Below are positions 1 to 64,000 of a DNA stretch of 64,000 nucleotides, piece after piece. The DNA lies in the NCBI RefSeq assembly GCF_028290025.1, contig NZ_JAQGKQ010000092.1, forward strand, positions 1 to 64,000, in the 5' to 3' direction. Below the pieces are notes generated by a model. It was given only the letters and a program-made list of their open reading frames with translations, did not search any database and was not told the origin of the DNA. The position numbers and the translations under genes are program-made. The stretch is from Cypionkella sp. Lineage in GTDB: Bacteria; Pseudomonadota; Alphaproteobacteria; Rhodobacterales; Rhodobacteraceae. Position 1 is the stretch's first letter, and each line of letters starts with the position of its first letter.

Positions 1-190
1 GCCTCAATCGCCTTCATCTGCGCCGCTGTTAGCAATTCGCTCATTCGATAACCTTTTCGTTCACCGATCGCCCACACATCACGCATATCGCCTATTATTT
101 AATCAAAGCCGCAATTTTCCCGCCCCAACCCCGTCCGCAATATTCCTACAGAATTGAAGCCACCGCAGGGAAGTGATCACTACCGCATAG

Positions 191-568
<378 letters not shown>

Positions 569-658
569 GCTCGGCTTCCAAGCCAACGCATTCCGAAATA
601 CAGCAGGCTCGCCTGCCATCCGAAACCAAAATCTTAACCTGAAACCCCGAAAGGCAGC

Positions 659-2071
659 ATGATGAGCGCAGTTGCGAAAGCTCTGAAACTGATCAAGGAC
701 GAGGAAATCGAGTATCTCGATATCCGCTTCACCGATCCCAAAGGCAAACTTCAGCACGTCACCTTGGTCACCGACCTTGTGGATGAAGACTTCTTCGAAG
801 AAGGCTTCATGTTTGACGGCTCGTCGATTGCTGGCTGGAAGTCGATTGATCAATCCGACATGAAACTGATGCCGGACGCGACCTCGATCTACATCGACCC
901 GTTCTATGCCGAGAAAACCCTTTGCATCCATTGCGACGTGGTAGAGCCGGATACGAATGAGGCTTATGATCGTTGCCCGCGCCAGATCGCCAAGAAAGCC
1001 GAAGCTTTCATGAAATCGTCGGGCATCGGTGAGACCGCCTATTTCGGTCCCGAAGCTGAATTCTTCATCTTCGACGACGTGCGCTATTCGGTCACTCCGC
1101 GCAAGGTTTCCTATGAAATCGACGCCGAAGCAGCCGCTTGGAACACCGACACCGTGACCGAAGGCGGCAACTACGGCCACCGTGCGGGCCACAAGGGCGG
1201 CTATTTCCCGGTGAACCCAGTCGATGAAGCGCAAGACCTGCGCGGTGAGATGCTGTCCACCATGAAGCGCATCGGCATCCGCGTTGACAAGCACCACCAC
1301 GAGGTTGCGACCTGTCAGCACGAACTCGGCATGATCTTCGGTGGTCTGGTCGAGCAAGCCGACAACATCCAGAAATATAAGTATGTGATCCACAACGTCG
1401 CACATGCTTATGGCAAGACCGTCACCTTCATGCCAAAGCCTATGAAGGGCGATAACGGCTCGGGGATGCACGTCAACATGTCGATCTGGAAAGACGGCAA
1501 GCCATTGTTCGCAGGCGACAAATACGCGGACCTTTCCCAAGAAGCTCTGTATTTCATCGGCGGCATCATCAAACATGCCAAAGCCCTGAACGCGCTGACC
1601 AACCCATCGACCAACAGCTACAAACGCCTGATCCCCGGCTTTGAAGCTCCGGTTCTGCTGGCATATTCCGCCCGCAACCGCTCTGGTGCGGTCCGTATTC
1701 CGTGGACCGAATCGCCGAAAGCCAAACGTGTCGAGGCCCGCTTCCCCGATCCGGCAGCGAACCCCTATCTCGCCTTCGCGGGCCTGCTGATGGCTGGCCT
1801 TGACGGCATCCGCAACAAAATCGACCCGGGCCCGGCTTCGGACAAAGATCTCTATGATCTGCCACCCGAAGAACTCGCCGTGATCCCAACCGTTTGCGGA
1901 TCGTTGCGTGAAGCCTTGGAAGAACTCGACAAGGATATGGATTTCCTGCTGGCTGGCGACGTGTTCACCCGTCCAATGCTGGAAGCCTATATGGGTCTGA
2001 AGTGGGAAGAGGTTTACGCCTACGAACACACGCCGCACCCGATTGAGTATCAAATGTACTACTCCTGCTAA
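659..2071 (+). CDS. glnA: Glutamine synthetase type I
   Basis: 470-aa ORF with GSI motifs ([52 protein letters not shown]). Confidence 0.98.
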
Positions 2072-2157
2072 ACGCAGACTGGCTAAACGCAGACTGGCTG
2101 AACTTAGACTGCTTAACCGCAGATTGGCCAAACGCAGACTGATCGACCGCAAAGGCC
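2068..2157. repeat. 15-bp tandem repeat (about 5 units plus one degenerate unit), consensus ctaaacgcagactgg, spanning the glnA stop codon
   Basis: ctaaacgcagactgg|ctaaacgcagactgg|ctgaacttagactgc|ttaaccgcagattgg|ccaaacgcagactga|tcgaccgcaaaggcc. Confidence 0.9.
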
Positions 2158-2177
2158 GCCCCACTCGGGCGGTCTTT
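2150..2177 (+). terminator. Putative intrinsic terminator of glnBA
   Basis: ggccgccc-cactc-gggcggtc stem followed by tttc. Confidence 0.7.
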
Positions 2178-2354
2178 CGCATTTGCCTGCGCGGTTCATG
2201 CAGTGACTGCACACCCCGCCACTGCCTGCGCAAACCAATTGTGGCGAAAACAGCACTCAACTCTAGGTTAATAACTTGTTAACGCCACAATACCTTCCAG
2301 ATGCAGGCGCAATCTGTGGGCACAGTCATCGTATCACTGAGGGAAGGCCACGCC

Positions 2355-3176
2355 ATGAACGCTCACACCGACATCCAGTTTAGTACGATTGCCGAGTTGT
2401 TGTTCGTAAACGCGCCGCAACTGAACTTTGCCCGGCTGGTGGCTGATCTGGACGCAGTTCTGGCGCGCCTGCACGACAAAGACCGCCAGCTGATCTGGGA
2501 TTGCGAAGATCTCGCCAGCTTCGATATGCCCGGCACCCGCATTGTTCTGGCGACTTGCGACGATCCCCGCCCCGGTGTTGCGGCCTCGCTCACCCTGTCG
2601 GTCGGGCCATCGCATCTGCCACCCCGCCTGAACGCCTCGCCACGTCGCCGACATGCGCCGGTGCGCCACGAGGCTTTGTGCTCGAAACTGGTGGAGCGCG
2701 TGCAGGCGCGGCTTAATCCTGATGCGGTGTATTGGCATGAATGGCAGCACCCAGTGACCGCCGAGGTGATCGACTCGCTGGCATTCTCGCAACCGAAATC
2801 CAGCCAGCGCGCCGAGCCGGATCATCCGGTGTTCACCCTGCTCGATGACGGCAATCATCCCGCCCAAACCCATGGCTTTGATCCAAGCAACGACCGCCCC
2901 GATCTTCCGCTGCCGAAAAACCCCGAGCTTGCCCGGCTGCGCACCGCACTTTATCCCGAGGTAGAGCCGCCACCGCCGCATCTGATCTCACCACAGATGC
3001 GCCTCGCCGCCCACACAATGAACGCCACGCTGATCATCGTGGCACTGCCGGTCGGGGCGGCCATGCTGACCTATTCGGTGCTGCGTGGCGAGAATATGCG
3101 GCTGACCTCGGCTGCATTGGTCGCGACCGGGATCGCCTCAACGCTGCTGCAAGGCCCCCTCGCAGCACTAGGCTAA
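2355..3176 (+). CDS. Hypothetical protein with C-terminal transmembrane segments
   Basis: ORF with start taken at MNAHTDIQFSTIAELLF; hydrophobic C-terminus. Confidence 0.7.
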   Translation: MNAHTDIQFSTIAELLFVNAPQLNFARLVADLDAVLARLHDKDRQLIWDCEDLASFDMPGTRIVLATCDDPRPGVAASLTLSVGPSHLPPRLNASPRRRHAPVRHEALCSKLVERVQARLNPDAVYWHEWQHPVTAEVIDSLAFSQPKSSQRAEPDHPVFTLLDDGNHPAQTHGFDPSNDRPDLPLPKNPELARLRTALYPEVEPPPPHLISPQMRLAAHTMNATLIIVALPVGAAMLTYSVLRGENMRLTSAALVATGIASTLLQGPLAALG

Positions 3177-3255
3177 CATCGCTAAGCGGTTCAAACCAAT
3201 CAGAATCGGATTTCCACGCTGCCCTAAAAAGCGGCCCCGGAAAACCCGAACCGCC

Positions 3256-4047
3256 TCAATGCGCCTTCTGCATTACGCCCAAATCCGACAGTGCGGCGTG
3301 ATCCTCGACCGACAAACTCTCCAGCGGCACCTGATAGCTGTGAATGCTGAACAAAACCGCATCCGTCACCGGCAGCCGCAGCAAACATTGCCGCTCGGCC
3401 CGCATAAACGCGCCCTGCCGGGCCGTCGGATGGCGATAACTCTCCGACCGCGGATGAAACAACTCACCACTTTCGTAGATGTGAAAGTTCATCCGCCACA
3501 GCGGTTGCTCGGGCCTGATTGCATCAAACAACCGCTGCACCCGCCGAGCCAGATCTTCTGTGTAACTCTCCACCGGAATATGGATCCCCAGCATCGAGCG
3601 CCCCAGCTTCTCCGCCAAAGTCCAGCTCGCCGGAAAGCACAAGATCGCCGCCGTAAGCGCATGTTCGGAGCCCACCCGCTGCATCAGGCACAAATCTTCC
3701 TGCACCAACCGCCCCAAAGTCAGCAGCGGAGCCGAGCGGTCCAAGCGCACCGAAACCCCATCCGGCCGCCGAACCGAACCCGTGCCAACCTCAAACCCCG
3801 GCATGAATCGCAGCTTTTCCAACACCCGATCGTATAATTCCAACGCCGCAGGCATCGCCGCTTCGGGCAGAGCATGTACCAACTCCGGGCAGTCCGCGAT
3901 CAACCGTTCCCGCTCGGCCATCTGCGCGCCGTAGGCGTCGCAAGTTGCAATCCAACTGTCATCGCTGATCGGCTGTATCCCCGGCAACCGCGTATTGCGC
4001 GGATCAAGCCAGGGACGCAGCGGCAAGTGCTTGTTCAAAATAACCAT
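3256..4047 (-). CDS. DUF3445 / heme-dependent oxidative N-demethylase family protein
   Basis: Family-like features in translation (LPLRPWLDPRNTRLPGIQPI, LLTLGRLVQEDLCLM, LCFPASWTLAEKLGRSMLGIHIPVESY, RMNFHIYES, RAERQCLLRLP). Confidence 0.8.
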   Translation of the reverse strand: MVILNKHLPLRPWLDPRNTRLPGIQPISDDSWIATCDAYGAQMAERERLIADCPELVHALPEAAMPAALELYDRVLEKLRFMPGFEVGTGSVRRPDGVSVRLDRSAPLLTLGRLVQEDLCLMQRVGSEHALTAAILCFPASWTLAEKLGRSMLGIHIPVESYTEDLARRVQRLFDAIRPEQPLWRMNFHIYESGELFHPRSESYRHPTARQGAFMRAERQCLLRLPVTDAVLFSIHSYQVPLESLSVEDHAALSDLGVMQKAH

Positions 4048-4184
4048 ACCGAAAACTACCCGCCCGCTGCCGATAAACGCAAGCCCTGAGGCCATTTGCG
4101 ACACACCCCGTCGCGGCCAGCAATGCCCAACCCCCGCCACCTGCCACCTTCACCACAGCAACTCGCCCCACCGGAGCCAAGCCC

Positions 4185-5522
4185 ATGAGCTACGCCGAAA
4201 CCCGCCGCAAAATTGATCCTGAACGCGGCGACCGCTTGGGTGACGGCACCCCGAATGATAATGACCGGGTGGAAATTGGCCCCACCCAACTGGCGTTTGG
4301 CGAATGGAAAAAGGCAGGTCTGCAACTGCCCAACCTGCAAGACATGCGCGAATACCGCTGGAAACGCCTCGTGGCCAGCCTCAACGCCCGCGACTACGGC
4401 GGCATCCTGATGTTCGACCCGCTCAACATCCGCTACGCCACCGACACCACCAACATGCAGCTTTGGAACTCGCACAACCCGTTCCGCGCCTGCCTGATCT
4501 GCGCCGACGGTCATATGGTGATGTGGGAATACAAACAGGCGCCGTTCCTCGTCGATTTCAACCCCTTGGTGAAAGAACTCCGCTCGGGTGCGTCGTTCTT
4601 CTACAACGTCTGCGGCGATAAAGTCGCCGACGATGCCACCAGCTTCGCCGCGCAAGTCAACGAGGTGATGCGCGCCCATGCAGGCACAAATCGCCGCCTT
4701 GCCGTCGATAAAATCATGATCAACGGCTTGCGCGCGCTGGAACGTGCGGGCTTTGAGGTGATGGAGGGCGAAGAAGTTACCGAGCGCACCCGCGCCATCA
4801 AAGGCCCCGACGATATCCTCGCGATGAAATGCGCGCATCACGCCTGCGAAACGGCGATTGCCGAGATGGAAGCCGCCACCCGCGCGGGCGTTCCCTTGGG
4901 AAACATGTCGGAAGACGACATCTGGGCCGAACTCCACAAAGGCAACATCCGCCGCGGTGGCGAATGGATCGAAACCCGCCTGCTGGCATCGGGCAAGCGC
5001 ACAAATCCGTGGTTCCAGGAATGTGGCCCGCGCATCGTGCAAAACAACGAAATCGTCGCGTTTGACACCGATCTGATCGGCTGTTACGGCATTTGCATCG
5101 ACATTTCCCGCACTTGGTGGATCGGCGACAAAGCCCCCCGCCCCGATATGATCTTGGCAATGAGCCACGCGATGGACCATATCCGCGAGAATATGGCGAT
5201 GCTGAAACCCGGCGTCACCATCCGCGAACTCACCCACGGCGGCCACACCTTAAGCGACCAATACCAGCGCCAAAAATACTCCTGCAAAATGCACGGCGTC
5301 GGCCTCTGCGATGAATGGCCCTTCGTGCCCTATCCCGACGCCCACGTAGATGGCGCGTTTGAGACAGCCTTGGAACCCGGCATGACCCTCTGCGTCGAGG
5401 CTCTGGTATCCCCCGAAGGCGGCGATTTCTCGATCAAACTCGAAGATCAAGTGCTAATCACCGAAACTGGGTTTGAGAACCTGACGAAATACCCGTTCGA
5501 CCCGCGTCTGCTCGGGAACTGA
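4185..5522 (+). CDS. dddP: Dimethylsulfoniopropionate lyase DddP (M24 peptidase fold)
   Basis: 445-aa protein resembling DddP as I recall it from Roseovarius (DGTPNDNDRVEIGPTQLAF, FDPLNIRYATDTTNMQLWNSHNPFRACL, RRGGEWIETRLLASGKRTNPWFQECGPR, MHGVGLCDEWPFVPYPD). Confidence 0.93.
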   Translation: MSYAETRRKIDPERGDRLGDGTPNDNDRVEIGPTQLAFGEWKKAGLQLPNLQDMREYRWKRLVASLNARDYGGILMFDPLNIRYATDTTNMQLWNSHNPFRACLICADGHMVMWEYKQAPFLVDFNPLVKELRSGASFFYNVCGDKVADDATSFAAQVNEVMRAHAGTNRRLAVDKIMINGLRALERAGFEVMEGEEVTERTRAIKGPDDILAMKCAHHACETAIAEMEAATRAGVPLGNMSEDDIWAELHKGNIRRGGEWIETRLLASGKRTNPWFQECGPRIVQNNEIVAFDTDLIGCYGICIDISRTWWIGDKAPRPDMILAMSHAMDHIRENMAMLKPGVTIRELTHGGHTLSDQYQRQKYSCKMHGVGLCDEWPFVPYPDAHVDGAFETALEPGMTLCVEALVSPEGGDFSIKLEDQVLITETGFENLTKYPFDPRLLGN

Positions 5523-5547
5523 ACCGTGCACTTGCCCACAAGGTCGA

Positions 5548-5632
5548 AGCCTCCGGCGGGGATATTTAGACCAATGTGAAATCATAGTCGCCCTGCAATT
5601 TCACAATGGCACAAATATCCCCGCCGGAGGCT
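5548..5632. repeat. Nested inverted repeat / possible bidirectional terminator
   Basis: agcctccggcggggatattt (5548-5567) is the exact reverse complement of aaatatccccgccggaggct (5613-5632); inner arms tgtgaaat / atttcaca. Confidence 0.85.
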
Positions 5633-5826
5633 CCCACACTGGCTACCCGCCATGCCGATCGTGGTTAACAAATCCTGAACCACCCCCACCTAACCCATTG
5701 ATATCTTACAACCAGCACCCCGCGCCATGCGTGGCGAGCCCCGCCACACTTGCCCTTTCCCCCCTCTCGGTCTAAAGCGCCTTATCCCTATAATGCCGCC
5801 CAAGCTCATATATATCCGAGGCCCCG

Positions 5827-7131
5827 ATGATCCCACGCTATTCCCGCCCCGAGATGGTCGCCCTCTGGTCGCCCGAAACCAAATTCCGCATCTGGTTTGA
5901 AATCGAAGCCCACGCCTGCGACGCCTTGGCCGCCATCGGGGTGATCCCAAAAGAAAGCGCCGCCGCCGTCTGGAAAGCCCGCGACGTCACCTTTGACGTA
6001 GCAAGAATTGATGAGATCGAAGCCGTCACCAAACACGACGTGATCGCCTTCCTCACCCATCTCGCCGAACATATCGGACCTGAGGAAGCCCGCTTCGTCC
6101 ACCAAGGCATGACCTCCTCCGACGTGCTCGACACCACCTTCAACCTTCAACTCGTCCGCGCCACCGACCTGCTTCTGACCGGCCTCGACCGCGTGCTCGC
6201 CGCCCTGAAAGCCCGCGCGTTTGAGCATAAAAACTCCGTCCGCATCGGTCGCAGCCACGGTATCCACGCCGAGCCGACCACGATGGGCCTGACCTTCGCG
6301 CGTTTTTACGCCGAGATGTCCCGCAACCGCACCCGCCTGATCGCCGCCCGCGCCGAGATCGCCACCGGGGCCATCTCTGGCGCCGTCGGCACCTTCGCCA
6401 ACATCGATCCGTCCGTCGAAGAACACGTCTGCGCCCAACTTGGCCTCACCCCCGAACCGATTTCCACCCAAGTCATCCCCCGCGACCGCCACGCAATGTA
6501 CTTCGCCGTGCTGGCTGTAACCGCCTCTAGCATCGAAAACATCGCCATAGAAATCCGCCACATGCAGCGCACCGAAGTGCTGGAAGCCGAGGAGTTTTTC
6601 TCTCCCGGCCAAAAAGGCAGTTCTGCCATGCCGCACAAACGCAATCCCGTGCTTTCGGAAAACCTCACCGGCCTCGCCCGTCTGGTCCGCATGTCGGTGA
6701 TCCCTGCGCTGGAAAACGTAGCCCTCTGGCACGAGCGTGACATCAGCCATTCCAGCGTAGAGCGCGCCATTGGCCCCGATACCACCATCACCCTCGATTT
6801 CGCGCTGCACCGTTTGGCGGGGCTGGTTGAAAAGCTGGTGATCTACCCGGAAAACATGCTGCGCAACATGAACAAGTTCCGCGGTCTGGTGATGAGCCAG
6901 CGCGTATTGCTCGCGCTCACCCAAGCCGGGGTCAGCCGTGAAGACAGTTACCGACTGGTGCAGCGCAACGCGATGAAAGTTTGGGAGCATGGTGCGGATT
7001 TCAAGACCGAACTGCTCGCCGATCCCGAAGTCACCGCCGCTTTGACGCCCGCTCAGATCGAGGAAAAGTTCGACATTGGCTATCACACCAAGCATGTCGA
7101 TACGATTTTCAAGCGGGTGTTCGGCGCTTAA
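5827..7131 (+). CDS. purB: Adenylosuccinate lyase
   Basis: MIPRYSRPEMVALWSPETKFRIWFEIE..., fumarase/lyase signature GSSAMPHKRNP. Confidence 0.97.
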   Translation: MIPRYSRPEMVALWSPETKFRIWFEIEAHACDALAAIGVIPKESAAAVWKARDVTFDVARIDEIEAVTKHDVIAFLTHLAEHIGPEEARFVHQGMTSSDVLDTTFNLQLVRATDLLLTGLDRVLAALKARAFEHKNSVRIGRSHGIHAEPTTMGLTFARFYAEMSRNRTRLIAARAEIATGAISGAVGTFANIDPSVEEHVCAQLGLTPEPISTQVIPRDRHAMYFAVLAVTASSIENIAIEIRHMQRTEVLEAEEFFSPGQKGSSAMPHKRNPVLSENLTGLARLVRMSVIPALENVALWHERDISHSSVERAIGPDTTITLDFALHRLAGLVEKLVIYPENMLRNMNKFRGLVMSQRVLLALTQAGVSREDSYRLVQRNAMKVWEHGADFKTELLADPEVTAALTPAQIEEKFDIGYHTKHVDTIFKRVFGA

Positions 7132-7191
7132 AGCCGTCTTAACCTGAAGCGGTCATTCTGCCCCTGAACCAGAACGGATCAGGGGATAGAT

Positions 7192-8265
7192 ATGGCAGGC
7201 GAACCAGCAGTTCTGGCGCGAATTACTCCGGTGCAGCGGGTGGTGGCTGCCCCCAAACCGATCCGAGCGCCTAGCCCACGCGAAAAGGCCGCGATCATTG
7301 TGCAGTTTTTGCTGGCCGATGGTGGCAGCCTGCCGCTCGCCAAACTGCCCGACCAAATGCAGGCGGCTTTGGCCGAGCAAATCGCCCTGATGCGCCTGGT
7401 GGATCGCCGAACTTTGGCCGCGGTGATCGAAGAATTCGTCGGCGAACTGGAACAAGTCGGTCTGTCTTTTCCGGGCGGCATCGAGGCCGCTTTGGCTATG
7501 ATGGACGGCCATATCTCAGCCAACGCCGCCAGCCGCTTGCGCCGGATGGCGGCTAATTCAGCCTCGTCTGATCCGTGGGAACGCCTGACGGCGATGCCGA
7601 TTGCGACTTTGCTGCCGGTGTTTGAAGATGAAAGCATAGAGGTCGGCGCGGTGATGCTCTCCAAACTGCCGGTGGCTAAATCCGCCGAATTGCTCGGGAA
7701 ATTGCCCGGAGAGAAAGCCCGCCGCATCGCCTATGCGGTGTCGCAAACCGGCAACGTAGAGCCTGCTACAGTGCGTCGGATCGGTGTCTCACTTGCAAGC
7801 CAACTCGAATCGCAACCGCCGCGTGCCTTTCATAGCAATCCAGTTGAACGCGTCGGGGCGATCCTCAATATCTCGCCCGCCTTGACACGCGAGGATGTGC
7901 TAAAGGGGTTGGATGAAACCGACGCGGGCTTTGCGCAGCAGGTGCGAAAGGCAATTTTCACCTTCGTGCATCTGCCGCAACGCGTGCTTGGCCGCGATAT
8001 CCCTAAACTGATCCGCATCGTCGATCAGCCGCAACTGATCACCGCCTTGACCGCCAGCGCCGACAACCCCGACTGGCAACTTACCGCGGATTTCATACTG
8101 TCAAACATGTCCCAACGCATGGCCCAAGGGCTGCGCGAGGAGATGGAGACGCGCGGCCGGGTGAAAGAAAAAGACGCCGAGGATGCAATGAACCAGATCA
8201 TCGCGGCTGTGCGTCAGCTTGAGGCCGCCGGAGAGTTGGTTCTGGTGCAGGACGAAGAAGAATAA
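7192..8265 (+). CDS. Stand-alone FliG-like protein
   Basis: MLSKLPVAKSAELLGKLPGEKARRIAYAV and a FliG C-terminal-like FVHLPQRVLGRDIPKLIRIVDQPQLITALTAS...NMSQRMAQGLREEMETRGRVKEKDAEDAMNQIIAAVRQLEAAGELVL. Confidence 0.8.
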   Translation: MAGEPAVLARITPVQRVVAAPKPIRAPSPREKAAIIVQFLLADGGSLPLAKLPDQMQAALAEQIALMRLVDRRTLAAVIEEFVGELEQVGLSFPGGIEAALAMMDGHISANAASRLRRMAANSASSDPWERLTAMPIATLLPVFEDESIEVGAVMLSKLPVAKSAELLGKLPGEKARRIAYAVSQTGNVEPATVRRIGVSLASQLESQPPRAFHSNPVERVGAILNISPALTREDVLKGLDETDAGFAQQVRKAIFTFVHLPQRVLGRDIPKLIRIVDQPQLITALTASADNPDWQLTADFILSNMSQRMAQGLREEMETRGRVKEKDAEDAMNQIIAAVRQLEAAGELVLVQDEEE

Positions 8266-8302
8266 CCGCAGCACCTTTCGCAATCCTCGCCTTCAGCCCG
8301 TG

Positions 8303-8346
8303 GCGGTGTGCCCTCCGCACAAGAGCGGTGTGCCCTCCGCTCAAGA
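8303..8346. repeat. 22-bp direct repeat, two near-identical copies
   Basis: gcggtgtgccctccgcacaaga / gcggtgtgccctccgctcaaga. Confidence 0.85.
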
Positions 8347-8409
8347 ATTGGGCACAGCCGCGCAAGCCGCCCCTTGTCGCGCGCCAAGGCCAGCCTTAGG
8401 GTCGCGGCC

Positions 8410-9291
8410 ATGTTGAAAGCCAAAATCCTGCCGACCGCCGCCGCCACCCGCACGGGTATTCTGATGCTGATGCTGGGGGTGGCAATGTTCAGCACGATGG
8501 ACGCCGTCGCCAAGGGTTTGCTACACAGCTATCCCACAGCACAAGTGGTATGGGCGCGCTTTATCGGCCAAGTTGTGCTGGTGGCCATCATCCTTGGCCC
8601 CAAACGCGTAGGCCCCACCCTGCGCACGCCCTACCCTTGGCTGCACTTGGCTCGCTCCAGCTTTCAACTCGCCACGACAGCGCTGTTTTTCCTGAGCCTC
8701 GGTTATATCGGCCTCGCCGAAGCCACAGCACTTGCCGACATGAGCCCGCTGTTGATCACGCTCGGTGCCGCCCTGTTCTTGGGCGAAAAGCTCGGGCCGC
8801 GTCGTATCGCGGGAGTTGCGGTGGCGATGGTCGGCGCGCTGATCATCATTCGCCCCGGTGCGGGCTTGTTCACGCCGGCTGCCCTGCTACCGCTGGCTTG
8901 TGCTGTTTGCTACGCGGCCTCGGCGCTATTGACCCGGCTTGTTGGTCAAAAGGAAGGCCCCGCAACGTCCATGTTGCATGCGGCTTTGTTTGGTGCTGTG
9001 GCGACCAGTATTGCGGTCAGTTTTGTCTGGCAGCCGATTGCGCTGCAGGATCTGCCGCGCTTCATGGTGCTTGGCTGCCTTGGCACGGCGGCGCAATTCT
9101 GCCTGATCCGGGCGTTTTCGATGGCCGAAGCGTCGGCTATTGCGCCGTTTTCCTATCTTGGTATCGTGTTTGCCACGGTGTTCGGCATCGTGCTTTATGG
9201 CGAGTACCCGGATCAGTGGACAATCATCGGCGCGCTTGTGATCGCGGGTTCGGGGCTTTATGTCTGGCACCGCGAAACCATCCGGCGGTAA
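8410..9291 (+). CDS. DMT/EamA family transporter
   Basis: About ten hydrophobic segments; start taken at MLKAKILPTAAATRTG; EamA-like GIVFATVFGIVLYGEYPDQWTIIGALVIAGSGLYV. Confidence 0.88.
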   Translation: MLKAKILPTAAATRTGILMLMLGVAMFSTMDAVAKGLLHSYPTAQVVWARFIGQVVLVAIILGPKRVGPTLRTPYPWLHLARSSFQLATTALFFLSLGYIGLAEATALADMSPLLITLGAALFLGEKLGPRRIAGVAVAMVGALIIIRPGAGLFTPAALLPLACAVCYAASALLTRLVGQKEGPATSMLHAALFGAVATSIAVSFVWQPIALQDLPRFMVLGCLGTAAQFCLIRAFSMAEASAIAPFSYLGIVFATVFGIVLYGEYPDQWTIIGALVIAGSGLYVWHRETIRR

Positions 9292-9294
9292 ATC

Positions 9295-10158
9295 ATGTCT
9301 GACACCCCGTTTCAGCCGCTCGATTTCGCGCAAAACCTTGTGGTGCGTGGGCTGATCCGTGTCGGCTTACTGCTGCCATATCGTTGGCGCGTACCGCTGC
9401 TGGGGGCAATTCTGCGCGGCCCGATTGGCTGGATTGCCGGGTACCGCCGGCGGGCCGAGCTGAACTTAAAGCGCATCTGGCCGGAAATGTCGCTCAGCCA
9501 ACGCCGCAGCATCGCCTCGCAATCGCTTGATAACGCTGGACGAACGCTGATTGAGAATTACTCGACGGCGGACTTTCTCGCCCGTCAGTCCCACATTGTC
9601 CCGCATGGCCCCGGAGTGGAGGCTTTGGCGAAAGCCCAAGCAGAGGGCCGCGCGGTGATCCTCGTCTCGGGTCATTTCGGCAACTATGAGGCCGCCCGCG
9701 CCTGTCTGGTGGCGCGCGGCTATACCATCGGCGGGTTATACCGCCCGATGTCAAACAGCTACTTCAATGCGCATTACGTGCAGACCATGCAGGCGTTTGG
9801 CGGCCCGATCTTTCCGCAAGGCCGTGCTGGCACCACAGGTTTTGTGAAACATCTGAAAGCTGGCGGTCTGCTGGTGTTGCTGTTTGATCAGCGTGCGGGC
9901 CGCGATCAGATCGAATTTCTGGGCGAGCCTGCGCGCACCGCACTTTCAGCCGCCGAATTGGCGCTCCGCTATAAGGCCGATCTGATTCCGTTCTACGCCA
10001 CCCGCCAAGCCGATGGCGTAAGCTTCACCGTCGATCTCGAAGCCCCCATTCCGCACAGCACACCGCTGCAGATGACCACCGAACTGACCCGCAGCCTTGA
10101 GGCTCGCGTGAAAGCCAATCCCGGCCAATGGTTCTGGATACACCGCCGCTGGCGCTGA
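9295..10158 (+). CDS. Lysophospholipid/lipid A lauroyl-type acyltransferase
   Basis: HtrB/LpxL-like: VILVSGHFGNYEAARACL, LYRPMSNSYFNAHY, QWFWIHRRW. Confidence 0.88.
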   Translation: MSDTPFQPLDFAQNLVVRGLIRVGLLLPYRWRVPLLGAILRGPIGWIAGYRRRAELNLKRIWPEMSLSQRRSIASQSLDNAGRTLIENYSTADFLARQSHIVPHGPGVEALAKAQAEGRAVILVSGHFGNYEAARACLVARGYTIGGLYRPMSNSYFNAHYVQTMQAFGGPIFPQGRAGTTGFVKHLKAGGLLVLLFDQRAGRDQIEFLGEPARTALSAAELALRYKADLIPFYATRQADGVSFTVDLEAPIPHSTPLQMTTELTRSLEARVKANPGQWFWIHRRWR

Positions 10159-10294
10159 AATCAGCAGTCACAAGCTTGCACGGAACAATCCATTTTTGGC
10201 TTCGCCGCCACGTCCGATAAGCCTTGGCGGTATGGCGTTAACCGCCCGCCAAAGCCGTCAGATCAGCCTTGCAGCTGCCATCGCTGTTCTACGG

Positions 10295-11017
10295 TCACTT
10301 CAAACGTGCTGCCGCGATCACTTGCCCCGGACCCGGTCCCGCCTGCAATAGGACCACTACCGGCCCCTCGCCCGCAGGAGCCTGCATCTTCAACGGCTCC
10401 GCGCCAGCCCAAGTGCCAAGCGTCTGCCACGACGTCACAATATTATGATACGCGACCTTCAGCCCGGCATTCTCGCCGCGGTCAATATCCACCAATGCCT
10501 GATCGGTATAATGCACAAGATGCACCGAAACCGTCCCCGGTAAAGCCTGTGCCGCACTGGCCGAAATCAGCAGATCATCGCCCTGCCGGGTTAGGTTTAA
10601 GACCACCGGGCTGGGCTTTACAGCTGCCAGAGCCTTTGCCACTTCCTCGGGCTGATTGCCCGCCACCCGAGCACCACCCGCGACGATCATCTGCGGCGTA
10701 TAGATCATTTTTTCGCCCGCCGCTTTGGCATAAGCTTTCTGCCGATCGGTAAAGGCAGGCTGCCCGAAAGTATCGGTCCAGCCGATATAATCCCAGTAAT
10801 CGACATGCAACGACAAGCCGATCACTCCCGGCGTCGTCGCAAGTTTCGCCATCAACTCATCTGCAGGCGGGCAAGACACACAACCTTGCGAGGTGTAAAG
10901 TTCGACAACCACACCCTGCTCCGAGCCTTGCTGTGACTCCGCCAGCGCCGTCTTCGGCATCCCCACCGAAGCGCAAAGCGCCACAGCCCCAAACGTACTG
11001 AAAATCAGTCGCATCAT
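10295..11017 (-). CDS. DUF1223 domain protein, thioredoxin-like, secreted
   Basis: Signal peptide; VVELYTSQGCVSCPPADELMAKLA. Confidence 0.88.
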   Translation of the reverse strand: MMRLIFSTFGAVALCASVGMPKTALAESQQGSEQGVVVELYTSQGCVSCPPADELMAKLATTPGVIGLSLHVDYWDYIGWTDTFGQPAFTDRQKAYAKAAGEKMIYTPQMIVAGGARVAGNQPEEVAKALAAVKPSPVVLNLTRQGDDLLISASAAQALPGTVSVHLVHYTDQALVDIDRGENAGLKVAYHNIVTSWQTLGTWAGAEPLKMQAPAGEGPVVVLLQAGPGPGQVIAAARLK

Positions 11018-11267
11018 GGTCGTTTTCCGATCTCTGTGCCGTTTTTTGTTCTACATGATGCGAAGGCAGCCCCGCCAATCAAGGTTTTGCGAGGCACCAT
11101 CATATGATATTCACAGACAGGTTCCATGGATACCCCTAGCCGCCGATTTCGACACTGGAATAACGGCATACCATTGTATACAATCTGCCGTAGAAAAAGA
11201 TGATTCCCTTGCACCAATCGCGCCCTTAGGGCAAAGCCAAAGCAATCCGTCAACCGCAGGAGGCCAC

Positions 11268-13952
11268 ATGACCGTCACCGTTGGACACGACAGCAGCAAA
11301 ACCCGCAAAACTTTAACCGCAGGCGGACAAACCGTTTCGTATTACTCGATCCCCGCCGCCGAAGCCGCTGGTTTGGGCCAATTCAGCAGATTGCCCGCCG
11401 CGCTGAAAGTGGTGCTGGAAAATATGCTGCGCTTTGAAGATGGCAAGACTGTCTCGGTTGACGACATCAAGGCGTTTTCGGATTGGGGCAAACTCGCAGG
11501 TAAAAACCCACGCGAGATCGCCTACCGCCCCGCCCGTGTGCTGATGCAGGATTTTACTGGCGTGCCTGCCGTGGTTGATTTGGCCGCGATGCGTGACGGC
11601 ATCAAGGGCTTGGGCGGCGATGCGCAGCGCATCAACCCCTTGGCTCCGGTCGATCTGGTCATCGACCACTCGGTGATGATTGACGAATTCGGCACCCCGC
11701 GCGCCTTCCAAGCCAACGTGGACCGCGAATATGAACGCAATATGGAGCGTTATGTTTTCCTGAAATGGGGCCAGAACGCCTTCAACAACTTCCGCGTTGT
11801 GCCTCCGGGAACCGGGATTTGCCACCAAGTAAACCTCGAATATCTCGCCCAAACGGTTTGGAGCGATACCGACCAAGACGGCAACATGGTCGCCTACCCC
11901 GATACCCTCGTTGGCACCGACAGCCACACCACCATGGTCAACGGCCTCGCAGTGCTGGGTTGGGGCGTTGGCGGTATTGAGGCTGAGGCTGCGATGCTCG
12001 GTCAACCAGTCTCCATGCTGATCCCGGAAGTCGTCGGCTTCAAACTGACAGGCGAGATGATTGAAGGCACCACCGCCACCGATCTGGTGCTGAAAGTCGT
12101 GCAAATGCTGCGCAAACATGGCGTGGTAAGCAAGTTTGTCGAGTTCTACGGTGACGGTCTGGACCGCCTGCCCCTAGCCGACCGCGCCACCATTGCCAAC
12201 ATGGCGCCAGAATATGGCGCTACCTGCGGTTTCTTCCCGATCGACGGCGAGACCATCCGCTACCTGCGCAACACTGGCCGCGACGAGGGCCGCATTGCCT
12301 TGGTCGAGGCTTATGCCAAAGCCAACGGCATGTGGCGCGACGCGAACTATGATCCGATCTACACCAGCACGCTTTCACTGGATATGGGCACCATCGTTCC
12401 GGCGATTTCCGGCCCGAAACGCCCGCAAGACTACGTGCCGCTGACCGATGCGAAAGCCTCGTTCACCACCGAGATGGCTGGCTCTTTCAAGCGGCCGATG
12501 GGCACCGAAGTCGCTGTCAAAGACCATGATTTTACCATGTCATCTGGCAAAGTGGTGATCGCCTCGATCACCTCCTGCACCAACACGTCGAATCCATCCG
12601 TAATGATCGGCGCTGGCCTTGTCGCCCGTAAAGCCCGCGCGTTGGGTCTGAAGTCAAAGCCTTGGGTGAAAACCTCGCTCGCCCCCGGCAGCCAAGTCGT
12701 TAGCGAATATCTCAACGCCGCAGGCTTGCAAGAAGACCTTGACGCGATTGGTTTCAACCTTGTCGGCTATGGCTGCACCACTTGTATCGGCAACTCCGGC
12801 CCGCTGGACGCTGCGATTTCGGCGGCGATCACCGAAGGCGATCTGGTCGCCACCGCAGTCCTTTCCGGCAACCGCAACTTTGAGGGTCGTATCAGCCCCG
12901 ACGTGCGCGCCAACTATCTGGCCAGCCCGCCCTTGGTCGTGGCTTACGCCCTCGCAGGCGATATGAACATCGACATCACCACCGAACCTTTGGGCATGGG
13001 CACCGATGGCCCGGTCTATCTGAAAGACGTTTGGCCGACCAACAAGGAAATTTCAGACCTTGTCGAGGCCACTGTCACCCGCGCCGCGTTCCAGAAGAAA
13101 TATGCCGACGTGTTCAAGGGTGATGAGAAATGGCAGGCCGTCAAGGTCACCGATTCCGAGACCTACGACTGGCCCGCGTCTTCGACCTATATCCAAAACC
13201 CACCGTATTTCCGTGGCATGGCAAAAACGCCCGGCGTGATCAGCAACATTGAAAACGCCCGCGTTCTGGCTTTGCTCGGCGATATGATCACTACCGACCA
13301 CATCTCGCCTGCTGGGTCGTTCAAGACCCTCACTCCCGCCGGTAAGTATCTGACCGAACGGCAAGTTCCGGTATCCGAGTTCAACTCGTATGGCGCACGT
13401 CGTGGCAACCACGAAGTGATGATGCGTGGCACCTTCGCCAACATCCGCATCAAGAATGAGATGCTGGATGGCGTCGAAGGCGGCTACACCAAAGGCCCGG
13501 ACGGCGTGCAAACCTCGATCTTCGACGCGTCGATGGCCTACCAAGCGCAAGGCACCCCCTTGGTAATCTTCGGCGGCATCGAATACGGCGCAGGCTCGTC
13601 GCGCGACTGGGCCGCCAAAGGCACCGCACTTCTCGGTGTCAAAGCTGTCATCGCCGAAAGCTTCGAGCGTATCCACCGCTCCAACCTTGTCGGCATGGGC
13701 GTGATCCCGTTTGAGTTCACTGGCAAGGACAACCGCAAAACCCTCGGGTTGAAAGGCGACGAAACCGTCAGCATCGACGGCCTCGCCGGCGATCTAAAGC
13801 CGCTGTCCACTGTGCCCTGCACCATCACCTATGCCGATGGCACAGTGAAAGTGATCGAGATCAAGTGCCGCATCGACACCGAGATTGAGATTGAATACGT
13901 CGAACACGGCGGTGTTCTGCACTACGTGCTGCGCGACCTCGCCTCGCGCTAA
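11268..13952 (+). CDS. acnA: Aconitate hydratase A
   Basis: 894 aa from ATG 11268 preceded by aggagg; DTLVGTDSHTTMVNGLAVLGWGVGGIEAEAAMLGQP, SITSCTNTSNPSVMIGAGL, GYGCTTCIGNSGPL. Confidence 0.97.
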   Translation: MTVTVGHDSSKTRKTLTAGGQTVSYYSIPAAEAAGLGQFSRLPAALKVVLENMLRFEDGKTVSVDDIKAFSDWGKLAGKNPREIAYRPARVLMQDFTGVPAVVDLAAMRDGIKGLGGDAQRINPLAPVDLVIDHSVMIDEFGTPRAFQANVDREYERNMERYVFLKWGQNAFNNFRVVPPGTGICHQVNLEYLAQTVWSDTDQDGNMVAYPDTLVGTDSHTTMVNGLAVLGWGVGGIEAEAAMLGQPVSMLIPEVVGFKLTGEMIEGTTATDLVLKVVQMLRKHGVVSKFVEFYGDGLDRLPLADRATIANMAPEYGATCGFFPIDGETIRYLRNTGRDEGRIALVEAYAKANGMWRDANYDPIYTSTLSLDMGTIVPAISGPKRPQDYVPLTDAKASFTTEMAGSFKRPMGTEVAVKDHDFTMSSGKVVIASITSCTNTSNPSVMIGAGLVARKARALGLKSKPWVKTSLAPGSQVVSEYLNAAGLQEDLDAIGFNLVGYGCTTCIGNSGPLDAAISAAITEGDLVATAVLSGNRNFEGRISPDVRANYLASPPLVVAYALAGDMNIDITTEPLGMGTDGPVYLKDVWPTNKEISDLVEATVTRAAFQKKYADVFKGDEKWQAVKVTDSETYDWPASSTYIQNPPYFRGMAKTPGVISNIENARVLALLGDMITTDHISPAGSFKTLTPAGKYLTERQVPVSEFNSYGARRGNHEVMMRGTFANIRIKNEMLDGVEGGYTKGPDGVQTSIFDASMAYQAQGTPLVIFGGIEYGAGSSRDWAAKGTALLGVKAVIAESFERIHRSNLVGMGVIPFEFTGKDNRKTLGLKGDETVSIDGLAGDLKPLSTVPCTITYADGTVKVIEIKCRIDTEIEIEYVEHGGVLHYVLRDLASR

Positions 13953-13981
13953 CATCGAAACTCATCTTTGAATTGTGTCAA

Positions 13982-14009
13982 AACAAGCACCCTTTATGGG
14001 TGCTTGTTG
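13982..14009 (+). terminator. Intrinsic terminator-like hairpin after acnA
   Basis: aacaagcaccc-ttta-gggtgcttgtt inverted repeat. Confidence 0.65.
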
Positions 14010-14374
14010 CATTTATGGGCTGAACCGAAAGGTATTGTTTCCGAAACAGAAACACATTGTTGCCTTATTGGAAACAATCGGAAACTTATTCTAAACGCTG
14101 ACTACAGCGAAAATCCAAAAGCGTCGGTTCGCAGCCTAGCTATATTAACCTATTGAAAAGATGTGGTATTATATCAGAGCACCATGGTGTTATTATTTAA
14201 GACATCGCTCTTCGGACACATGACAATAAAATTGGAACACATTTTAAACATATTACATGGCTTTATGATCGCTCTATCTGTGGTTGTGATTTTTCTTTTG
14301 CAGGGTATATTTTATGCGGAGTGTTGAGGACTCAGTCTACCTTAAGGCGATATTTCGCATGTTATGGAGTGGTT

Positions 14375-15544
14375 ATGCCCGATCGTATCAGAGACATTGA
14401 ACTGTATGAAAACCAAGGTGCTGCCCTGACCTTGGGTGCGACCCAAGTCGTCAACTATTCGAATTTTAACACTTCCACTTCTGCGGAAGTCACATTCGAC
14501 GATTCTACTCCGAACAATGGAGCTTGGAACGCAGGCGAGTCCGCGACGATTGGCGGCGATCCGGCAACGCTGGTCGGCACCGGCGTGACTTATTTCGGCA
14601 TCAAGGTCGAACTTCTTGGCATTCCCTTAGCAGATCTGCAACTGAGCACACCGGTCAACACCGCTTTGCTGACTGTCGACGGTGTCCAGGTGCTCCATTT
14701 CTACAATGACGATGGCTCAGAGACCGATCCCGCAGTCCTACTAGACGGGCTTGTGACGCAATTGGTAACTCAGCTCAGCTCCGGCATTCCTCCTCTCTTG
14801 CAAGGTTTGGTAAACGGCATTCTGGCCAATCCACTGCAGTATGTGCAAAATAACGCCCTGCTGACCACTACGATTACCGCAGGTGGTGCGGTGCCTTTCG
14901 TGCCGTGCTTCACCGCTGGCACGATGATCCTGACACGCTCGGGTGAGGTCGCTGTCGAGGATTTGCGGGTTGGCGATCTGGTGTTGACGGTCGATAACGG
15001 CTTTCGGCCAATCCGCTGGATCGGTCGCCGTCGCTTGTCTCCCCGCCAGTTAGAGCTTTCGCCGCAGTTGCGCCCGATACGCATTGAAGCGGGCGCTTTG
15101 GGCAACGATCTGCCAGTGCGCCCACTGACGGTGTCACCACAGCATCGCTGTCTGATCCGCTCGGAAATGGCCCGCCGCATTTCGGGTGAACGTGAGGTGC
15201 TGGTAGCAGCGAAGCATCTGCTAAGCGTTGACGGCGTGTCGATTGTGGATGATGGCACTCCAGTCACCTACGTGCACCTGCTGCTCGATGCACACGAACT
15301 GCTGATTTCTGAAGGCACCCCTACCGAATCGTTCTTTGTCGGACCGATGGCGATGTCAGGGGTATCTGCCAGTGACCGGCTTGAAATCATGTCGCTATTT
15401 CCCGCGCTTTGTGACGAGAGCGCTCACAACGTAATGCCGCCCGCGCGGAAATTCCTCGCCGGTCACATCGCGAAATCCATCGTAGCAAGTGCAGTCAAGG
15501 AAACCCGACCTGTCATCGAGAGCCGAAATTACACCCGTGCCTAA
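14375..15544 (+). CDS. Hint-domain (Hedgehog/intein-like) protein
   Basis: CFTAGTMILTRSGEVAVEDLRVGDLVLTVDNGFRPIRWIGRRRL; LTVSPQHRCLI; ATG at 14375 chosen over 14321. Confidence 0.85.
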   Translation: MPDRIRDIELYENQGAALTLGATQVVNYSNFNTSTSAEVTFDDSTPNNGAWNAGESATIGGDPATLVGTGVTYFGIKVELLGIPLADLQLSTPVNTALLTVDGVQVLHFYNDDGSETDPAVLLDGLVTQLVTQLSSGIPPLLQGLVNGILANPLQYVQNNALLTTTITAGGAVPFVPCFTAGTMILTRSGEVAVEDLRVGDLVLTVDNGFRPIRWIGRRRLSPRQLELSPQLRPIRIEAGALGNDLPVRPLTVSPQHRCLIRSEMARRISGEREVLVAAKHLLSVDGVSIVDDGTPVTYVHLLLDAHELLISEGTPTESFFVGPMAMSGVSASDRLEIMSLFPALCDESAHNVMPPARKFLAGHIAKSIVASAVKETRPVIESRNYTRA

Positions 15545-15647
15545 ACCCGACGATAGGCAGCGGGGCAAGACCAGTTGGTGGATCTTGCCCTGCATTGCTA
15601 TCGGTACGGCGATTTGGGTGGCTGTCATTTACGCGATTTTTACTTAG
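15537..15647 (+). CDS. Possible 36-aa single-TM peptide
   Basis: GTG-start ORF overlapping the Hint stop: MPKPDDRQRGKTSWWILPCIAIGTAIWVAVIYAIFT. Confidence 0.3.
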   Translation: MPKPDDRQRGKTSWWILPCIAIGTAIWVAVIYAIFT

Positions 15648-15782
15648 GTCAAACGCAGCACCTACGTACTGCCAGCTAAACCGAAACAGTTTGTTGCAAA
15701 ATCAGATGCTGCCAGCGGCGGTCGGCTTATGTTCTTGTTAGGTTCTCAGTGGCAATGTGTATGAGAACATAAGGTGTTTTCA

Positions 15783-15920
15783 ATGCCACAACGCTTTGCG
15801 CCGCTTGCGCCACCAAAACCTCGTCCTGCAGCGGTTTCCGCTCAGTTCATCCAAGCCCTGCCGATGGGTGAGCTATGTATTCTCGCACTGGTCGCGATGG
15901 TCGTGTTTGGGTTGATCTGA
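15783..15920 (+). CDS. Possible 45-aa small membrane peptide
   Basis: MPQRFAPLAPPKPRPAAVSAQFIQALPMGELCILALVAMVVFGLI. Confidence 0.35.
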   Translation: MPQRFAPLAPPKPRPAAVSAQFIQALPMGELCILALVAMVVFGLI

Positions 15921-15931
15921 TCTGTCTGCGA

Positions 15932-16327
15932 TCAGCCGCTGCAGGCAATCGCACTCGTAGACAATGGCCACAGCGTGAACGCCCCGCCATCTTCAGCACG
16001 GCACGTCAAAATCGGGCGATTGTAGCCGTTGTTGTAGAACAGACACTCCACCACCACACCCGCTTGGCTGCCGGTCATAAGATTGACGATCTCAAACGCC
16101 GGGCCAAAGCTCATGCGCACCGGCACACCTGAACAAGCCGCAATCACCACGCCCTGCCCGTCCGCCGCAATCGTCACACGGTCATTTTGCAGCGCCGCAG
16201 CGCCGCCAGTGCGACCGACCCGCTCATAACTTCCGGCAAAATAAGACGGCCCGGGCGTGCCGGGTTTGGCCAACACGGGTCCGGCCAGCAAGCTCAAACC
16301 TATAAGCCATCCCAATTGTAGCTTCAT
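15932..16327 (-). CDS. Secreted hypothetical protein
   Basis: Signal peptide MKLQLGWLIGLSLLAGPVLA; overlaps the ccmG stop. Confidence 0.7.
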   Translation of the reverse strand: MKLQLGWLIGLSLLAGPVLAKPGTPGPSYFAGSYERVGRTGGAAALQNDRVTIAADGQGVVIAACSGVPVRMSFGPAFEIVNLMTGSQAGVVVECLFYNNGYNRPILTCRAEDGGAFTLWPLSTSAIACSG

Positions 16328-16896
16328 TCTGCCAAAGCCTTTTCCAATTCTGGCCGGAAGCGTTGCAAATAATCATCCCCCACCATCGGCCCGATAAACT
16401 TGTAAGCAACCGAGCCATCACCGCGCAAAATGAACGTCTCGGGCGGCGCCGTCACCCCCCAATCCAGCCGCGTCTTGCCCTTCGGATCAAACGCAATCGC
16501 CGCAAACGGGTTGCCATCATCCGCCAAAAACGCCGCCGCATCATCGGCACGGTCCATCATATTGACACCCACCACATGAATACCCTCGGCCGCGAGCGCC
16601 TTCAACGTGCCATTCTCAGCCCGACACGGCGGACACCAACTCGCCCAGAAATTCACCACCGTCACCTTGCCGTCGCGCAGATCAGCGTCGGTCAGCGCCG
16701 GAAACCCCGGCAACACCCCCGCGTTCAAAGCCGGAGCCTGCTTGTTGATGAACACCGACGGCAGGTTCTCTGGGTCACTCCGCTGCATCCCCACATAAAA
16801 CATTACCGCCAGCCCCGCGAACAACAGCGGCGGCAGATACATCAACCACTTACCCATTCGACTTCTCCACCTTAGCCGCATCTGCCCGCGCTTCAA
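16324..16896 (-). CDS. ccmG: Thiol:disulfide interchange protein CcmG/DsbE
   Basis: NFWASWCPPCRAENGTLKALA; located in the ccm cluster. Confidence 0.93.
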   Translation of the reverse strand: MKRGQMRLRWRSRMGKWLMYLPPLLFAGLAVMFYVGMQRSDPENLPSVFINKQAPALNAGVLPGFPALTDADLRDGKVTVVNFWASWCPPCRAENGTLKALAAEGIHVVGVNMMDRADDAAAFLADDGNPFAAIAFDPKGKTRLDWGVTAPPETFILRGDGSVAYKFIGPMVGDDYLQRFRPELEKALAE

Positions 16897-17023
16897 CCTC
16901 AGCCAATGCCCGCTTCACCCGCGCCGATTTCCATAACGACAGCGCCACCAGCACCACGATCAACGCAATCGACGCCGCATAAGACCCGATCACCGCCACC
17001 GCATATTTACCAAGTTCCATCAT
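16850..17023 (-). CDS. ccmD: Heme exporter protein CcmD
   Basis: 57-aa single-TM protein MMELGKYAVAVIGSYAASIALIVVLVALSLWKSARVKRAL between ccmC and ccmG. Confidence 0.85.
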   Translation of the reverse strand: MMELGKYAVAVIGSYAASIALIVVLVALSLWKSARVKRALAEVEARADAAKVEKSNG

Positions 17024-17760
17024 GCCAACCGCTCCCGCGCCAGCAGCGCCGCCACCCGCCGCGCCCTGATTTCCGTCCGCGTCCGCAGCAAAACCAGCGT
17101 CACGAACAACAGCACAAACCCCGCGATGCAGACATAGAGCGGTGAGGAATAAACGTCCGCCACATGCTCCTCGCGGTCCAGCGACAGGCTCGCGCCCTGA
17201 TGCAGCCCTTGGTTCCAAAACAGCACCGCATAGCGCGACAGAAACGCGAACACCGACCCCACGATGCAAAGCACGCTCGTCAGATCAGCCGCCGTATCGG
17301 GGTCTTCGACAGCCTCCCACAGCGCGATATAACCCAAATAAAACAACGCCAAAATCAAAAACGAAGTCAGCCGAGGATCCCACGCCCACCAAGTCCCCCA
17401 CATCGGCTGCCCCCAGATCGCCCCGGTCACCAGCCCAATCAGTGTGAACGTCAACCCCACCGGAGCCGCCGCTTTTGCCGACAAAGCCGAGACGTGATGC
17501 CGCCGGATCAGCCAGATCAGCGACGCCACCAGCATCATCATCCAAGCCGAAATCGCCATCATCGCCGCTGGCACATGCAGGTAAATGATCTTCACCGTAG
17601 AGCCAAACTTATCCGCATCCGGCGTGAAAAACACCCCCCAGACCAGCCCTGTTACCAGACAAATCAGCGCCGCCCCAGTCACCCACGGCAACAGCGCACC
17701 CGACGCCTGCATGAACCGCTTCGGGTTCGCATATTCCCAGATCGACATTGTCATCCCCAT
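17020..17760 (-). CDS. ccmC: Heme exporter protein CcmC
   Basis: WWAWDPRLTSFLILALFYLGYIAL (tryptophan-rich heme-handling motif). Confidence 0.95.
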   Translation of the reverse strand: MGMTMSIWEYANPKRFMQASGALLPWVTGAALICLVTGLVWGVFFTPDADKFGSTVKIIYLHVPAAMMAISAWMMMLVASLIWLIRRHHVSALSAKAAAPVGLTFTLIGLVTGAIWGQPMWGTWWAWDPRLTSFLILALFYLGYIALWEAVEDPDTAADLTSVLCIVGSVFAFLSRYAVLFWNQGLHQGASLSLDREEHVADVYSSPLYVCIAGFVLLFVTLVLLRTRTEIRARRVAALLARERLA

Positions 17761-17787
17761 CTCAGCACCCGTCTTAGCACGTCAAAC

Positions 17788-18444
17788 TCAGCGCAGGTTG
17801 ACGCGGATTGCCGCAGCCGAGGCGAACGGCAGCAGCGCCACCGCCCCCGCCGTAATCGCCGCCAGCAGTGCCAAGGGCGTGCCTACCGCCAAACCCGCCC
17901 CGCCGCGCTTCACAACTTCGGCACCAAAAATCAACGTCGGCATGTACAAAGGCAGCACCAGCAGGCTCATCAACAGCCCGCCGCGCTTCACCCCCACCGT
18001 CAGCGCCGCGCCAAACGCCCCGATCACCGACAGCGCAGGCGTCCCCAGCGCCAAACTCAACACCAGCCAGCGATACCCCGCCGCATCCAAGTTCAACAGC
18101 AGCCCCAGCACCGGTGAGGCCAGCACCAGCGGCAGCCCGGTCACCAGCCAATGCGCCAGCGATTTCACCGCCACCACAGCCTCCAATGGCATCGGCGAGG
18201 TCGCAAGCAAGTCCAGCGAGCCATCCTCATAATCCAGCGCGAAAATCCGGTCGAGCGACAGCAAACATGCCAGCAGCGCGCCGACCCACAAAATCCCCGG
18301 CGCAATCCGCGCTAAAACCACAGGCTCCGGCCCCACCCCCAGCGGCACGATCACCGCCACCAGCAGGAAAAATGCCAGCCCGAGGCCAAAGCCGCCGCCC
18401 GCCCGCACCGCCAGCCGCAAATCCCGGATCAACAAAGCGATCAT
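17788..18444 (-). CDS. ccmB: Heme exporter protein CcmB
   Basis: CcmB-like [40 protein letters not shown]; ccm context. Confidence 0.94.
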
Positions 18445-19073
18445 TCAAACGCCTCGTCAAACGCACCCATACGCCCGCCAGCCGCAGGGCTACGGGCTTT
18501 GAACGGTGTCAAATCCAGCACCTCGGCCTCTATCCCGAGATCAATGTGGCTGGCAATCAGCGCCGAGCCGCCACCCTCCAGATGCCGCGCCACCACTCTT
18601 GCGAACAACGCCACCGAGCCCGCATCCAGCGATACCGTCGGCTCGTCCATCAACCAAATCCTCCGCCCCGTCACCAGCAACCGCGCCAACCCCAACCGCC
18701 GCTTTTGCCCCGCCGACAGATGCGCCGCCCGCCTATCCGCCAGCGCCAGCAAATCCATCGCTTCCAGTGCCGCCGCCACCGATCCAGTGCCATGCGCCGC
18801 CGCCCAAAATGCGAGATTCTCGGCTACCGTCAGCACCGCTTTTATCCCATCAGCATGGGCGGCATAGGCCACTGCCTCCGGCGCTACCGTCACAGACCCC
18901 GCCAACGCGGGCTGCAACCCCGCCAAGCAGCGCAGCAACGTGGTTTTACCCACGCCATTTGGCCCGCGCAGCACCAAAGCGCGCCCCGGCAACAGCCGAA
19001 ACGACACGCCTTCCAGCACAGCCAACCCACTCCGGGCCACCGCAAGATCGCTTACATGCAAAGCCATGCCCAA
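18441..19073 (-). CDS. ccmA: Heme ABC exporter ATP-binding protein CcmA
   Basis: [34 protein letters not shown]. Confidence 0.95.
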
Positions 19074-19167
19074 CCCCTAACGCATCGTGCACGTTGCGAA
19101 AAGGCCCTGTGACAGCATGGTCTTTCGCCGCCTCAACGCTATAGTCCCCACCGAACAGGAGGCTCCC

Positions 19168-20160
19168 ATGACCCTAACCACCACCACATTTGGCCGCACC
19201 GGCAAAACCACCACACGGCTCGGCTTCGGCGCTTGGGCCATCGGCGGCACTTGGGGCGAGGTTTCGCTCACCGACGCCAAAGCCGCCCTGCACGCCAGCC
19301 TTGATGCGGGCGTCACTTTCATCGACACCGCCGATGTTTACGGCGATGGCCGCTCCGAGCGCATCATCCGCGAAGTTTTAGCCGAACGCACAGGCGAGCG
19401 CCCCTTCGTCGCCACCAAAGCCGGACGCCGCTTAGACCCGCACACCGCCGAAGCCTACACCGGTCCGGCGATTGAGGCTTTCATCGACCGCAGCTTGCAA
19501 AACCTAGGGCTGGATTGCCTCGACCTCGTGCAACTGCACTGCCCACCGACCGCGGTTTATTCCAACCCGGCGATGTTCGAAGCCCTTGATGCGATCAAAG
19601 CCAAAGGCAAAATCGCGGCCTATGGTGTCTCGGTCGAAACCATTGACGAGGCTATGACGGCGATCAAAAACCCCGGCGTGGTGTCCGTGCAGATCATCTA
19701 CAACCTGTTCCGCCAACGCCCCGCCGAGCAATTCTTCAAAGCCGCCAAAGCGCAAAACGTCGCAGTGATCGTGCGGGTGCCGCTGGCTTCTGGCTTGCTT
19801 ACCGGCAAAATGAACGCGCAAAGCCAATTTGCCGCCGACGATCACCGCAGCTTTAACCGCGAAGGCGCTGCGTTCGACAAGGGTGAAACCTTCTCGGGCG
19901 TGCCCTACGACATCGCGCTGCAAGCTGTCGAAGAACTCCGCCCGTTGGTGCCGCAAGGTGCGGCGATGGCCGAGTTTGCGCTGCGCTGGATTTTGATGGA
20001 AGACGCCGTAACCGTCGTAATCCCCGGCGCTAAATCTCCGGCGCAGGCGCAAGCCAATGCGAAAGCCGATGCTTTGCCGCCGCTGCCGCCCGCCACAATG
20101 GAAAAAGCCCGTGAGATTTACACGCGCCTCATTGCCCCACAGGTTCACGCTTTGTGGTGA
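19168..20160 (+). CDS. Aldo/keto reductase
   Basis: FGAWAIGGTWG, FIDTADVYGDGRSE; ATG 19168 preceded by caggagg. Confidence 0.92.
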   Translation: MTLTTTTFGRTGKTTTRLGFGAWAIGGTWGEVSLTDAKAALHASLDAGVTFIDTADVYGDGRSERIIREVLAERTGERPFVATKAGRRLDPHTAEAYTGPAIEAFIDRSLQNLGLDCLDLVQLHCPPTAVYSNPAMFEALDAIKAKGKIAAYGVSVETIDEAMTAIKNPGVVSVQIIYNLFRQRPAEQFFKAAKAQNVAVIVRVPLASGLLTGKMNAQSQFAADDHRSFNREGAAFDKGETFSGVPYDIALQAVEELRPLVPQGAAMAEFALRWILMEDAVTVVIPGAKSPAQAQANAKADALPPLPPATMEKAREIYTRLIAPQVHALW

Positions 20161-20161
20161 T

Positions 20162-20515
20162 CTAAACCGGAAACAGGGCCGCTGCGATCCGGCGACCCTC
20201 GCCCAACAGCACGTTATAAGTCCGGCAGGCGGCGGGCGTGTTCATCGGCTCCACCCCAATGCCCTGCTCCTCCAGTGCTAGCCGAAAAGCTTTCGGAACA
20301 ACGGAAACCTCCGCCCCCAGCCCCAGCAACAAAACGTCGATTTTGCCGACCAGTGACAGTGGTGCCGCCAAATCCTCAAAGCCGCCCCAAGCCCCGGCAT
20401 CCCACGGCGTCACCAAATAGGTGCCACGCAACACATGGGTGCCGACCCGGAAAAACCCCGGCCCGTAGCTTTCAATCGCCAAAGCTGATCCGTAAGTGAT
20501 CTCGGTCAGGCGCAT
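20162..20515 (-). CDS. Mth938-like domain protein (DUF498)
   Basis: ITYGSALAIESYGPGFFRVGTHVLRGTYLVTPW; LLLGLGAEVSVVPK; adjacent to secF. Confidence 0.8.
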   Translation of the reverse strand: MRLTEITYGSALAIESYGPGFFRVGTHVLRGTYLVTPWDAGAWGGFEDLAAPLSLVGKIDVLLLGLGAEVSVVPKAFRLALEEQGIGVEPMNTPAACRTYNVLLGEGRRIAAALFPV

Positions 20516-20572
20516 CGCAACAGCCTTTCAACAAGGTGGCCAAACGTGCCGCCCTAAGGCGACACGCAACAT

Positions 20573-21551
20573 TCAAGCGTCGATATTCGCGAACTCATGG
20601 TCCGACGGCTTGCCATTCTTCGGCTTTTCGCTGCGGTCGAGACCAATCATCAGCACGATGTTCTTGGCGACATAAACCGAGGAATACGTCCCCAGCAAAA
20701 CCCCCATGAAGATCGCAAACGAGAAGCCCCTTATCACATCGCCGCCAAACACCATCATCGACCCCACCGCAATCAGCGTGGTGATCGAGGTCATCAGCGT
20801 CCGGCTTAAGGTTTCATTCACCGACAGGTTCATCACGTCCTTCAGCGGCATCGTCTTGTATTTAACCAAGTTCTCGCGCAATCGGTCAAACACCACCACG
20901 GTATCGTTGATCGAATAGCCCAAGATGGTCAGCAGTGCCGCCACGATGGTCAGATCGAACTTGATCTGAAACAGCGCGAAAATCCCCACCGTGATGAACA
21001 CGTCATGCAGCAGTGCCAACACGCCACCCAAGGCAAACTGCCACTCAAACCGCATCCAGATATAGAGCATGATGCCAATGGAAGTCACCGTCATCGCCAA
21101 AATCGAGGTATAAACCAACTCGCCCGAAACCTTCGGCCCGACGGTTTCTTCCGAGACAAACTTGATCGCCGGGTCCAGCTTTACCAGCGCCGTCTTCACC
21201 GCCGTCAGCGCGTCCTCGCTCACCGCCTGATCCGCCTCCGCCGAAGATATCCGAATCATCGCCACATGCTGATCGGCGCGGAACGACGGATCGAACACTT
21301 CGGTAATCACCACATCGCCGACCGGCTGGCTCTCCACCGCCGCGCGGTAAGCCCCCACATCAATCGGCTGCGACGAATCGGTGCGCAACGTGGTGCCCCC
21401 CTTAAAGTCGATGCCGTAATTCAGCCCCTCGGTGCCCCAAAACACGAACGCCAGCAGCATCAGCAGCACAGAGCCGCCAAAGGTCAGCCATTGATGCCGG
21501 AAAAAGTCGAAGTTGGTCTTCTCGGGTGCAAGTCGCAAACGCCAAGCCATG
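20573..21551 (-). CDS. secF: Protein translocase subunit SecF
   Basis: GIDFKGGTTLRTDSS; GYSINDTVVVFDRLREN; start taken at MAWRLRLAPEKTNFDFF. Confidence 0.96.
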
Positions 21552-21561
21552 AGGTATCTCC

Positions 21562-23229
21562 TTACACCACGATTTCGGTTGGCTTGCGCCAGTTGAACCA
21601 CAATTCGATGATAAACCGCGTCACCCACAAAGCGGTGAACACCGAGGTGACAATCCCGATCCCCATCGTCACCGCAAAGCCACGCACCGGCCCGGCACCG
21701 AGGAAAAACAGCACGGCGGCGGTAATCATCGCCGTCAGGTTGGCATCGACAATCGCCGACATCGCCCGCTCATATCCGATCTCAATCGCCCGCGCCGTGG
21801 TTTTGTGGATGCGCAATTCCTCGCGGATACGCTCAAACACCAGCACGTTGGCATCCACCGCCATACCGATGGTCAGCACGATCCCGGCGATCCCCGGCAG
21901 CGTCAGCGTGCCGCCAATCGTCGATAGCACCGCGAAAATCATCACAATGTTGATCACCAGCGCGATATTGGCGAACAATCCGAACAACCCATAAGACGCG
22001 AGCATAAACAGCGACACCGCCACCATGCCGATAATCACCGCCACTTTACCCGCATCAATGCTGTCTTGGCCCAATTCTGGCCCGATGGTGCGCTCTTCCA
22101 GGAAGTTCATCTTAGCAGGCAACGCCCCTGCCCGCAAAAGCACCGCCAAATTGGTCGATTCTTCCAGCGTGAAATTGCCGGTGATAATCCCCGAACCGCC
22201 CTGAATGGCGCTTTGGATTGTCGGCGCCGAGATCACCTTGTCATCCAGCACAATCGCAAACGGCTGACCGATATTGGCCGAGGTATATTCGCCAAACTTC
22301 CGCGCACCCGAGACGTTGAACTTGAAGCTCACCGCTGGTCGCGAGTTTTGGTCGAACGACGGCTGCGCATCGGTCAATTCCTCGCCCGAAACCACCGGCT
22401 CATCGGCGACAATGTAATACACGTCCTTCTCATCCGACGAGGCCAGCAGCGAATTGCGTGGCCCCGGATCGGCGGCAGGATTGGTCGTCCGCCCCACCAC
22501 AGTGTTAAACGTCAGCTTCGCCGTGGTGCCGATAATAGCCTTCAATTCCGCAGCCGAGCCCAAACCCGGCACCTGAATCAAAATCCGATCCGAGCCCTGC
22601 CGCTGAATGGTGGGCTCGCGCGTGCCGACCGCATCCACCCTGCGGCGAATGATCTCAAGGCTTTGCTGCATGGTGCGGGTATCCGTCGCCACCCGCTCGG
22701 GTTCTGACAGTTGCACCACAATCTCTTGGCCTTCGGTGGTGACTTCCAGATCTTTCTGGCCCACCCCGGTCAAACTGACCACTGGAGACGCGAGTGCCTG
22801 CACCTTGGCCACCGCCACCGCCAGCCCGTCCGCATTGCCAACCGAGACCCGCAGCACGCCCGGCACCGAAGGCATCCGGCGCACCGAACCCACCTGATCG
22901 CGCACATCGCGCAACGCGTCGCGGACTTCCGGCCACAGGCTGTCGATGCGTTGGGCGTAAACATCCGCGACCTGAACCTCGGCCAACAAATGCGCACCAC
23001 CGCGCAAATCAAGCCCTAGGTTCACCACCGCATTGGGCAGAAACTCCGGCCAGCGCGCGAGTTCCGCGGTTTGCTCGGGTGTGGCCATCCCCGCTGCGGC
23101 GTCAATCGCCTTGACCGCATCGTTATGCGCCTCAACATCAGAGTAGAACAGATTGGGAAGCGAGGCGGCAATGCCCCAAGCGCAAAGCGCGAGGATCAAT
23201 AGGCGCTTCCACAGCGGCGAATAGAGCAT
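21562..23229 (-). CDS. secD: Protein translocase subunit SecD
   Basis: LGLDLRGGAHLLAEV; IGMAVDANVLVFERIREELR. Confidence 0.97.
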   Translation of the reverse strand: MLYSPLWKRLLILALCAWGIAASLPNLFYSDVEAHNDAVKAIDAAAGMATPEQTAELARWPEFLPNAVVNLGLDLRGGAHLLAEVQVADVYAQRIDSLWPEVRDALRDVRDQVGSVRRMPSVPGVLRVSVGNADGLAVAVAKVQALASPVVSLTGVGQKDLEVTTEGQEIVVQLSEPERVATDTRTMQQSLEIIRRRVDAVGTREPTIQRQGSDRILIQVPGLGSAAELKAIIGTTAKLTFNTVVGRTTNPAADPGPRNSLLASSDEKDVYYIVADEPVVSGEELTDAQPSFDQNSRPAVSFKFNVSGARKFGEYTSANIGQPFAIVLDDKVISAPTIQSAIQGGSGIITGNFTLEESTNLAVLLRAGALPAKMNFLEERTIGPELGQDSIDAGKVAVIIGMVAVSLFMLASYGLFGLFANIALVINIVMIFAVLSTIGGTLTLPGIAGIVLTIGMAVDANVLVFERIREELRIHKTTARAIEIGYERAMSAIVDANLTAMITAAVLFFLGAGPVRGFAVTMGIGIVTSVFTALWVTRFIIELWFNWRKPTEIVV

Positions 23230-23281
23230 GATATTTGTCTCGAGTTAAAAGCGGGCCACGCGTTAGCAGTCGAAGCGAACC

Positions 23282-23614
23282 TCAAACAGCTTTCGCGGGT
23301 TCGGTCTTGTTCATCACCTGCGCAATGGTGTGACGCGGCATTTTCACTTTGACGCCCTCGGCAATCTCGACCTCAAGAATGCCATCTTCGCCGACCTTGA
23401 CCACTTTGCCGATGATGCCGCCTTGCGTCAGCACCTGATCGCCACGTCGCAAGCTTTCAACCATGCCTTTAAGGTCTTTCATCTTCTTTTGCTGCGGACG
23501 GATCAGCAGAAAATACATGATGGCAAAAATCAGCACCAAAGGCAGGAACGAGGCAAAAGCCGAGCCTGCACCAGCAGCACCAGTGGTTTGGGCGAAAACG
23601 GGGGTCACGAACAT
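23282..23614 (-). CDS. yajC: Preprotein translocase subunit YajC
   Basis: FAIMYFLLIRPQQKKMKDLKGMVESLRRGDQVLTQGGIIGKV. Confidence 0.95.
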   Translation of the reverse strand: MFVTPVFAQTTGAAGAGSAFASFLPLVLIFAIMYFLLIRPQQKKMKDLKGMVESLRRGDQVLTQGGIIGKVVKVGEDGILEVEIAEGVKVKMPRHTIAQVMNKTEPAKAV

Positions 23615-23839
23615 GGAAGTCCTCTCTTTAGGGGATTTCCCCTGATTTGTCGGCGGGCACCCTATCGCCGCTGCTGCGGATAGGCAAGCCAACGCCGACC
23701 TAAGCGCAGCACAGCCTACTTGCAGCCCCCGTCTTGAATATTCTCTAAACTTTACCTAAAATTTTTCATCTACTCCTAAATATCCCACGGGAGTTTGAGG
23801 GTGTGAAACCCTCAATCCGCCAGCGTCACCCGCGCTACA

Positions 23840-24772
23840 TCACAAAAACCGATTGACCCCCGGCACCCGCTGCAACGCAGCCGTCAGCAGCCAAGCCAAC
23901 CCAAACGCAAACAGCGCGGCAAAACTGCGATCAACCGTCTCAGAGAACAGCTTGAACGCCACCAGCATCGTGGCGGGGTGCAAGAGATAAATCCCGAACG
24001 CATAGCCAGCCAGCCAAGTGGGCCAGCTTGCCTTGATATTCACCCGCCAGATCAACTCAAAAATCACCGCCACCAGCAGCATTTGCAGCGAGGCGAAATC
24101 CGGCGCTTGCGAATACAGAACGGCGCTGACCACCGCCGCCGCAGCGATTACCGGCCAGACCAGCTGCATCCTTTTGGCCACCGCCAACACTGCGCCAAAC
24201 CAGAACAAAGGCAGCGAGAAAAACCATTGCGGCAACGGCTGCGGAAAGGTGTAAGGATTGATGAACCATGCCGCAGGGGCCAATTTTGCGTGCAACAGCC
24301 CAAGCGGCACCGAGACCAGCACCAGCAGCACCGCCGCGACATACATCCGTGCAGGCCGGTCAATAAAGCGCGACACCCACGGAATTGTGACCAGAAAAAC
24401 CATCACGAACGGCAAAAACCACAGATGGATCGACGGCCCGATCAGCAGCGTCCACGGGTCCGTTAGCAGATGGAACGGCTCATCCGACACCACTTGATAG
24501 ACCACCCAGTAAAACGCGCACCAAAACAGCCACGGCAACGCAATCCGCTGCGCCCGCGACAACCAAAACCGCTTGCCATCAGAGCGCTCAAACGAGCCAA
24601 TCGCCAGATACGATGTCAGCACCAAAAACAGCGCCAGTGCCGTATAGCCAACATCGGCATAGGGCGCGCGCGCATGGTCCCACACAATGCCAAAAGCCGC
24701 GACAAACCGCGCAAGGTCCACCGATCGCCTGTAGCCCGCCTTCACTTCACTCGCAGCCACCTGATCCCTCAT
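23840..24772 (-). CDS. Acyltransferase family 3 membrane protein
   Basis: RSVDLARFVAAFGIVWDHARAPY and multiple TM segments. Confidence 0.85.
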   Translation of the reverse strand: MRDQVAASEVKAGYRRSVDLARFVAAFGIVWDHARAPYADVGYTALALFLVLTSYLAIGSFERSDGKRFWLSRAQRIALPWLFWCAFYWVVYQVVSDEPFHLLTDPWTLLIGPSIHLWFLPFVMVFLVTIPWVSRFIDRPARMYVAAVLLVLVSVPLGLLHAKLAPAAWFINPYTFPQPLPQWFFSLPLFWFGAVLAVAKRMQLVWPVIAAAAVVSAVLYSQAPDFASLQMLLVAVIFELIWRVNIKASWPTWLAGYAFGIYLLHPATMLVAFKLFSETVDRSFAALFAFGLAWLLTAALQRVPGVNRFL

Positions 24773-25044
24773 CCTTGCCGGTTGGGCTTAGTGCATTCCG
24801 CCGGTAGCGCCTAGGGCTTGTTGTGGCAACTATGCGTTCACGAACCAAGCCTAACCACACCGGCACGAAACAAGGCGATTTATCTGGGTCCGAGCGGCGC
24901 AAATTCGTTAACAAGTCCTCAACACCGTCCGCAAGCCTTTGAGATTACACGTCTCCAACCCCCGTCCACACGCGGACAAGCCTCCCTTCCCCTTCGCGAC
25001 CAAATCGGGCATAACTCGGCCATTCTGATAGCAAGAGGCCAGCC

Positions 25045-26334
25045 ATGCACGATATCCGCGCCATCCGCGAGAACCCAAGCGCCTTTGAAGCGGCCCTCGC
25101 ACGCCGTGGCCTTACCGGCATCTCAACAGAAATCCTCACCCTCGACAGCGCGCGGCGCGCCAAAATCCTCGCGTCCGAAACCGCCACCGCCGCGCAAAAC
25201 GCTGCCTCGAAAGAAGCAGGCGCTGCCAAAGCCCGCGGCGATGATGCCGAGTTTAACCGCCTGCGCGGCCTCGTCGCCGAGAAGAAATCCGAAACCGCCG
25301 CGATGACGCTGGAGGCCGATCAACTCGACCGCCAACTCCGCGACCTTCTGCTGACCATCCCGAACCTGCCCCTAGATGAAGTCCCCGATGGCCCCGACGA
25401 ATCCGGCAACGTAGAAATCCGCCGCTGGGGCAGCCCGCGCAATTTCGACTTCATCCCACGCGAACACTTCGAGATCGCAGGCGTCAAACCCGGCATGGAT
25501 TTCGAGACCGCTGCCAAACTCTCCGGCGCTCGCTTCGTCGTCCTGAAAGGCGCCGTGATACGAGTCCACCGCGCCCTGGCCCAGTTCATGCTCGACACCC
25601 ATATCGAGGAACACGGCCTGCTTGAAACTTGGACGCCCGTTCTCGTCAAAGAAGACGCGATGTACGGCACCAACCAGCTGCCAAAATTCGCTGAAGACAG
25701 CTACCAGACCACAAACGGCTGGTGGCTGATCCCAACCTCGGAAGTCACCCTGACCAACACCGTCGCGGGCGATCTGCTGGATGAATCCGCCCTGCCGATC
25801 CGCATGACCGCCCATACCCAATGTTTCCGCTCCGAAGCAGGTTCTGCCGGCAAGGATACCAGCGGGATGCTACGCCAGCACCAGTTTGAGAAGGTTGAGA
25901 TGGTCACCATCTGCACCCCAGACGCAGCCCTCGCCGAGCATGAACGCATGACCAACTGCGCCCAAGCCATCCTTGAGAAACTTGAAATCCCCTACCGCAC
26001 CATCGTGCTCTGCACCGGCGATATGGGCTTTGGCAGCCAAAAAACCCACGACTTAGAAGCCTGGCTGCCCGGCCAAAACAAATACCGCGAAATCAGTTCG
26101 GTTTCCACCTGCGGCCAATTCCAAGGCCGCCGGATGAACGCCCGCTTCAAGGTGCCCGGTGGCAAGCCGGAGTTTGTCGCCACCCTAAACGGGTCCGGCC
26201 TCGCCGTGGGCCGCTGCCTGATCGCGGTGTTGGAGAACGGTCAGCAGGCGGATGGATCAGTGGAGTTACCAGCAGTTTTGCACCACTATCTTGGCGGGAA
26301 GACAAAAATAGCAGCATCGGGCGTTTTAGAATGA
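25045..26334 (+). CDS. serS: Seryl-tRNA synthetase
   Basis: [22 protein letters not shown]; class II motifs [25 protein letters not shown]. Confidence 0.97.
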
Positions 26335-26365
26335 ACTGAAAATCGGGGCGAGGCGTATCCCTACT

Positions 26366-27082
26366 ATGAAACGCGTCATCCAGCCCGCCCTGCTTCTCGC
26401 CACGCTTGCTTTTGCGGTGGCACCTACCTTCACGCCGTCATTCCAAGGCTATGATCCGGCGAAGTTTCCGGTTCAGATTGAAAATCCGAGCGTGCAACCT
26501 GCGGGCTACGCCTTTGCGATCTGGGGGCTGATTTACCTGTGGCTGATCGCTCATGCCGCGTTCGGTCTGATCAAGCGCAGGGGTGTTCGCGCGTTCCTAA
26601 ATCCCGCAGTGCCGCTGACACTTTCGGTGGTGTTGGGCACGGTCTGGCTGGCAATCGCTGCCGCCTCGCCGATCCCGGCGGCTGTGGCGATCATCGCAAT
26701 GGCAGGCTTGGCGATCTATGCCTATGTCATCGCCGACCCCGTACAAGACCGCTGGCTGTTGTCCGCACCACTGGCGATTTACGCGGGCTGGCTGACGGCG
26801 GCCTCGGCTGTGTCAACTGGCGTTATCTTGGCAGGCTATGGCATTTTGCCAGACGCCACCGCGGCGCTGACAATGTTGGCGACTGTGCTGATCATCGCCG
26901 TTACCATCCAGAATATGCGCCCAAACCTGCCGATCTACGGCGCGACGATTGTCTGGGCGATCATCGGGATTGTCGTAGAAAACTGGGGCGTGAACCCAAC
27001 TGTCGCCTACGCAGCGCTTGCCGGAGCAACGATCATGGCGCTGGTTACACTCGCTCAACTGCGTCGGCCAATGGCCAAATGA
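26366..27082 (+). CDS. TspO/MBR-like tryptophan-rich sensory membrane protein
   Basis: Hydrophobic protein with FAIWGLIYLWLIAHAAFG. Confidence 0.55.
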   Translation: MKRVIQPALLLATLAFAVAPTFTPSFQGYDPAKFPVQIENPSVQPAGYAFAIWGLIYLWLIAHAAFGLIKRRGVRAFLNPAVPLTLSVVLGTVWLAIAAASPIPAAVAIIAMAGLAIYAYVIADPVQDRWLLSAPLAIYAGWLTAASAVSTGVILAGYGILPDATAALTMLATVLIIAVTIQNMRPNLPIYGATIVWAIIGIVVENWGVNPTVAYAALAGATIMALVTLAQLRRPMAK

Positions 27083-27172
27083 CGCAATCATATTCCCCGC
27101 GGGGATAGACTTGTGTTTTTGAGCGAACTGGAGAGGTTTTCCACTACCTAGCGTAAGACCACCAAAAACACC

Positions 27173-27206
27173 AAAGCCGCTGGCCCTTATCGGAGCAGCG
27201 GCTTTT
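27173..27206. terminator. Terminator-like hairpin between convergent genes
   Basis: aaagccgctg...cagcggctttt. Confidence 0.65.
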
Positions 27207-27224
27207 CTGATCTTCGCAGCAAAA

Positions 27225-28694
27225 CTACTGCCCGGTGTTCTTGTCCTTGTGCTTCCGCAAGCGACTTGGCGTGTGGAACTTCGGATTGCGGAACGGGTTT
27301 TTATCCGCCTGCGACCGAAAGGTGATCCTGATCGGCGTTCCCGGCATCGCGAAATGCTCGCGCAAGCCGTTGACCAAATAACGGCGATAGCTGTCGGCCA
27401 GATCATCCGGGTGGCTGCACATCACGATGAATCCCGGTGGGCGCTGCTTCACTTGCGTCATATAGCGCAGCTTGATGCGGCGGCCTTGCGGCGCGGGTGG
27501 CGGATGGGATTCGACCATCGCGCCGAGCCAAGTGTTCAAACGGTTGGTCGGAATACGTTTGTTCCATACCGCATGAGCGGCGAGAATAGCGTCGTGCAAA
27601 CGGTCCAGACCCCGGCCGGTTTTGCCCGAAACGGTAATCATCGGCGCGCCGCGCAACTGCGGCAGCAGACGCTCAAACATCTCTTTCAGTTCGGCCAGCT
27701 TCTCCTGCTTTTCGTCCTCAAGATCCCATTTGTTCACCGCAATCACTACAGCACGGCCTTCGGTCTCGGCGAAGTCGGCGATGCGCAAGTCTTGCACTTC
27801 AAACGGAATATCAACGTCGAGCAACACCACGACGACCTCGGCAAAGCGCACCGCGCGGATACCATCCGACACCGACAGCTTTTCCAGCTTCTCGTTAATC
27901 CGCGCGCGTTTGCGCATCCCCGCGGTGTCGAATATCTTGATCGGAGTGCCCATCCAGTCGGCCTTGACCGAGATCGCATCGCGGGTGATCCCCGGCTCCG
28001 GCCCGGTCAGCAGGCGATCATAGCCCAAAATCTTGTTGATCAGCGTTGATTTGCCAGCATTCGGGCGACCGATCACCGCGATCTGCAACGGTTTCTTCGC
28101 AGTCGGGCGGAAAGCCTCGATGTCTTCTTCCAGCTCAGCTTCTTCTTCTGACACATCAACTTCGGTGTCAGGCGTATTCTCGGCCTCACGTTCAGCGAAT
28201 TCACCCTGAAGCGGCAGCAGCATACGGTAAAGATCGTCCATACCCTCGCCGTGCTCAGCAGAAATCCGCAAAGGCTCGCCCAGACCCAAAGCCCAGCCCT
28301 CAATAGCCCCAGCATCGCCGGCGCTACCTTCCGACTTGTTCACCGCCAAGATCACCCGCGCGCCTTTTTTGCGCAGGATGTCGGCGAAAATTTCATCCGA
28401 AGGCGTCACGCCCATACGGCCATCAATCACGAACAAGCTGACATCGGCCATATCCACCGCACGCTCGGTTAACCGCCGCATCCGCCCTTGCAAAGAATCG
28501 TCGGTGATTTCTTCCAAGCCCGCCGTGTCGATCACGGTAAAGCGCAGGTCTAAAAGCTTGGCGTCACCCTCACGCAAATCGCGCGTCACACCGGGTTGGT
28601 CATCGACCAACGCCAGTTTGCGCCCGACAAGGCGGTTAAAAAGTGTCGATTTGCCCACATTGGGGCGACCGACGATGGCAAGGGTAAAGCTCAT
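27225..28694 (-). CDS. der: Ribosome biogenesis GTPase Der
   Basis: Tandem G domains: [12 protein letters not shown] and [14 protein letters not shown]. Confidence 0.97.
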
Positions 28695-28742
28695 TTCAGG
28701 CGTCCGGCTATAACTAAGCTGCTCCCATACACGGGAGCGCGC

Positions 28743-30089
28743 TTAACGGAAAGCGTGAAGTTGGCCGTTTCCACCCACCACGAACAGCAATCCTTGCGCC
28801 AAAGCCGGGGCAGAGGCGGCACCGCCGGGTATCTCGACGCTGTAAACCATGTTGCCATTGGTCGGATCAAAGCCGCGCAAGCTGCCATCGGACGATGCCA
28901 CCACAATCCGCCCACCCGCCAGCACTGGCCCGTAATGCGCGTAGATCGCTTGGCGCTTCTTCGGCTTGGCCTTGACGTAATATGGCATCTCAACCGACCA
29001 GATCACCTGACCGGTGGCGGCATCAAGCCGCACCAAACGCGCCTCATCATTGACCACAAACACCGAACCACCAGCCACCAGCGGCGGATTCAACGCGCCC
29101 TCGTTAGCCGTCCAAATCCGCGCGCCCGTGGTCATATCAATCGCCACCGTGCGGCCAGCCGCCGTACCAAGATAAACCGTGTTGCCGACGATGACCGGAT
29201 CACCCGTCACATCGCCCATAGCGGCATAACTGCGCCCCAACCGTTGCCCAGAGACGCCTGCGTTCCACACCGGATCGCCCGAAGCCGCCTGCACTGCCGA
29301 GATTTGGCCGCTGGCAAATGGCAACACCGCTTCATTGTCGCCCAAGCCAACCGAGGCCGAGCCGACCATACCGCTGGCATTCGGCGCACCCGGCTGTTGC
29401 CAGACCTGACGCCCGGTATCGGCGGATACCGCTAAAGCCGAGCCATCGCGGCCGATCGCATAAACCACATTGCCTGAAACGGTGGGTGCGCCGGTCAGCG
29501 GGCTGTCAAAGCGTTGCCGCCACGCAATGCCGCCAGTGCTGGCATCCAGTGCCACCAACTCGCCGTAGCCCGAGGTCGCATAAACCCGGTTGCCCTGTGC
29601 GGCCAAACCGCCGCCAACCACGGAACTGCCCTCACCCGACTCGGGCGCGATACTGGCGGTCCACAGCGGCGCACCGCCCGTCGAGACAGCCGACACCCGC
29701 TCTGCCGCGTCCATTGTGAAGACCCGACCGCCAGACACCACTGGCGAGGCTGCGATACGCGCGCGTTTGCTGTCGCCTGCGCCAATGTTGACGCTGAACA
29801 CCCGTGCCGGATTGGCCGACAACGCGCCGTTGCCGGACGCATGACGGGCATTGCCACCGCGATGGCTCCATTCCGCGTTGGCCGAAGCCGCGGGCAGCGA
29901 GATCGGCACCGAGAAATTCGCAGGCCGATCCGAGGGCGCTACCGGCGCAGCCTGCCCTTCAACCGCAATTGAATCCTCAAGCGGCGTGCGCACCGGGAAG
30001 CGTTCCCCTTGCAGGATCACGTCTTTTTCGCATCCCGCCAGCCCGATGCACAGCATCAGCCCCGCCATCCCGATCTTGCCGCTGTTCAT
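28743..30089 (-). CDS. bamB: Outer membrane assembly lipoprotein BamB-like (PQQ beta-propeller)
   Basis: Lipobox LCIGLAGC; repeated propeller blades; next to der. Confidence 0.85.
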   Translation of the reverse strand: MNSGKIGMAGLMLCIGLAGCEKDVILQGERFPVRTPLEDSIAVEGQAAPVAPSDRPANFSVPISLPAASANAEWSHRGGNARHASGNGALSANPARVFSVNIGAGDSKRARIAASPVVSGGRVFTMDAAERVSAVSTGGAPLWTASIAPESGEGSSVVGGGLAAQGNRVYATSGYGELVALDASTGGIAWRQRFDSPLTGAPTVSGNVVYAIGRDGSALAVSADTGRQVWQQPGAPNASGMVGSASVGLGDNEAVLPFASGQISAVQAASGDPVWNAGVSGQRLGRSYAAMGDVTGDPVIVGNTVYLGTAAGRTVAIDMTTGARIWTANEGALNPPLVAGGSVFVVNDEARLVRLDAATGQVIWSVEMPYYVKAKPKKRQAIYAHYGPVLAGGRIVVASSDGSLRGFDPTNGNMVYSVEIPGGAASAPALAQGLLFVVGGNGQLHAFR

Positions 30090-30155
30090 CACGCCCGAGG
30101 CTCCCACATTCTTCACAGTCTTGCCGCAGGTGCTTGCGCACCCCATCAGGCCGCC

Positions 30156-30848
30156 TTAACCCGCATCCACGCCGAGGTCAGCCGCAGCACCCGCCGCAGG
30201 CACGGTTTCGGGCGGAGTGCCGCCCAAAGCCGTAATCATCTGTCCAGCGCGCTGCCGCATACCTTGCGGTGCATCCTGATCCTGCATCAGCGCGGCCAGT
30301 GCTGCAATCGCCTCGTCAGTCTTGCCGTCTTCAACCAGCAGATACGCCAACTGCTCGGCGGCCAAAGTCCGAAACGCCCGCCCCGGCACCGCAATCGACT
30401 CGAGCGCCGCGCGACGGTCTGCAATGGGTTGATCTTTGCCGACCAGCATCACCCGGCGCAAGGTCGCGAGATCGCGGTAAATCTGCGGCTGCGCCTGATC
30501 AGCGATCAGCACATCCAAAGCCTTCAACGCCGCCGCCTTGTCGCTGCCCGCATCAGTCGCCAGCATCAACTGCTTCAGCGCCACCTGACCTTCATCCGCA
30601 GGCACGCTTGCGATCGCTTCGGCGCGATCTTCCGGCGCGCCGAGGTCAACCGCATCCAGCATCGCATCGCCGAAGCTTTGCGCGCGCGCCGCTTCACGTG
30701 CCTTGCTCCACTCGGTATAGGCCGCACCGCCCACCACGCCGATCACCAGCAGCCCGCCGATCCAGCCATATTTGCGGAACATCGCAAACAGACGGTCGCG
30801 GCGCACCTCGTCGGTGACCTCACTGATAAAGCTGTCCGGATTGCTCAC
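30156..30848 (-). CDS. YfgM-like tetratricopeptide membrane protein
   Basis: GTG start MSNPDSFISEVTDEVRRDRLFAMFRKYGWIGGLLVIGVVGGAAYTEWSKA. Confidence 0.8.
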   Translation of the reverse strand: MSNPDSFISEVTDEVRRDRLFAMFRKYGWIGGLLVIGVVGGAAYTEWSKAREAARAQSFGDAMLDAVDLGAPEDRAEAIASVPADEGQVALKQLMLATDAGSDKAAALKALDVLIADQAQPQIYRDLATLRRVMLVGKDQPIADRRAALESIAVPGRAFRTLAAEQLAYLLVEDGKTDEAIAALAALMQDQDAPQGMRQRAGQMITALGGTPPETVPAAGAAADLGVDAG

Positions 30849-31026
30849 GCTGGCCTCTCTTTCGTGCCCCACGCCCGCGCGCAAGGTTGCTGCCGCCTGT
30901 CTTACAGGCAAAGCCCGCAACTTGCCAAGCCCCGCGACCGCTTAACCCAAGCACTGACCGGCCAAATCGAAGCCGAGGCACTCGACACCTCTCCAAAGCC
31001 TACCCGAGAAACGGGCAGAGCCATAC

Positions 31027-32865
31027 TCAAGCCGCCTCTGCCGCTTCTTCATCCGCCGATTGCCGCGCCCACATCGCGCTATATTTACCGTCACGCGCCA
31101 GCAGCTCGTCATGGGTGCCGCGTTCCGTCACGACGCCGTCCTCCAGCACCAGAATGCAGTCAGCATCGGCAATGGTCGAAAGCCTGTGCGCAATGGTAAT
31201 GACCGAGCGGCCCTGCCCCATCTCACGCAGGCTTTCCTGAATGCTCATCTCGGTCTGTGTGTCCAAAGCCGAAGTCGCCTCGTCCAGCACCAAGATCGGC
31301 GGGTTTTTCAACAACGTCCGCGCAATCCCGACCCGCTGCTTCTCGCCACCCGACAGTTTCAAGCCACGCTCGCCCACCGTGGTCGCATAGCCATCCGGCA
31401 GTGACATGATGAAATCGTGGATCTTCGCCGCCTTCGCAGCTGCAACAATCTCGGCCTCAGTCGCACCCGCGCGGCCATAAGCGATATTGTAATGCACGGT
31501 ATCATTGAACAAAACCGTGTCCTGCGGCACCACACCGATCAGCCCGTGCAGGCTCGTCTGCGTGATGTCGCGCAAGTCCTGCCCGTCAATCCGAATACTG
31601 CCGCCTGTCACATCATAAAACCGGAACAACAGCCGCCCGATGGTAGATTTCCCCGAGCCCGAAGGCCCGACCAACGCATACCTTTGCCCCGGTTTCAGCG
31701 TAAAACTGATCCCCTTCAGGATAGGCCGCGACGGATCATAGGCAAACCGCACATCGTCAAACACCACCTCGCCGCCCGTCACGCGCAACGCCGCAGCCCC
31801 CGCCTTATCAGTAACTTCCTCTGGCTGGCCGAGCAGATGAAACATCGCCGCCATATCAACCAAAGCCTGCCTGATCTCGCGGTAAACCGTGCCGAGAAAC
31901 CCCAAAGGCATGGTGATCTGCACCATATAGGCGTTGACCATCACAAAATCCCCGACGGTAAACTGCCCGGCTTCCACGCCATAAGCGCTCATCACCATTA
32001 CCAAAATGAGCCCGGTGGTGATGATAAAGCTTTGCCCCATATTCAGCACCGACAGACTTTGCCCGGTGCGCACCGCGAAGCCTTCATAACCCGCCATCGC
32101 CGCATCATAACGCGCCGCTTCCAAAGCCTCGGCGTTGAAATATTTCACGGTTTCAAAGTTGAGCAGGCTGTCAATCGCCTTCTGATTGGCGTCGGTATCC
32201 TGCTCGTTCATCTTACGGCGAATCTCGACCCGCCATTCGGTGACCATGAACGTGTAGGTGATATAGATCGCAATCGTCACCATCACGACCACAGCATACT
32301 GCCAGCCGAAATACAGCGCGAAGATGATGGACACCAACGACAATTCCAAAATCAGCGGCCCGATAGACAGCAACATGAAGCGCAACAGGAAATCGACGCC
32401 CTTCACCCCGCGCTCAATCACCCGGCTCAGACCCCCGGTTTTGCGCGTGATGTGGTAGCGCATCGACAACCGGTGAATATGCGTGAACGTCTCCAGCGCC
32501 AGCTTGCGCAACGCCCGTTGACCGACCCGCACGAACACCCAATCGCGAAACTCGCCAAACGCCACCGAGCCGAACCGCGCCAGCCCGTAAGCCACCGTCA
32601 GCCCAATCGCGCCAAGCCCGAGCACAGTCGCCGCATCCGGCGTGCGCCCAACCAAAGCATCCACCGCCTGCTTATACATGAACGGCATGGTGATAGAGAT
32701 CAGCTTTGCCCCCAGCAGGAACAGCAAAGCCAGCACGACCCGCACCTTCACCGCAGTCTCACCCGCTGGCCAAAGATAAGGTGCCACCCGCTTCATCGTC
32801 GCCCAACCCCCGGCGTGGCCGTCGTTGTCTGCGGTCTTTGTGGCCTTGATCGTCGCCTTACGCAT
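31027..32865 (-). CDS. Atm1/HMT1-type ABC exporter (fused permease and ATPase)
   Basis: GPSGSGKSTIGRLLFRFYD, LSGGEKQRVGIARTLLKNPPILVLDEATSALDT; start taken at MRKATIKATKTADNDG. Confidence 0.9.
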   Translation of the reverse strand: MRKATIKATKTADNDGHAGGWATMKRVAPYLWPAGETAVKVRVVLALLFLLGAKLISITMPFMYKQAVDALVGRTPDAATVLGLGAIGLTVAYGLARFGSVAFGEFRDWVFVRVGQRALRKLALETFTHIHRLSMRYHITRKTGGLSRVIERGVKGVDFLLRFMLLSIGPLILELSLVSIIFALYFGWQYAVVVMVTIAIYITYTFMVTEWRVEIRRKMNEQDTDANQKAIDSLLNFETVKYFNAEALEAARYDAAMAGYEGFAVRTGQSLSVLNMGQSFIITTGLILVMVMSAYGVEAGQFTVGDFVMVNAYMVQITMPLGFLGTVYREIRQALVDMAAMFHLLGQPEEVTDKAGAAALRVTGGEVVFDDVRFAYDPSRPILKGISFTLKPGQRYALVGPSGSGKSTIGRLLFRFYDVTGGSIRIDGQDLRDITQTSLHGLIGVVPQDTVLFNDTVHYNIAYGRAGATEAEIVAAAKAAKIHDFIMSLPDGYATTVGERGLKLSGGEKQRVGIARTLLKNPPILVLDEATSALDTQTEMSIQESLREMGQGRSVITIAHRLSTIADADCILVLEDGVVTERGTHDELLARDGKYSAMWARQSADEEAAEAA

Positions 32866-33170
32866 CTTCGCGTCCCTTGTCCCCAGATCAGCCAGATCGC
32901 CAACCCGCATTGTCGAAAGCCACTTATTCCCTACGCTCGGGTTGTTCAATGACATGGGGCAGGGAAACGTCAGCGAGCGACGGCCAACAAGACCAATCCA
33001 ACCGGCGTCGCTCTCGCGCGTACCACCTGGGCCGATGCTGATCATTGGAAAATTGGCTGATGCGATTTCGCGATCAGACCGAACTCCAAGATAAGTCACT
33101 CCAGATGTGGCGTTTAATCGCCCGCGCCCGCACGCGAAAAACCACGTGCGCCCTGCGGATTCTGCCCTAA

Positions 33171-34661
33171 CTACTCCGCCTTAGGTATCGTAAAGACTTG
33201 GCCCGGATAGATCAGATCGGCATCCTTTATCTTGTCGCGGTTGGCCTCGAACACCTGAACATACATCACGCCGTTACCAAAGTTTTGCTGCGCGATCCCC
33301 CACAGAGTGTAACCCGGCTGCACCGTGACCGTCACCAACGCAGCCTTCGCCACATCCGCGTCAGCCGCCTTTGGTGCAGCTTCGCTTACATCAGCGGCTG
33401 GTCCGATCATCGGCACCACATCTGTCGCAGCAATATCGGCCAAATCCATAGCGTCTGCCCCCGAAGCCTCAGCCTCCGCAGGCGCATCTCCAACAGCCGG
33501 AGCCACAGCGATCATCTCCGCAGGCTCGGCAGCCGCACCCGAGGCCGCAGCCAAAGCCTCCAACGTTTCGCGTTTGAACGGAGTTTCAAACCGTGAGGTC
33601 ACGCTGCCGTCCGGTGCCAGTTGATCGACCCGCAACGTATAAATGCCCGCCGCCACATCCTGCAACGTCGCAGCCCAAGCCCCATCCGAGCCCGCCGCAA
33701 CATCAGCCACCGCCGTGCCATCCAAATACACCCGTAGCGCTGCCAACCCTTGCGCACGTCCGCCCAACATCACCGCACCATCGGGCGCATAGCTGATCGT
33801 CTCAACCGCGACATTTGCTGCAACCTCGGCAGGCACATCGCCCGCAGGCTGCAAAACCTTCACCCCGTCAGGCGCAATCAGCACCGCCGCCGGAGCCTGC
33901 AACATATCCGCAGATCCAGTCGCAGAACCAAGCTCCGGCACGTCCGTCGGGGCCAGCGCCACAGTCTCAACCCCGTTTAGCGCAACGCCGTCTAGGCCAA
34001 CGGCCTGCAACGACAACATGCGTGCCACCGGGCTGGGGCTCACCTCAAACAACGCGGCAAATTTGCCCTGCCCGTTCGCGACAGCCTTGGCGATCTCAAC
34101 TCCGTCTACCTGCAACGACACCGCAGCCCCCGGAGCAGCCGCCCCCGCCACGGTCGCAGCCCCGTCAGGTGCCACCCGCACCACGTCAAAGCTCGGCGGC
34201 GCGGCTGCGTCAGTAACCGCATTCGGTGCTGCATTTTCAGCCGATACCGCATCAGACGGTGCCGCAGTCGGCGCATCGCTTGCAACCGCTTCAACAGGGG
34301 CTGCATCTGGCGCAGACGCATCGGCTGCATTCGTTTCCGCAAGCGCAGCCTCCGCCAGCGGTGCAGCCATTTCAGTTGCATCGGCCGCTCCCGCGTCGAT
34401 GGGCGCTGCATCTTTTACAGCCGCCACAGGTGCATCGCCCTCAATCGCTTTTAGAGGCGCACTTTCAACCCCTGCGACCTTCGCAGCAGGCGCAACCACC
34501 GCAACCGGCTGCACGGCCTTTGGAACAGCATCTTCCGGACCCCGCGCGAAACCGAAGTATCCAGCCACGGCCACCACAGCCGCCCCCGCCGTCATAATCC
34601 CGATCCGCGCGCCCGCGCTCAACGCATTCCCGCCAGCCATCGCTTCCCCCCGCAAGTTCAA
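33171..34661 (-). CDS. LysM domain protein with an Ala/Asp-rich low-complexity region
   Basis: C-terminal VQPGYTLWGIAQQNFGNGVMYVQVFEANRDKIKDADLIYPGQVFTIP. Confidence 0.85.
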   Translation of the reverse strand: MNLRGEAMAGGNALSAGARIGIMTAGAAVVAVAGYFGFARGPEDAVPKAVQPVAVVAPAAKVAGVESAPLKAIEGDAPVAAVKDAAPIDAGAADATEMAAPLAEAALAETNAADASAPDAAPVEAVASDAPTAAPSDAVSAENAAPNAVTDAAAPPSFDVVRVAPDGAATVAGAAAPGAAVSLQVDGVEIAKAVANGQGKFAALFEVSPSPVARMLSLQAVGLDGVALNGVETVALAPTDVPELGSATGSADMLQAPAAVLIAPDGVKVLQPAGDVPAEVAANVAVETISYAPDGAVMLGGRAQGLAALRVYLDGTAVADVAAGSDGAWAATLQDVAAGIYTLRVDQLAPDGSVTSRFETPFKRETLEALAAASGAAAEPAEMIAVAPAVGDAPAEAEASGADAMDLADIAATDVVPMIGPAADVSEAAPKAADADVAKAALVTVTVQPGYTLWGIAQQNFGNGVMYVQVFEANRDKIKDADLIYPGQVFTIPKAE

Positions 34662-34737
34662 AGCCTGTTTTGCGGCCCTTCATTATTTACTATGGAACCT
34701 CTATATCAGGCGTCAACGCAACATTTTTCGGATAGAT

Positions 34738-35301
34738 ATGCCCATGGCCCGTGCGCTTCGTTCGATCTGTGTCTTCTGTGGCGCGCGACCCGGCCTCAAT
34801 CCTGCCCATGTGACGGTCGCCCGCGCGCTCGGCACAGCCATCGCCGCCGAGGGATGGCGGTTGGTGTTTGGCGCAGGAGATGTCGGTTTGATGGGCGAAG
34901 TCGCCCGCGCCGCCCAGACCGCCGGAGCACCGACCTTCGGCGTGATCCCAACGCATCTGATGGGAGCAGAGCGTGGCAAACACGATCTGTCGCAACTGGT
35001 GATTACCGAAGACATGCACGAGCGCAAAAAGGTGATGTTCATCAACTCTGACGCCATCGTGGTGCTGCCCGGCGGTGCGGGTAGCTTGGATGAGTTTTTT
35101 GAGGTGCTGACTTGGGCGCAAATCGGGCTTCACCGCAAGCCGATCTACCTTTTAAACTCCGAGGGCTACTGGAACCCGCTGATCGCCCTGCTCGATCACA
35201 TCGTGGCCGAGGGCTTTGCCGATCCATCGGTGAAAGGCTTTTTTACCGCAGTTCCCGACGTGCCTGCGCTGACAAACGCCTTGCGCACCGCACTATCCTA
35301 G
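34738..35301 (+). CDS. TIGR00730/LOG family Rossmann-fold protein
   Basis: SICVFCGARPG; VVLPGGAGSLDEFFEVLTWAQIGLH. Confidence 0.92.
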   Translation: MPMARALRSICVFCGARPGLNPAHVTVARALGTAIAAEGWRLVFGAGDVGLMGEVARAAQTAGAPTFGVIPTHLMGAERGKHDLSQLVITEDMHERKKVMFINSDAIVVLPGGAGSLDEFFEVLTWAQIGLHRKPIYLLNSEGYWNPLIALLDHIVAEGFADPSVKGFFTAVPDVPALTNALRTALS

Positions 35302-35316
35302 CTCGCAACCTCTCGC

Positions 35317-36207
35317 CTACGACAAATCCACCACGGTAATCTCTGGCGGCACACCAAACCGAATTGGCAGACCCGAGCAGCCAATGCCGCCCGACACCAC
35401 CAGATCGCGCATCCCCTCGCGGAAATGCCCATAATCAAACCGCTGCCCGAACCGCGACGGCACCACCGGAGCCCACGGCCCAAACCGTACCTGTCCGCCA
35501 TGGGTATGCCCCGAAAGCGTCAGCGCCACCCGGTCCGGCACGGTGACAAATTGATCAGGCTCATGCGCCAACAAGATCGCCGGATCGTAGCCACTCATCT
35601 GCGCGACCACGCCCGGCACATCTGACATGCCGATGATATCGCGGCGATTTTTGCGCTGAAAACACGATTGGCTCTCGGTGCCACCCAGCCAAAACGCCGT
35701 GTCACCCTGCCCCAGCTTCACCGCGCGATTGGCGAGAACCTTAATCCCTGCAGCCTCCAACGCCAGCTGTGTATGACAAGGCCCAACCTTGCGCGCCAAA
35801 GCTTGCGGATCGTCCCACCAATCATGGTTGCCCGTCACTGCATAAACCCCAAGCGGCGCCCGCAATCCCGCCAAGATCGGAGCCACCACATCAATCGGCA
35901 CAATGCGCCGCTGAAACTTATGCGTTGCGCGGTAGTCGCCCATCAGTGCAATCAAGTCAGCGCCTTGCGCATTGGCAACCTCGACCACTTGCGCCACGCG
36001 GCCCTCATCCATGCCAAAGCCGCAGGCGTGCAAATCCGCGACCATCGCAATCCGCAAGCGCTGACCGCGCCGCCACCCCGGCGGCTGCACAGCCCAATTT
36101 TGCACCCGCAACTGCCAAGCCGCCTCAGCCACTGCATAGCCGCCCACGAAAAAGCCTGCCAGAGTTCCCCCCAGCAGGCCCTTCAAAAATCCTCGACGCG
36201 AGAGCAT
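35317..36207 (-). CDS. Metallophosphoesterase (YaeI-like)
   Basis: MVADLHACGFG, VTGNHDWWDD, LSGHTHGGQV; TAT-like start MLSRRGFLKG. Confidence 0.9.
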   Translation of the reverse strand: MLSRRGFLKGLLGGTLAGFFVGGYAVAEAAWQLRVQNWAVQPPGWRRGQRLRIAMVADLHACGFGMDEGRVAQVVEVANAQGADLIALMGDYRATHKFQRRIVPIDVVAPILAGLRAPLGVYAVTGNHDWWDDPQALARKVGPCHTQLALEAAGIKVLANRAVKLGQGDTAFWLGGTESQSCFQRKNRRDIIGMSDVPGVVAQMSGYDPAILLAHEPDQFVTVPDRVALTLSGHTHGGQVRFGPWAPVVPSRFGQRFDYGHFREGMRDLVVSGGIGCSGLPIRFGVPPEITVVDLS

Positions 36208-36220
36208 CGCCGGTCGGCAG

Positions 36221-36823
36221 TTACAGCTTGGCCGCAACCGCTTCCCAGTTCACCAACTTCTCAAGGAAGTTCGACAGATAAGCCGGACGTTTGTTGCGGA
36301 AGTCGATGTAGTAGGAGTGTTCCCAAACATCGCAGCCGAGCAATGCAGTCTGACCAAAGCACAGCGGATTGACGCCATTTTCGGTCTTGGTGATCTTCAA
36401 GCTGCCGTCTGTATCCTTCACCAGCCAAGCCCAGCCCGAACCAAACTGACCCGCGCCCGCCGCTGCGAAATCTTCTTTGAACTTGTCGATCGAGAAGAAG
36501 CTTTCCTTCAACGCAGTCTCCAAAGCTCCCGGCATAGCCTTCGACTCGCCCGGCCCCATCACCTCCCAGAAATGGGTGTGATTCCAATGCTGGCTCGCAT
36601 TGTTGAAGATGCCGCTCTGCGCCACCGAACCGGCCACATAAGTGCCTTTAACGATATCTTCCAGAGACTTGGATTCCCATTCGGTGCCAGCAATCAGCTT
36701 GTTGCCGTTATCGACATAGGCTTTGTGGTGAATGTCGTGGTGGAATTCCAGCGTCTCTTTAGACATGCCAAGCGACGCCAGCGCGTCATGCGCATAGGGA
36801 AGATCGGGAAGGGTAAATGCCAT
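36221..36823 (-). CDS. sodB: Superoxide dismutase (Fe type)
   Basis: MAFTLPDLPYAHDALASLGMSKETLEFHHDIHHKAYVDNGN; DVWEHSYYIDFRNKRPAYLSNFL. Confidence 0.95.
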   Translation of the reverse strand: MAFTLPDLPYAHDALASLGMSKETLEFHHDIHHKAYVDNGNKLIAGTEWESKSLEDIVKGTYVAGSVAQSGIFNNASQHWNHTHFWEVMGPGESKAMPGALETALKESFFSIDKFKEDFAAAGAGQFGSGWAWLVKDTDGSLKITKTENGVNPLCFGQTALLGCDVWEHSYYIDFRNKRPAYLSNFLEKLVNWEAVAAKL

Positions 36824-36934
36824 CGGAGTAACTCCTGTTCAGATGTGCGTTACGCTCTATAAGTGGCTTTGCGCCGCGAAGGTCAAGAGCAAGCCTTGGC
36901 ATTTGCTACTTCTTGCACGCCTTATTGCCGAGCC

Positions 36935-37345
36935 TCACTTTTGAACAGTGCAATGCCCCTCGCTGGAGAATTGGTTATCATAGCCCACGGGCGTCACCGA
37001 CAGCGAAAGCTTGCCATCTGCCTTGATCCGAGCGCGAAATTGCCAAGAAGTCGTGTCGGTTGGGCCTTTCAGCGATTTAAGCCGCCAGTCGAACACCGTG
37101 CGCACGTCGCTTTCCGACTGCAACTTGCCCTGAATTGGTTTGCCTACCGTGTCCATGATGATCGGATCATTGACCAACACCTCACCCGAGGCTTTATCGT
37201 ACGAGATCACATATTCGGGCTGAATAACGGAATCCCTGCGACCTTTCTCCGGTTTGCAATCATATACCACCGGCTTGGCGAAAACCGCCGTCGCACTCAT
37301 TACCATCGCTGTCGCAACAGCAAAACCCATTCCACGAAATGCCAT
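36935..37345 (-). CDS. Secreted hypothetical protein
   Basis: Signal peptide MAFRGMGFAVATAMVMSATAVFA. Confidence 0.7.
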   Translation of the reverse strand: MAFRGMGFAVATAMVMSATAVFAKPVVYDCKPEKGRRDSVIQPEYVISYDKASGEVLVNDPIIMDTVGKPIQGKLQSESDVRTVFDWRLKSLKGPTDTTSWQFRARIKADGKLSLSVTPVGYDNQFSSEGHCTVQK

Positions 37346-37425
37346 CTGGCCGATCCCTATAATACATGCGCCTACCAGAGCGCAGCGGGTGTATCGACGT
37401 CAAGGCATTAATTTACTGATTTTCC

Positions 37426-37977
37426 TCAATAAACTTCACTGCCCTTCGTCGCGGAATGGCTCAGCAGACCCATCATATACCCCGCGACCGAGCGGAAGCA
37501 GACAACCGTATAACCGTCGCCGTCTTTCCAGAACGCCGCAGCCACCTGAGCCGCCCTTGTCCGGCGCAGCTCTTTCGGCCCCAAAGTCGCGAAATCCACT
37601 GGCGAAAGCTTGGCCAAAACCTGATCGGCCTTTGCGCCTTCGACACGAAACACCGCGCGGGCATCCGACAAAGTCACCGCAAGATGATGCTGACCGGCCA
37701 GCGCCTCGGCAATCGCCGCCAGCGCCGCATTGGTTTCCGCATACGGCAGCAGCAGCAGATATTCGTCCGGGCTCATCCAGCCAGCCGCCTTATCGCCCGC
37801 AATCTCAATCTGGCGCTGACCCGGAACGCCCAGACCCACCGCCGCCAGGATAGCCGCAGCCAACCCCGGCAGATCAGACTTCGCCCGCAATGAGATCATC
37901 CCAACCGGGCCAATCTCACGCACCTTCGCAAAGCCGTCGAAAGCAACCTGTCCCAACGCACTGACCACATTAGACAT
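37426..37977 (-). CDS. soxG: Sarcosine oxidase subunit gamma
   Basis: SoxG-like GWMSPDEYLLLLPY; overlaps the soxA 3' end. Confidence 0.9.
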   Translation of the reverse strand: MSNVVSALGQVAFDGFAKVREIGPVGMISLRAKSDLPGLAAAILAAVGLGVPGQRQIEIAGDKAAGWMSPDEYLLLLPYAETNAALAAIAEALAGQHHLAVTLSDARAVFRVEGAKADQVLAKLSPVDFATLGPKELRRTRAAQVAAAFWKDGDGYTVVCFRSVAGYMMGLLSHSATKGSEVY

Positions 37978-40900
37978 TTTGCTTCTCCCCGTCTTTGTCA
38001 TAAAATACCGGATCGACCACTTTGGCCTTCACAACCCCGCCGGTGATCGTGGTAAACTCCACCACATCGCCCAGCCGATCCATGCCACCCTTGATCAATC
38101 CCATCGCAATACCGCGCTTTAACGTCGGCGAATGATAGGTCGAGGTCACCCGGCCTTGCGTGTTGCCCTGCCCGTTCGCATTCTTCCCAGCCGACGGAAT
38201 ATAAGCGCCGTCCTGAATAACCGAGCCGTCCAAAGTCTCAAACCCGGCCAGCTTCCAACGGTCAGGGCTTGCCAAGAAATTGCGCTCCTGCCCACGTTTG
38301 CCGAGGAAATCCGCCTTCTTCTTCGAGATCGCCCAGCCGAGGTTCAAATCCTGCGGAATAATCGTGCCGTCCGTCTCGTCGCCGATCATGATAAAGCCCT
38401 TTTCGGCCCGCATGATATGCAGTGCTTCGGTGCCATAACCCATCGCGCCAAACTCAGCGCCAGCCGTATGCAGGGCTTCCCAAAACGCCAGCCCCATGCT
38501 CGCCGGAACTGCTACTTCGTAAGACAATTCGCCCGAGAAACTGATCCGGTAAATCCGCACCGGGAAACCACCCAACGTGCCATCAGCCCATTGCATGAAC
38601 GGCAGTGTCTCTTTCGACACATCCATACCGCCCATTTTCTCCAGCAATTTCCGAGCGTTTGGCCCGACAACCGCGATCTGCGCCAGTTGTTCCGTCACAT
38701 TGGCGGTATATACCTGCCAATCCCACCACTCACATTGCAGCCAATCCTCCATCCAAGCATGAATACGGTCCGCGCCGCCCGAGGTCGTATGGCAAAGCCA
38801 GGTATCCGCATCAATCCGCGCCACAACACCGTCGTCCGACAGAAAGCCCTGCTCGGTACACATCAGCCCATAACGGCACTTGCCGACCGGCAAAGTGCTC
38901 ATCACGCCAGTGTAAAGCATGTCCAGGAACTTCCCCGCATCCGGACCTTTGACGATGATCTTACCGAGGGTAGAGGCATCGAGCAGCCCCAAATTACTCC
39001 GCGTATTCAACACCTCACGATGCACCGATTGCTCGTGATTTTCACCCGGACGCGGGAAAGTATACGGCCTGCGCCACAGCCCAACCGGCTCAAAATACGC
39101 GTGGTTTTTCTCATGCCACGCGTGCATCGGCGTCTTGCGCAAAGGTTGGAATATATCCCCCCGCGACTCGCCAGCCAAAGCCCCCAAAGTCACCGGAGCG
39201 TAAGGCGGCCGGAACGTCGTGGTGCCAACCTGCGGTATTTCTTCATGCAACGCATCAGCTAACACCGCCAGCCCGTTGATATTGCTCAACTTACCCTGAT
39301 CTGTAGCCATGCCCAAAGTCGTATACCGCTTGGTATGCTCAACCGAGGAATACCCCTCACGCGCAGCCAGTTGCACGTCAGAAACCTTCACATCGTTCTG
39401 ATAATCCAGCCACATCTTAGCCTTCAACGCAGGCCCAGCCCCCTGCGGCATGATCCAGACGGCCTCCATATCCGCCTCAGACACCGCATCGGCCACCGCA
39501 GCCACAGCTTCCACCGTGAACCCGGCAGCCATCGCCGCCGCTTGGCCACCCTTGGCCGCATCGACCAACACGTCAGCCGCCGTCATCGCACCATTGGCAT
39601 TACCCACCGGCACCACCATCGCCAAACCATCCGCGCCAGTCGGCGGACGAGCCGCATCAGGCCGGAAATGCGCGTGGGTCTTGTCCCAGATCAGCTTGCC
39701 GCCGCAATGGCTCCACAAGTGAACCACCGGAGACCACCCCCCCGACATCGCCACTGCATCGCAGGAAATTTCCTCCAAAACAGCGCCTTCGCCAGCTTGC
39801 ACACAAAGCGACACACCCGAGACTCGCTTGCCGCCCTTAACCTTGGCAATCGCGCGACCAGCCTCAATGCGTATCCCCATCGCGCGCGCTTTCGCAGGCA
39901 GATCGCCCGTCACCGAAGCCCGAGCATCAACAATACAAGGCACCGCCAGCCCCGCCTGCTTCAGCGCAATCGCCGTCCGGTACGCATCATCATTGTTGGT
40001 GACAACAACCGTGCGATCACCCGGGCTTACCGCGTAATTCACCACATAATCGCGCACCGACCCCGCCAGCATCACGCCCGGAATATCATTGCCCGCAAAC
40101 GACAATGGCCGCTCAATAGCCCCCGTCGCCGTGATGATCTGGCTAGCGCGAATACGCCACAACCGATGCTTCGGCCGCCCATCACCCGGCGTCGTATCGG
40201 AGATCTTTTCCTCCGCCAGCACATAGCCGTGGTCATAAACCCCGGCACCCATCGTGCGGAGCCGCATCGTCACATTGTCCATCGCTGCAAGGGCTTGCAC
40301 GGTGGAGTTAATCCAAACATCCGCAGGCTGACCCTCAATCACCTCGCCATCGACAGGCGCGCGACCGCCCCAATGCGCCGACTGCTCCAGCAACATCACC
40401 CGAGCGCCCGAAGCCCCCGCCACCAGCGCCGCTTGCAGACCCGCAATGCCGCCACCGATCACCAGCACATCGCAAAAGCTGTAGGTGTACTCATAACGAT
40501 CCGCATCCCGCGCGGTCGGCGCTTTCCCAAGCCCAGCCGAGCGCCGAATGATCGGCTCAAACACATGCTTCCACGCAGCCCGCGGCCACATGAAGGTTTT
40601 GTAGTAAAACCCACCCGGCAAAAACCTTGCGAGGGTGTTGTTAATCACCCCCACGTCGAACTCCAGCGAAGGCCAGTGGTTCTGGCTCGCCGCCTCCAGC
40701 CCGTCGAACAACTCGGTCGTAGTCACGCGCTGGTTCGGCTCAAACCGACCATCACGACCCAAACCGACGATTGCGTTGGGTTCTTCCGGCCCCGCCGCCA
40801 CCAGCCCACGCGGGCGGTGATATTTGAAACTGCGGCCCAGCAACATCTGGTCATTCGCCAGCAGCGCCGCCGCCAGAGTATCCCCCGAAAGCCCGCGCAA

Positions 40901-40978
40901 CCTCTTGCCGTTAAACGAAAACTCTTGCGGAGCCGAGCGGTCGATCAGACGGCCGCCTTTGGATAACCGGGTGCTCAT
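37970..40978 (-). CDS. soxA: Sarcosine oxidase subunit alpha
   Basis: 1002 aa with FAD-binding GGGIAGLQAALVAGASGARVMLLEQ and a C-terminal GcvT/aminomethyltransferase domain. Confidence 0.96.
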   Translation of the reverse strand: MSTRLSKGGRLIDRSAPQEFSFNGKRLRGLSGDTLAAALLANDQMLLGRSFKYHRPRGLVAAGPEEPNAIVGLGRDGRFEPNQRVTTTELFDGLEAASQNHWPSLEFDVGVINNTLARFLPGGFYYKTFMWPRAAWKHVFEPIIRRSAGLGKAPTARDADRYEYTYSFCDVLVIGGGIAGLQAALVAGASGARVMLLEQSAHWGGRAPVDGEVIEGQPADVWINSTVQALAAMDNVTMRLRTMGAGVYDHGYVLAEEKISDTTPGDGRPKHRLWRIRASQIITATGAIERPLSFAGNDIPGVMLAGSVRDYVVNYAVSPGDRTVVVTNNDDAYRTAIALKQAGLAVPCIVDARASVTGDLPAKARAMGIRIEAGRAIAKVKGGKRVSGVSLCVQAGEGAVLEEISCDAVAMSGGWSPVVHLWSHCGGKLIWDKTHAHFRPDAARPPTGADGLAMVVPVGNANGAMTAADVLVDAAKGGQAAAMAAGFTVEAVAAVADAVSEADMEAVWIMPQGAGPALKAKMWLDYQNDVKVSDVQLAAREGYSSVEHTKRYTTLGMATDQGKLSNINGLAVLADALHEEIPQVGTTTFRPPYAPVTLGALAGESRGDIFQPLRKTPMHAWHEKNHAYFEPVGLWRRPYTFPRPGENHEQSVHREVLNTRSNLGLLDASTLGKIIVKGPDAGKFLDMLYTGVMSTLPVGKCRYGLMCTEQGFLSDDGVVARIDADTWLCHTTSGGADRIHAWMEDWLQCEWWDWQVYTANVTEQLAQIAVVGPNARKLLEKMGGMDVSKETLPFMQWADGTLGGFPVRIYRISFSGELSYEVAVPASMGLAFWEALHTAGAEFGAMGYGTEALHIMRAEKGFIMIGDETDGTIIPQDLNLGWAISKKKADFLGKRGQERNFLASPDRWKLAGFETLDGSVIQDGAYIPSAGKNANGQGNTQGRVTSTYHSPTLKRGIAMGLIKGGMDRLGDVVEFTTITGGVVKAKVVDPVFYDKDGEKQNV

Positions 40979-41298
40979 TTGTAACCATTCCAGTCCGGCC
41001 GCTTGGCCTTAATCTTGTCTTGCAGATCAGCAGGAGGCGTCGAAGATTGCGCCGCATAGGTGCCGAACACCTCTAGCGTCGCCGTATCCCGCGCCGCCAA
41101 AAACCATTTGCCACAGCCGTAAACATGCCGCCAACGCTCAAAATGCACGCCTTTGGGGTTCTTCCGCGCGAACATGTAATCTTCGAACTCGGTGTCCGAC
41201 GCCCCCGGCCCGAACCGCTTCAAATGCGCCTCGTATCCCGGCGTAAGCTCAGTTTCCTCGGCTTTGACGCCGCAATACGGACATTCCAGAATCAGCAT
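40975..41298 (-). CDS. soxD: Sarcosine oxidase subunit delta
   Basis: MLILECPYCGVKAEETELTPGYEAHLKRFGPGASDTEFEDYMFARKNPKGVHFERWRHVYGCGKWFLAARDT. Confidence 0.95.
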   Translation of the reverse strand: MLILECPYCGVKAEETELTPGYEAHLKRFGPGASDTEFEDYMFARKNPKGVHFERWRHVYGCGKWFLAARDTATLEVFGTYAAQSSTPPADLQDKIKAKRPDWNGYK

Positions 41299-41360
41299 AG
41301 CGTCATCCCTTTTGGCGAATTTTTCGTAAAAAGCGCAGGCCCGACAGTCCGCGAAAACGA

Positions 41361-41395
41361 CAAAAGGGCGGGCACCCTAAGATGCCCGCCCAAAA
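41361..41395 (-). terminator. Intrinsic terminator inside the sox cluster
   Basis: Minus strand: gggcgggcatcttagggtgcccgccc followed by ttttg. Confidence 0.8.
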
Positions 41396-41430
41396 GTGTG
41401 ATCTGAGATATAGCCCGCAGGCCCGAAAAG

Positions 41431-41802
41431 TTACGGGTTGGTTGCGGGAGCGGCAGGTGTTGTGGTTGCCGGAGCAGTATCAGCAGGCGCTGTTGGTGCA
41501 GTTTCGGTTGGCGCAGTTGCCGAGCCGGTGTCTGCCGGAGCAGTTGCAGTCGGTGCCGTGTCAACCGTAGCCGGAGCGCCAGCGTCTGGCGAGGTGTCAA
41601 CGGACCCCGAATTTGTCGAGCCGTTTTCAGTCGAGCCGTCGGTAGTGGCCGTTCCCATCGGCGTGCTGTTGCCAAAAACAAACCACAAGACCAGAGCGAT
41701 AACCACCACGATCCCACCGATGATAAGCGGCAGGTTGTTGGCAGGCTTGGAGTTGTTGATGTTAACGTCGCGTTGGGGCGGCGTGCGATATTCGTCAGCC
41801 AT
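41431..41802 (-). CDS. Single-TM protein with Pro/Ala/Thr-rich tail, located between soxB and soxD
   Basis: NLPLIIGGIVVVIALVLWFVFGN, then a low-complexity T/A/P tail. Confidence 0.75.
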   Translation of the reverse strand: MADEYRTPPQRDVNINNSKPANNLPLIIGGIVVVIALVLWFVFGNSTPMGTATTDGSTENGSTNSGSVDTSPDAGAPATVDTAPTATAPADTGSATAPTETAPTAPADTAPATTTPAAPATNP

Positions 41803-41899
41803 GTCGCTGTCTCCTTACATAACAAATATGCAGGCCCAACGCGGCTAGAGACGATTTGGTTCCCAAAAGCGGTAAAAAGTTGCACCTTAAAAACCTGCA

Positions 41900-43147
41900 T
41901 TAGTGCGCGACCCCGGCCGCCACTGACTCGTCAATGAACTGGCCTTCCTTGAACCGCCACATGTTGAAGGCTTCCGCCAAAGCCCCCGGCTCGCCCTTCG
42001 CCATCAGCTCTGCCATTGCCCAACCCGAGCCCGGAATGGCCTTGAAGCCGCCCGTCCCCCAACCGCAGTTGATGAAGCAATTCCCCAGCGGCGTCTTGGA
42101 AATGATCGGCGAGCGATCCCCGGTCATGTCAACAATCCCGCCCCATTGCCGCAGCATCTTCAGGCGGCTGATCATCGGGAACGTCTCAATCAGCGCCCGC
42201 AGAGTTTCCTCGATATGGTGGAAACTCCCGCGCTGGGTGAAGTTGTTAAACCCGTCGGTGCCGCCACCGATCACCATCTCACCCTTATCAGATTGCGACA
42301 TATAGCCGTGCACGGTGTTGGCCATCACCACCACATCCATGCAGGGCTTGATCGGCTCTGACACCATTGCCTGCAAAGCCACAGCCTCAATCGGCAGCCG
42401 GAACCCAGCCATTTCAGCAACTTGACCGGAATGACCTGCCACCACCACGCCGAGCTTATTACAGCCTATATAACCCTTGGTCGTTTCAACCCCGGTCACA
42501 ACCCCGGCTTGAGAGGTCACGCCCTTAACTTCGCACTGCTGGATAATATCCATGCCCATCGCCGAACAGGCCCGCGCATAGCCCCACGCCACTGCATCAT
42601 GCCGCGCCGTGCCACCACGCGCTTGATACAAAGCGCCAAGGATCGGATAACGCGGACCGTCGATATTGATGATCGGCACCAGTTCCTTAACGCGCTGCGG
42701 CGAAATCCACTCGGTCGAGACACCCTGCATGTTATTGGCATGAACTGTGCGCAGATAGCCGCGCACCTCGTGATGGGTCTGCCCCAGCATCAGCAACCCA
42801 CGCGGACTGAACATCACGTTGTAGTTCAAATCCTGCGACATCGTCTCATAAAGGCTGCGCGCCTTTTCGTAGATCGCAGCCGAGGGGTCTTGCAGGTAGT
42901 TTGACCGAATAATCGTAGTATTCCGCCCGGTATTGCCGCCGCCGAGCCAACCCTTTTCGATGATCGCCACATTGGTGATGCCGAAGTTCATGCCCAAGTA
43001 GTAAGCCGTCGCCAAGCCATGCCCGCCAGCGCCAACGATCACCACATCATAGTGCTTTTTCGGCGCGGGCGCTGCCCAAGCCTTCTCCCAACCCAGGTGA
43101 TAATTCAGCGCCTCTTTGGCGATGGCAAAAACCGAATAGCGTTTCAT
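41900..43147 (-). CDS. soxB: Sarcosine oxidase subunit beta
   Basis: YDVVIVGAGGHGLATAYYLGMNFGITNVAIIEKGWLGGGNTGRNTTIIRSNYL. Confidence 0.96.
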   Translation of the reverse strand: MKRYSVFAIAKEALNYHLGWEKAWAAPAPKKHYDVVIVGAGGHGLATAYYLGMNFGITNVAIIEKGWLGGGNTGRNTTIIRSNYLQDPSAAIYEKARSLYETMSQDLNYNVMFSPRGLLMLGQTHHEVRGYLRTVHANNMQGVSTEWISPQRVKELVPIINIDGPRYPILGALYQARGGTARHDAVAWGYARACSAMGMDIIQQCEVKGVTSQAGVVTGVETTKGYIGCNKLGVVVAGHSGQVAEMAGFRLPIEAVALQAMVSEPIKPCMDVVVMANTVHGYMSQSDKGEMVIGGGTDGFNNFTQRGSFHHIEETLRALIETFPMISRLKMLRQWGGIVDMTGDRSPIISKTPLGNCFINCGWGTGGFKAIPGSGWAMAELMAKGEPGALAEAFNMWRFKEGQFIDESVAAGVAH

Positions 43148-43337
43148 GGGCTGGCCCTCATAACTTGACCCCGCTTATCGCGTGATCCCTGCTTTTATCC
43201 CGCGACGGCAGCGGCACAATCGGGAAAATTACGACACGGGCGGCGGTTTTGAACCAGTCACGCGCTTTGCGACCGATTGCCCCCTTTTGTGGCAGGCGCA
43301 AACCGCTTACATCGGGGCGACTGGCAAGGGGCGGATA

Positions 43338-44546
43338 ATGCAAGATTGGATCTTTTGGGCGGCAGTCGTGGCGCTCTCTATAGGAGTGGCGGCAATCCTG
43401 CTGCAATCCTTGCGCAGCAACGATGCCCATACCGACGACTCCGCCCTGAAAGTCTACCGCGATCAACTGTCCGAAGTTGACCGCGACCTCGCCCGCGCGG
43501 TCATCTCTGCCCCCGAAGCGGAACGCCTGCGCACCGAAGTCTCGCGCCGCCTGCTCGATGCCGACCGCGCCCAACAAGCCGCACCCATCTCTGGCGGCAA
43601 AGGCAAAATCTGGCCCGCCGCCGCAGCCATCCTGCTTGCAGCCTGCGCAGCCCTTTATACCTATGACCGCGTAGGCACCCCCGGCTACGCCGACCTGCCA
43701 CTAACAGACCGTCTAGCCCTCGCCGATCAAGCCTACGCTGCCCGCCCCAGCCAAGCTGAGGCCGAGGCCGCAGCCTCGCCACCGCTCACCGCACCGCAGC
43801 CTGATGCCGAGTTCACCGAGCTGATGGTCAAACTCCGCGCCGCCGTGCAAGCCCGGCCCGACGACCTGCAAGGTCTTGCATTGCTGGCAAAAAATGAAGC
43901 GCAACTCGGCAACTATGTCGCTGCCCGCATGGCGCAACAACACTTGCTGACCCTGCTCGGTGACAAAGCCAGCGCCGAGGATCACGCGGGCCTTGCTCAA
44001 ACCATGATCTTTGCCGCGAACGGCGTTGTCACGCCCGAGGCTGAACAACACCAGATCCGCGCGCTAAAGCTTGACCCCACCAACCCGCTCGCCCGCTATT
44101 TCTCGGGCCTGATGTTTGCCGAAATCGGCCGCCCCGACCGCGCCTTTGCTTTATGGGAGCCGCTGCTGCGCGAAGGCCCGGCAGATGCGCCCTGGATCGC
44201 GCCGATCCGCGGTATGCTACAAGACACCGCGGACGCGGCAGGCATCAAATACCAACTCCCCGCCCTGAAAGGCCCGACCTCCGAAGATGTAGCCAACGCG
44301 GGCGCACTCTCCGCCGCCGACCGTCAAGCCATGATCAAAGGCATGGTCGATCAACTTGAAGCCCGCCTGACCACCGAAGGCGGCCCAGTCGAAGATTGGG
44401 TCAAACTGATGACCTCCCTCGCGAAATTAGGCGAAAAAGAGGACGCAAAGGCCGCATATGAGCAAGCGGTTCAGGTGTTCAAATCCGACACTGCCGCCTT
44501 AGGCCAGATCGAAGCCGCCGCAAGCGATGCCGGAGTAACGCCATGA
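43338..44546 (+). CDS. ccmI: Cytochrome c biogenesis protein CcmI
   Basis: [22 protein letters not shown]...[35 protein letters not shown] plus TPR-like region. Confidence 0.9.
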
Positions 44547-45040
44547 TCCTGCCCGAAATCGCCGACTTCCTCGCAGCCCTGCCCGCCAACCGCGCCATCT
44601 GCGGCCTCGACTTGGGCGACAAAACCATCGGCATCGCGGTCTCCGACCTGCGCCGAAGCGTTGCCACCCCAATCCACACCGTCCGGCGCATAAAATTCAC
44701 CGAAGACGCCACCGCCCTGTTGGCCGTTTTATCCGAGCGCAATATCGCAGGCATCATCCTCGGCCTGCCCTTGAATATGGACGGCTCCGAAGGCCCGCGT
44801 GTGCAATCCACCCGCGCTTTTGCCCGCAACCTGATCAAGCTGACCGACCTGCCGATCACCTTTTGGGATGAACGCCTCTCTACCGTCGCCGCCGAACGCG
44901 CGCTGATTGAAGGCGATACTTCGCGCAAACGCCGCCGCGAAGTCATTGACCAAGTCGCCGCAGGTTATATCTTACAAGGCGCGCTGGATCGGCTGTCCTA
45001 CATGGTTAAAGCGCAAGTTTCGCAACAGGATGAAGCCTAA
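44543..45040 (+). CDS. ruvX: Holliday junction resolvase-like RuvX/YqgF
   Basis: [44 protein letters not shown]. Confidence 0.94.
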
Positions 45041-45282
45041 TGGACGAAGTCTGGAAACGCGCGGAAATCGAAAGCCCCTGCGTCAAACTTTGCGTCATCC
45101 ACCGCGAAGCCCGCCTCTGCGTCGGCTGCTTCCGCAGCATCGACGAAATCGCCAGCTGGGGCCGTCTCACCCCCGCCGAGCGCCGCGAGATCATCGCCGC
45201 ACTCCCCGCCCGCGCCTCGACCCTAACCAAACGCCGCGGCGGCCGCATGGCAAGACTGAACGGCTCAAGCTCTGAAAGTTAA
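45040..45282 (+). CDS. DUF1289 family protein
   Basis: IESPCVKLCVIHREARLCVGCFRSIDEIASWGRLTPAERREIIAALPAR. Confidence 0.92.
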   Translation: MDEVWKRAEIESPCVKLCVIHREARLCVGCFRSIDEIASWGRLTPAERREIIAALPARASTLTKRRGGRMARLNGSSSES

Positions 45283-45488
45283 GGATCTCGGGCCAGCCGT
45301 GGACTTTCTATCCCACTCTCCCCGCCGTTAGGTCATCATCTTTGCAAAAATATGCCCCGCGGAGCGTTCAACCGCCGCACCCCGCACTCCCCCTCAGGGC
45401 GCACTCCCAACCCTGCGATTGACACGACTCAGCCGATGGCGCAGCATTTCCTCAATTTTTAAAGCCGTTTTAGCGATATGAGGTTAGT

Positions 45489-46379
45489 ATGCCCATTCCT
45501 ACCCTCGGCCAGATTCCGTTGGATTTTGCCACCCTGCGCGCAGGTTATCCCACCTACAACAAGCTGCCCAAGCACATCGCGGACTATATGGATGCGCTGA
45601 ACAAGGGCAACACGGGCCCGCGCAACACTCCTTGCTGCTTTCAGATTTCTGAAACGCTGAACCTTGCGGGGGGTGAGCATAAAGTTCCAGCCCGCAGCTA
45701 CCGCCGTCCCTGCGCAAAGTTGGGGCAGAACTATTATCTCGGCGCGGTCGATGAATTGGAAACCTATCTGACCAACCGCTACGGTCGCGGCGACACGGTT
45801 TACAGCGGCCCTGCGCACGGCGATATTCAAGCGATCAAAGCCAAACTCGCGGGGCGTTCCGGCATCATTACCTTCCGCGACAACGGCTACGGGCTGCACA
45901 CCGAGCTTTGGAATGGCGAGCATATCATCCAGAACGGTGCCCCCGGCTCGAACGGCGCTGGCATGTCAGAGCGCGGCATTTTCGGCGTCCCCCGCATCAT
46001 TTTCTGGCAATGCAGCGGCGACGATGCGCGTGATCCGCTGCCCAGTTGGGCCGTCGGCTGGTGGCAGATCGAAACCATCGGCGAGCCGTACTTCTATTAC
46101 GTCTCAGATCAATACGTCGTGTTCTACACCACCACCCGCCCCGCCAACATCCTGACCCAACCGGTGCGCGGAGCCATGATGCAAGGCACCGTCGCCCTCA
46201 CCGAAGGCCGCCCCGGCCTCTCAATCCAATGGGAACCTTCTGCCGACGGCGAACTGACCGAAACCTATTACGCGGGCTCTGATCCCACCAAAATGACCGG
46301 CACCATCAACAACACCCTGCCCGCCACCGCCACCAAAATGACCTTGGCAATGCCAGTGCCGCCAAAGCGACGCAAATAA
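45489..46379 (+). CDS. Tae4-like (T6SS amidase effector fold) protein with C-terminal extension
   Basis: NTPCCFQISETLNLAGG (putative Cys), YLGAVDELETYLTNRYG, GIITFRDNGYGLHTELWNGEHI (putative His). Confidence 0.6.
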   Translation: MPIPTLGQIPLDFATLRAGYPTYNKLPKHIADYMDALNKGNTGPRNTPCCFQISETLNLAGGEHKVPARSYRRPCAKLGQNYYLGAVDELETYLTNRYGRGDTVYSGPAHGDIQAIKAKLAGRSGIITFRDNGYGLHTELWNGEHIIQNGAPGSNGAGMSERGIFGVPRIIFWQCSGDDARDPLPSWAVGWWQIETIGEPYFYYVSDQYVVFYTTTRPANILTQPVRGAMMQGTVALTEGRPGLSIQWEPSADGELTETYYAGSDPTKMTGTINNTLPATATKMTLAMPVPPKRRK

Positions 46380-46506
46380 CCGCGCGCGCTTTACGCTCGC
46401 TAAGCTTGCCGTCGGGTTTAGGGCCAAACCTTAAAAATCCCTTAAGTCTACCCCACAACCCATTGATTTCATATAAACGAACTTCGCGCCACGCGTGGCA
46501 CCAATT

Positions 46507-47325
46507 CTACCAGCCCGAAACCTTGCGCAACATATTCAGCGCCACCAGAATGATAAACACCGCAAATGCCCGTTTCAAAGGCTTCGGATTCATCGCGTGG
46601 GCCAGTTTCACCCCCCAAGGGGTCGTCAGCATGGTGGACCCAATCACCACCAGAAACGCCGGCAGATTGACCGCCCCTAACGTATAAGGCGGCGCATTCT
46701 CAATCGGCACGAACAGGAACCCGAGCACCGAAGGCACCGCAATCAGCACCCCCAACCCCGCAGCCGTAGCCACTGCCCGGTGGATCGGCACGCCATAAAG
46801 GCTCATCAGCGGCACCCCAAACGTGCCACCCCCGATCCCCATCATCGCCGAGCAAAACGCCAGCACCGAAGCCATCATCGCGCGCGCAGGCTGCCCCTGC
46901 AATGTCTCGCCCAGCCGCCAACCCGGTTTCCCAAACGCCATGTAAAGCCCAGCGAGACCCGCCAACACTCCAAACACCACCTGCAACACCACCGATTTCA
47001 CCAAGGCGGCCACCAACGTTCCCGCCAAAGCGCCGCCAACGATAAACGGCGCCCAATCGCGCAGCATCTGCCAATCCACCGCACCCTTCTTGTGATGCGA
47101 AGCAACCGACCGCGGCGAAGTCACCACAATCGTCGCAAGCGAGGTCGCCACACAAATCTGCATCAGTTGCGGCCCGCCATAGCCGAGATGATTGAAGGCG
47201 TAAAAGAACGCAGGCACCAACACGATACCGCCGCCAACCCCCAGCAACCCCGCCACCACCCCGGCAAACGCCCCGATTACCACCAGTAACGCCACCATCG
47301 GCAAAAGCGCGGAAATTTCGGGCAT
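46507..47325 (-). CDS. TauE/SafE (TSUP) family permease
   Basis: GAFAGVVAGLLGVGGGIVLVPAFFY; MGIGGGTFGVPLMSLYGVPIHRAVATAAGLG. Confidence 0.92.
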   Translation of the reverse strand: MPEISALLPMVALLVVIGAFAGVVAGLLGVGGGIVLVPAFFYAFNHLGYGGPQLMQICVATSLATIVVTSPRSVASHHKKGAVDWQMLRDWAPFIVGGALAGTLVAALVKSVVLQVVFGVLAGLAGLYMAFGKPGWRLGETLQGQPARAMMASVLAFCSAMMGIGGGTFGVPLMSLYGVPIHRAVATAAGLGVLIAVPSVLGFLFVPIENAPPYTLGAVNLPAFLVVIGSTMLTTPWGVKLAHAMNPKPLKRAFAVFIILVALNMLRKVSGW

Positions 47326-47460
47326 GGCGGCTCCTTATCTTGGCAGCAGAAACTCGAGATCAGACATAGCCCGCCCCCCCGCCACATACCAGCCGTTCAG
47401 AGCTTTCCCTTCGCCCACATTCGCGCTAACCATCGCGCCTTGCATATCACCGAGGTTGCC

Positions 47461-48660
47461 ATGACAAAATCCGTATCCCTGCTGCGCTATTCGCTGGTGC
47501 TGGGCCTCGTTGCCGCTGTCGGTCCGTTCGCGATTGATATGTATCTGCCCGCGATGCCGAAGATCCAAAGCGATCTTGGCACCTCGATGCAGGCGGTGCA
47601 GTGGACGATTGTGGCATATTTCCTCGCCTTCGGTATCGCGCAACTGATCTACGGTCCGTGGGCCGATCAAGCCGGACGCAAGCCGCCGATGTATGCGGGC
47701 CTCGCCCTGTTCATGGTAGGCACGGTGATTTGCGCGCTTGCCCCTACAGTAGAGGTGCTGATCTTCGGGCGCTTCATCCAAGGCATTGGCGGCGCTGCCA
47801 ACATGGTGGTTCTGCGCGCGATGATCCGCGATCTCGCTACCGGAGCCAGCGCCACCCGGATGATGTCCACCATCATGATCGTCATCGCGATCTCGCCGCT
47901 GCTGGCACCGCTGTCAGGCTCGGCGTTGCTGGCGTTTGGCTCATGGCGGCTGGTATTCTGGGCGCTGCTGCTGGCGGCGACGCTCAGCTTCTTCCTGATC
48001 TATTTCATGGTGGATGAGACTTTGCCGCCGGAAAACCGCCAGCCATTCGACCTCGCCACCATGCGCAAAGGTCTCGCCGTGCTGTTCACCGATCGCAGCT
48101 TTCTCGCCATGACCTTCCTTGCAGGCTTTGCTTTCGCCAGCTTCTTCGTGTTCATCGCCTCGGCATCCTTCGTCTACACCGGCCAATTCGGCCTCAGCCC
48201 AACGCAATTCTCGCTGGCCTTCGCGCTAAATGCCTGTGGCTTCTTCGCGGCCTCGCAGTTCGCCGCGCCGATCAGCCAGCGTCTCGGATCAAAACGCATG
48301 ATCGTGCTGGCAACTACAGGATTTGGCACCGCCACCATCGCGCTTTTCTGCTTCGCCTTGGCCGGTTTTGCCAACCTTCACGTCACCATGGCAGGCTTGT
48401 TTATCGCCAATATGTTCCTCGGGCTGGTGCTGCCAACCGCGCAGGTTTTGGCGCTCGAGGAACAAGGCGAGCATGCCGGTCTGGCGGCATCCCTCGGCGG
48501 CACGATGCAGATGGTCGCGGCTGGAGTGCTGGTGGCTTTAACCGGCCCGTTCATGGATGGCACCGTGGTACCGATGCTGGGCGCGATTGCTTTGTGCGGC
48601 GTGATCGCGCTGCTGTTGTCGCGGCTGATCCCGCGTCAGGCTGCGGTGGCTGCGGTCTGA
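47461..48660 (+). CDS. Bcr/CflA-type MFS drug resistance transporter
   Basis: GPFAIDMYLPAMPKIQSDLGTSMQAVQWTIVAYFLAFGIAQLIYGPWADQAGRKPP. Confidence 0.92.
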   Translation: MTKSVSLLRYSLVLGLVAAVGPFAIDMYLPAMPKIQSDLGTSMQAVQWTIVAYFLAFGIAQLIYGPWADQAGRKPPMYAGLALFMVGTVICALAPTVEVLIFGRFIQGIGGAANMVVLRAMIRDLATGASATRMMSTIMIVIAISPLLAPLSGSALLAFGSWRLVFWALLLAATLSFFLIYFMVDETLPPENRQPFDLATMRKGLAVLFTDRSFLAMTFLAGFAFASFFVFIASASFVYTGQFGLSPTQFSLAFALNACGFFAASQFAAPISQRLGSKRMIVLATTGFGTATIALFCFALAGFANLHVTMAGLFIANMFLGLVLPTAQVLALEEQGEHAGLAASLGGTMQMVAAGVLVALTGPFMDGTVVPMLGAIALCGVIALLLSRLIPRQAAVAAV

Positions 48661-49646
48661 AGTTCGGCCAAAGCGGCGTCGAGCACATCCAGCCCCGCGC
48701 CGGGTTTATTTGCGCGTTCTGACAGCACCCGGCGCCAACCCCGCGCGCCGGGCCGCCCGGTGAACAGCCCGAGCATATGCCGGGTGATCTGATGCAACCG
48801 CCCGCCTTGCGCGATGTGATTGAGCATATAAGGCCGCATCGCCTCAACCGCGCCGAAGGCATCAGCGCCGGTGTCCGCTCCCCACAACGCATCCGCCCCG
48901 ACCAGCACCGAAGCCGGGTCATGGTAAGCGGCACGCCCCAACATCACACCATCAAGCCCCTGCTGCAGCAAGGTTTTCGCCTGATCCAGCGAGGTAATGC
49001 CGCCGTTGATACAAATCATCAAATGCGGAAACGCCGCTTTCATCCGCAAAACCAGATCGTAATTCAGCGGCGGCACTTCACGATTTTCTTTCGGTGAAAG
49101 CCCCTTCAACCAAGCCTTGCGGGCGTGCACAATAAAATGCGTCACCCCCGCCGCTGAGACTTTTTCAATGAAATCCGGCAGCACGATTTCCGGGTCTTGC
49201 TCGTCCACCCCAATGCGACACTTAACCGTCACCGGCACATTCGCCTCGGCCATCATCGCCGCCACGCAATCCGCGACCAGTGTGGGACGCTCCATCAGCA
49301 CCGCACCAAAACAACCCGACTGCACCCGATCTGACGGGCAACCGACGTTCAGGTTGATCTCATCATAGCCCCAATCGCGGGCGATCCTTGTGGCAGCGCC
49401 CAACTCATGCGGATCAGAGCCGCCGATTTGCAGCGCAATCGGGTGCTCCTCGGCACTGTAATCCAGCAGGCGGCTTTTCGGTCCATGCAGGATGGCGGCC
49501 GCTGTCACCATCTCGGTATAAACCATCGCACGCTTGGTCATTTGGCGGTGGAACACGCGGCAATGTCGATCAGACCAATCCATCATTGGCGCAACCGAAA
49601 GCCGATGCGCACCATAAGACATTGTCTTTACTACATTATCGTTCAT
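48636..49646 (-). CDS. dusA: tRNA-dihydrouridine(20/20a) synthase
   Basis: RLSVAPMMDWSDRHCRVFHRQMTKRAMVYTEMVTA; NLNVGCPSDRVQSGCFGAVLM. Confidence 0.96.
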   Translation of the reverse strand: MNDNVVKTMSYGAHRLSVAPMMDWSDRHCRVFHRQMTKRAMVYTEMVTAAAILHGPKSRLLDYSAEEHPIALQIGGSDPHELGAATRIARDWGYDEINLNVGCPSDRVQSGCFGAVLMERPTLVADCVAAMMAEANVPVTVKCRIGVDEQDPEIVLPDFIEKVSAAGVTHFIVHARKAWLKGLSPKENREVPPLNYDLVLRMKAAFPHLMICINGGITSLDQAKTLLQQGLDGVMLGRAAYHDPASVLVGADALWGADTGADAFGAVEAMRPYMLNHIAQGGRLHQITRHMLGLFTGRPGARGWRRVLSERANKPGAGLDVLDAALAELQTAATAA

Positions 49647-49710
49647 TCAATCACCTTTGAAACGTTGGCAAAGTTGCACGATTTCGGTTGATTTGCCTAC
49701 ATTCCCGCCT

Positions 49711-50874
49711 ATGGTGCAACCCAAGTTGCACGGAATCACATGGAGTTGCACGGGTATGGGAAGTTTACGGGAAGAAGCTGACAAAGCGGGAAATCCTATT
49801 TTTAAGCTAACGATAACAAGGACTAAGCAAAAACACCGAGAAACCCGATCTTTCCGTACCGAAACAGCAGCACGGGCTTGGGAAAAAAAGCGGGAAGCCG
49901 AACTTGATGCGACTGTAGCCCTAGGTAAGCCACTTACCAAACAACGCAACGAAGGCAAGACTCTAGGCGACGCGATTGACAAATACATCACCGAACAAAT
50001 GAAGGAAATAGGGCGAACCAAGACCCAAGTTTTGCAGACAATCCGCAACGAGTACGACATATCGAAAATGCGATGCGACCAAATAACCAGCCAAGACATC
50101 GTAGCGTTTGCTAAAGAATTGCATTTTCGGCCCAAACTTAACAGCGCCGCGACTGTAATGAATTACGTTAGCCATTTGCAGGCCGTATTTGCCATTGCTA
50201 AGGATGCATGGGATTTTCCGTTAGACATAACTGAAATGCAATCAGCCCAACGAGTTTGTTCAAGATTGGGTATTACCAAAAAGGCCATAAAGCGGACTCG
50301 TCGGCCTACTCTAGATGAATTGGATATCCTGCTAACTCATTTCCAGTTGGCATATAACGCACGTGCAAACGGTTGCCCAATGCACCTACTTTCCATATTC
50401 GCGTTATTTTCAACCCGACGACAAGCAGAAATAGAACGTATCGAATGGGCCGATTATGACAGAATAAACAAACGGATTTGGGTACGAGATATGAAACATC
50501 CCGGCGATAAGATAGGCAATGATGTGCCTGTTCTGTTGCCTGATCCATGCTGCGATATCATCGACAGTATGCCAAAAATTTCACCAAGAATTTTTCCGCA
50601 TTCAACCTACGCCATGAGCGCCAACTGGACTAGGGCTTGTCAATTCCACAACATTAAGGATTTACATTTTCACGATTTGAGGCATGAAGGCGTTTCGAGA
50701 TTATTCGAAATGGGGAAAACATTGCCCGAAGCCGCATCTGTATCCGGCCATAGATCATGGTCGAGTCTTCAACGATATACTCACATTATCACGGCTGGCG
50801 ACAAATACGAAAATTGGAAATGGATAAAGGTGGCAACAGACCCAACTTCCCATAACTTGAATCCCCAACCATAA
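49711..50874 (+). CDS. Tyrosine-type site-specific integrase (dusA-associated)
   Basis: FALFSTRRQAEIERIEWADYD...LHFHDLRHEGVSRLFEMGKTLPEAASVSGHRSWSSLQRYTHI; R..HxLR..H..Y-type motifs; starts at 49657 or 49756 also possible. Confidence 0.92.
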   Translation: MVQPKLHGITWSCTGMGSLREEADKAGNPIFKLTITRTKQKHRETRSFRTETAARAWEKKREAELDATVALGKPLTKQRNEGKTLGDAIDKYITEQMKEIGRTKTQVLQTIRNEYDISKMRCDQITSQDIVAFAKELHFRPKLNSAATVMNYVSHLQAVFAIAKDAWDFPLDITEMQSAQRVCSRLGITKKAIKRTRRPTLDELDILLTHFQLAYNARANGCPMHLLSIFALFSTRRQAEIERIEWADYDRINKRIWVRDMKHPGDKIGNDVPVLLPDPCCDIIDSMPKISPRIFPHSTYAMSANWTRACQFHNIKDLHFHDLRHEGVSRLFEMGKTLPEAASVSGHRSWSSLQRYTHIITAGDKYENWKWIKVATDPTSHNLNPQP

Positions 50875-50977
50875 ATCAAACCTGCCTGCCATATTCAGTT
50901 ATGGCAGAGGATCACCATCCCGTAGTAGTCACCTACCCTACCAAGGCAGCTAGACAGAAATCGCCATCTTGACAATG

Positions 50978-51514
50978 CTATCTCCCTCTTTTTAAATTCA
51001 ATGGATATCTTGCGCGAATGAAGTTAACCCCCTGCCCAATCAAACCATCGCCAATAAATTCACGAATCTTCGCATCCGGCGTTTGCGATAGATTTTCAAG
51101 TTCTACGTTGATCAGTAAGTCTGCTAGCAATCGGCCCAAGTTATCACAGTCGTTGATCAAACTTTGCGAGACTGCCACAGATGCAATAAGTGCATCATCT
51201 AAACTGTCAGCAAGGTCAGTGATTTTATGGCACAAAATATTTCTGCTTTTAACTATACGCTCGATAATAACAAGCACGCTATAGTCAATGTCTGACCTAT
51301 CTTTCAGCATGGCCATCAGATTTCCAAGGCTATTGTCATTCCTAAGACTATCCATTTTTCTATCAACCTGACTGGACTTTAGTGCATCTTTACTCGGCAC
51401 CGCGAACAGTAGTATTCCCGCTAAAACGAACTCCATTTGTTGCACTCGAACCATAGCGAAGCCCAATGTTCTAAGTGCATCATCAATAAATTTTAACTTT
51501 TCATCCACAGACAT
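50978..51514 (-). CDS. Hypothetical protein with HEPN-like RX4H motif
   Basis: 178 aa, helical; IIERIVKSRNILCHKITDLADSLDDAL. Confidence 0.7.
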   Translation of the reverse strand: MSVDEKLKFIDDALRTLGFAMVRVQQMEFVLAGILLFAVPSKDALKSSQVDRKMDSLRNDNSLGNLMAMLKDRSDIDYSVLVIIERIVKSRNILCHKITDLADSLDDALIASVAVSQSLINDCDNLGRLLADLLINVELENLSQTPDAKIREFIGDGLIGQGVNFIRARYPLNLKRGR

Positions 51515-51531
51515 ATTTCAGCACCACACAG

Positions 51532-51765
51532 TCACGGCCCATCATGCAGACCCGCATTCAATACATGGCGATAATACGCTTCAAACTTTTGATTCAAATC
51601 AATATACAGATCGTCAAAATCCATTTTACTCAAACCATGAATCGAACGGGCATGTGCAAGAAACTTTTCAATCTCTTGATCAATAGTTTCATCGCCAGAA
51701 AAAGGTTGAAGAATAATATTAGCTTGCAACCATTCTTGTAATATCGAACCTGCATTATCGGCCAT
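51532..51765 (-). CDS. Small acidic hypothetical protein
   Basis: MADNAGSILQEWLQANIILQPFSGDETIDQEIEKFLAHARSIHGLSKMDFDDLYIDLNQKFEAYYRHVLNAG. Confidence 0.6.
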   Translation of the reverse strand: MADNAGSILQEWLQANIILQPFSGDETIDQEIEKFLAHARSIHGLSKMDFDDLYIDLNQKFEAYYRHVLNAGLHDGP

Positions 51766-51843
51766 TTGGATAACTCCATTTTGGGATACACCGGAACCAT
51801 CATAGCAGCCGATCAATTTCCGATCAAGTGTTTGGTTATATCA

Positions 51844-52026
51844 TTACTTCAATAGGTTTTTCAAATACTTCGCCAGACCAATAGTGCGAACCATTACTAA
51901 AAATTTCGAAAACATGATTTCCGCCGACAATGCCAAAGCCATCGCCAAAGCAATTTCATAAGATATGGGAATTGCAAAGAAGGTCATGGCTGGATTCAAT
52001 AAGATCAATCCAAACACAATCAGCAA
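51844..52026 (-). CDS. Small membrane protein
   Basis: 60 aa MLIVFGLILLNPAMTFFAIPISYEIALAMALALSAEIMFSKFLVMV. Confidence 0.4.
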   Translation of the reverse strand: MLIVFGLILLNPAMTFFAIPISYEIALAMALALSAEIMFSKFLVMVRTIGLAKYLKNLLK

Positions 52027-52351
52027 TACGAAACAATCGACTTATCGAGAAATCTACCGAGAAAGGTAGCCGCCGTTTCTCATCCTCGACGATCTTTATC
52101 CAGCTGATCGCGGACGAATCCTCTCAGGCATCTTGCCCGAAAAATTTTACTTATCCGGCCCCCTACTTTCGGGGGGGATTACCGATTGATCCATTTGACG
52201 CGTGTTGCGGCCAATCGAATATGGCGGCAGTTTGACGAGTTTATGGCCTGAATCACTGTGACGTCACCACTAGCAACCTATTTGCGCCACAACGGTAATT
52301 TAGGCGGGGGCGATGCTAACTTACTCAGATCCCAATATAAGGCCAAATGCA

Positions 52352-52747
52352 GTGAACCATAAAGTAATAGCGATTATTTTCTTTGCGGCAGTTTCAGGTT
52401 GCGTCCCGGCACAACCCCTACAAACCTACCAACCGATAGTTGATCGGCCCAATAAGCACTTTTCTTCTGATCTTGCGGAATGCCGAACCCTGGCCACGTC
52501 AGCCCAAGCAAAATACACCAAAGAACAGAATGACAAGATGGCGGCAAACATTTTGGTAGGAATCATTGGTGGCGCGATAATTGGCAATTCGTACGGACAC
52601 AATGGTGGCTATGGGGCAGCGTATGGTGCAGCAGCAGGTGTCGCCGCGACCGATACCGACCTTGCCGCCAATGGCCCGGCGCGCATCATCGACCGATGTT
52701 TGGTAGGAAGAGGGCACAACGTGCTATCGGACCTAGGAAAAGGTTAA
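52352..52747 (+). CDS. Glycine-zipper lipoprotein
   Basis: GTG start, lipobox AAVSGC; NILVGIIGGAIIGNSYGHNGGYGAAYGAAAGVAA. Confidence 0.8.
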   Translation: MNHKVIAIIFFAAVSGCVPAQPLQTYQPIVDRPNKHFSSDLAECRTLATSAQAKYTKEQNDKMAANILVGIIGGAIIGNSYGHNGGYGAAYGAAAGVAATDTDLAANGPARIIDRCLVGRGHNVLSDLGKG

Positions 52748-53063
52748 CCATATAAATGTTGGGCGGGGGGTGCCTCCCGCCCGACTCTAAGCAAGATAAC
52801 AAGCCACGAGGGCGCGGGGCATCTGCACTGGCGACATTCGACACTTCATTCTGCGCCCTAGTCCCGATCACTGCGCCACGATGCAGACCCCTTAAGTCCC
52901 ACCGCGCGTCAGCGACCCGCGAAAGTTCACTATCTCGCCTGTTCTAGTCAGGGCTACCTCAATCGCCTTCCGGCTGACGCCCGGAAATGCCCTGTCGCTC
53001 ACTTCCCCAGCCGAAAGACCCTGCCCGCTAACGCGTGGCTGATAGTGAGATGGTGAGTATTTT

Positions 53064-53378
53064 TTAGAATGCCGCTTCGGACTGCCTCATCATCGCGATT
53101 ACCTGCTCACATGTCATAGAGGGGTCAGTGCTTTGTGTGAGCATCGCGCGATTGCCATAATCTTCGAAGACGGCCATAGCAGATTGAAAATCCGCATCTG
53201 ACGTAGACTTGCTTTTCATTAGGCTTACTATTGATCGAGTCCAATTTTCGCTTGGCGAAACTCCACACGCCACTGACATTCCCATCAGTGCCCCGGCAGT
53301 TTGCCCCAAGACCTGCGCCTCGGCGTGAGCCGCTGTAGTCCAAAAGATCAGAACAATAGGAGCCAAAAAACATCGCAT
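53064..53378 (-). CDS. Secreted hypothetical protein
   Basis: Signal peptide MRCFLAPIVLIFWTTAAHA. Confidence 0.65.
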   Translation of the reverse strand: MRCFLAPIVLIFWTTAAHAEAQVLGQTAGALMGMSVACGVSPSENWTRSIVSLMKSKSTSDADFQSAMAVFEDYGNRAMLTQSTDPSMTCEQVIAMMRQSEAAF

Positions 53379-53557
53379 GGTTTCACCTTGTTAATTGCAT
53401 CACTCAATTAGTGCGAGGCCCGCGCTTACGTCAACAAATATGGTGTTCATGGTGGGCACGGCATGCGTGCATCGCACCACGAACTGTCCGCAAGAGTATA
53501 ATTCTGCATACATCTGAAAATAGACGTGTTCGGGTGTACTTTAGGGTAGCTTTTACC

Positions 53558-53584
53558 AATCGTACAGTGTATTAATCGTACAGT
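53558..53584. promoter_or_regulatory. Direct repeat AATCGTACAGT x2 (16-bp spacing) upstream of serine recombinase
   Basis: aatcgtacagtgtattaatcgtacagt, ending 22 bp before the recombinase start. Confidence 0.6.
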
Positions 53585-53606
53585 AACCTAACGGACGTGA
53601 AAGCCA

Positions 53607-54275
53607 GTGACACCGACGCCCAAAACAGTCCTGTATGTACGTTGCTCGACATCTGAGCAAACGAGTGCGCACCAGATCACCCAAGCCCGCGATGCTGGAT
53701 TTGTATTCGACGACTCCCATGTCATTACAGATCATGGCGTGTCAGGCGTCTCGACCAAGTTAAAAGATCGCGACCAAGGAAAACGTCTGTTTGATCTACT
53801 CCAGCCCGGTGACACGCTTCTAGTACGTTGGGTCAATCGGATCGGGCGGGACTACATGGACGTAAAGACCAACATAGAGTCCTTTCTGCGACGCGGTGTT
53901 ACCGTAAAGACAGTAATTAACAATATGGTGTTCCATCCCGACCATGTGTTGAAAGACCCCATGCAGATCGCCGCCCGTGATGCCGTCCTCGCGTTCATGG
54001 TTGGTATCGCTGCTGCCGAAGCCACTGCAGCGCGTGAAGCCCGTCGCGCAGGGATTGATCACGTTATGGACTCGGCGAACAAAGCCGACAAATATCGCGG
54101 TAAGAAACCGGGCTTTGACCGCAAAACCCTTGAAGCAGTGCTGACTTCACTTGCTGCCGACGCGCCAAACATAAGCATCATTGCCCGCGATAACGACCTG
54201 ACACGGCAAACCGTCATGCGAATCCGCAAAAATCCTTTAAATGCTGATACTTCGCTTCGAAAATGGGGGCTTTGA
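53607..54275 (+). CDS. Serine recombinase (resolvase/invertase family)
   Basis: VLYVRCSTSEQTSAHQITQARDAGF; VRWVNRIGRDYMDV; C-terminal HTH NISIIARDNDLTRQTVMRI; GTG start. Confidence 0.9.
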   Translation: MTPTPKTVLYVRCSTSEQTSAHQITQARDAGFVFDDSHVITDHGVSGVSTKLKDRDQGKRLFDLLQPGDTLLVRWVNRIGRDYMDVKTNIESFLRRGVTVKTVINNMVFHPDHVLKDPMQIAARDAVLAFMVGIAAAEATAAREARRAGIDHVMDSANKADKYRGKKPGFDRKTLEAVLTSLAADAPNISIIARDNDLTRQTVMRIRKNPLNADTSLRKWGL

Positions 54276-54439
54276 TCAGGCAACACGTCATGCCGCAATT
54301 CATAAGCGATAAACTAACGCCACAAGTCGAACCGGCACTGTAGTGGCACATTTCCAGCCACTTTATGGAAATTGTTCCGGTAACTGCATCGCACCTGCAA
54401 GGCACCACGATAAGAAAATCCGCAAAAGTTAAGTGTGAA

Positions 54440-54694
54440 TTACTTCCATGGCAGATCATCAGCGATGGCAGATTTTGCAGCGTTCAAAAAATCTCGTTCG
54501 GTATCCGATAAGATGCTGGAAAACTTAGAAATGCTTCCTACCAGATAGTTCATTTCAGTTTTGTTTTCGTCACTTACAAGATGCTTACCTGCCCCCAAAT
54601 CACACTCTAAAATATCAAGGCGGGCTTGAATTTTTTCACTTAAATTCATGTATTTTCCAACAATAACAAATCCCTCTTGTACCGCTATTTCCAC
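54440..54694 (-). CDS. Small hypothetical protein
   Basis: 84 aa MEIAVQEGFVIVGKYMNLSEKIQARLDILECDLGAG; overlaps upstream small ORF. Confidence 0.45.
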   Translation of the reverse strand: MEIAVQEGFVIVGKYMNLSEKIQARLDILECDLGAGKHLVSDENKTEMNYLVGSISKFSSILSDTERDFLNAAKSAIADDLPWK

Positions 54695-54861
54695 TTTGCT
54701 TCTGGGTCGTATTTGAGTGCCGAAACTATTCTAGCGCGCGATCGTTGATCTTCCACAGACAACATTCCGGGCGTGGTGTACAACAGCTTTATTATTAATT
54801 CTTCACTCATGTCAGTTGAGGGTATTTCGGCGCGGATAATTGCGAGTGCCTCGGGATCCAT
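54685..54861 (-). CDS. Small hypothetical protein
   Basis: 58-aa ORF below the track cutoff: MDPEALAIIRAEIPSTDMSEELIIKLLYTTPGMLSVEDQRSRARIVSALKYDPEAKWK. Confidence 0.45.
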   Translation of the reverse strand: MDPEALAIIRAEIPSTDMSEELIIKLLYTTPGMLSVEDQRSRARIVSALKYDPEAKWK

Positions 54862-55465
54862 CGAATTAATATTTCCTTTGCGATAAATGATTTGGCATCC
54901 AACACGCGGAAATGCTAGCTTTCGTGATGATGCTCGGAATTAATCCAACATTAATCGAAAATTGGCATATATGCAAATCAGTTAATAGTTTACTATGCAT
55001 TTTTCGTTATTATTTCGGTATGACATAACCGACCAATCAGGAGGCGCTTATAAATTGTGTTCAGAAATGAAGGCGGTTGTGGCGTCACGGTCTTCGTCAA
55101 GATGCGCAACGAAATTGAAACTCTCTTTAGCAATAGGGAAGACACCCTTTGGACCGTGCATGCCGTAACGCATAAGTTGACGTCACTCATCGAATAGTGT
55201 CGGTCTCATCGAGCAGCAGGGGATAACCTAACGGACGAGATGTGGGTCTTGCCGTGCTGATTTTCGGCAGCATCGGATGGCTCACCCACAAGCAATATAC
55301 GGTCAATGACGAATACAACGGGCTACCGCGCCGCATCCTCCGCCCCATCGTAGGCACGAGAGTATTGCCAGTAAGCGACTGCCCAACCTTGTCGACCATC
55401 CACCGATTGATTTCTGTCTGCGCACTGAGCATCGCAAAAATAGACCGCACTTCGATACTGCTTGC

Positions 55466-58400
55466 TCAAGTTCCCCCTATTGCTAAGCGCTCATTCTCAA
55501 CTGCCATGCCAAAAAGTCGCTCGAAAACATGGGCGAGATTCTTGTGTGAGCCGGATGAGCTATCTCCAGCAGCGAAATCAAGGTCCTTTGAAGGAAATCG
55601 CTTGAATCTTTCAAAGGGATAAGCTCGGGCGATAAACATAGTCCCCCCAACGTAGCGCGTTCCGCCTTCAATCCCGTACATGTTCAGCCAGTGTCTAAGA
55701 TTATAAGTTTTCTGTTCTCGATTTTCTTCTGTCGTAAAAACGTAATCAGAGCAAGCTAACATGCCCAGTCCCGGCTCAGCCTCAAATCTCAAAAGGCTGT
55801 CTTCAAACTTTGAGCTACTTATTAGCAAGGCATCGACCAAGTCGTCTCTCCACTTGTATCCAGGCACGGGGCGACCGTAAACTAGACTAGCCTCCGACTC
55901 AGGGCGAAAGTTTTTAGTATGAAGTTTCATGACAAAGTCATATTGAGACAAGTTTCTTGATTCCAATACCTTCAAAAACGGCAATGCGTCGAAGCCTTTG
56001 TTTTCTGTGGCCATGAATTGCACAGATGGCGTCAGACCGTGAAAGGCCTTCTTGAAGTCTTCCTCTTTGAAGTTCGATGTGATTACTAAATCCCATTCTG
56101 TTCCCGAAATATTTTTTAGTTTTTCGACCATATAAGAAATTTGGTCAATATAATAAACATGAAGATGAACCAAGGTTCGTGGTTTAGGTTCACTTAAAAG
56201 TTCCACGAGAGTAGGAATCGAACCAAAGCTATCGCCGACTTGTTCGACCAACTCTGAAAAATAAGGTGACCGCGCCGCATAGCTCCAAAAATGACACTTC
56301 AATCGCCAGTCGAGCTTGTTCGTTGGTTTGTCTTTGCTAGCGTAATGGACAATTTTTGGATCAAGCCGGCTCTTCGCATAATCAAAGAACGTATGATCTG
56401 CGAGAGTGTGGCGCAAATAGGAATAATTTTGCAGATACCATACGTGATTCCACTCCGACGAGAAATAAAATACGTCATCGTAAAATACGCTATTGAATAC
56501 GCACTGATCAAAGAAAATCGGTTGCTTTATTTCTTGTAATTTAGCTAACCCAAGCGAGACGAGGTCTCTTACTTTGCGGCTTTTCATGTCAATGATCAAT
56601 ATGCCGGCCTGGAAATATTTTTCAAACTCCCTTACACCCAACACATCCTCTAGATAATCCCCAAACTTTTGACCCTTTATCACCGAGTTTTGTCTGGCAG
56701 CATGAATGTTTGCGACGTTGCGGCTTGCGCCAATGGCCCTTCCAAAAAGATCAATGTCGTAAAGGTGAGCGATATCAGATCGAACAACAACATCGGTGTC
56801 AATGTAAAGTACTTTGCCAAATCCCTCCATTATTTCGCTAAGAAATATTTTATTGTATGTTTCGGCCGGGACATATCCCTCGACATGAAGGTCCAAACCA
56901 GCGAGTTGCGCAAAAATCTGGTTCATGTTGTGAAAACGGATGGATATATTCTCCCTTGCTAAGCCCGCAATGCGCAACTTTGACCCGTCAGACAGATCGC
57001 GCTCAAGAACAACGATATCGTAGTTTCTCAAAACGTTGCTGTTTTCTGCGATTGAAGTGATGACTACCCCGAGGTAGGCGACGAAACTCTCATTGCAAGA
57101 AAGCACGACGGGCACACTATTTTCTGTGAAAGCGGGGTAAATTTTTGAATCAGCCCGAATACATGACGGCTTGTTATGCTCATGACGATGTTCGAACATC
57201 CAAAAATCGGAATACAGATAGCGTGTATTTGGGAACGTCACATCGCGCGGCGAGATTCCTTCCCTCCACAAGGAATAGGCTAGCCCCAGTTGATCGCGCG
57301 ACGTGAAATCGCAAAGAATTTTCCACCACCTCTCCATGATTGATCTGATGCTCTCAACATGGTGTCGCCTGTAGACGAGGTTGTTTTCTGTTAATCCGTA
57401 CTGCTTAGGAAACTTCATCGCTTGGAGAAATTCGAGCTGAATCGTCAATAGTTCTTTATTTGACGCAGAGGTCCGGCCGCTTGCATAGAGCGCCTTGACT
57501 TCATCGTAAACACAGTCACGCGCAAAGTGCTCAGGAAGAAGCAACGAAACGCCTCTTTCTTCGATTTCCGAGAAGATGTAATCCGAGATAATATTGATAT
57601 TCCCGTCGATATATATGCTTTCTTCGTAGCTTTCGAAAAACAAATGTGGGTTTATTTTATGGTATCGATTCCTTCGATCCGCTGGCAAATCAGGCCTAAG
57701 TGCGTGGCGTGTCTCCCATATCCCGAAGTTACCGATCGCCACGAGATTTTGATCATCAGTATAGCAGACGTAATCCCATTCATCGTTAATGTTGAAATGC
57801 TGTATTAAATGGTCATATCCACCGATAATACAACAGTAGACAACTTTTTTTGATTTTCGCTGAGATTTTACTTTTATATATTCGGAGACTCTGCGTTCCG
57901 TTGGAACCAAGTGGTTTTGCCTAAATTGATATGCAGGGCGCTTTTCCGCCAGGAATAGAGAAATCGGGTTTGAGTCAGCCGATTTTTGAAATCCAGAAAG
58001 CTTGAATGCTTCCGATGGACTGTTATTTTCGAGGTATCCAATCTTCAGATAGTGATCGAGCGGTTCTCGATTGCTTTTTTGAAGAGACTTCCACTTTCGA
58101 TATGATTGCGCGTAATTTTTAAGATACCATATTTCGTCCCAAAAACCTGATGCGAGAACTTCTTGCTTAGCTTCCAGATATTGGACGGCAACCTTAGAAT
58201 CTTCTTTGTCCTGATGTTTCCCAAACGCTGGTCCTCGGAGGTTACTGCTGGGGCCGACACTCTGCCGCATGTTAGTCAAATCTAACGAATCGACTGAGTT
58301 TCTCGAGTTGGACTCGCCAATAGAGCAGAAAACATCTGTGCTGGGAAATACTGTCCGCTTTTCTATTCTCCCGACTTGTTCGTAGTGAAGAAGCGCATTG

Positions 58401-58612
58401 TAGCCTTGTTGGGCCACGTCAGGATACTTTTCTGAATATGCGGAAGTTGAAAACTGAGGGCCGGGATCGCGAGATAGTCTGCCTCCAATTCTCAGGTAAT
58501 GCTCCGGTGGCGTCAGACCAGTTTCTACCACATCTGGATATCGTCCACGATACCACTCCGAATCAAAGTATGGACTTTCTTCGATCAGCTTAGATTGACT
58601 TGAGAAACTCAT
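55466..58612 (-). CDS. Multi-domain glycosyltransferase: N-terminal repeats + DUF616-like + GT8-like + RgpF-like
   Basis: KVVYCCIIGGYDHLIQHF; VPVVLSCNESFVAYLGVVITSI...GKVLYIDTDVVVRSDI; VHLHVYYIDQISYMVEKLKNI...NKGFDALPFLKVL...VMKLHTKN. Confidence 0.85.
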   Translation of the reverse strand: MSFSSQSKLIEESPYFDSEWYRGRYPDVVETGLTPPEHYLRIGGRLSRDPGPQFSTSAYSEKYPDVAQQGYNALLHYEQVGRIEKRTVFPSTDVFCSIGESNSRNSVDSLDLTNMRQSVGPSSNLRGPAFGKHQDKEDSKVAVQYLEAKQEVLASGFWDEIWYLKNYAQSYRKWKSLQKSNREPLDHYLKIGYLENNSPSEAFKLSGFQKSADSNPISLFLAEKRPAYQFRQNHLVPTERRVSEYIKVKSQRKSKKVVYCCIIGGYDHLIQHFNINDEWDYVCYTDDQNLVAIGNFGIWETRHALRPDLPADRRNRYHKINPHLFFESYEESIYIDGNINIISDYIFSEIEERGVSLLLPEHFARDCVYDEVKALYASGRTSASNKELLTIQLEFLQAMKFPKQYGLTENNLVYRRHHVESIRSIMERWWKILCDFTSRDQLGLAYSLWREGISPRDVTFPNTRYLYSDFWMFEHRHEHNKPSCIRADSKIYPAFTENSVPVVLSCNESFVAYLGVVITSIAENSNVLRNYDIVVLERDLSDGSKLRIAGLARENISIRFHNMNQIFAQLAGLDLHVEGYVPAETYNKIFLSEIMEGFGKVLYIDTDVVVRSDIAHLYDIDLFGRAIGASRNVANIHAARQNSVIKGQKFGDYLEDVLGVREFEKYFQAGILIIDMKSRKVRDLVSLGLAKLQEIKQPIFFDQCVFNSVFYDDVFYFSSEWNHVWYLQNYSYLRHTLADHTFFDYAKSRLDPKIVHYASKDKPTNKLDWRLKCHFWSYAARSPYFSELVEQVGDSFGSIPTLVELLSEPKPRTLVHLHVYYIDQISYMVEKLKNISGTEWDLVITSNFKEEDFKKAFHGLTPSVQFMATENKGFDALPFLKVLESRNLSQYDFVMKLHTKNFRPESEASLVYGRPVPGYKWRDDLVDALLISSSKFEDSLLRFEAEPGLGMLACSDYVFTTEENREQKTYNLRHWLNMYGIEGGTRYVGGTMFIARAYPFERFKRFPSKDLDFAAGDSSSGSHKNLAHVFERLFGMAVENERLAIGGT

Positions 58613-59024
58613 TTATTGCAGTCCCGATCCTAGATGGCCGTCTCACGTCAACTATAATTTGCTAGCAAACGCTACCTGTTTTTCGCGCGGATACCTTACT
58701 CAACTTAAAGATTGCGCAGTTGAGTAATGTTATCTTTTGGCTTCGAGTGATTACATATCGCCCCAACAATTGTCAACGACCCCACCGCTAACGTTTAGCG
58801 TTTAGCGCTTAGCTGTCAATTTTGGCTGGTGGCTTACGGATTTGCCATATTGGCCAGCGAACCAGAGGAACCAGTCGCTCAGGCCGCCGTGAAGATGCAA
58901 GGTTTCAGAGACGACACACTGCATTAGTCCACGCGGGAATGCCCAGAAAGAGTCAGAGGACTGGCTTTGCGTTTAGCGACGGTGACATCCGTTCATAAGT
59001 GTCAGACCGGAAATGACATAATGA

Positions 59025-60515
59025 CTATCTGGCGAGCCGCAGCGCGCGGACAACCCGTCGAAGCGGCGATGTGATTTTCCATGAGCTACTGGACAGCAAG
59101 GCGTCGCGCGCGCTCTGGAGACGATTGATGACTATATCCTGTCTCGCTAAGCGTTCGCGTTGACGCTGCTTTTCCGTTTCGGATTTGCTTCGCTCTTTGA
59201 TTAGCTGGTCTTCGATCGTTATTAGATTACGTGCAAGCAGCGCAACTTCCGATGTCAATCGTCCGCTACGATTTTTTTCGTCCTTGAGGGCTCTGTTTTG
59301 GGCTTCAAGAGCGGCGCGCACTTGGAAAACATTGGCGTTTAATGCGTCAATTTCCGCCAGCTGCGCTCGCCTCAAAAGCTCCGAGTCCTTCTCAGTTTCG
59401 CTACGCAATGTTGAGATTGCTACTTCATACGCTTTGCGCTGTGCTTGTGCCTCGATAAGGGCTGTCGTCTGTGCTGAACAAAGGGCGGATCCGACTTCCT
59501 TCAGCTGGCGGTCGAGCTGTTCGGCCAGGTCACGCTTCTCCGCCAAGTCTACTTGTTTCCTCGCCAACTCAACCTCGGCGAAGTTTAGCGCTGAACCGAG
59601 CTTAACAGCTGTTGCGGAAACTTTAATACCACTGCTAATCAGGGGAGCAAAGGCAGGACTGCTTTGCGTCAGTCCTTCGTTGATTTGATTCAACGTGGCA
59701 TGGTCAGTGGCTGCCTCTCCCTGTGCAGCCCATCGCTCAAGTATAGCATACACATTCTGAACCCAGCCAGACGCGGAGTTGTCAAGCAACTGTTGAGGGG
59801 GAAGATCGTAGTGGCGCAACGAAGGGGTAAGAAACTCGCTTATATCGCCGGCGAAATTTCTCGAAATACCGGGCCACTTGACTTGTAGTGTTTTGCCAAG
59901 ACGATCTGTCGTACCACTCCAGTCGCTCAAAATTTGCTCATACGAGACAAAGCTACGCAAAAGTCCGCGACTGTTTTTTTCAGCGTCTAGGACATGCCGC
60001 AGCCAGATCAACTTACCTAGCTCCGTATCAATACCATCTCGCTTAAGCAAAGAGGCTGCCACATCCAAAGGATTACGATGAATGTGCGCAATTACTGAAC
60101 GATAGTTCAGCTGTTCAAAAGCATCGAGATACATGGGCAGCAGCCTGCACACTCTTGGATCCTTCAGTAGCGACAATTGCGCATCCGCAAACTCGGACGC
60201 CAGAGTGCCTTTAAGCTTTTCCAGGTACTGACCTGCCTCTCGCGAGCCGAACCAATCGGGGCTCAACGGTTGCCAGTCGCTCCACGTCGTCCCTGCCGAG
60301 CACAGAATGTCGGAATTAAGTTCGCAAATGACTTGGCTTTCAAAAAACCCCTTGGGATTGGTAGCGTGCGGCGGCATCAATGTCGCGGGCGTCGCGCAGC
60401 CAAGCAAGTTTAACAAGCCGGCGAATGCCGACGTGCCGGAACGGTGCATGCCAAGAATGATCAGAGAAGTTTTGCGGTAAGGCTTGTCCCTGCTTACCGT
60501 TGAAGTCTTGCCCAT
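59025..60515 (-). CDS. Sulfotransferase-family protein with C-terminal coiled coil
   Basis: TSLIILGMHRSGTSAFAGLLNLLG (5'-PSB loop-like), LLKDPRVCRLLPMYLDAF, IAHIHRNPLDVAASL; long K/E/R/Q-rich tail. Confidence 0.85.
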   Translation of the reverse strand: MGKTSTVSRDKPYRKTSLIILGMHRSGTSAFAGLLNLLGCATPATLMPPHATNPKGFFESQVICELNSDILCSAGTTWSDWQPLSPDWFGSREAGQYLEKLKGTLASEFADAQLSLLKDPRVCRLLPMYLDAFEQLNYRSVIAHIHRNPLDVAASLLKRDGIDTELGKLIWLRHVLDAEKNSRGLLRSFVSYEQILSDWSGTTDRLGKTLQVKWPGISRNFAGDISEFLTPSLRHYDLPPQQLLDNSASGWVQNVYAILERWAAQGEAATDHATLNQINEGLTQSSPAFAPLISSGIKVSATAVKLGSALNFAEVELARKQVDLAEKRDLAEQLDRQLKEVGSALCSAQTTALIEAQAQRKAYEVAISTLRSETEKDSELLRRAQLAEIDALNANVFQVRAALEAQNRALKDEKNRSGRLTSEVALLARNLITIEDQLIKERSKSETEKQRQRERLARQDIVINRLQSARDALLSSSSWKITSPLRRVVRALRLAR

Positions 60516-60805
60516 ATGCCGGTCCGTTATCCATTTTGCGGTTACGAAGCCGTGCCTGACGTTAAGGCATGATTCGACGCGACCGTTGACTCTAAGATTA
60601 CAAGTACGAGTGGGGCTTACAAGCACCACCTTTGCAAGCCTTAAGGCGACACAGTAACGCACCTATGGCTTCATCTGTGCTACTTGCCCTTTCAACGATC
60701 CAAATTCAACTGGAATTACGACCTGCTGGCATGTAGAAAGCTAAGGTCGCAACGGGCGTTTTGGCGTGAGCCCGCTTCCCGTGGACTTGTGCGTAGAGCC
60801 CGTGA

Positions 60806-61324
60806 GTTGATGCTCTGCTCTCCATCCCTGAACCACTCATCCGCAACGACATTAATGGCACTGTGCTGACATATGCCCGTTGGGGTTTGCCCACTCGGGA
60901 ATCTTTCCTCGTTGGCAAGAAAACGGACAGAGGAGTAACAAACATTCGTAACCCTGCATCGCCTCATTGGCGTAGATGGTTGCGCCCGCCTAATCGATGC
61001 CTTGTGCCGCTGTCGAAGTTCGCGGAATCCATACCCGGTGGCAATGCATGGTTTGCCCTGCCCGATGATCAACCTGCATTCTTTGCTGGCCTGCATGTTC
61101 CGCAATGGACGTCTACTCGCAAGTTGAAGGATGGCGAAACCACAGACGACCTTTACGGCTTTCTGACATGCGCACCCAACTCCGAAGTGGCTGAAGTTCA
61201 CCCCAAAGCTATGCCAGTAATTTTGACCAATCCAGTCGAATGGAATACGTGGCTTAATGGGGCATGGGATCAAGCCAAAGCGTTGCAGCGGCCATTGCCC
61301 GATGGTGCATTGATCAGACTGTAA
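60806..61324 (+). pseudogene. 5'-truncated SOS response-associated peptidase (SRAP/YedK/HMCES family)
   Basis: IPEPLIRNDINGTVLTYARWGLPTRESFLVGKKTDRGVTNIRNPASPHWRRWLRPPNRCLVPLSKFAE...AFFAGLHVPQWTS...PNSEVAEVHPKAMPVILTNPVEWNTWL; in-frame tga at 60803; N-terminal catalytic MCxx region absent. Confidence 0.85.
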
Positions 61325-61971
61325 TCGACTGAAAACACGTTCCGTAACACCTTCCTAAACACGCGGATTCAGCATCAAAAACTGGGTCAAAATCGGCCCA
61401 AATCGACTGAAAACCGCTCGATATCCTGGATAATATATCGTGTAAAATCATCAGGTTATAGTGTTTGCTCAATAAAATAACTCAATTAAACGTCATTTAA
61501 CGAATATTGGGGTAGGGATATGCCTACCTTTTGCATATTTGGCTGAATTAGCGTCTCGCGACTGTTAGTAACATGTTGATATTGTTGCGTTAATTTAAAG
61601 TCAAAAATTCCAAATTGCAGATTAAAAAAGTTGGGGCAGTTTTGCGGAACGGAATATTGAGTCTGCCTTCAGCATCGGTTGGATCACGGCATGATATCCC
61701 TTTCCATAATGTTGATAACGGAATTTCGAATCCTGTTGGATATACCTGTTTATTATATCTCCATAAGGTTTGGATGTTGGTTTTGTTAGTATGAGTTTAC
61801 ATTTGAATTTTGAATGCAAAGTGTATGAATCAAAATAGAGGGGGCAAGATCGCGCTTGCGATTTGACCGCTTGAACGGATGAGGTCTTGCCGAATGAGTG
61901 AAAGAGATAATTTTTAGTGCTGACCGACAGGGAAGTACGTTGATACGTGAGTCAACATTCTGATTCAAACA

Positions 61972-62204
61972 AGCTTTATCCAAACAGGATTCCTTACAGT
62001 GACAAATTCAGGAGCAAAGCGACGTTTAACTTGATACCTTCCAACTTTATCCAAACAGGAAATCCAAATGGGATATTTTAGGAGCAAAGCGACGTTTAAC
62101 ATCAGACCTTTCCAACTTTATCCAGATGAAGATTCCTTACAGCGATATTTCAGGAGCAAAGCGACGTTTAACTTGATTCTTTCAACTTTATCCAAGTGAA
62201 AATG
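61972..62204. repeat. About 71-bp tandem repeat array (3 full units plus 1 partial) with DnaA-box-like motifs
   Basis: Units 61972-62042, 62043-62113, 62114-62183, partial 62184-62204; conserved CTTTATCCA and AGGAGCAAAGCGACGTTTAAC. Confidence 0.92.
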
Positions 62205-62242
62205 TTTATTGGTATTAGAATTATTATCACGTTTGTCTTCGC

Positions 62243-62288
62243 TACAGTGTTACCACTTCCGGCATTCTGCCTACAGCGTTACCACTTA
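62243..62288. repeat. 17-bp direct repeat ctacagYgttaccactt x2
   Basis: 62243-62259 and 62272-62288, 29-bp period. Confidence 0.8.
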
Positions 62289-62631
62289 CGTTCGCGTTCA
62301 AGGACGCCTCAACAAACGGCTTCGCTTTCCACTTTTCATTCCATTGAATCGTAGTTTAGAGTCCAGCTCTAATATCATCATCCAACAGTCTTAAGGAAAT
62401 TATAATATAGAGTAGTATACAAGAGGATTCGACTTCCAAAATGCTCTTTTTTCCTTATTTTACTGGTGTTTCTGAAGGTTTTTGATGGGACATTCTGTGC
62501 ACTTTGAGTCCCATTTTTCACGCCGATTTGGCCTATATTTGGCACACTATCCGACCTGCATAACATAACTTTTGGTTTTGAAACCATAATCGACGCAACG
62601 CCTAATTGTCATTGATCGGCAACTTTCGGTT

Positions 62632-62880
62632 TCAAAACAATTCCAAATAATCATCCCCAACTATTTCGCCCGTTTCGATCACGAAAGCGTGATAATGCTG
62701 TAACATGGGCCTAAATGGGCATGTCGGTTTCCTATGTATAGCACGTTGGATAATTCCTTGTGTGACTAAGATTTTTGGTGTTTCGGATGGTAAGATTGAT
62801 CCCTTACCGTCCCAAACTAAAAAACCGGATCGAGTCACGAATGACACAGCATACCACCCAAAAAATTTTATTAATAGCAT
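62632..62880 (-). CDS. Possible small ORF divergent from the helicase
   Basis: MLLIKFFGWYAVSFVTRSGFLVWDGKGSILPSETPKILVTQGIIQRAIHRKPTCPFRPMLQHYHAFVIETGEIVGDDYLELF; protein-like composition only. Confidence 0.3.
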   Translation of the reverse strand: MLLIKFFGWYAVSFVTRSGFLVWDGKGSILPSETPKILVTQGIIQRAIHRKPTCPFRPMLQHYHAFVIETGEIVGDDYLELF

Positions 62881-62893
62881 TAGGAAAACAAAG

Positions 62894-64000
62894 ATGGCTT
62901 TAGTCCACTCCGATAAAATCAATACCCCTATTCTCACTGTTGAACAACAATCGGCCTTTGATGGCATTATCAATCAAACTACTCCAACATGCGTTATTGC
63001 TGGTTCGGCAGGCACGGGTAAATCCCAACTCATAGCAGCCTTAGCAGCCCATTTTGGCGATAGAGCGATGTTCGTTTCCCCAACTCATAAAGCCGCCCAA
63101 GAGTTGTCAAAGAGGGGCAATTTGAAAGTATACCAAGTTGCTGCTTTGTTAAAGAATTTGGCAGTCAAAGCAATGTTGTTCGAGAAAAAGGTTACGCATA
63201 TCATTGTTGATGAAGCATCAATGATCGACCGGAAAACCAAGATTCTGATTGAGAAATACATTGCTGCGAATGCGGCTTCCCAAATCAATGTTGTGTTTTT
63301 GGGTGATCCAAATCAACTTCCCCCTGTCAACACAGATATTGTCGAAATGCAGCATGATTGGTTTCATTCTGTTAAACCTGACTTCATCTTGACCAAAGGC
63401 TTCAGACAAGACTCCAACACGACTATCAAAGTTGTTATGGATGCGCCGATTGATCCAAACCGCAAAACCATATGCGTGACAAACTACATGCGAAACAAAA
63501 TCAATGTTGCCAGTCACGAAATCAAACACGGGAAAACGAAAGCTTACACATGCAGACGCCGCAAGCAAATTTTGCAACCACATGCTGGTGATACTCTGAT
63601 TTGTTACAATCCACCTGTTGGTATGATGTTTCGGAACAACTGCGAATACGTTATCAAATCCATTTCAGATGATACCGAAGTTGATGGAACGCAATGCTTC
63701 AAAATTCTGTTTGAGGAATCCCGTAAATCCATCATGGTTCCAAAATCTGTATTTCAAATCAAGGGCAAGAAAAAAGACGATAGAGACGCGAAACGCGACT
63801 TCGAATTTGCTTATGCATTAACTGCACATGCCGCCCAAGGATCGGGATATGACAATGTGATTGTTTACTTGGAACGTAATGCCGTAATGGCCGATGATGG
63901 CGAAACGGTTGAATATAAATCTGCCTTTGATACCGCTTACATGCAGCGTTGGCTATACACTGCTATTACGCGCGGCAAGAAGTCAGTTTTGGTTGTTGAT
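62894..64000 (+). CDS. SF1B helicase, Dda/RecD2-like, partial (runs off window)
   Basis: Not in the ORF track (no stop in window). CVIAGSAGTGKSQLIAALAAHFG (Walker A), IIVDEASMID (Walker B), VVFLGDPNQLPPV, AYALTAHAAQGSGYDNVIVYLE, MQRWLYTAITRGKKSVLVVD. Confidence 0.9.
   Translation, partial: MALVHSDKINTPILTVEQQSAFDGIINQTTPTCVIAGSAGTGKSQLIAALAAHFGDRAMFVSPTHKAAQELSKRGNLKVYQVAALLKNLAVKAMLFEKKVTHIIVDEASMIDRKTKILIEKYIAANAASQINVVFLGDPNQLPPVNTDIVEMQHDWFHSVKPDFILTKGFRQDSNTTIKVVMDAPIDPNRKTICVTNYMRNKINVASHEIKHGKTKAYTCRRRKQILQPHAGDTLICYNPPVGMMFRNNCEYVIKSISDDTEVDGTQCFKILFEESRKSIMVPKSVFQIKGKKKDDRDAKRDFEFAYALTAHAAQGSGYDNVIVYLERNAVMADDGETVEYKSAFDTAYMQRWLYTAITRGKKSVLVVD

Follow-up and report, generated by a model that had tools for sequence, protein, structure and literature searches.

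A putative cis-acting repeat module shared by an integrative island at dusA and a sister island in Cypionkella

Results

The repeat array lies in an integrative island at dusA

We analysed the first 64,000 nucleotides of a Cypionkella sp. contig (hereafter, the window). Here, dusA, which encodes tRNA-dihydrouridine synthase A (48636–49646, minus strand; Pfam Dus PF01207, E 2.4e-79), is the target of an insertion. A low-GC island of ~15.9 kb starts at the 5' end of the gene and spans about 49.6–65.5 kb of the contig. GC content is 39–53% between the duplicated dusA ends and about 60% in the flanks. One island end is the dusA 5' end itself (49579–49644). Its duplicate, past the window at 65443–65505 of the contig (10444–10506 of locus L007), aligns over 66 bp at 77% (blastn) and includes TCCATCATTGGSGCMACCGAAAGCCGATG, 29 nt with 2 mismatches.

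Directly beside dusA is a gene for a tyrosine integrase of the DAI type (49756–50874, plus strand; Pfam Phage_integrase PF00589, E 9.2e-11), whose relatives within the same bacterial family reach 57% identity. It is followed by a small gene, ORF A (51532–51765, minus strand), by a serine resolvase gene (53607–54275, plus strand; Pfam Resolvase, E 2e-17), and by ORF B with the next small gene, ORF C (54440–54986, minus strand). Cargo includes glycosyltransferase genes and an ORF of the SRAP family (60863–61324, plus strand; Pfam SRAP, E 5e-12) that stops at the left edge of the module described below. This ORF covers profile positions 55–197 only, and its N-terminal part is absent from the listed ORFs of the window; hence it may be a pseudogene. 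The array follows at 61972–62204. The island also contains an H-NS-family gene near the array (L007 9360–9749) and a PrtN/RdfN-type gene (L007 10086–10346; PF11112, E 1.8e-20).

In PMC4482086 (Farrugia et al. 2015), dusA-specific islands are described as having an integrase at dusA, semi-conserved end repeats and, in 63.8% of cases, a prtN homologue. The island studied here shows the same hallmarks: an integrase gene beside the dusA 5' end, a duplicated dusA boundary with semi-conserved direct repeats, a PrtN homologue and variable cargo. We therefore assign the host of the array to this type, which bears out the original prediction that the array sits in an integrated element. What differs is that the available text on such islands makes no mention of a conserved module or a 71-bp array like the present one.

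Downstream of the array is a gene for a Dda/RecD2-like SF1 helicase (62894–64000, plus strand, running on to ~64168 of the contig; AAA_30/UvrD_C_2; PHROG 'Dda-like helicase'). It begins about 690 bp beyond the array, in the same orientation, and is the replication-type helicase originally noted ~700 bp downstream. The relatives of this helicase in phages and plasmids are distant (about 24–30%), and none of 101 related genomes contains a close one.

The array comprises regular non-coding units

The array, on the plus strand, consists of three units of 70–72 bp and one partial unit. The count and phasing originally proposed are both present in the window sequence: TTATCCAAA occurs at 61976 and 62047, TTATCCAGA at 62118 and TTATCCAAG at 62188, so that the motif common to them, CTTTATCCA, returns at 71, 71 and 70 bp. 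The identical block claimed for the full units was likewise confirmed. This 21-nt block, AGGAGCAAAGCGACGTTTAAC, has exactly three copies, at 62010–62030, 62080–62100 and 62152–62172 (spacing 70 and 72). Tandem Repeats Finder places its top-scoring array of the window here (62007–62195, period 70, 2.7 copies, score 241). With up to 3 mismatches allowed, a 20-mer of the array was found three times, versus 0.01 expected per window, and at no other site in the 4.3-Mb genome assembly. We regard the array as non-coding, since its 71-bp period is not divisible by 3 and none of the long ORFs of the window runs across it. Tandem Repeats Finder also reported a separate 15-bp repeat, GCTAAACGCAGACTG, with 5 copies at 2067–2151 of the window.

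A sister island contains a diverged copy of the array and its upstream region

The same genome has a second copy of the array close to where its contig C42 ends, in an island that we refer to as the sister island. In blastn comparisons, the two islands match only in ORF A (67% DNA identity; protein 56% identical), in ORF B together with ORF C (516 bp, 75% DNA identity; ORF B 51% identical at the protein level) and in the non-coding stretch that contains the array. The order and orientation of these three parts are the same in both islands. The remaining cargo differs, the C42 island having a PARIS-type AriA/AriB pair and another serine resolvase. The AriA/AriB genes are at 47–2145 of L003 (C42:47000–55165), on the minus strand (PADLOC AriAB, E 7.7e-121 and 2.6e-53), and are followed by a DUF2971 gene.

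The matching non-coding stretch, which we term the module, is ~870 bp long, covers ~61326–62204 of the window and reaches ~640 bp upstream of the array. It begins with a set of 12-bp repeats, followed by a palindrome, then by a conserved block of 74 bp and finally by the array; C42 keeps this order. The blastn blocks measure 223 bp (72%), 91 bp (78%), 60 bp (78%), 37 bp (89%) and 39 bp (82%). Thus, module identity is about equal to that of the shared backbone genes, though the module encodes no protein.

At the left edge of the module (61326–61393, plus strand), phased direct repeats place AACAC at 61334, 61346 and 61358; the C42 copy has five AACAC at exact 12-bp steps and one extra. In one frame these repeats read NTFQ-like, for which reason they could be a coding remnant; differences by codon position number 3/3/7. 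The next conserved segment (61496–61541, plus strand) lies in AT-rich DNA and is near-invariant between the islands. It contains TTTAACGAATATT, the palindrome GGTAGG (61511–61516)–6 nt–CCTACC (61523–61528), and TTTTGCATATTTG. As single-stranded DNA, the palindrome folds with –5.5 and –6.7 kcal/mol. The conserved 74-bp block, TGCGGAACGGAATATTGARTCTGCCTTCAGCA...CTTTCCATAATGTTGAT, is at 61644–61717 (plus strand), with a little-conserved stretch between it and the array. Short ORFs on the opposite strand (61640–61717 of the window, minus strand; L003 7327–7617) share QHYGK..HAVI...LKADSIFRSA; a hand count gave no clear codon-position bias, so these ORFs are probably a by-product of DNA conservation.

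In the array itself, both islands have three AGG...CGTTTA units with ~70–74-bp spacing. In the window all three blocks have one sequence, and the C42 blocks differ from it, which suggests that the units have been homogenised within each island. Immediately past the C42 array, where the contig ends (L003 7983–8149), lies a different 54-bp repeat with 113-bp spacing (GGGGTAAA...CCCATGTTTCTAAAG...).

Could the array be neutral, a tandem duplication within an island undergoing decay? The identity of the three window blocks is what recent homogenisation would produce, and at least one island gene, the SRAP ORF, is apparently truncated. However, the number of units, their spacing and the flanking blocks all survive in the sister island despite 22–28% divergence, and we consider a neutral origin improbable. 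That this repeat-rich non-coding DNA persists in islands whose cargo differs points to a function in cis that serves the element itself. On this comparison of sequences, the designation of 61326–62204 as a conserved cis-acting module of an integrative island family is well supported. The block-wise pattern of constraint comes from one pairwise comparison, since the data include only two copies of the module.

We also considered tandem small RNAs. The regular units, in which one constant block alternates with stretches that vary, have the look of such an array, and C42 units contain the small hairpins GGTGC-GATA-GCGCC and GGCT-GATA-AGCC. These perfect 4–5-bp stems with GATA loops, considered also as a DNA hairpin common to all units, are absent from the window units, where the stem is lost. 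Moreover, unit RNAs fold no better than shuffled sequences, the six units yield no consensus RNA structure, and searches of the array gave neither an Rfam match nor a terminator-like site. The array shows no conserved RNA fold, and we consider it very unlikely to encode tandem small RNAs.

No further significant copy of the module in the genomes searched

One possibility raised at the outset was that copies might be dispersed genome-wide. This is not the case: the sole second copy in the genome is the matching module of the sister island. The wider search that had been proposed, of related genomes and plasmids, likewise returned the C42 module as the only significant second copy. A profile of the unit found no further significant copy in 397 genomes of the family, other matches being weak (best E 0.004), and module DNA found none in 148 and 196 relatives. 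Among the 196 relatives, the C42 module gave its two best hits at 12-bp repeats that appear to lie within coding sequence, the second as judged by eye; the remaining hits are 21–41 bp long. No significant copy of array or module DNA was detected in plasmid and phage records, and searches with exact patterns gave no further significant copy in genome and viral contigs. Five viral contigs matched the pattern of the 12-bp repeats, and on inspection none resembled the module.

Two relatives with ORF B homologues, G041 and G185, gave no match to the unit model. In dusA-type islands of relatives, the stretches compared at the distal end, several of them cut short by a contig end, contain no comparable non-coding array. 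The ORF B relative of G041 is in an apparent small element adjoining a tRNA gene (L066, G041:C37, 12740–14448), where the 3' end of the tRNA recurs at ~14000 and a stretch of 155 bp is found again 567 bp away at 81%. In G185, the ORF B relative is accompanied by a type I restriction-modification locus, and ~2 kb upstream of them lies a 151-bp repeat (L067, G185:C35, 11633–11911; 1.8 copies at 94%) that contains GCGCGAAGCGC-type inverted repeats.

Under another reading, the module is an origin of transfer, or a site for phage packaging or hijacking, in an island that has no recognised relaxase or capsid genes and draws on helper proteins able to recognise it. Against this, no helper with a matching sequence turned up in the plasmid and phage collections, the viral contigs or the rest of the genome. 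No known nic site was identified in the module either. On the other hand, the conserved palindrome followed by the conserved TTTTGCATATTTG, together with the long repeat-rich non-coding stretch, would suit a site of this kind, as would the lack of a recognised relaxase among the island ORFs scanned. Mobilisable islands may bear just an oriT mimic, according to PMC8409611. We judge a transfer or packaging site rather unlikely, though it comes second among the readings considered.

The array is not a set of DnaA boxes

The original prediction described the repeated motifs as phased DnaA-box-like sequences, the first three differing by one base from TTATCCACA. The single mismatch is literally correct but carries no weight: one-mismatch TTWTNCACA sites number 63 in the window, versus 76 expected by chance, and so are not enriched. 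There is no exact TTWTNCACA box, as a DnaA-dependent origin would have, anywhere near the array. On C42, the only related array, the corresponding positions read TCATCCAAA, TCATCCAAA and AAATCCAAA, with the TTATCC core lost and the adjoining CGTTTA unchanged. What is conserved in the unit is thus AGG-variable-CGTTTA...ATCCA, and not a DnaA box. These data argue against the DnaA-box reading, and we reject it. The likeness to chromosomal oriC and other DnaA-box arrays is limited to TTATCCA-containing repeats next to AT-rich DNA; the present array lacks a consensus box, its core has not been kept on C42, and its spacing is long.

Sites for the PrtN-type factor were sought with ATTG-N2/3-GT, which we take to be a P-box-like pattern. 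Each island has one chance-like match, and these candidates were discarded.

A regulatory role was considered as well, with the array serving as a binding site for control of the helicase operon or as a silencing region for the H-NS-like protein encoded nearby. The array is upstream of the helicase gene in a shared orientation, and AT-rich DNA with an H-NS-family gene close by would be in keeping with silencing. Yet ~690 bp separate the array end from the helicase gene, promoter-like matches are at chance level, and conservation extends ~640 bp in the other direction, upstream of the array. A regulatory function thus appears rather improbable. The association of module and helicase was seen once, because C42 ends ~270 bp past its array.

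Discussion

The module is most likely a control site that the island needs for copying or moving itself. As to which kind, we tentatively favour an origin-type locus, a reading to which we give somewhat less than even odds but which we rank above, in descending order, a transfer or packaging site, a regulatory region, a neutral duplication and small RNAs. We infer this origin function as a step beyond the conserved cis-acting status of the module. The original suggestion of an ori/iteron region thus stands in part: a mobile element, direct repeats, an AT-rich stretch, a palindrome and a nearby helicase make an origin-type locus a reasonable guess, and the DnaA component falls away.

A direct-repeat array beside AT-rich DNA is the arrangement of iteron-type origins, although the unit lengths here are unlike the 17–19-bp iterons given in PMC7433901. 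That paper describes SGI1 oriV as four 17-bp iterons beside AT-rich DNA. For the SGI1-like Vibrio dusA islands, PMC8409611 reports a PrtN homologue, RdfN, as excision factor, a PF13538 helicase in one island, and a copy number of ~3 per cell for a studied island in which no replicon was recognised. The features shared with our island are repeats beside AT-rich DNA, PrtN-type (RdfN) excision and, in some, a PF13538 helicase. Unlike SGI1, with its 17-bp iterons, DnaA box and rep gene, the present module has ~71- and 12-bp units and no DnaA box. Scans of the island ORFs against Pfam, PHROGs and NCBIfam recognised no Rep family, and the ORFs scanned likewise included no recognisable relaxase.

If the module is an origin-type locus, the integrase and the PrtN-type factor would excise the island as a circle. 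A sequence-specific protein, either encoded by the island in a form that the scans did not recognise or supplied by a helper plasmid or phage, would bind the 71-bp and 12-bp repeats, after which the AT-rich and palindromic stretch would open. Replication of the circle would then start at the module, perhaps aided by the adjacent helicase. We infer the binding protein, the melting, the replication and the helicase role from the layout of the locus. It is possible, if somewhat doubtful, that the module represents an undescribed type of origin locus of an alphaproteobacterial island family, defined by 12-bp repeats, a palindrome, a 74-bp block and a ~71-bp array. Such islands, which carry no recognisable initiator or relaxase, would depend on a helper protein that binds to or otherwise recognises the module.

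What began as an isolated repeat array can now be viewed as part of a defined cis module, open to experimental test, in a family of mobile islands. Were the module an origin, it would offer a candidate answer to how dusA islands without a recognised replicon, such as the one noted in PMC8409611, replicate or move.
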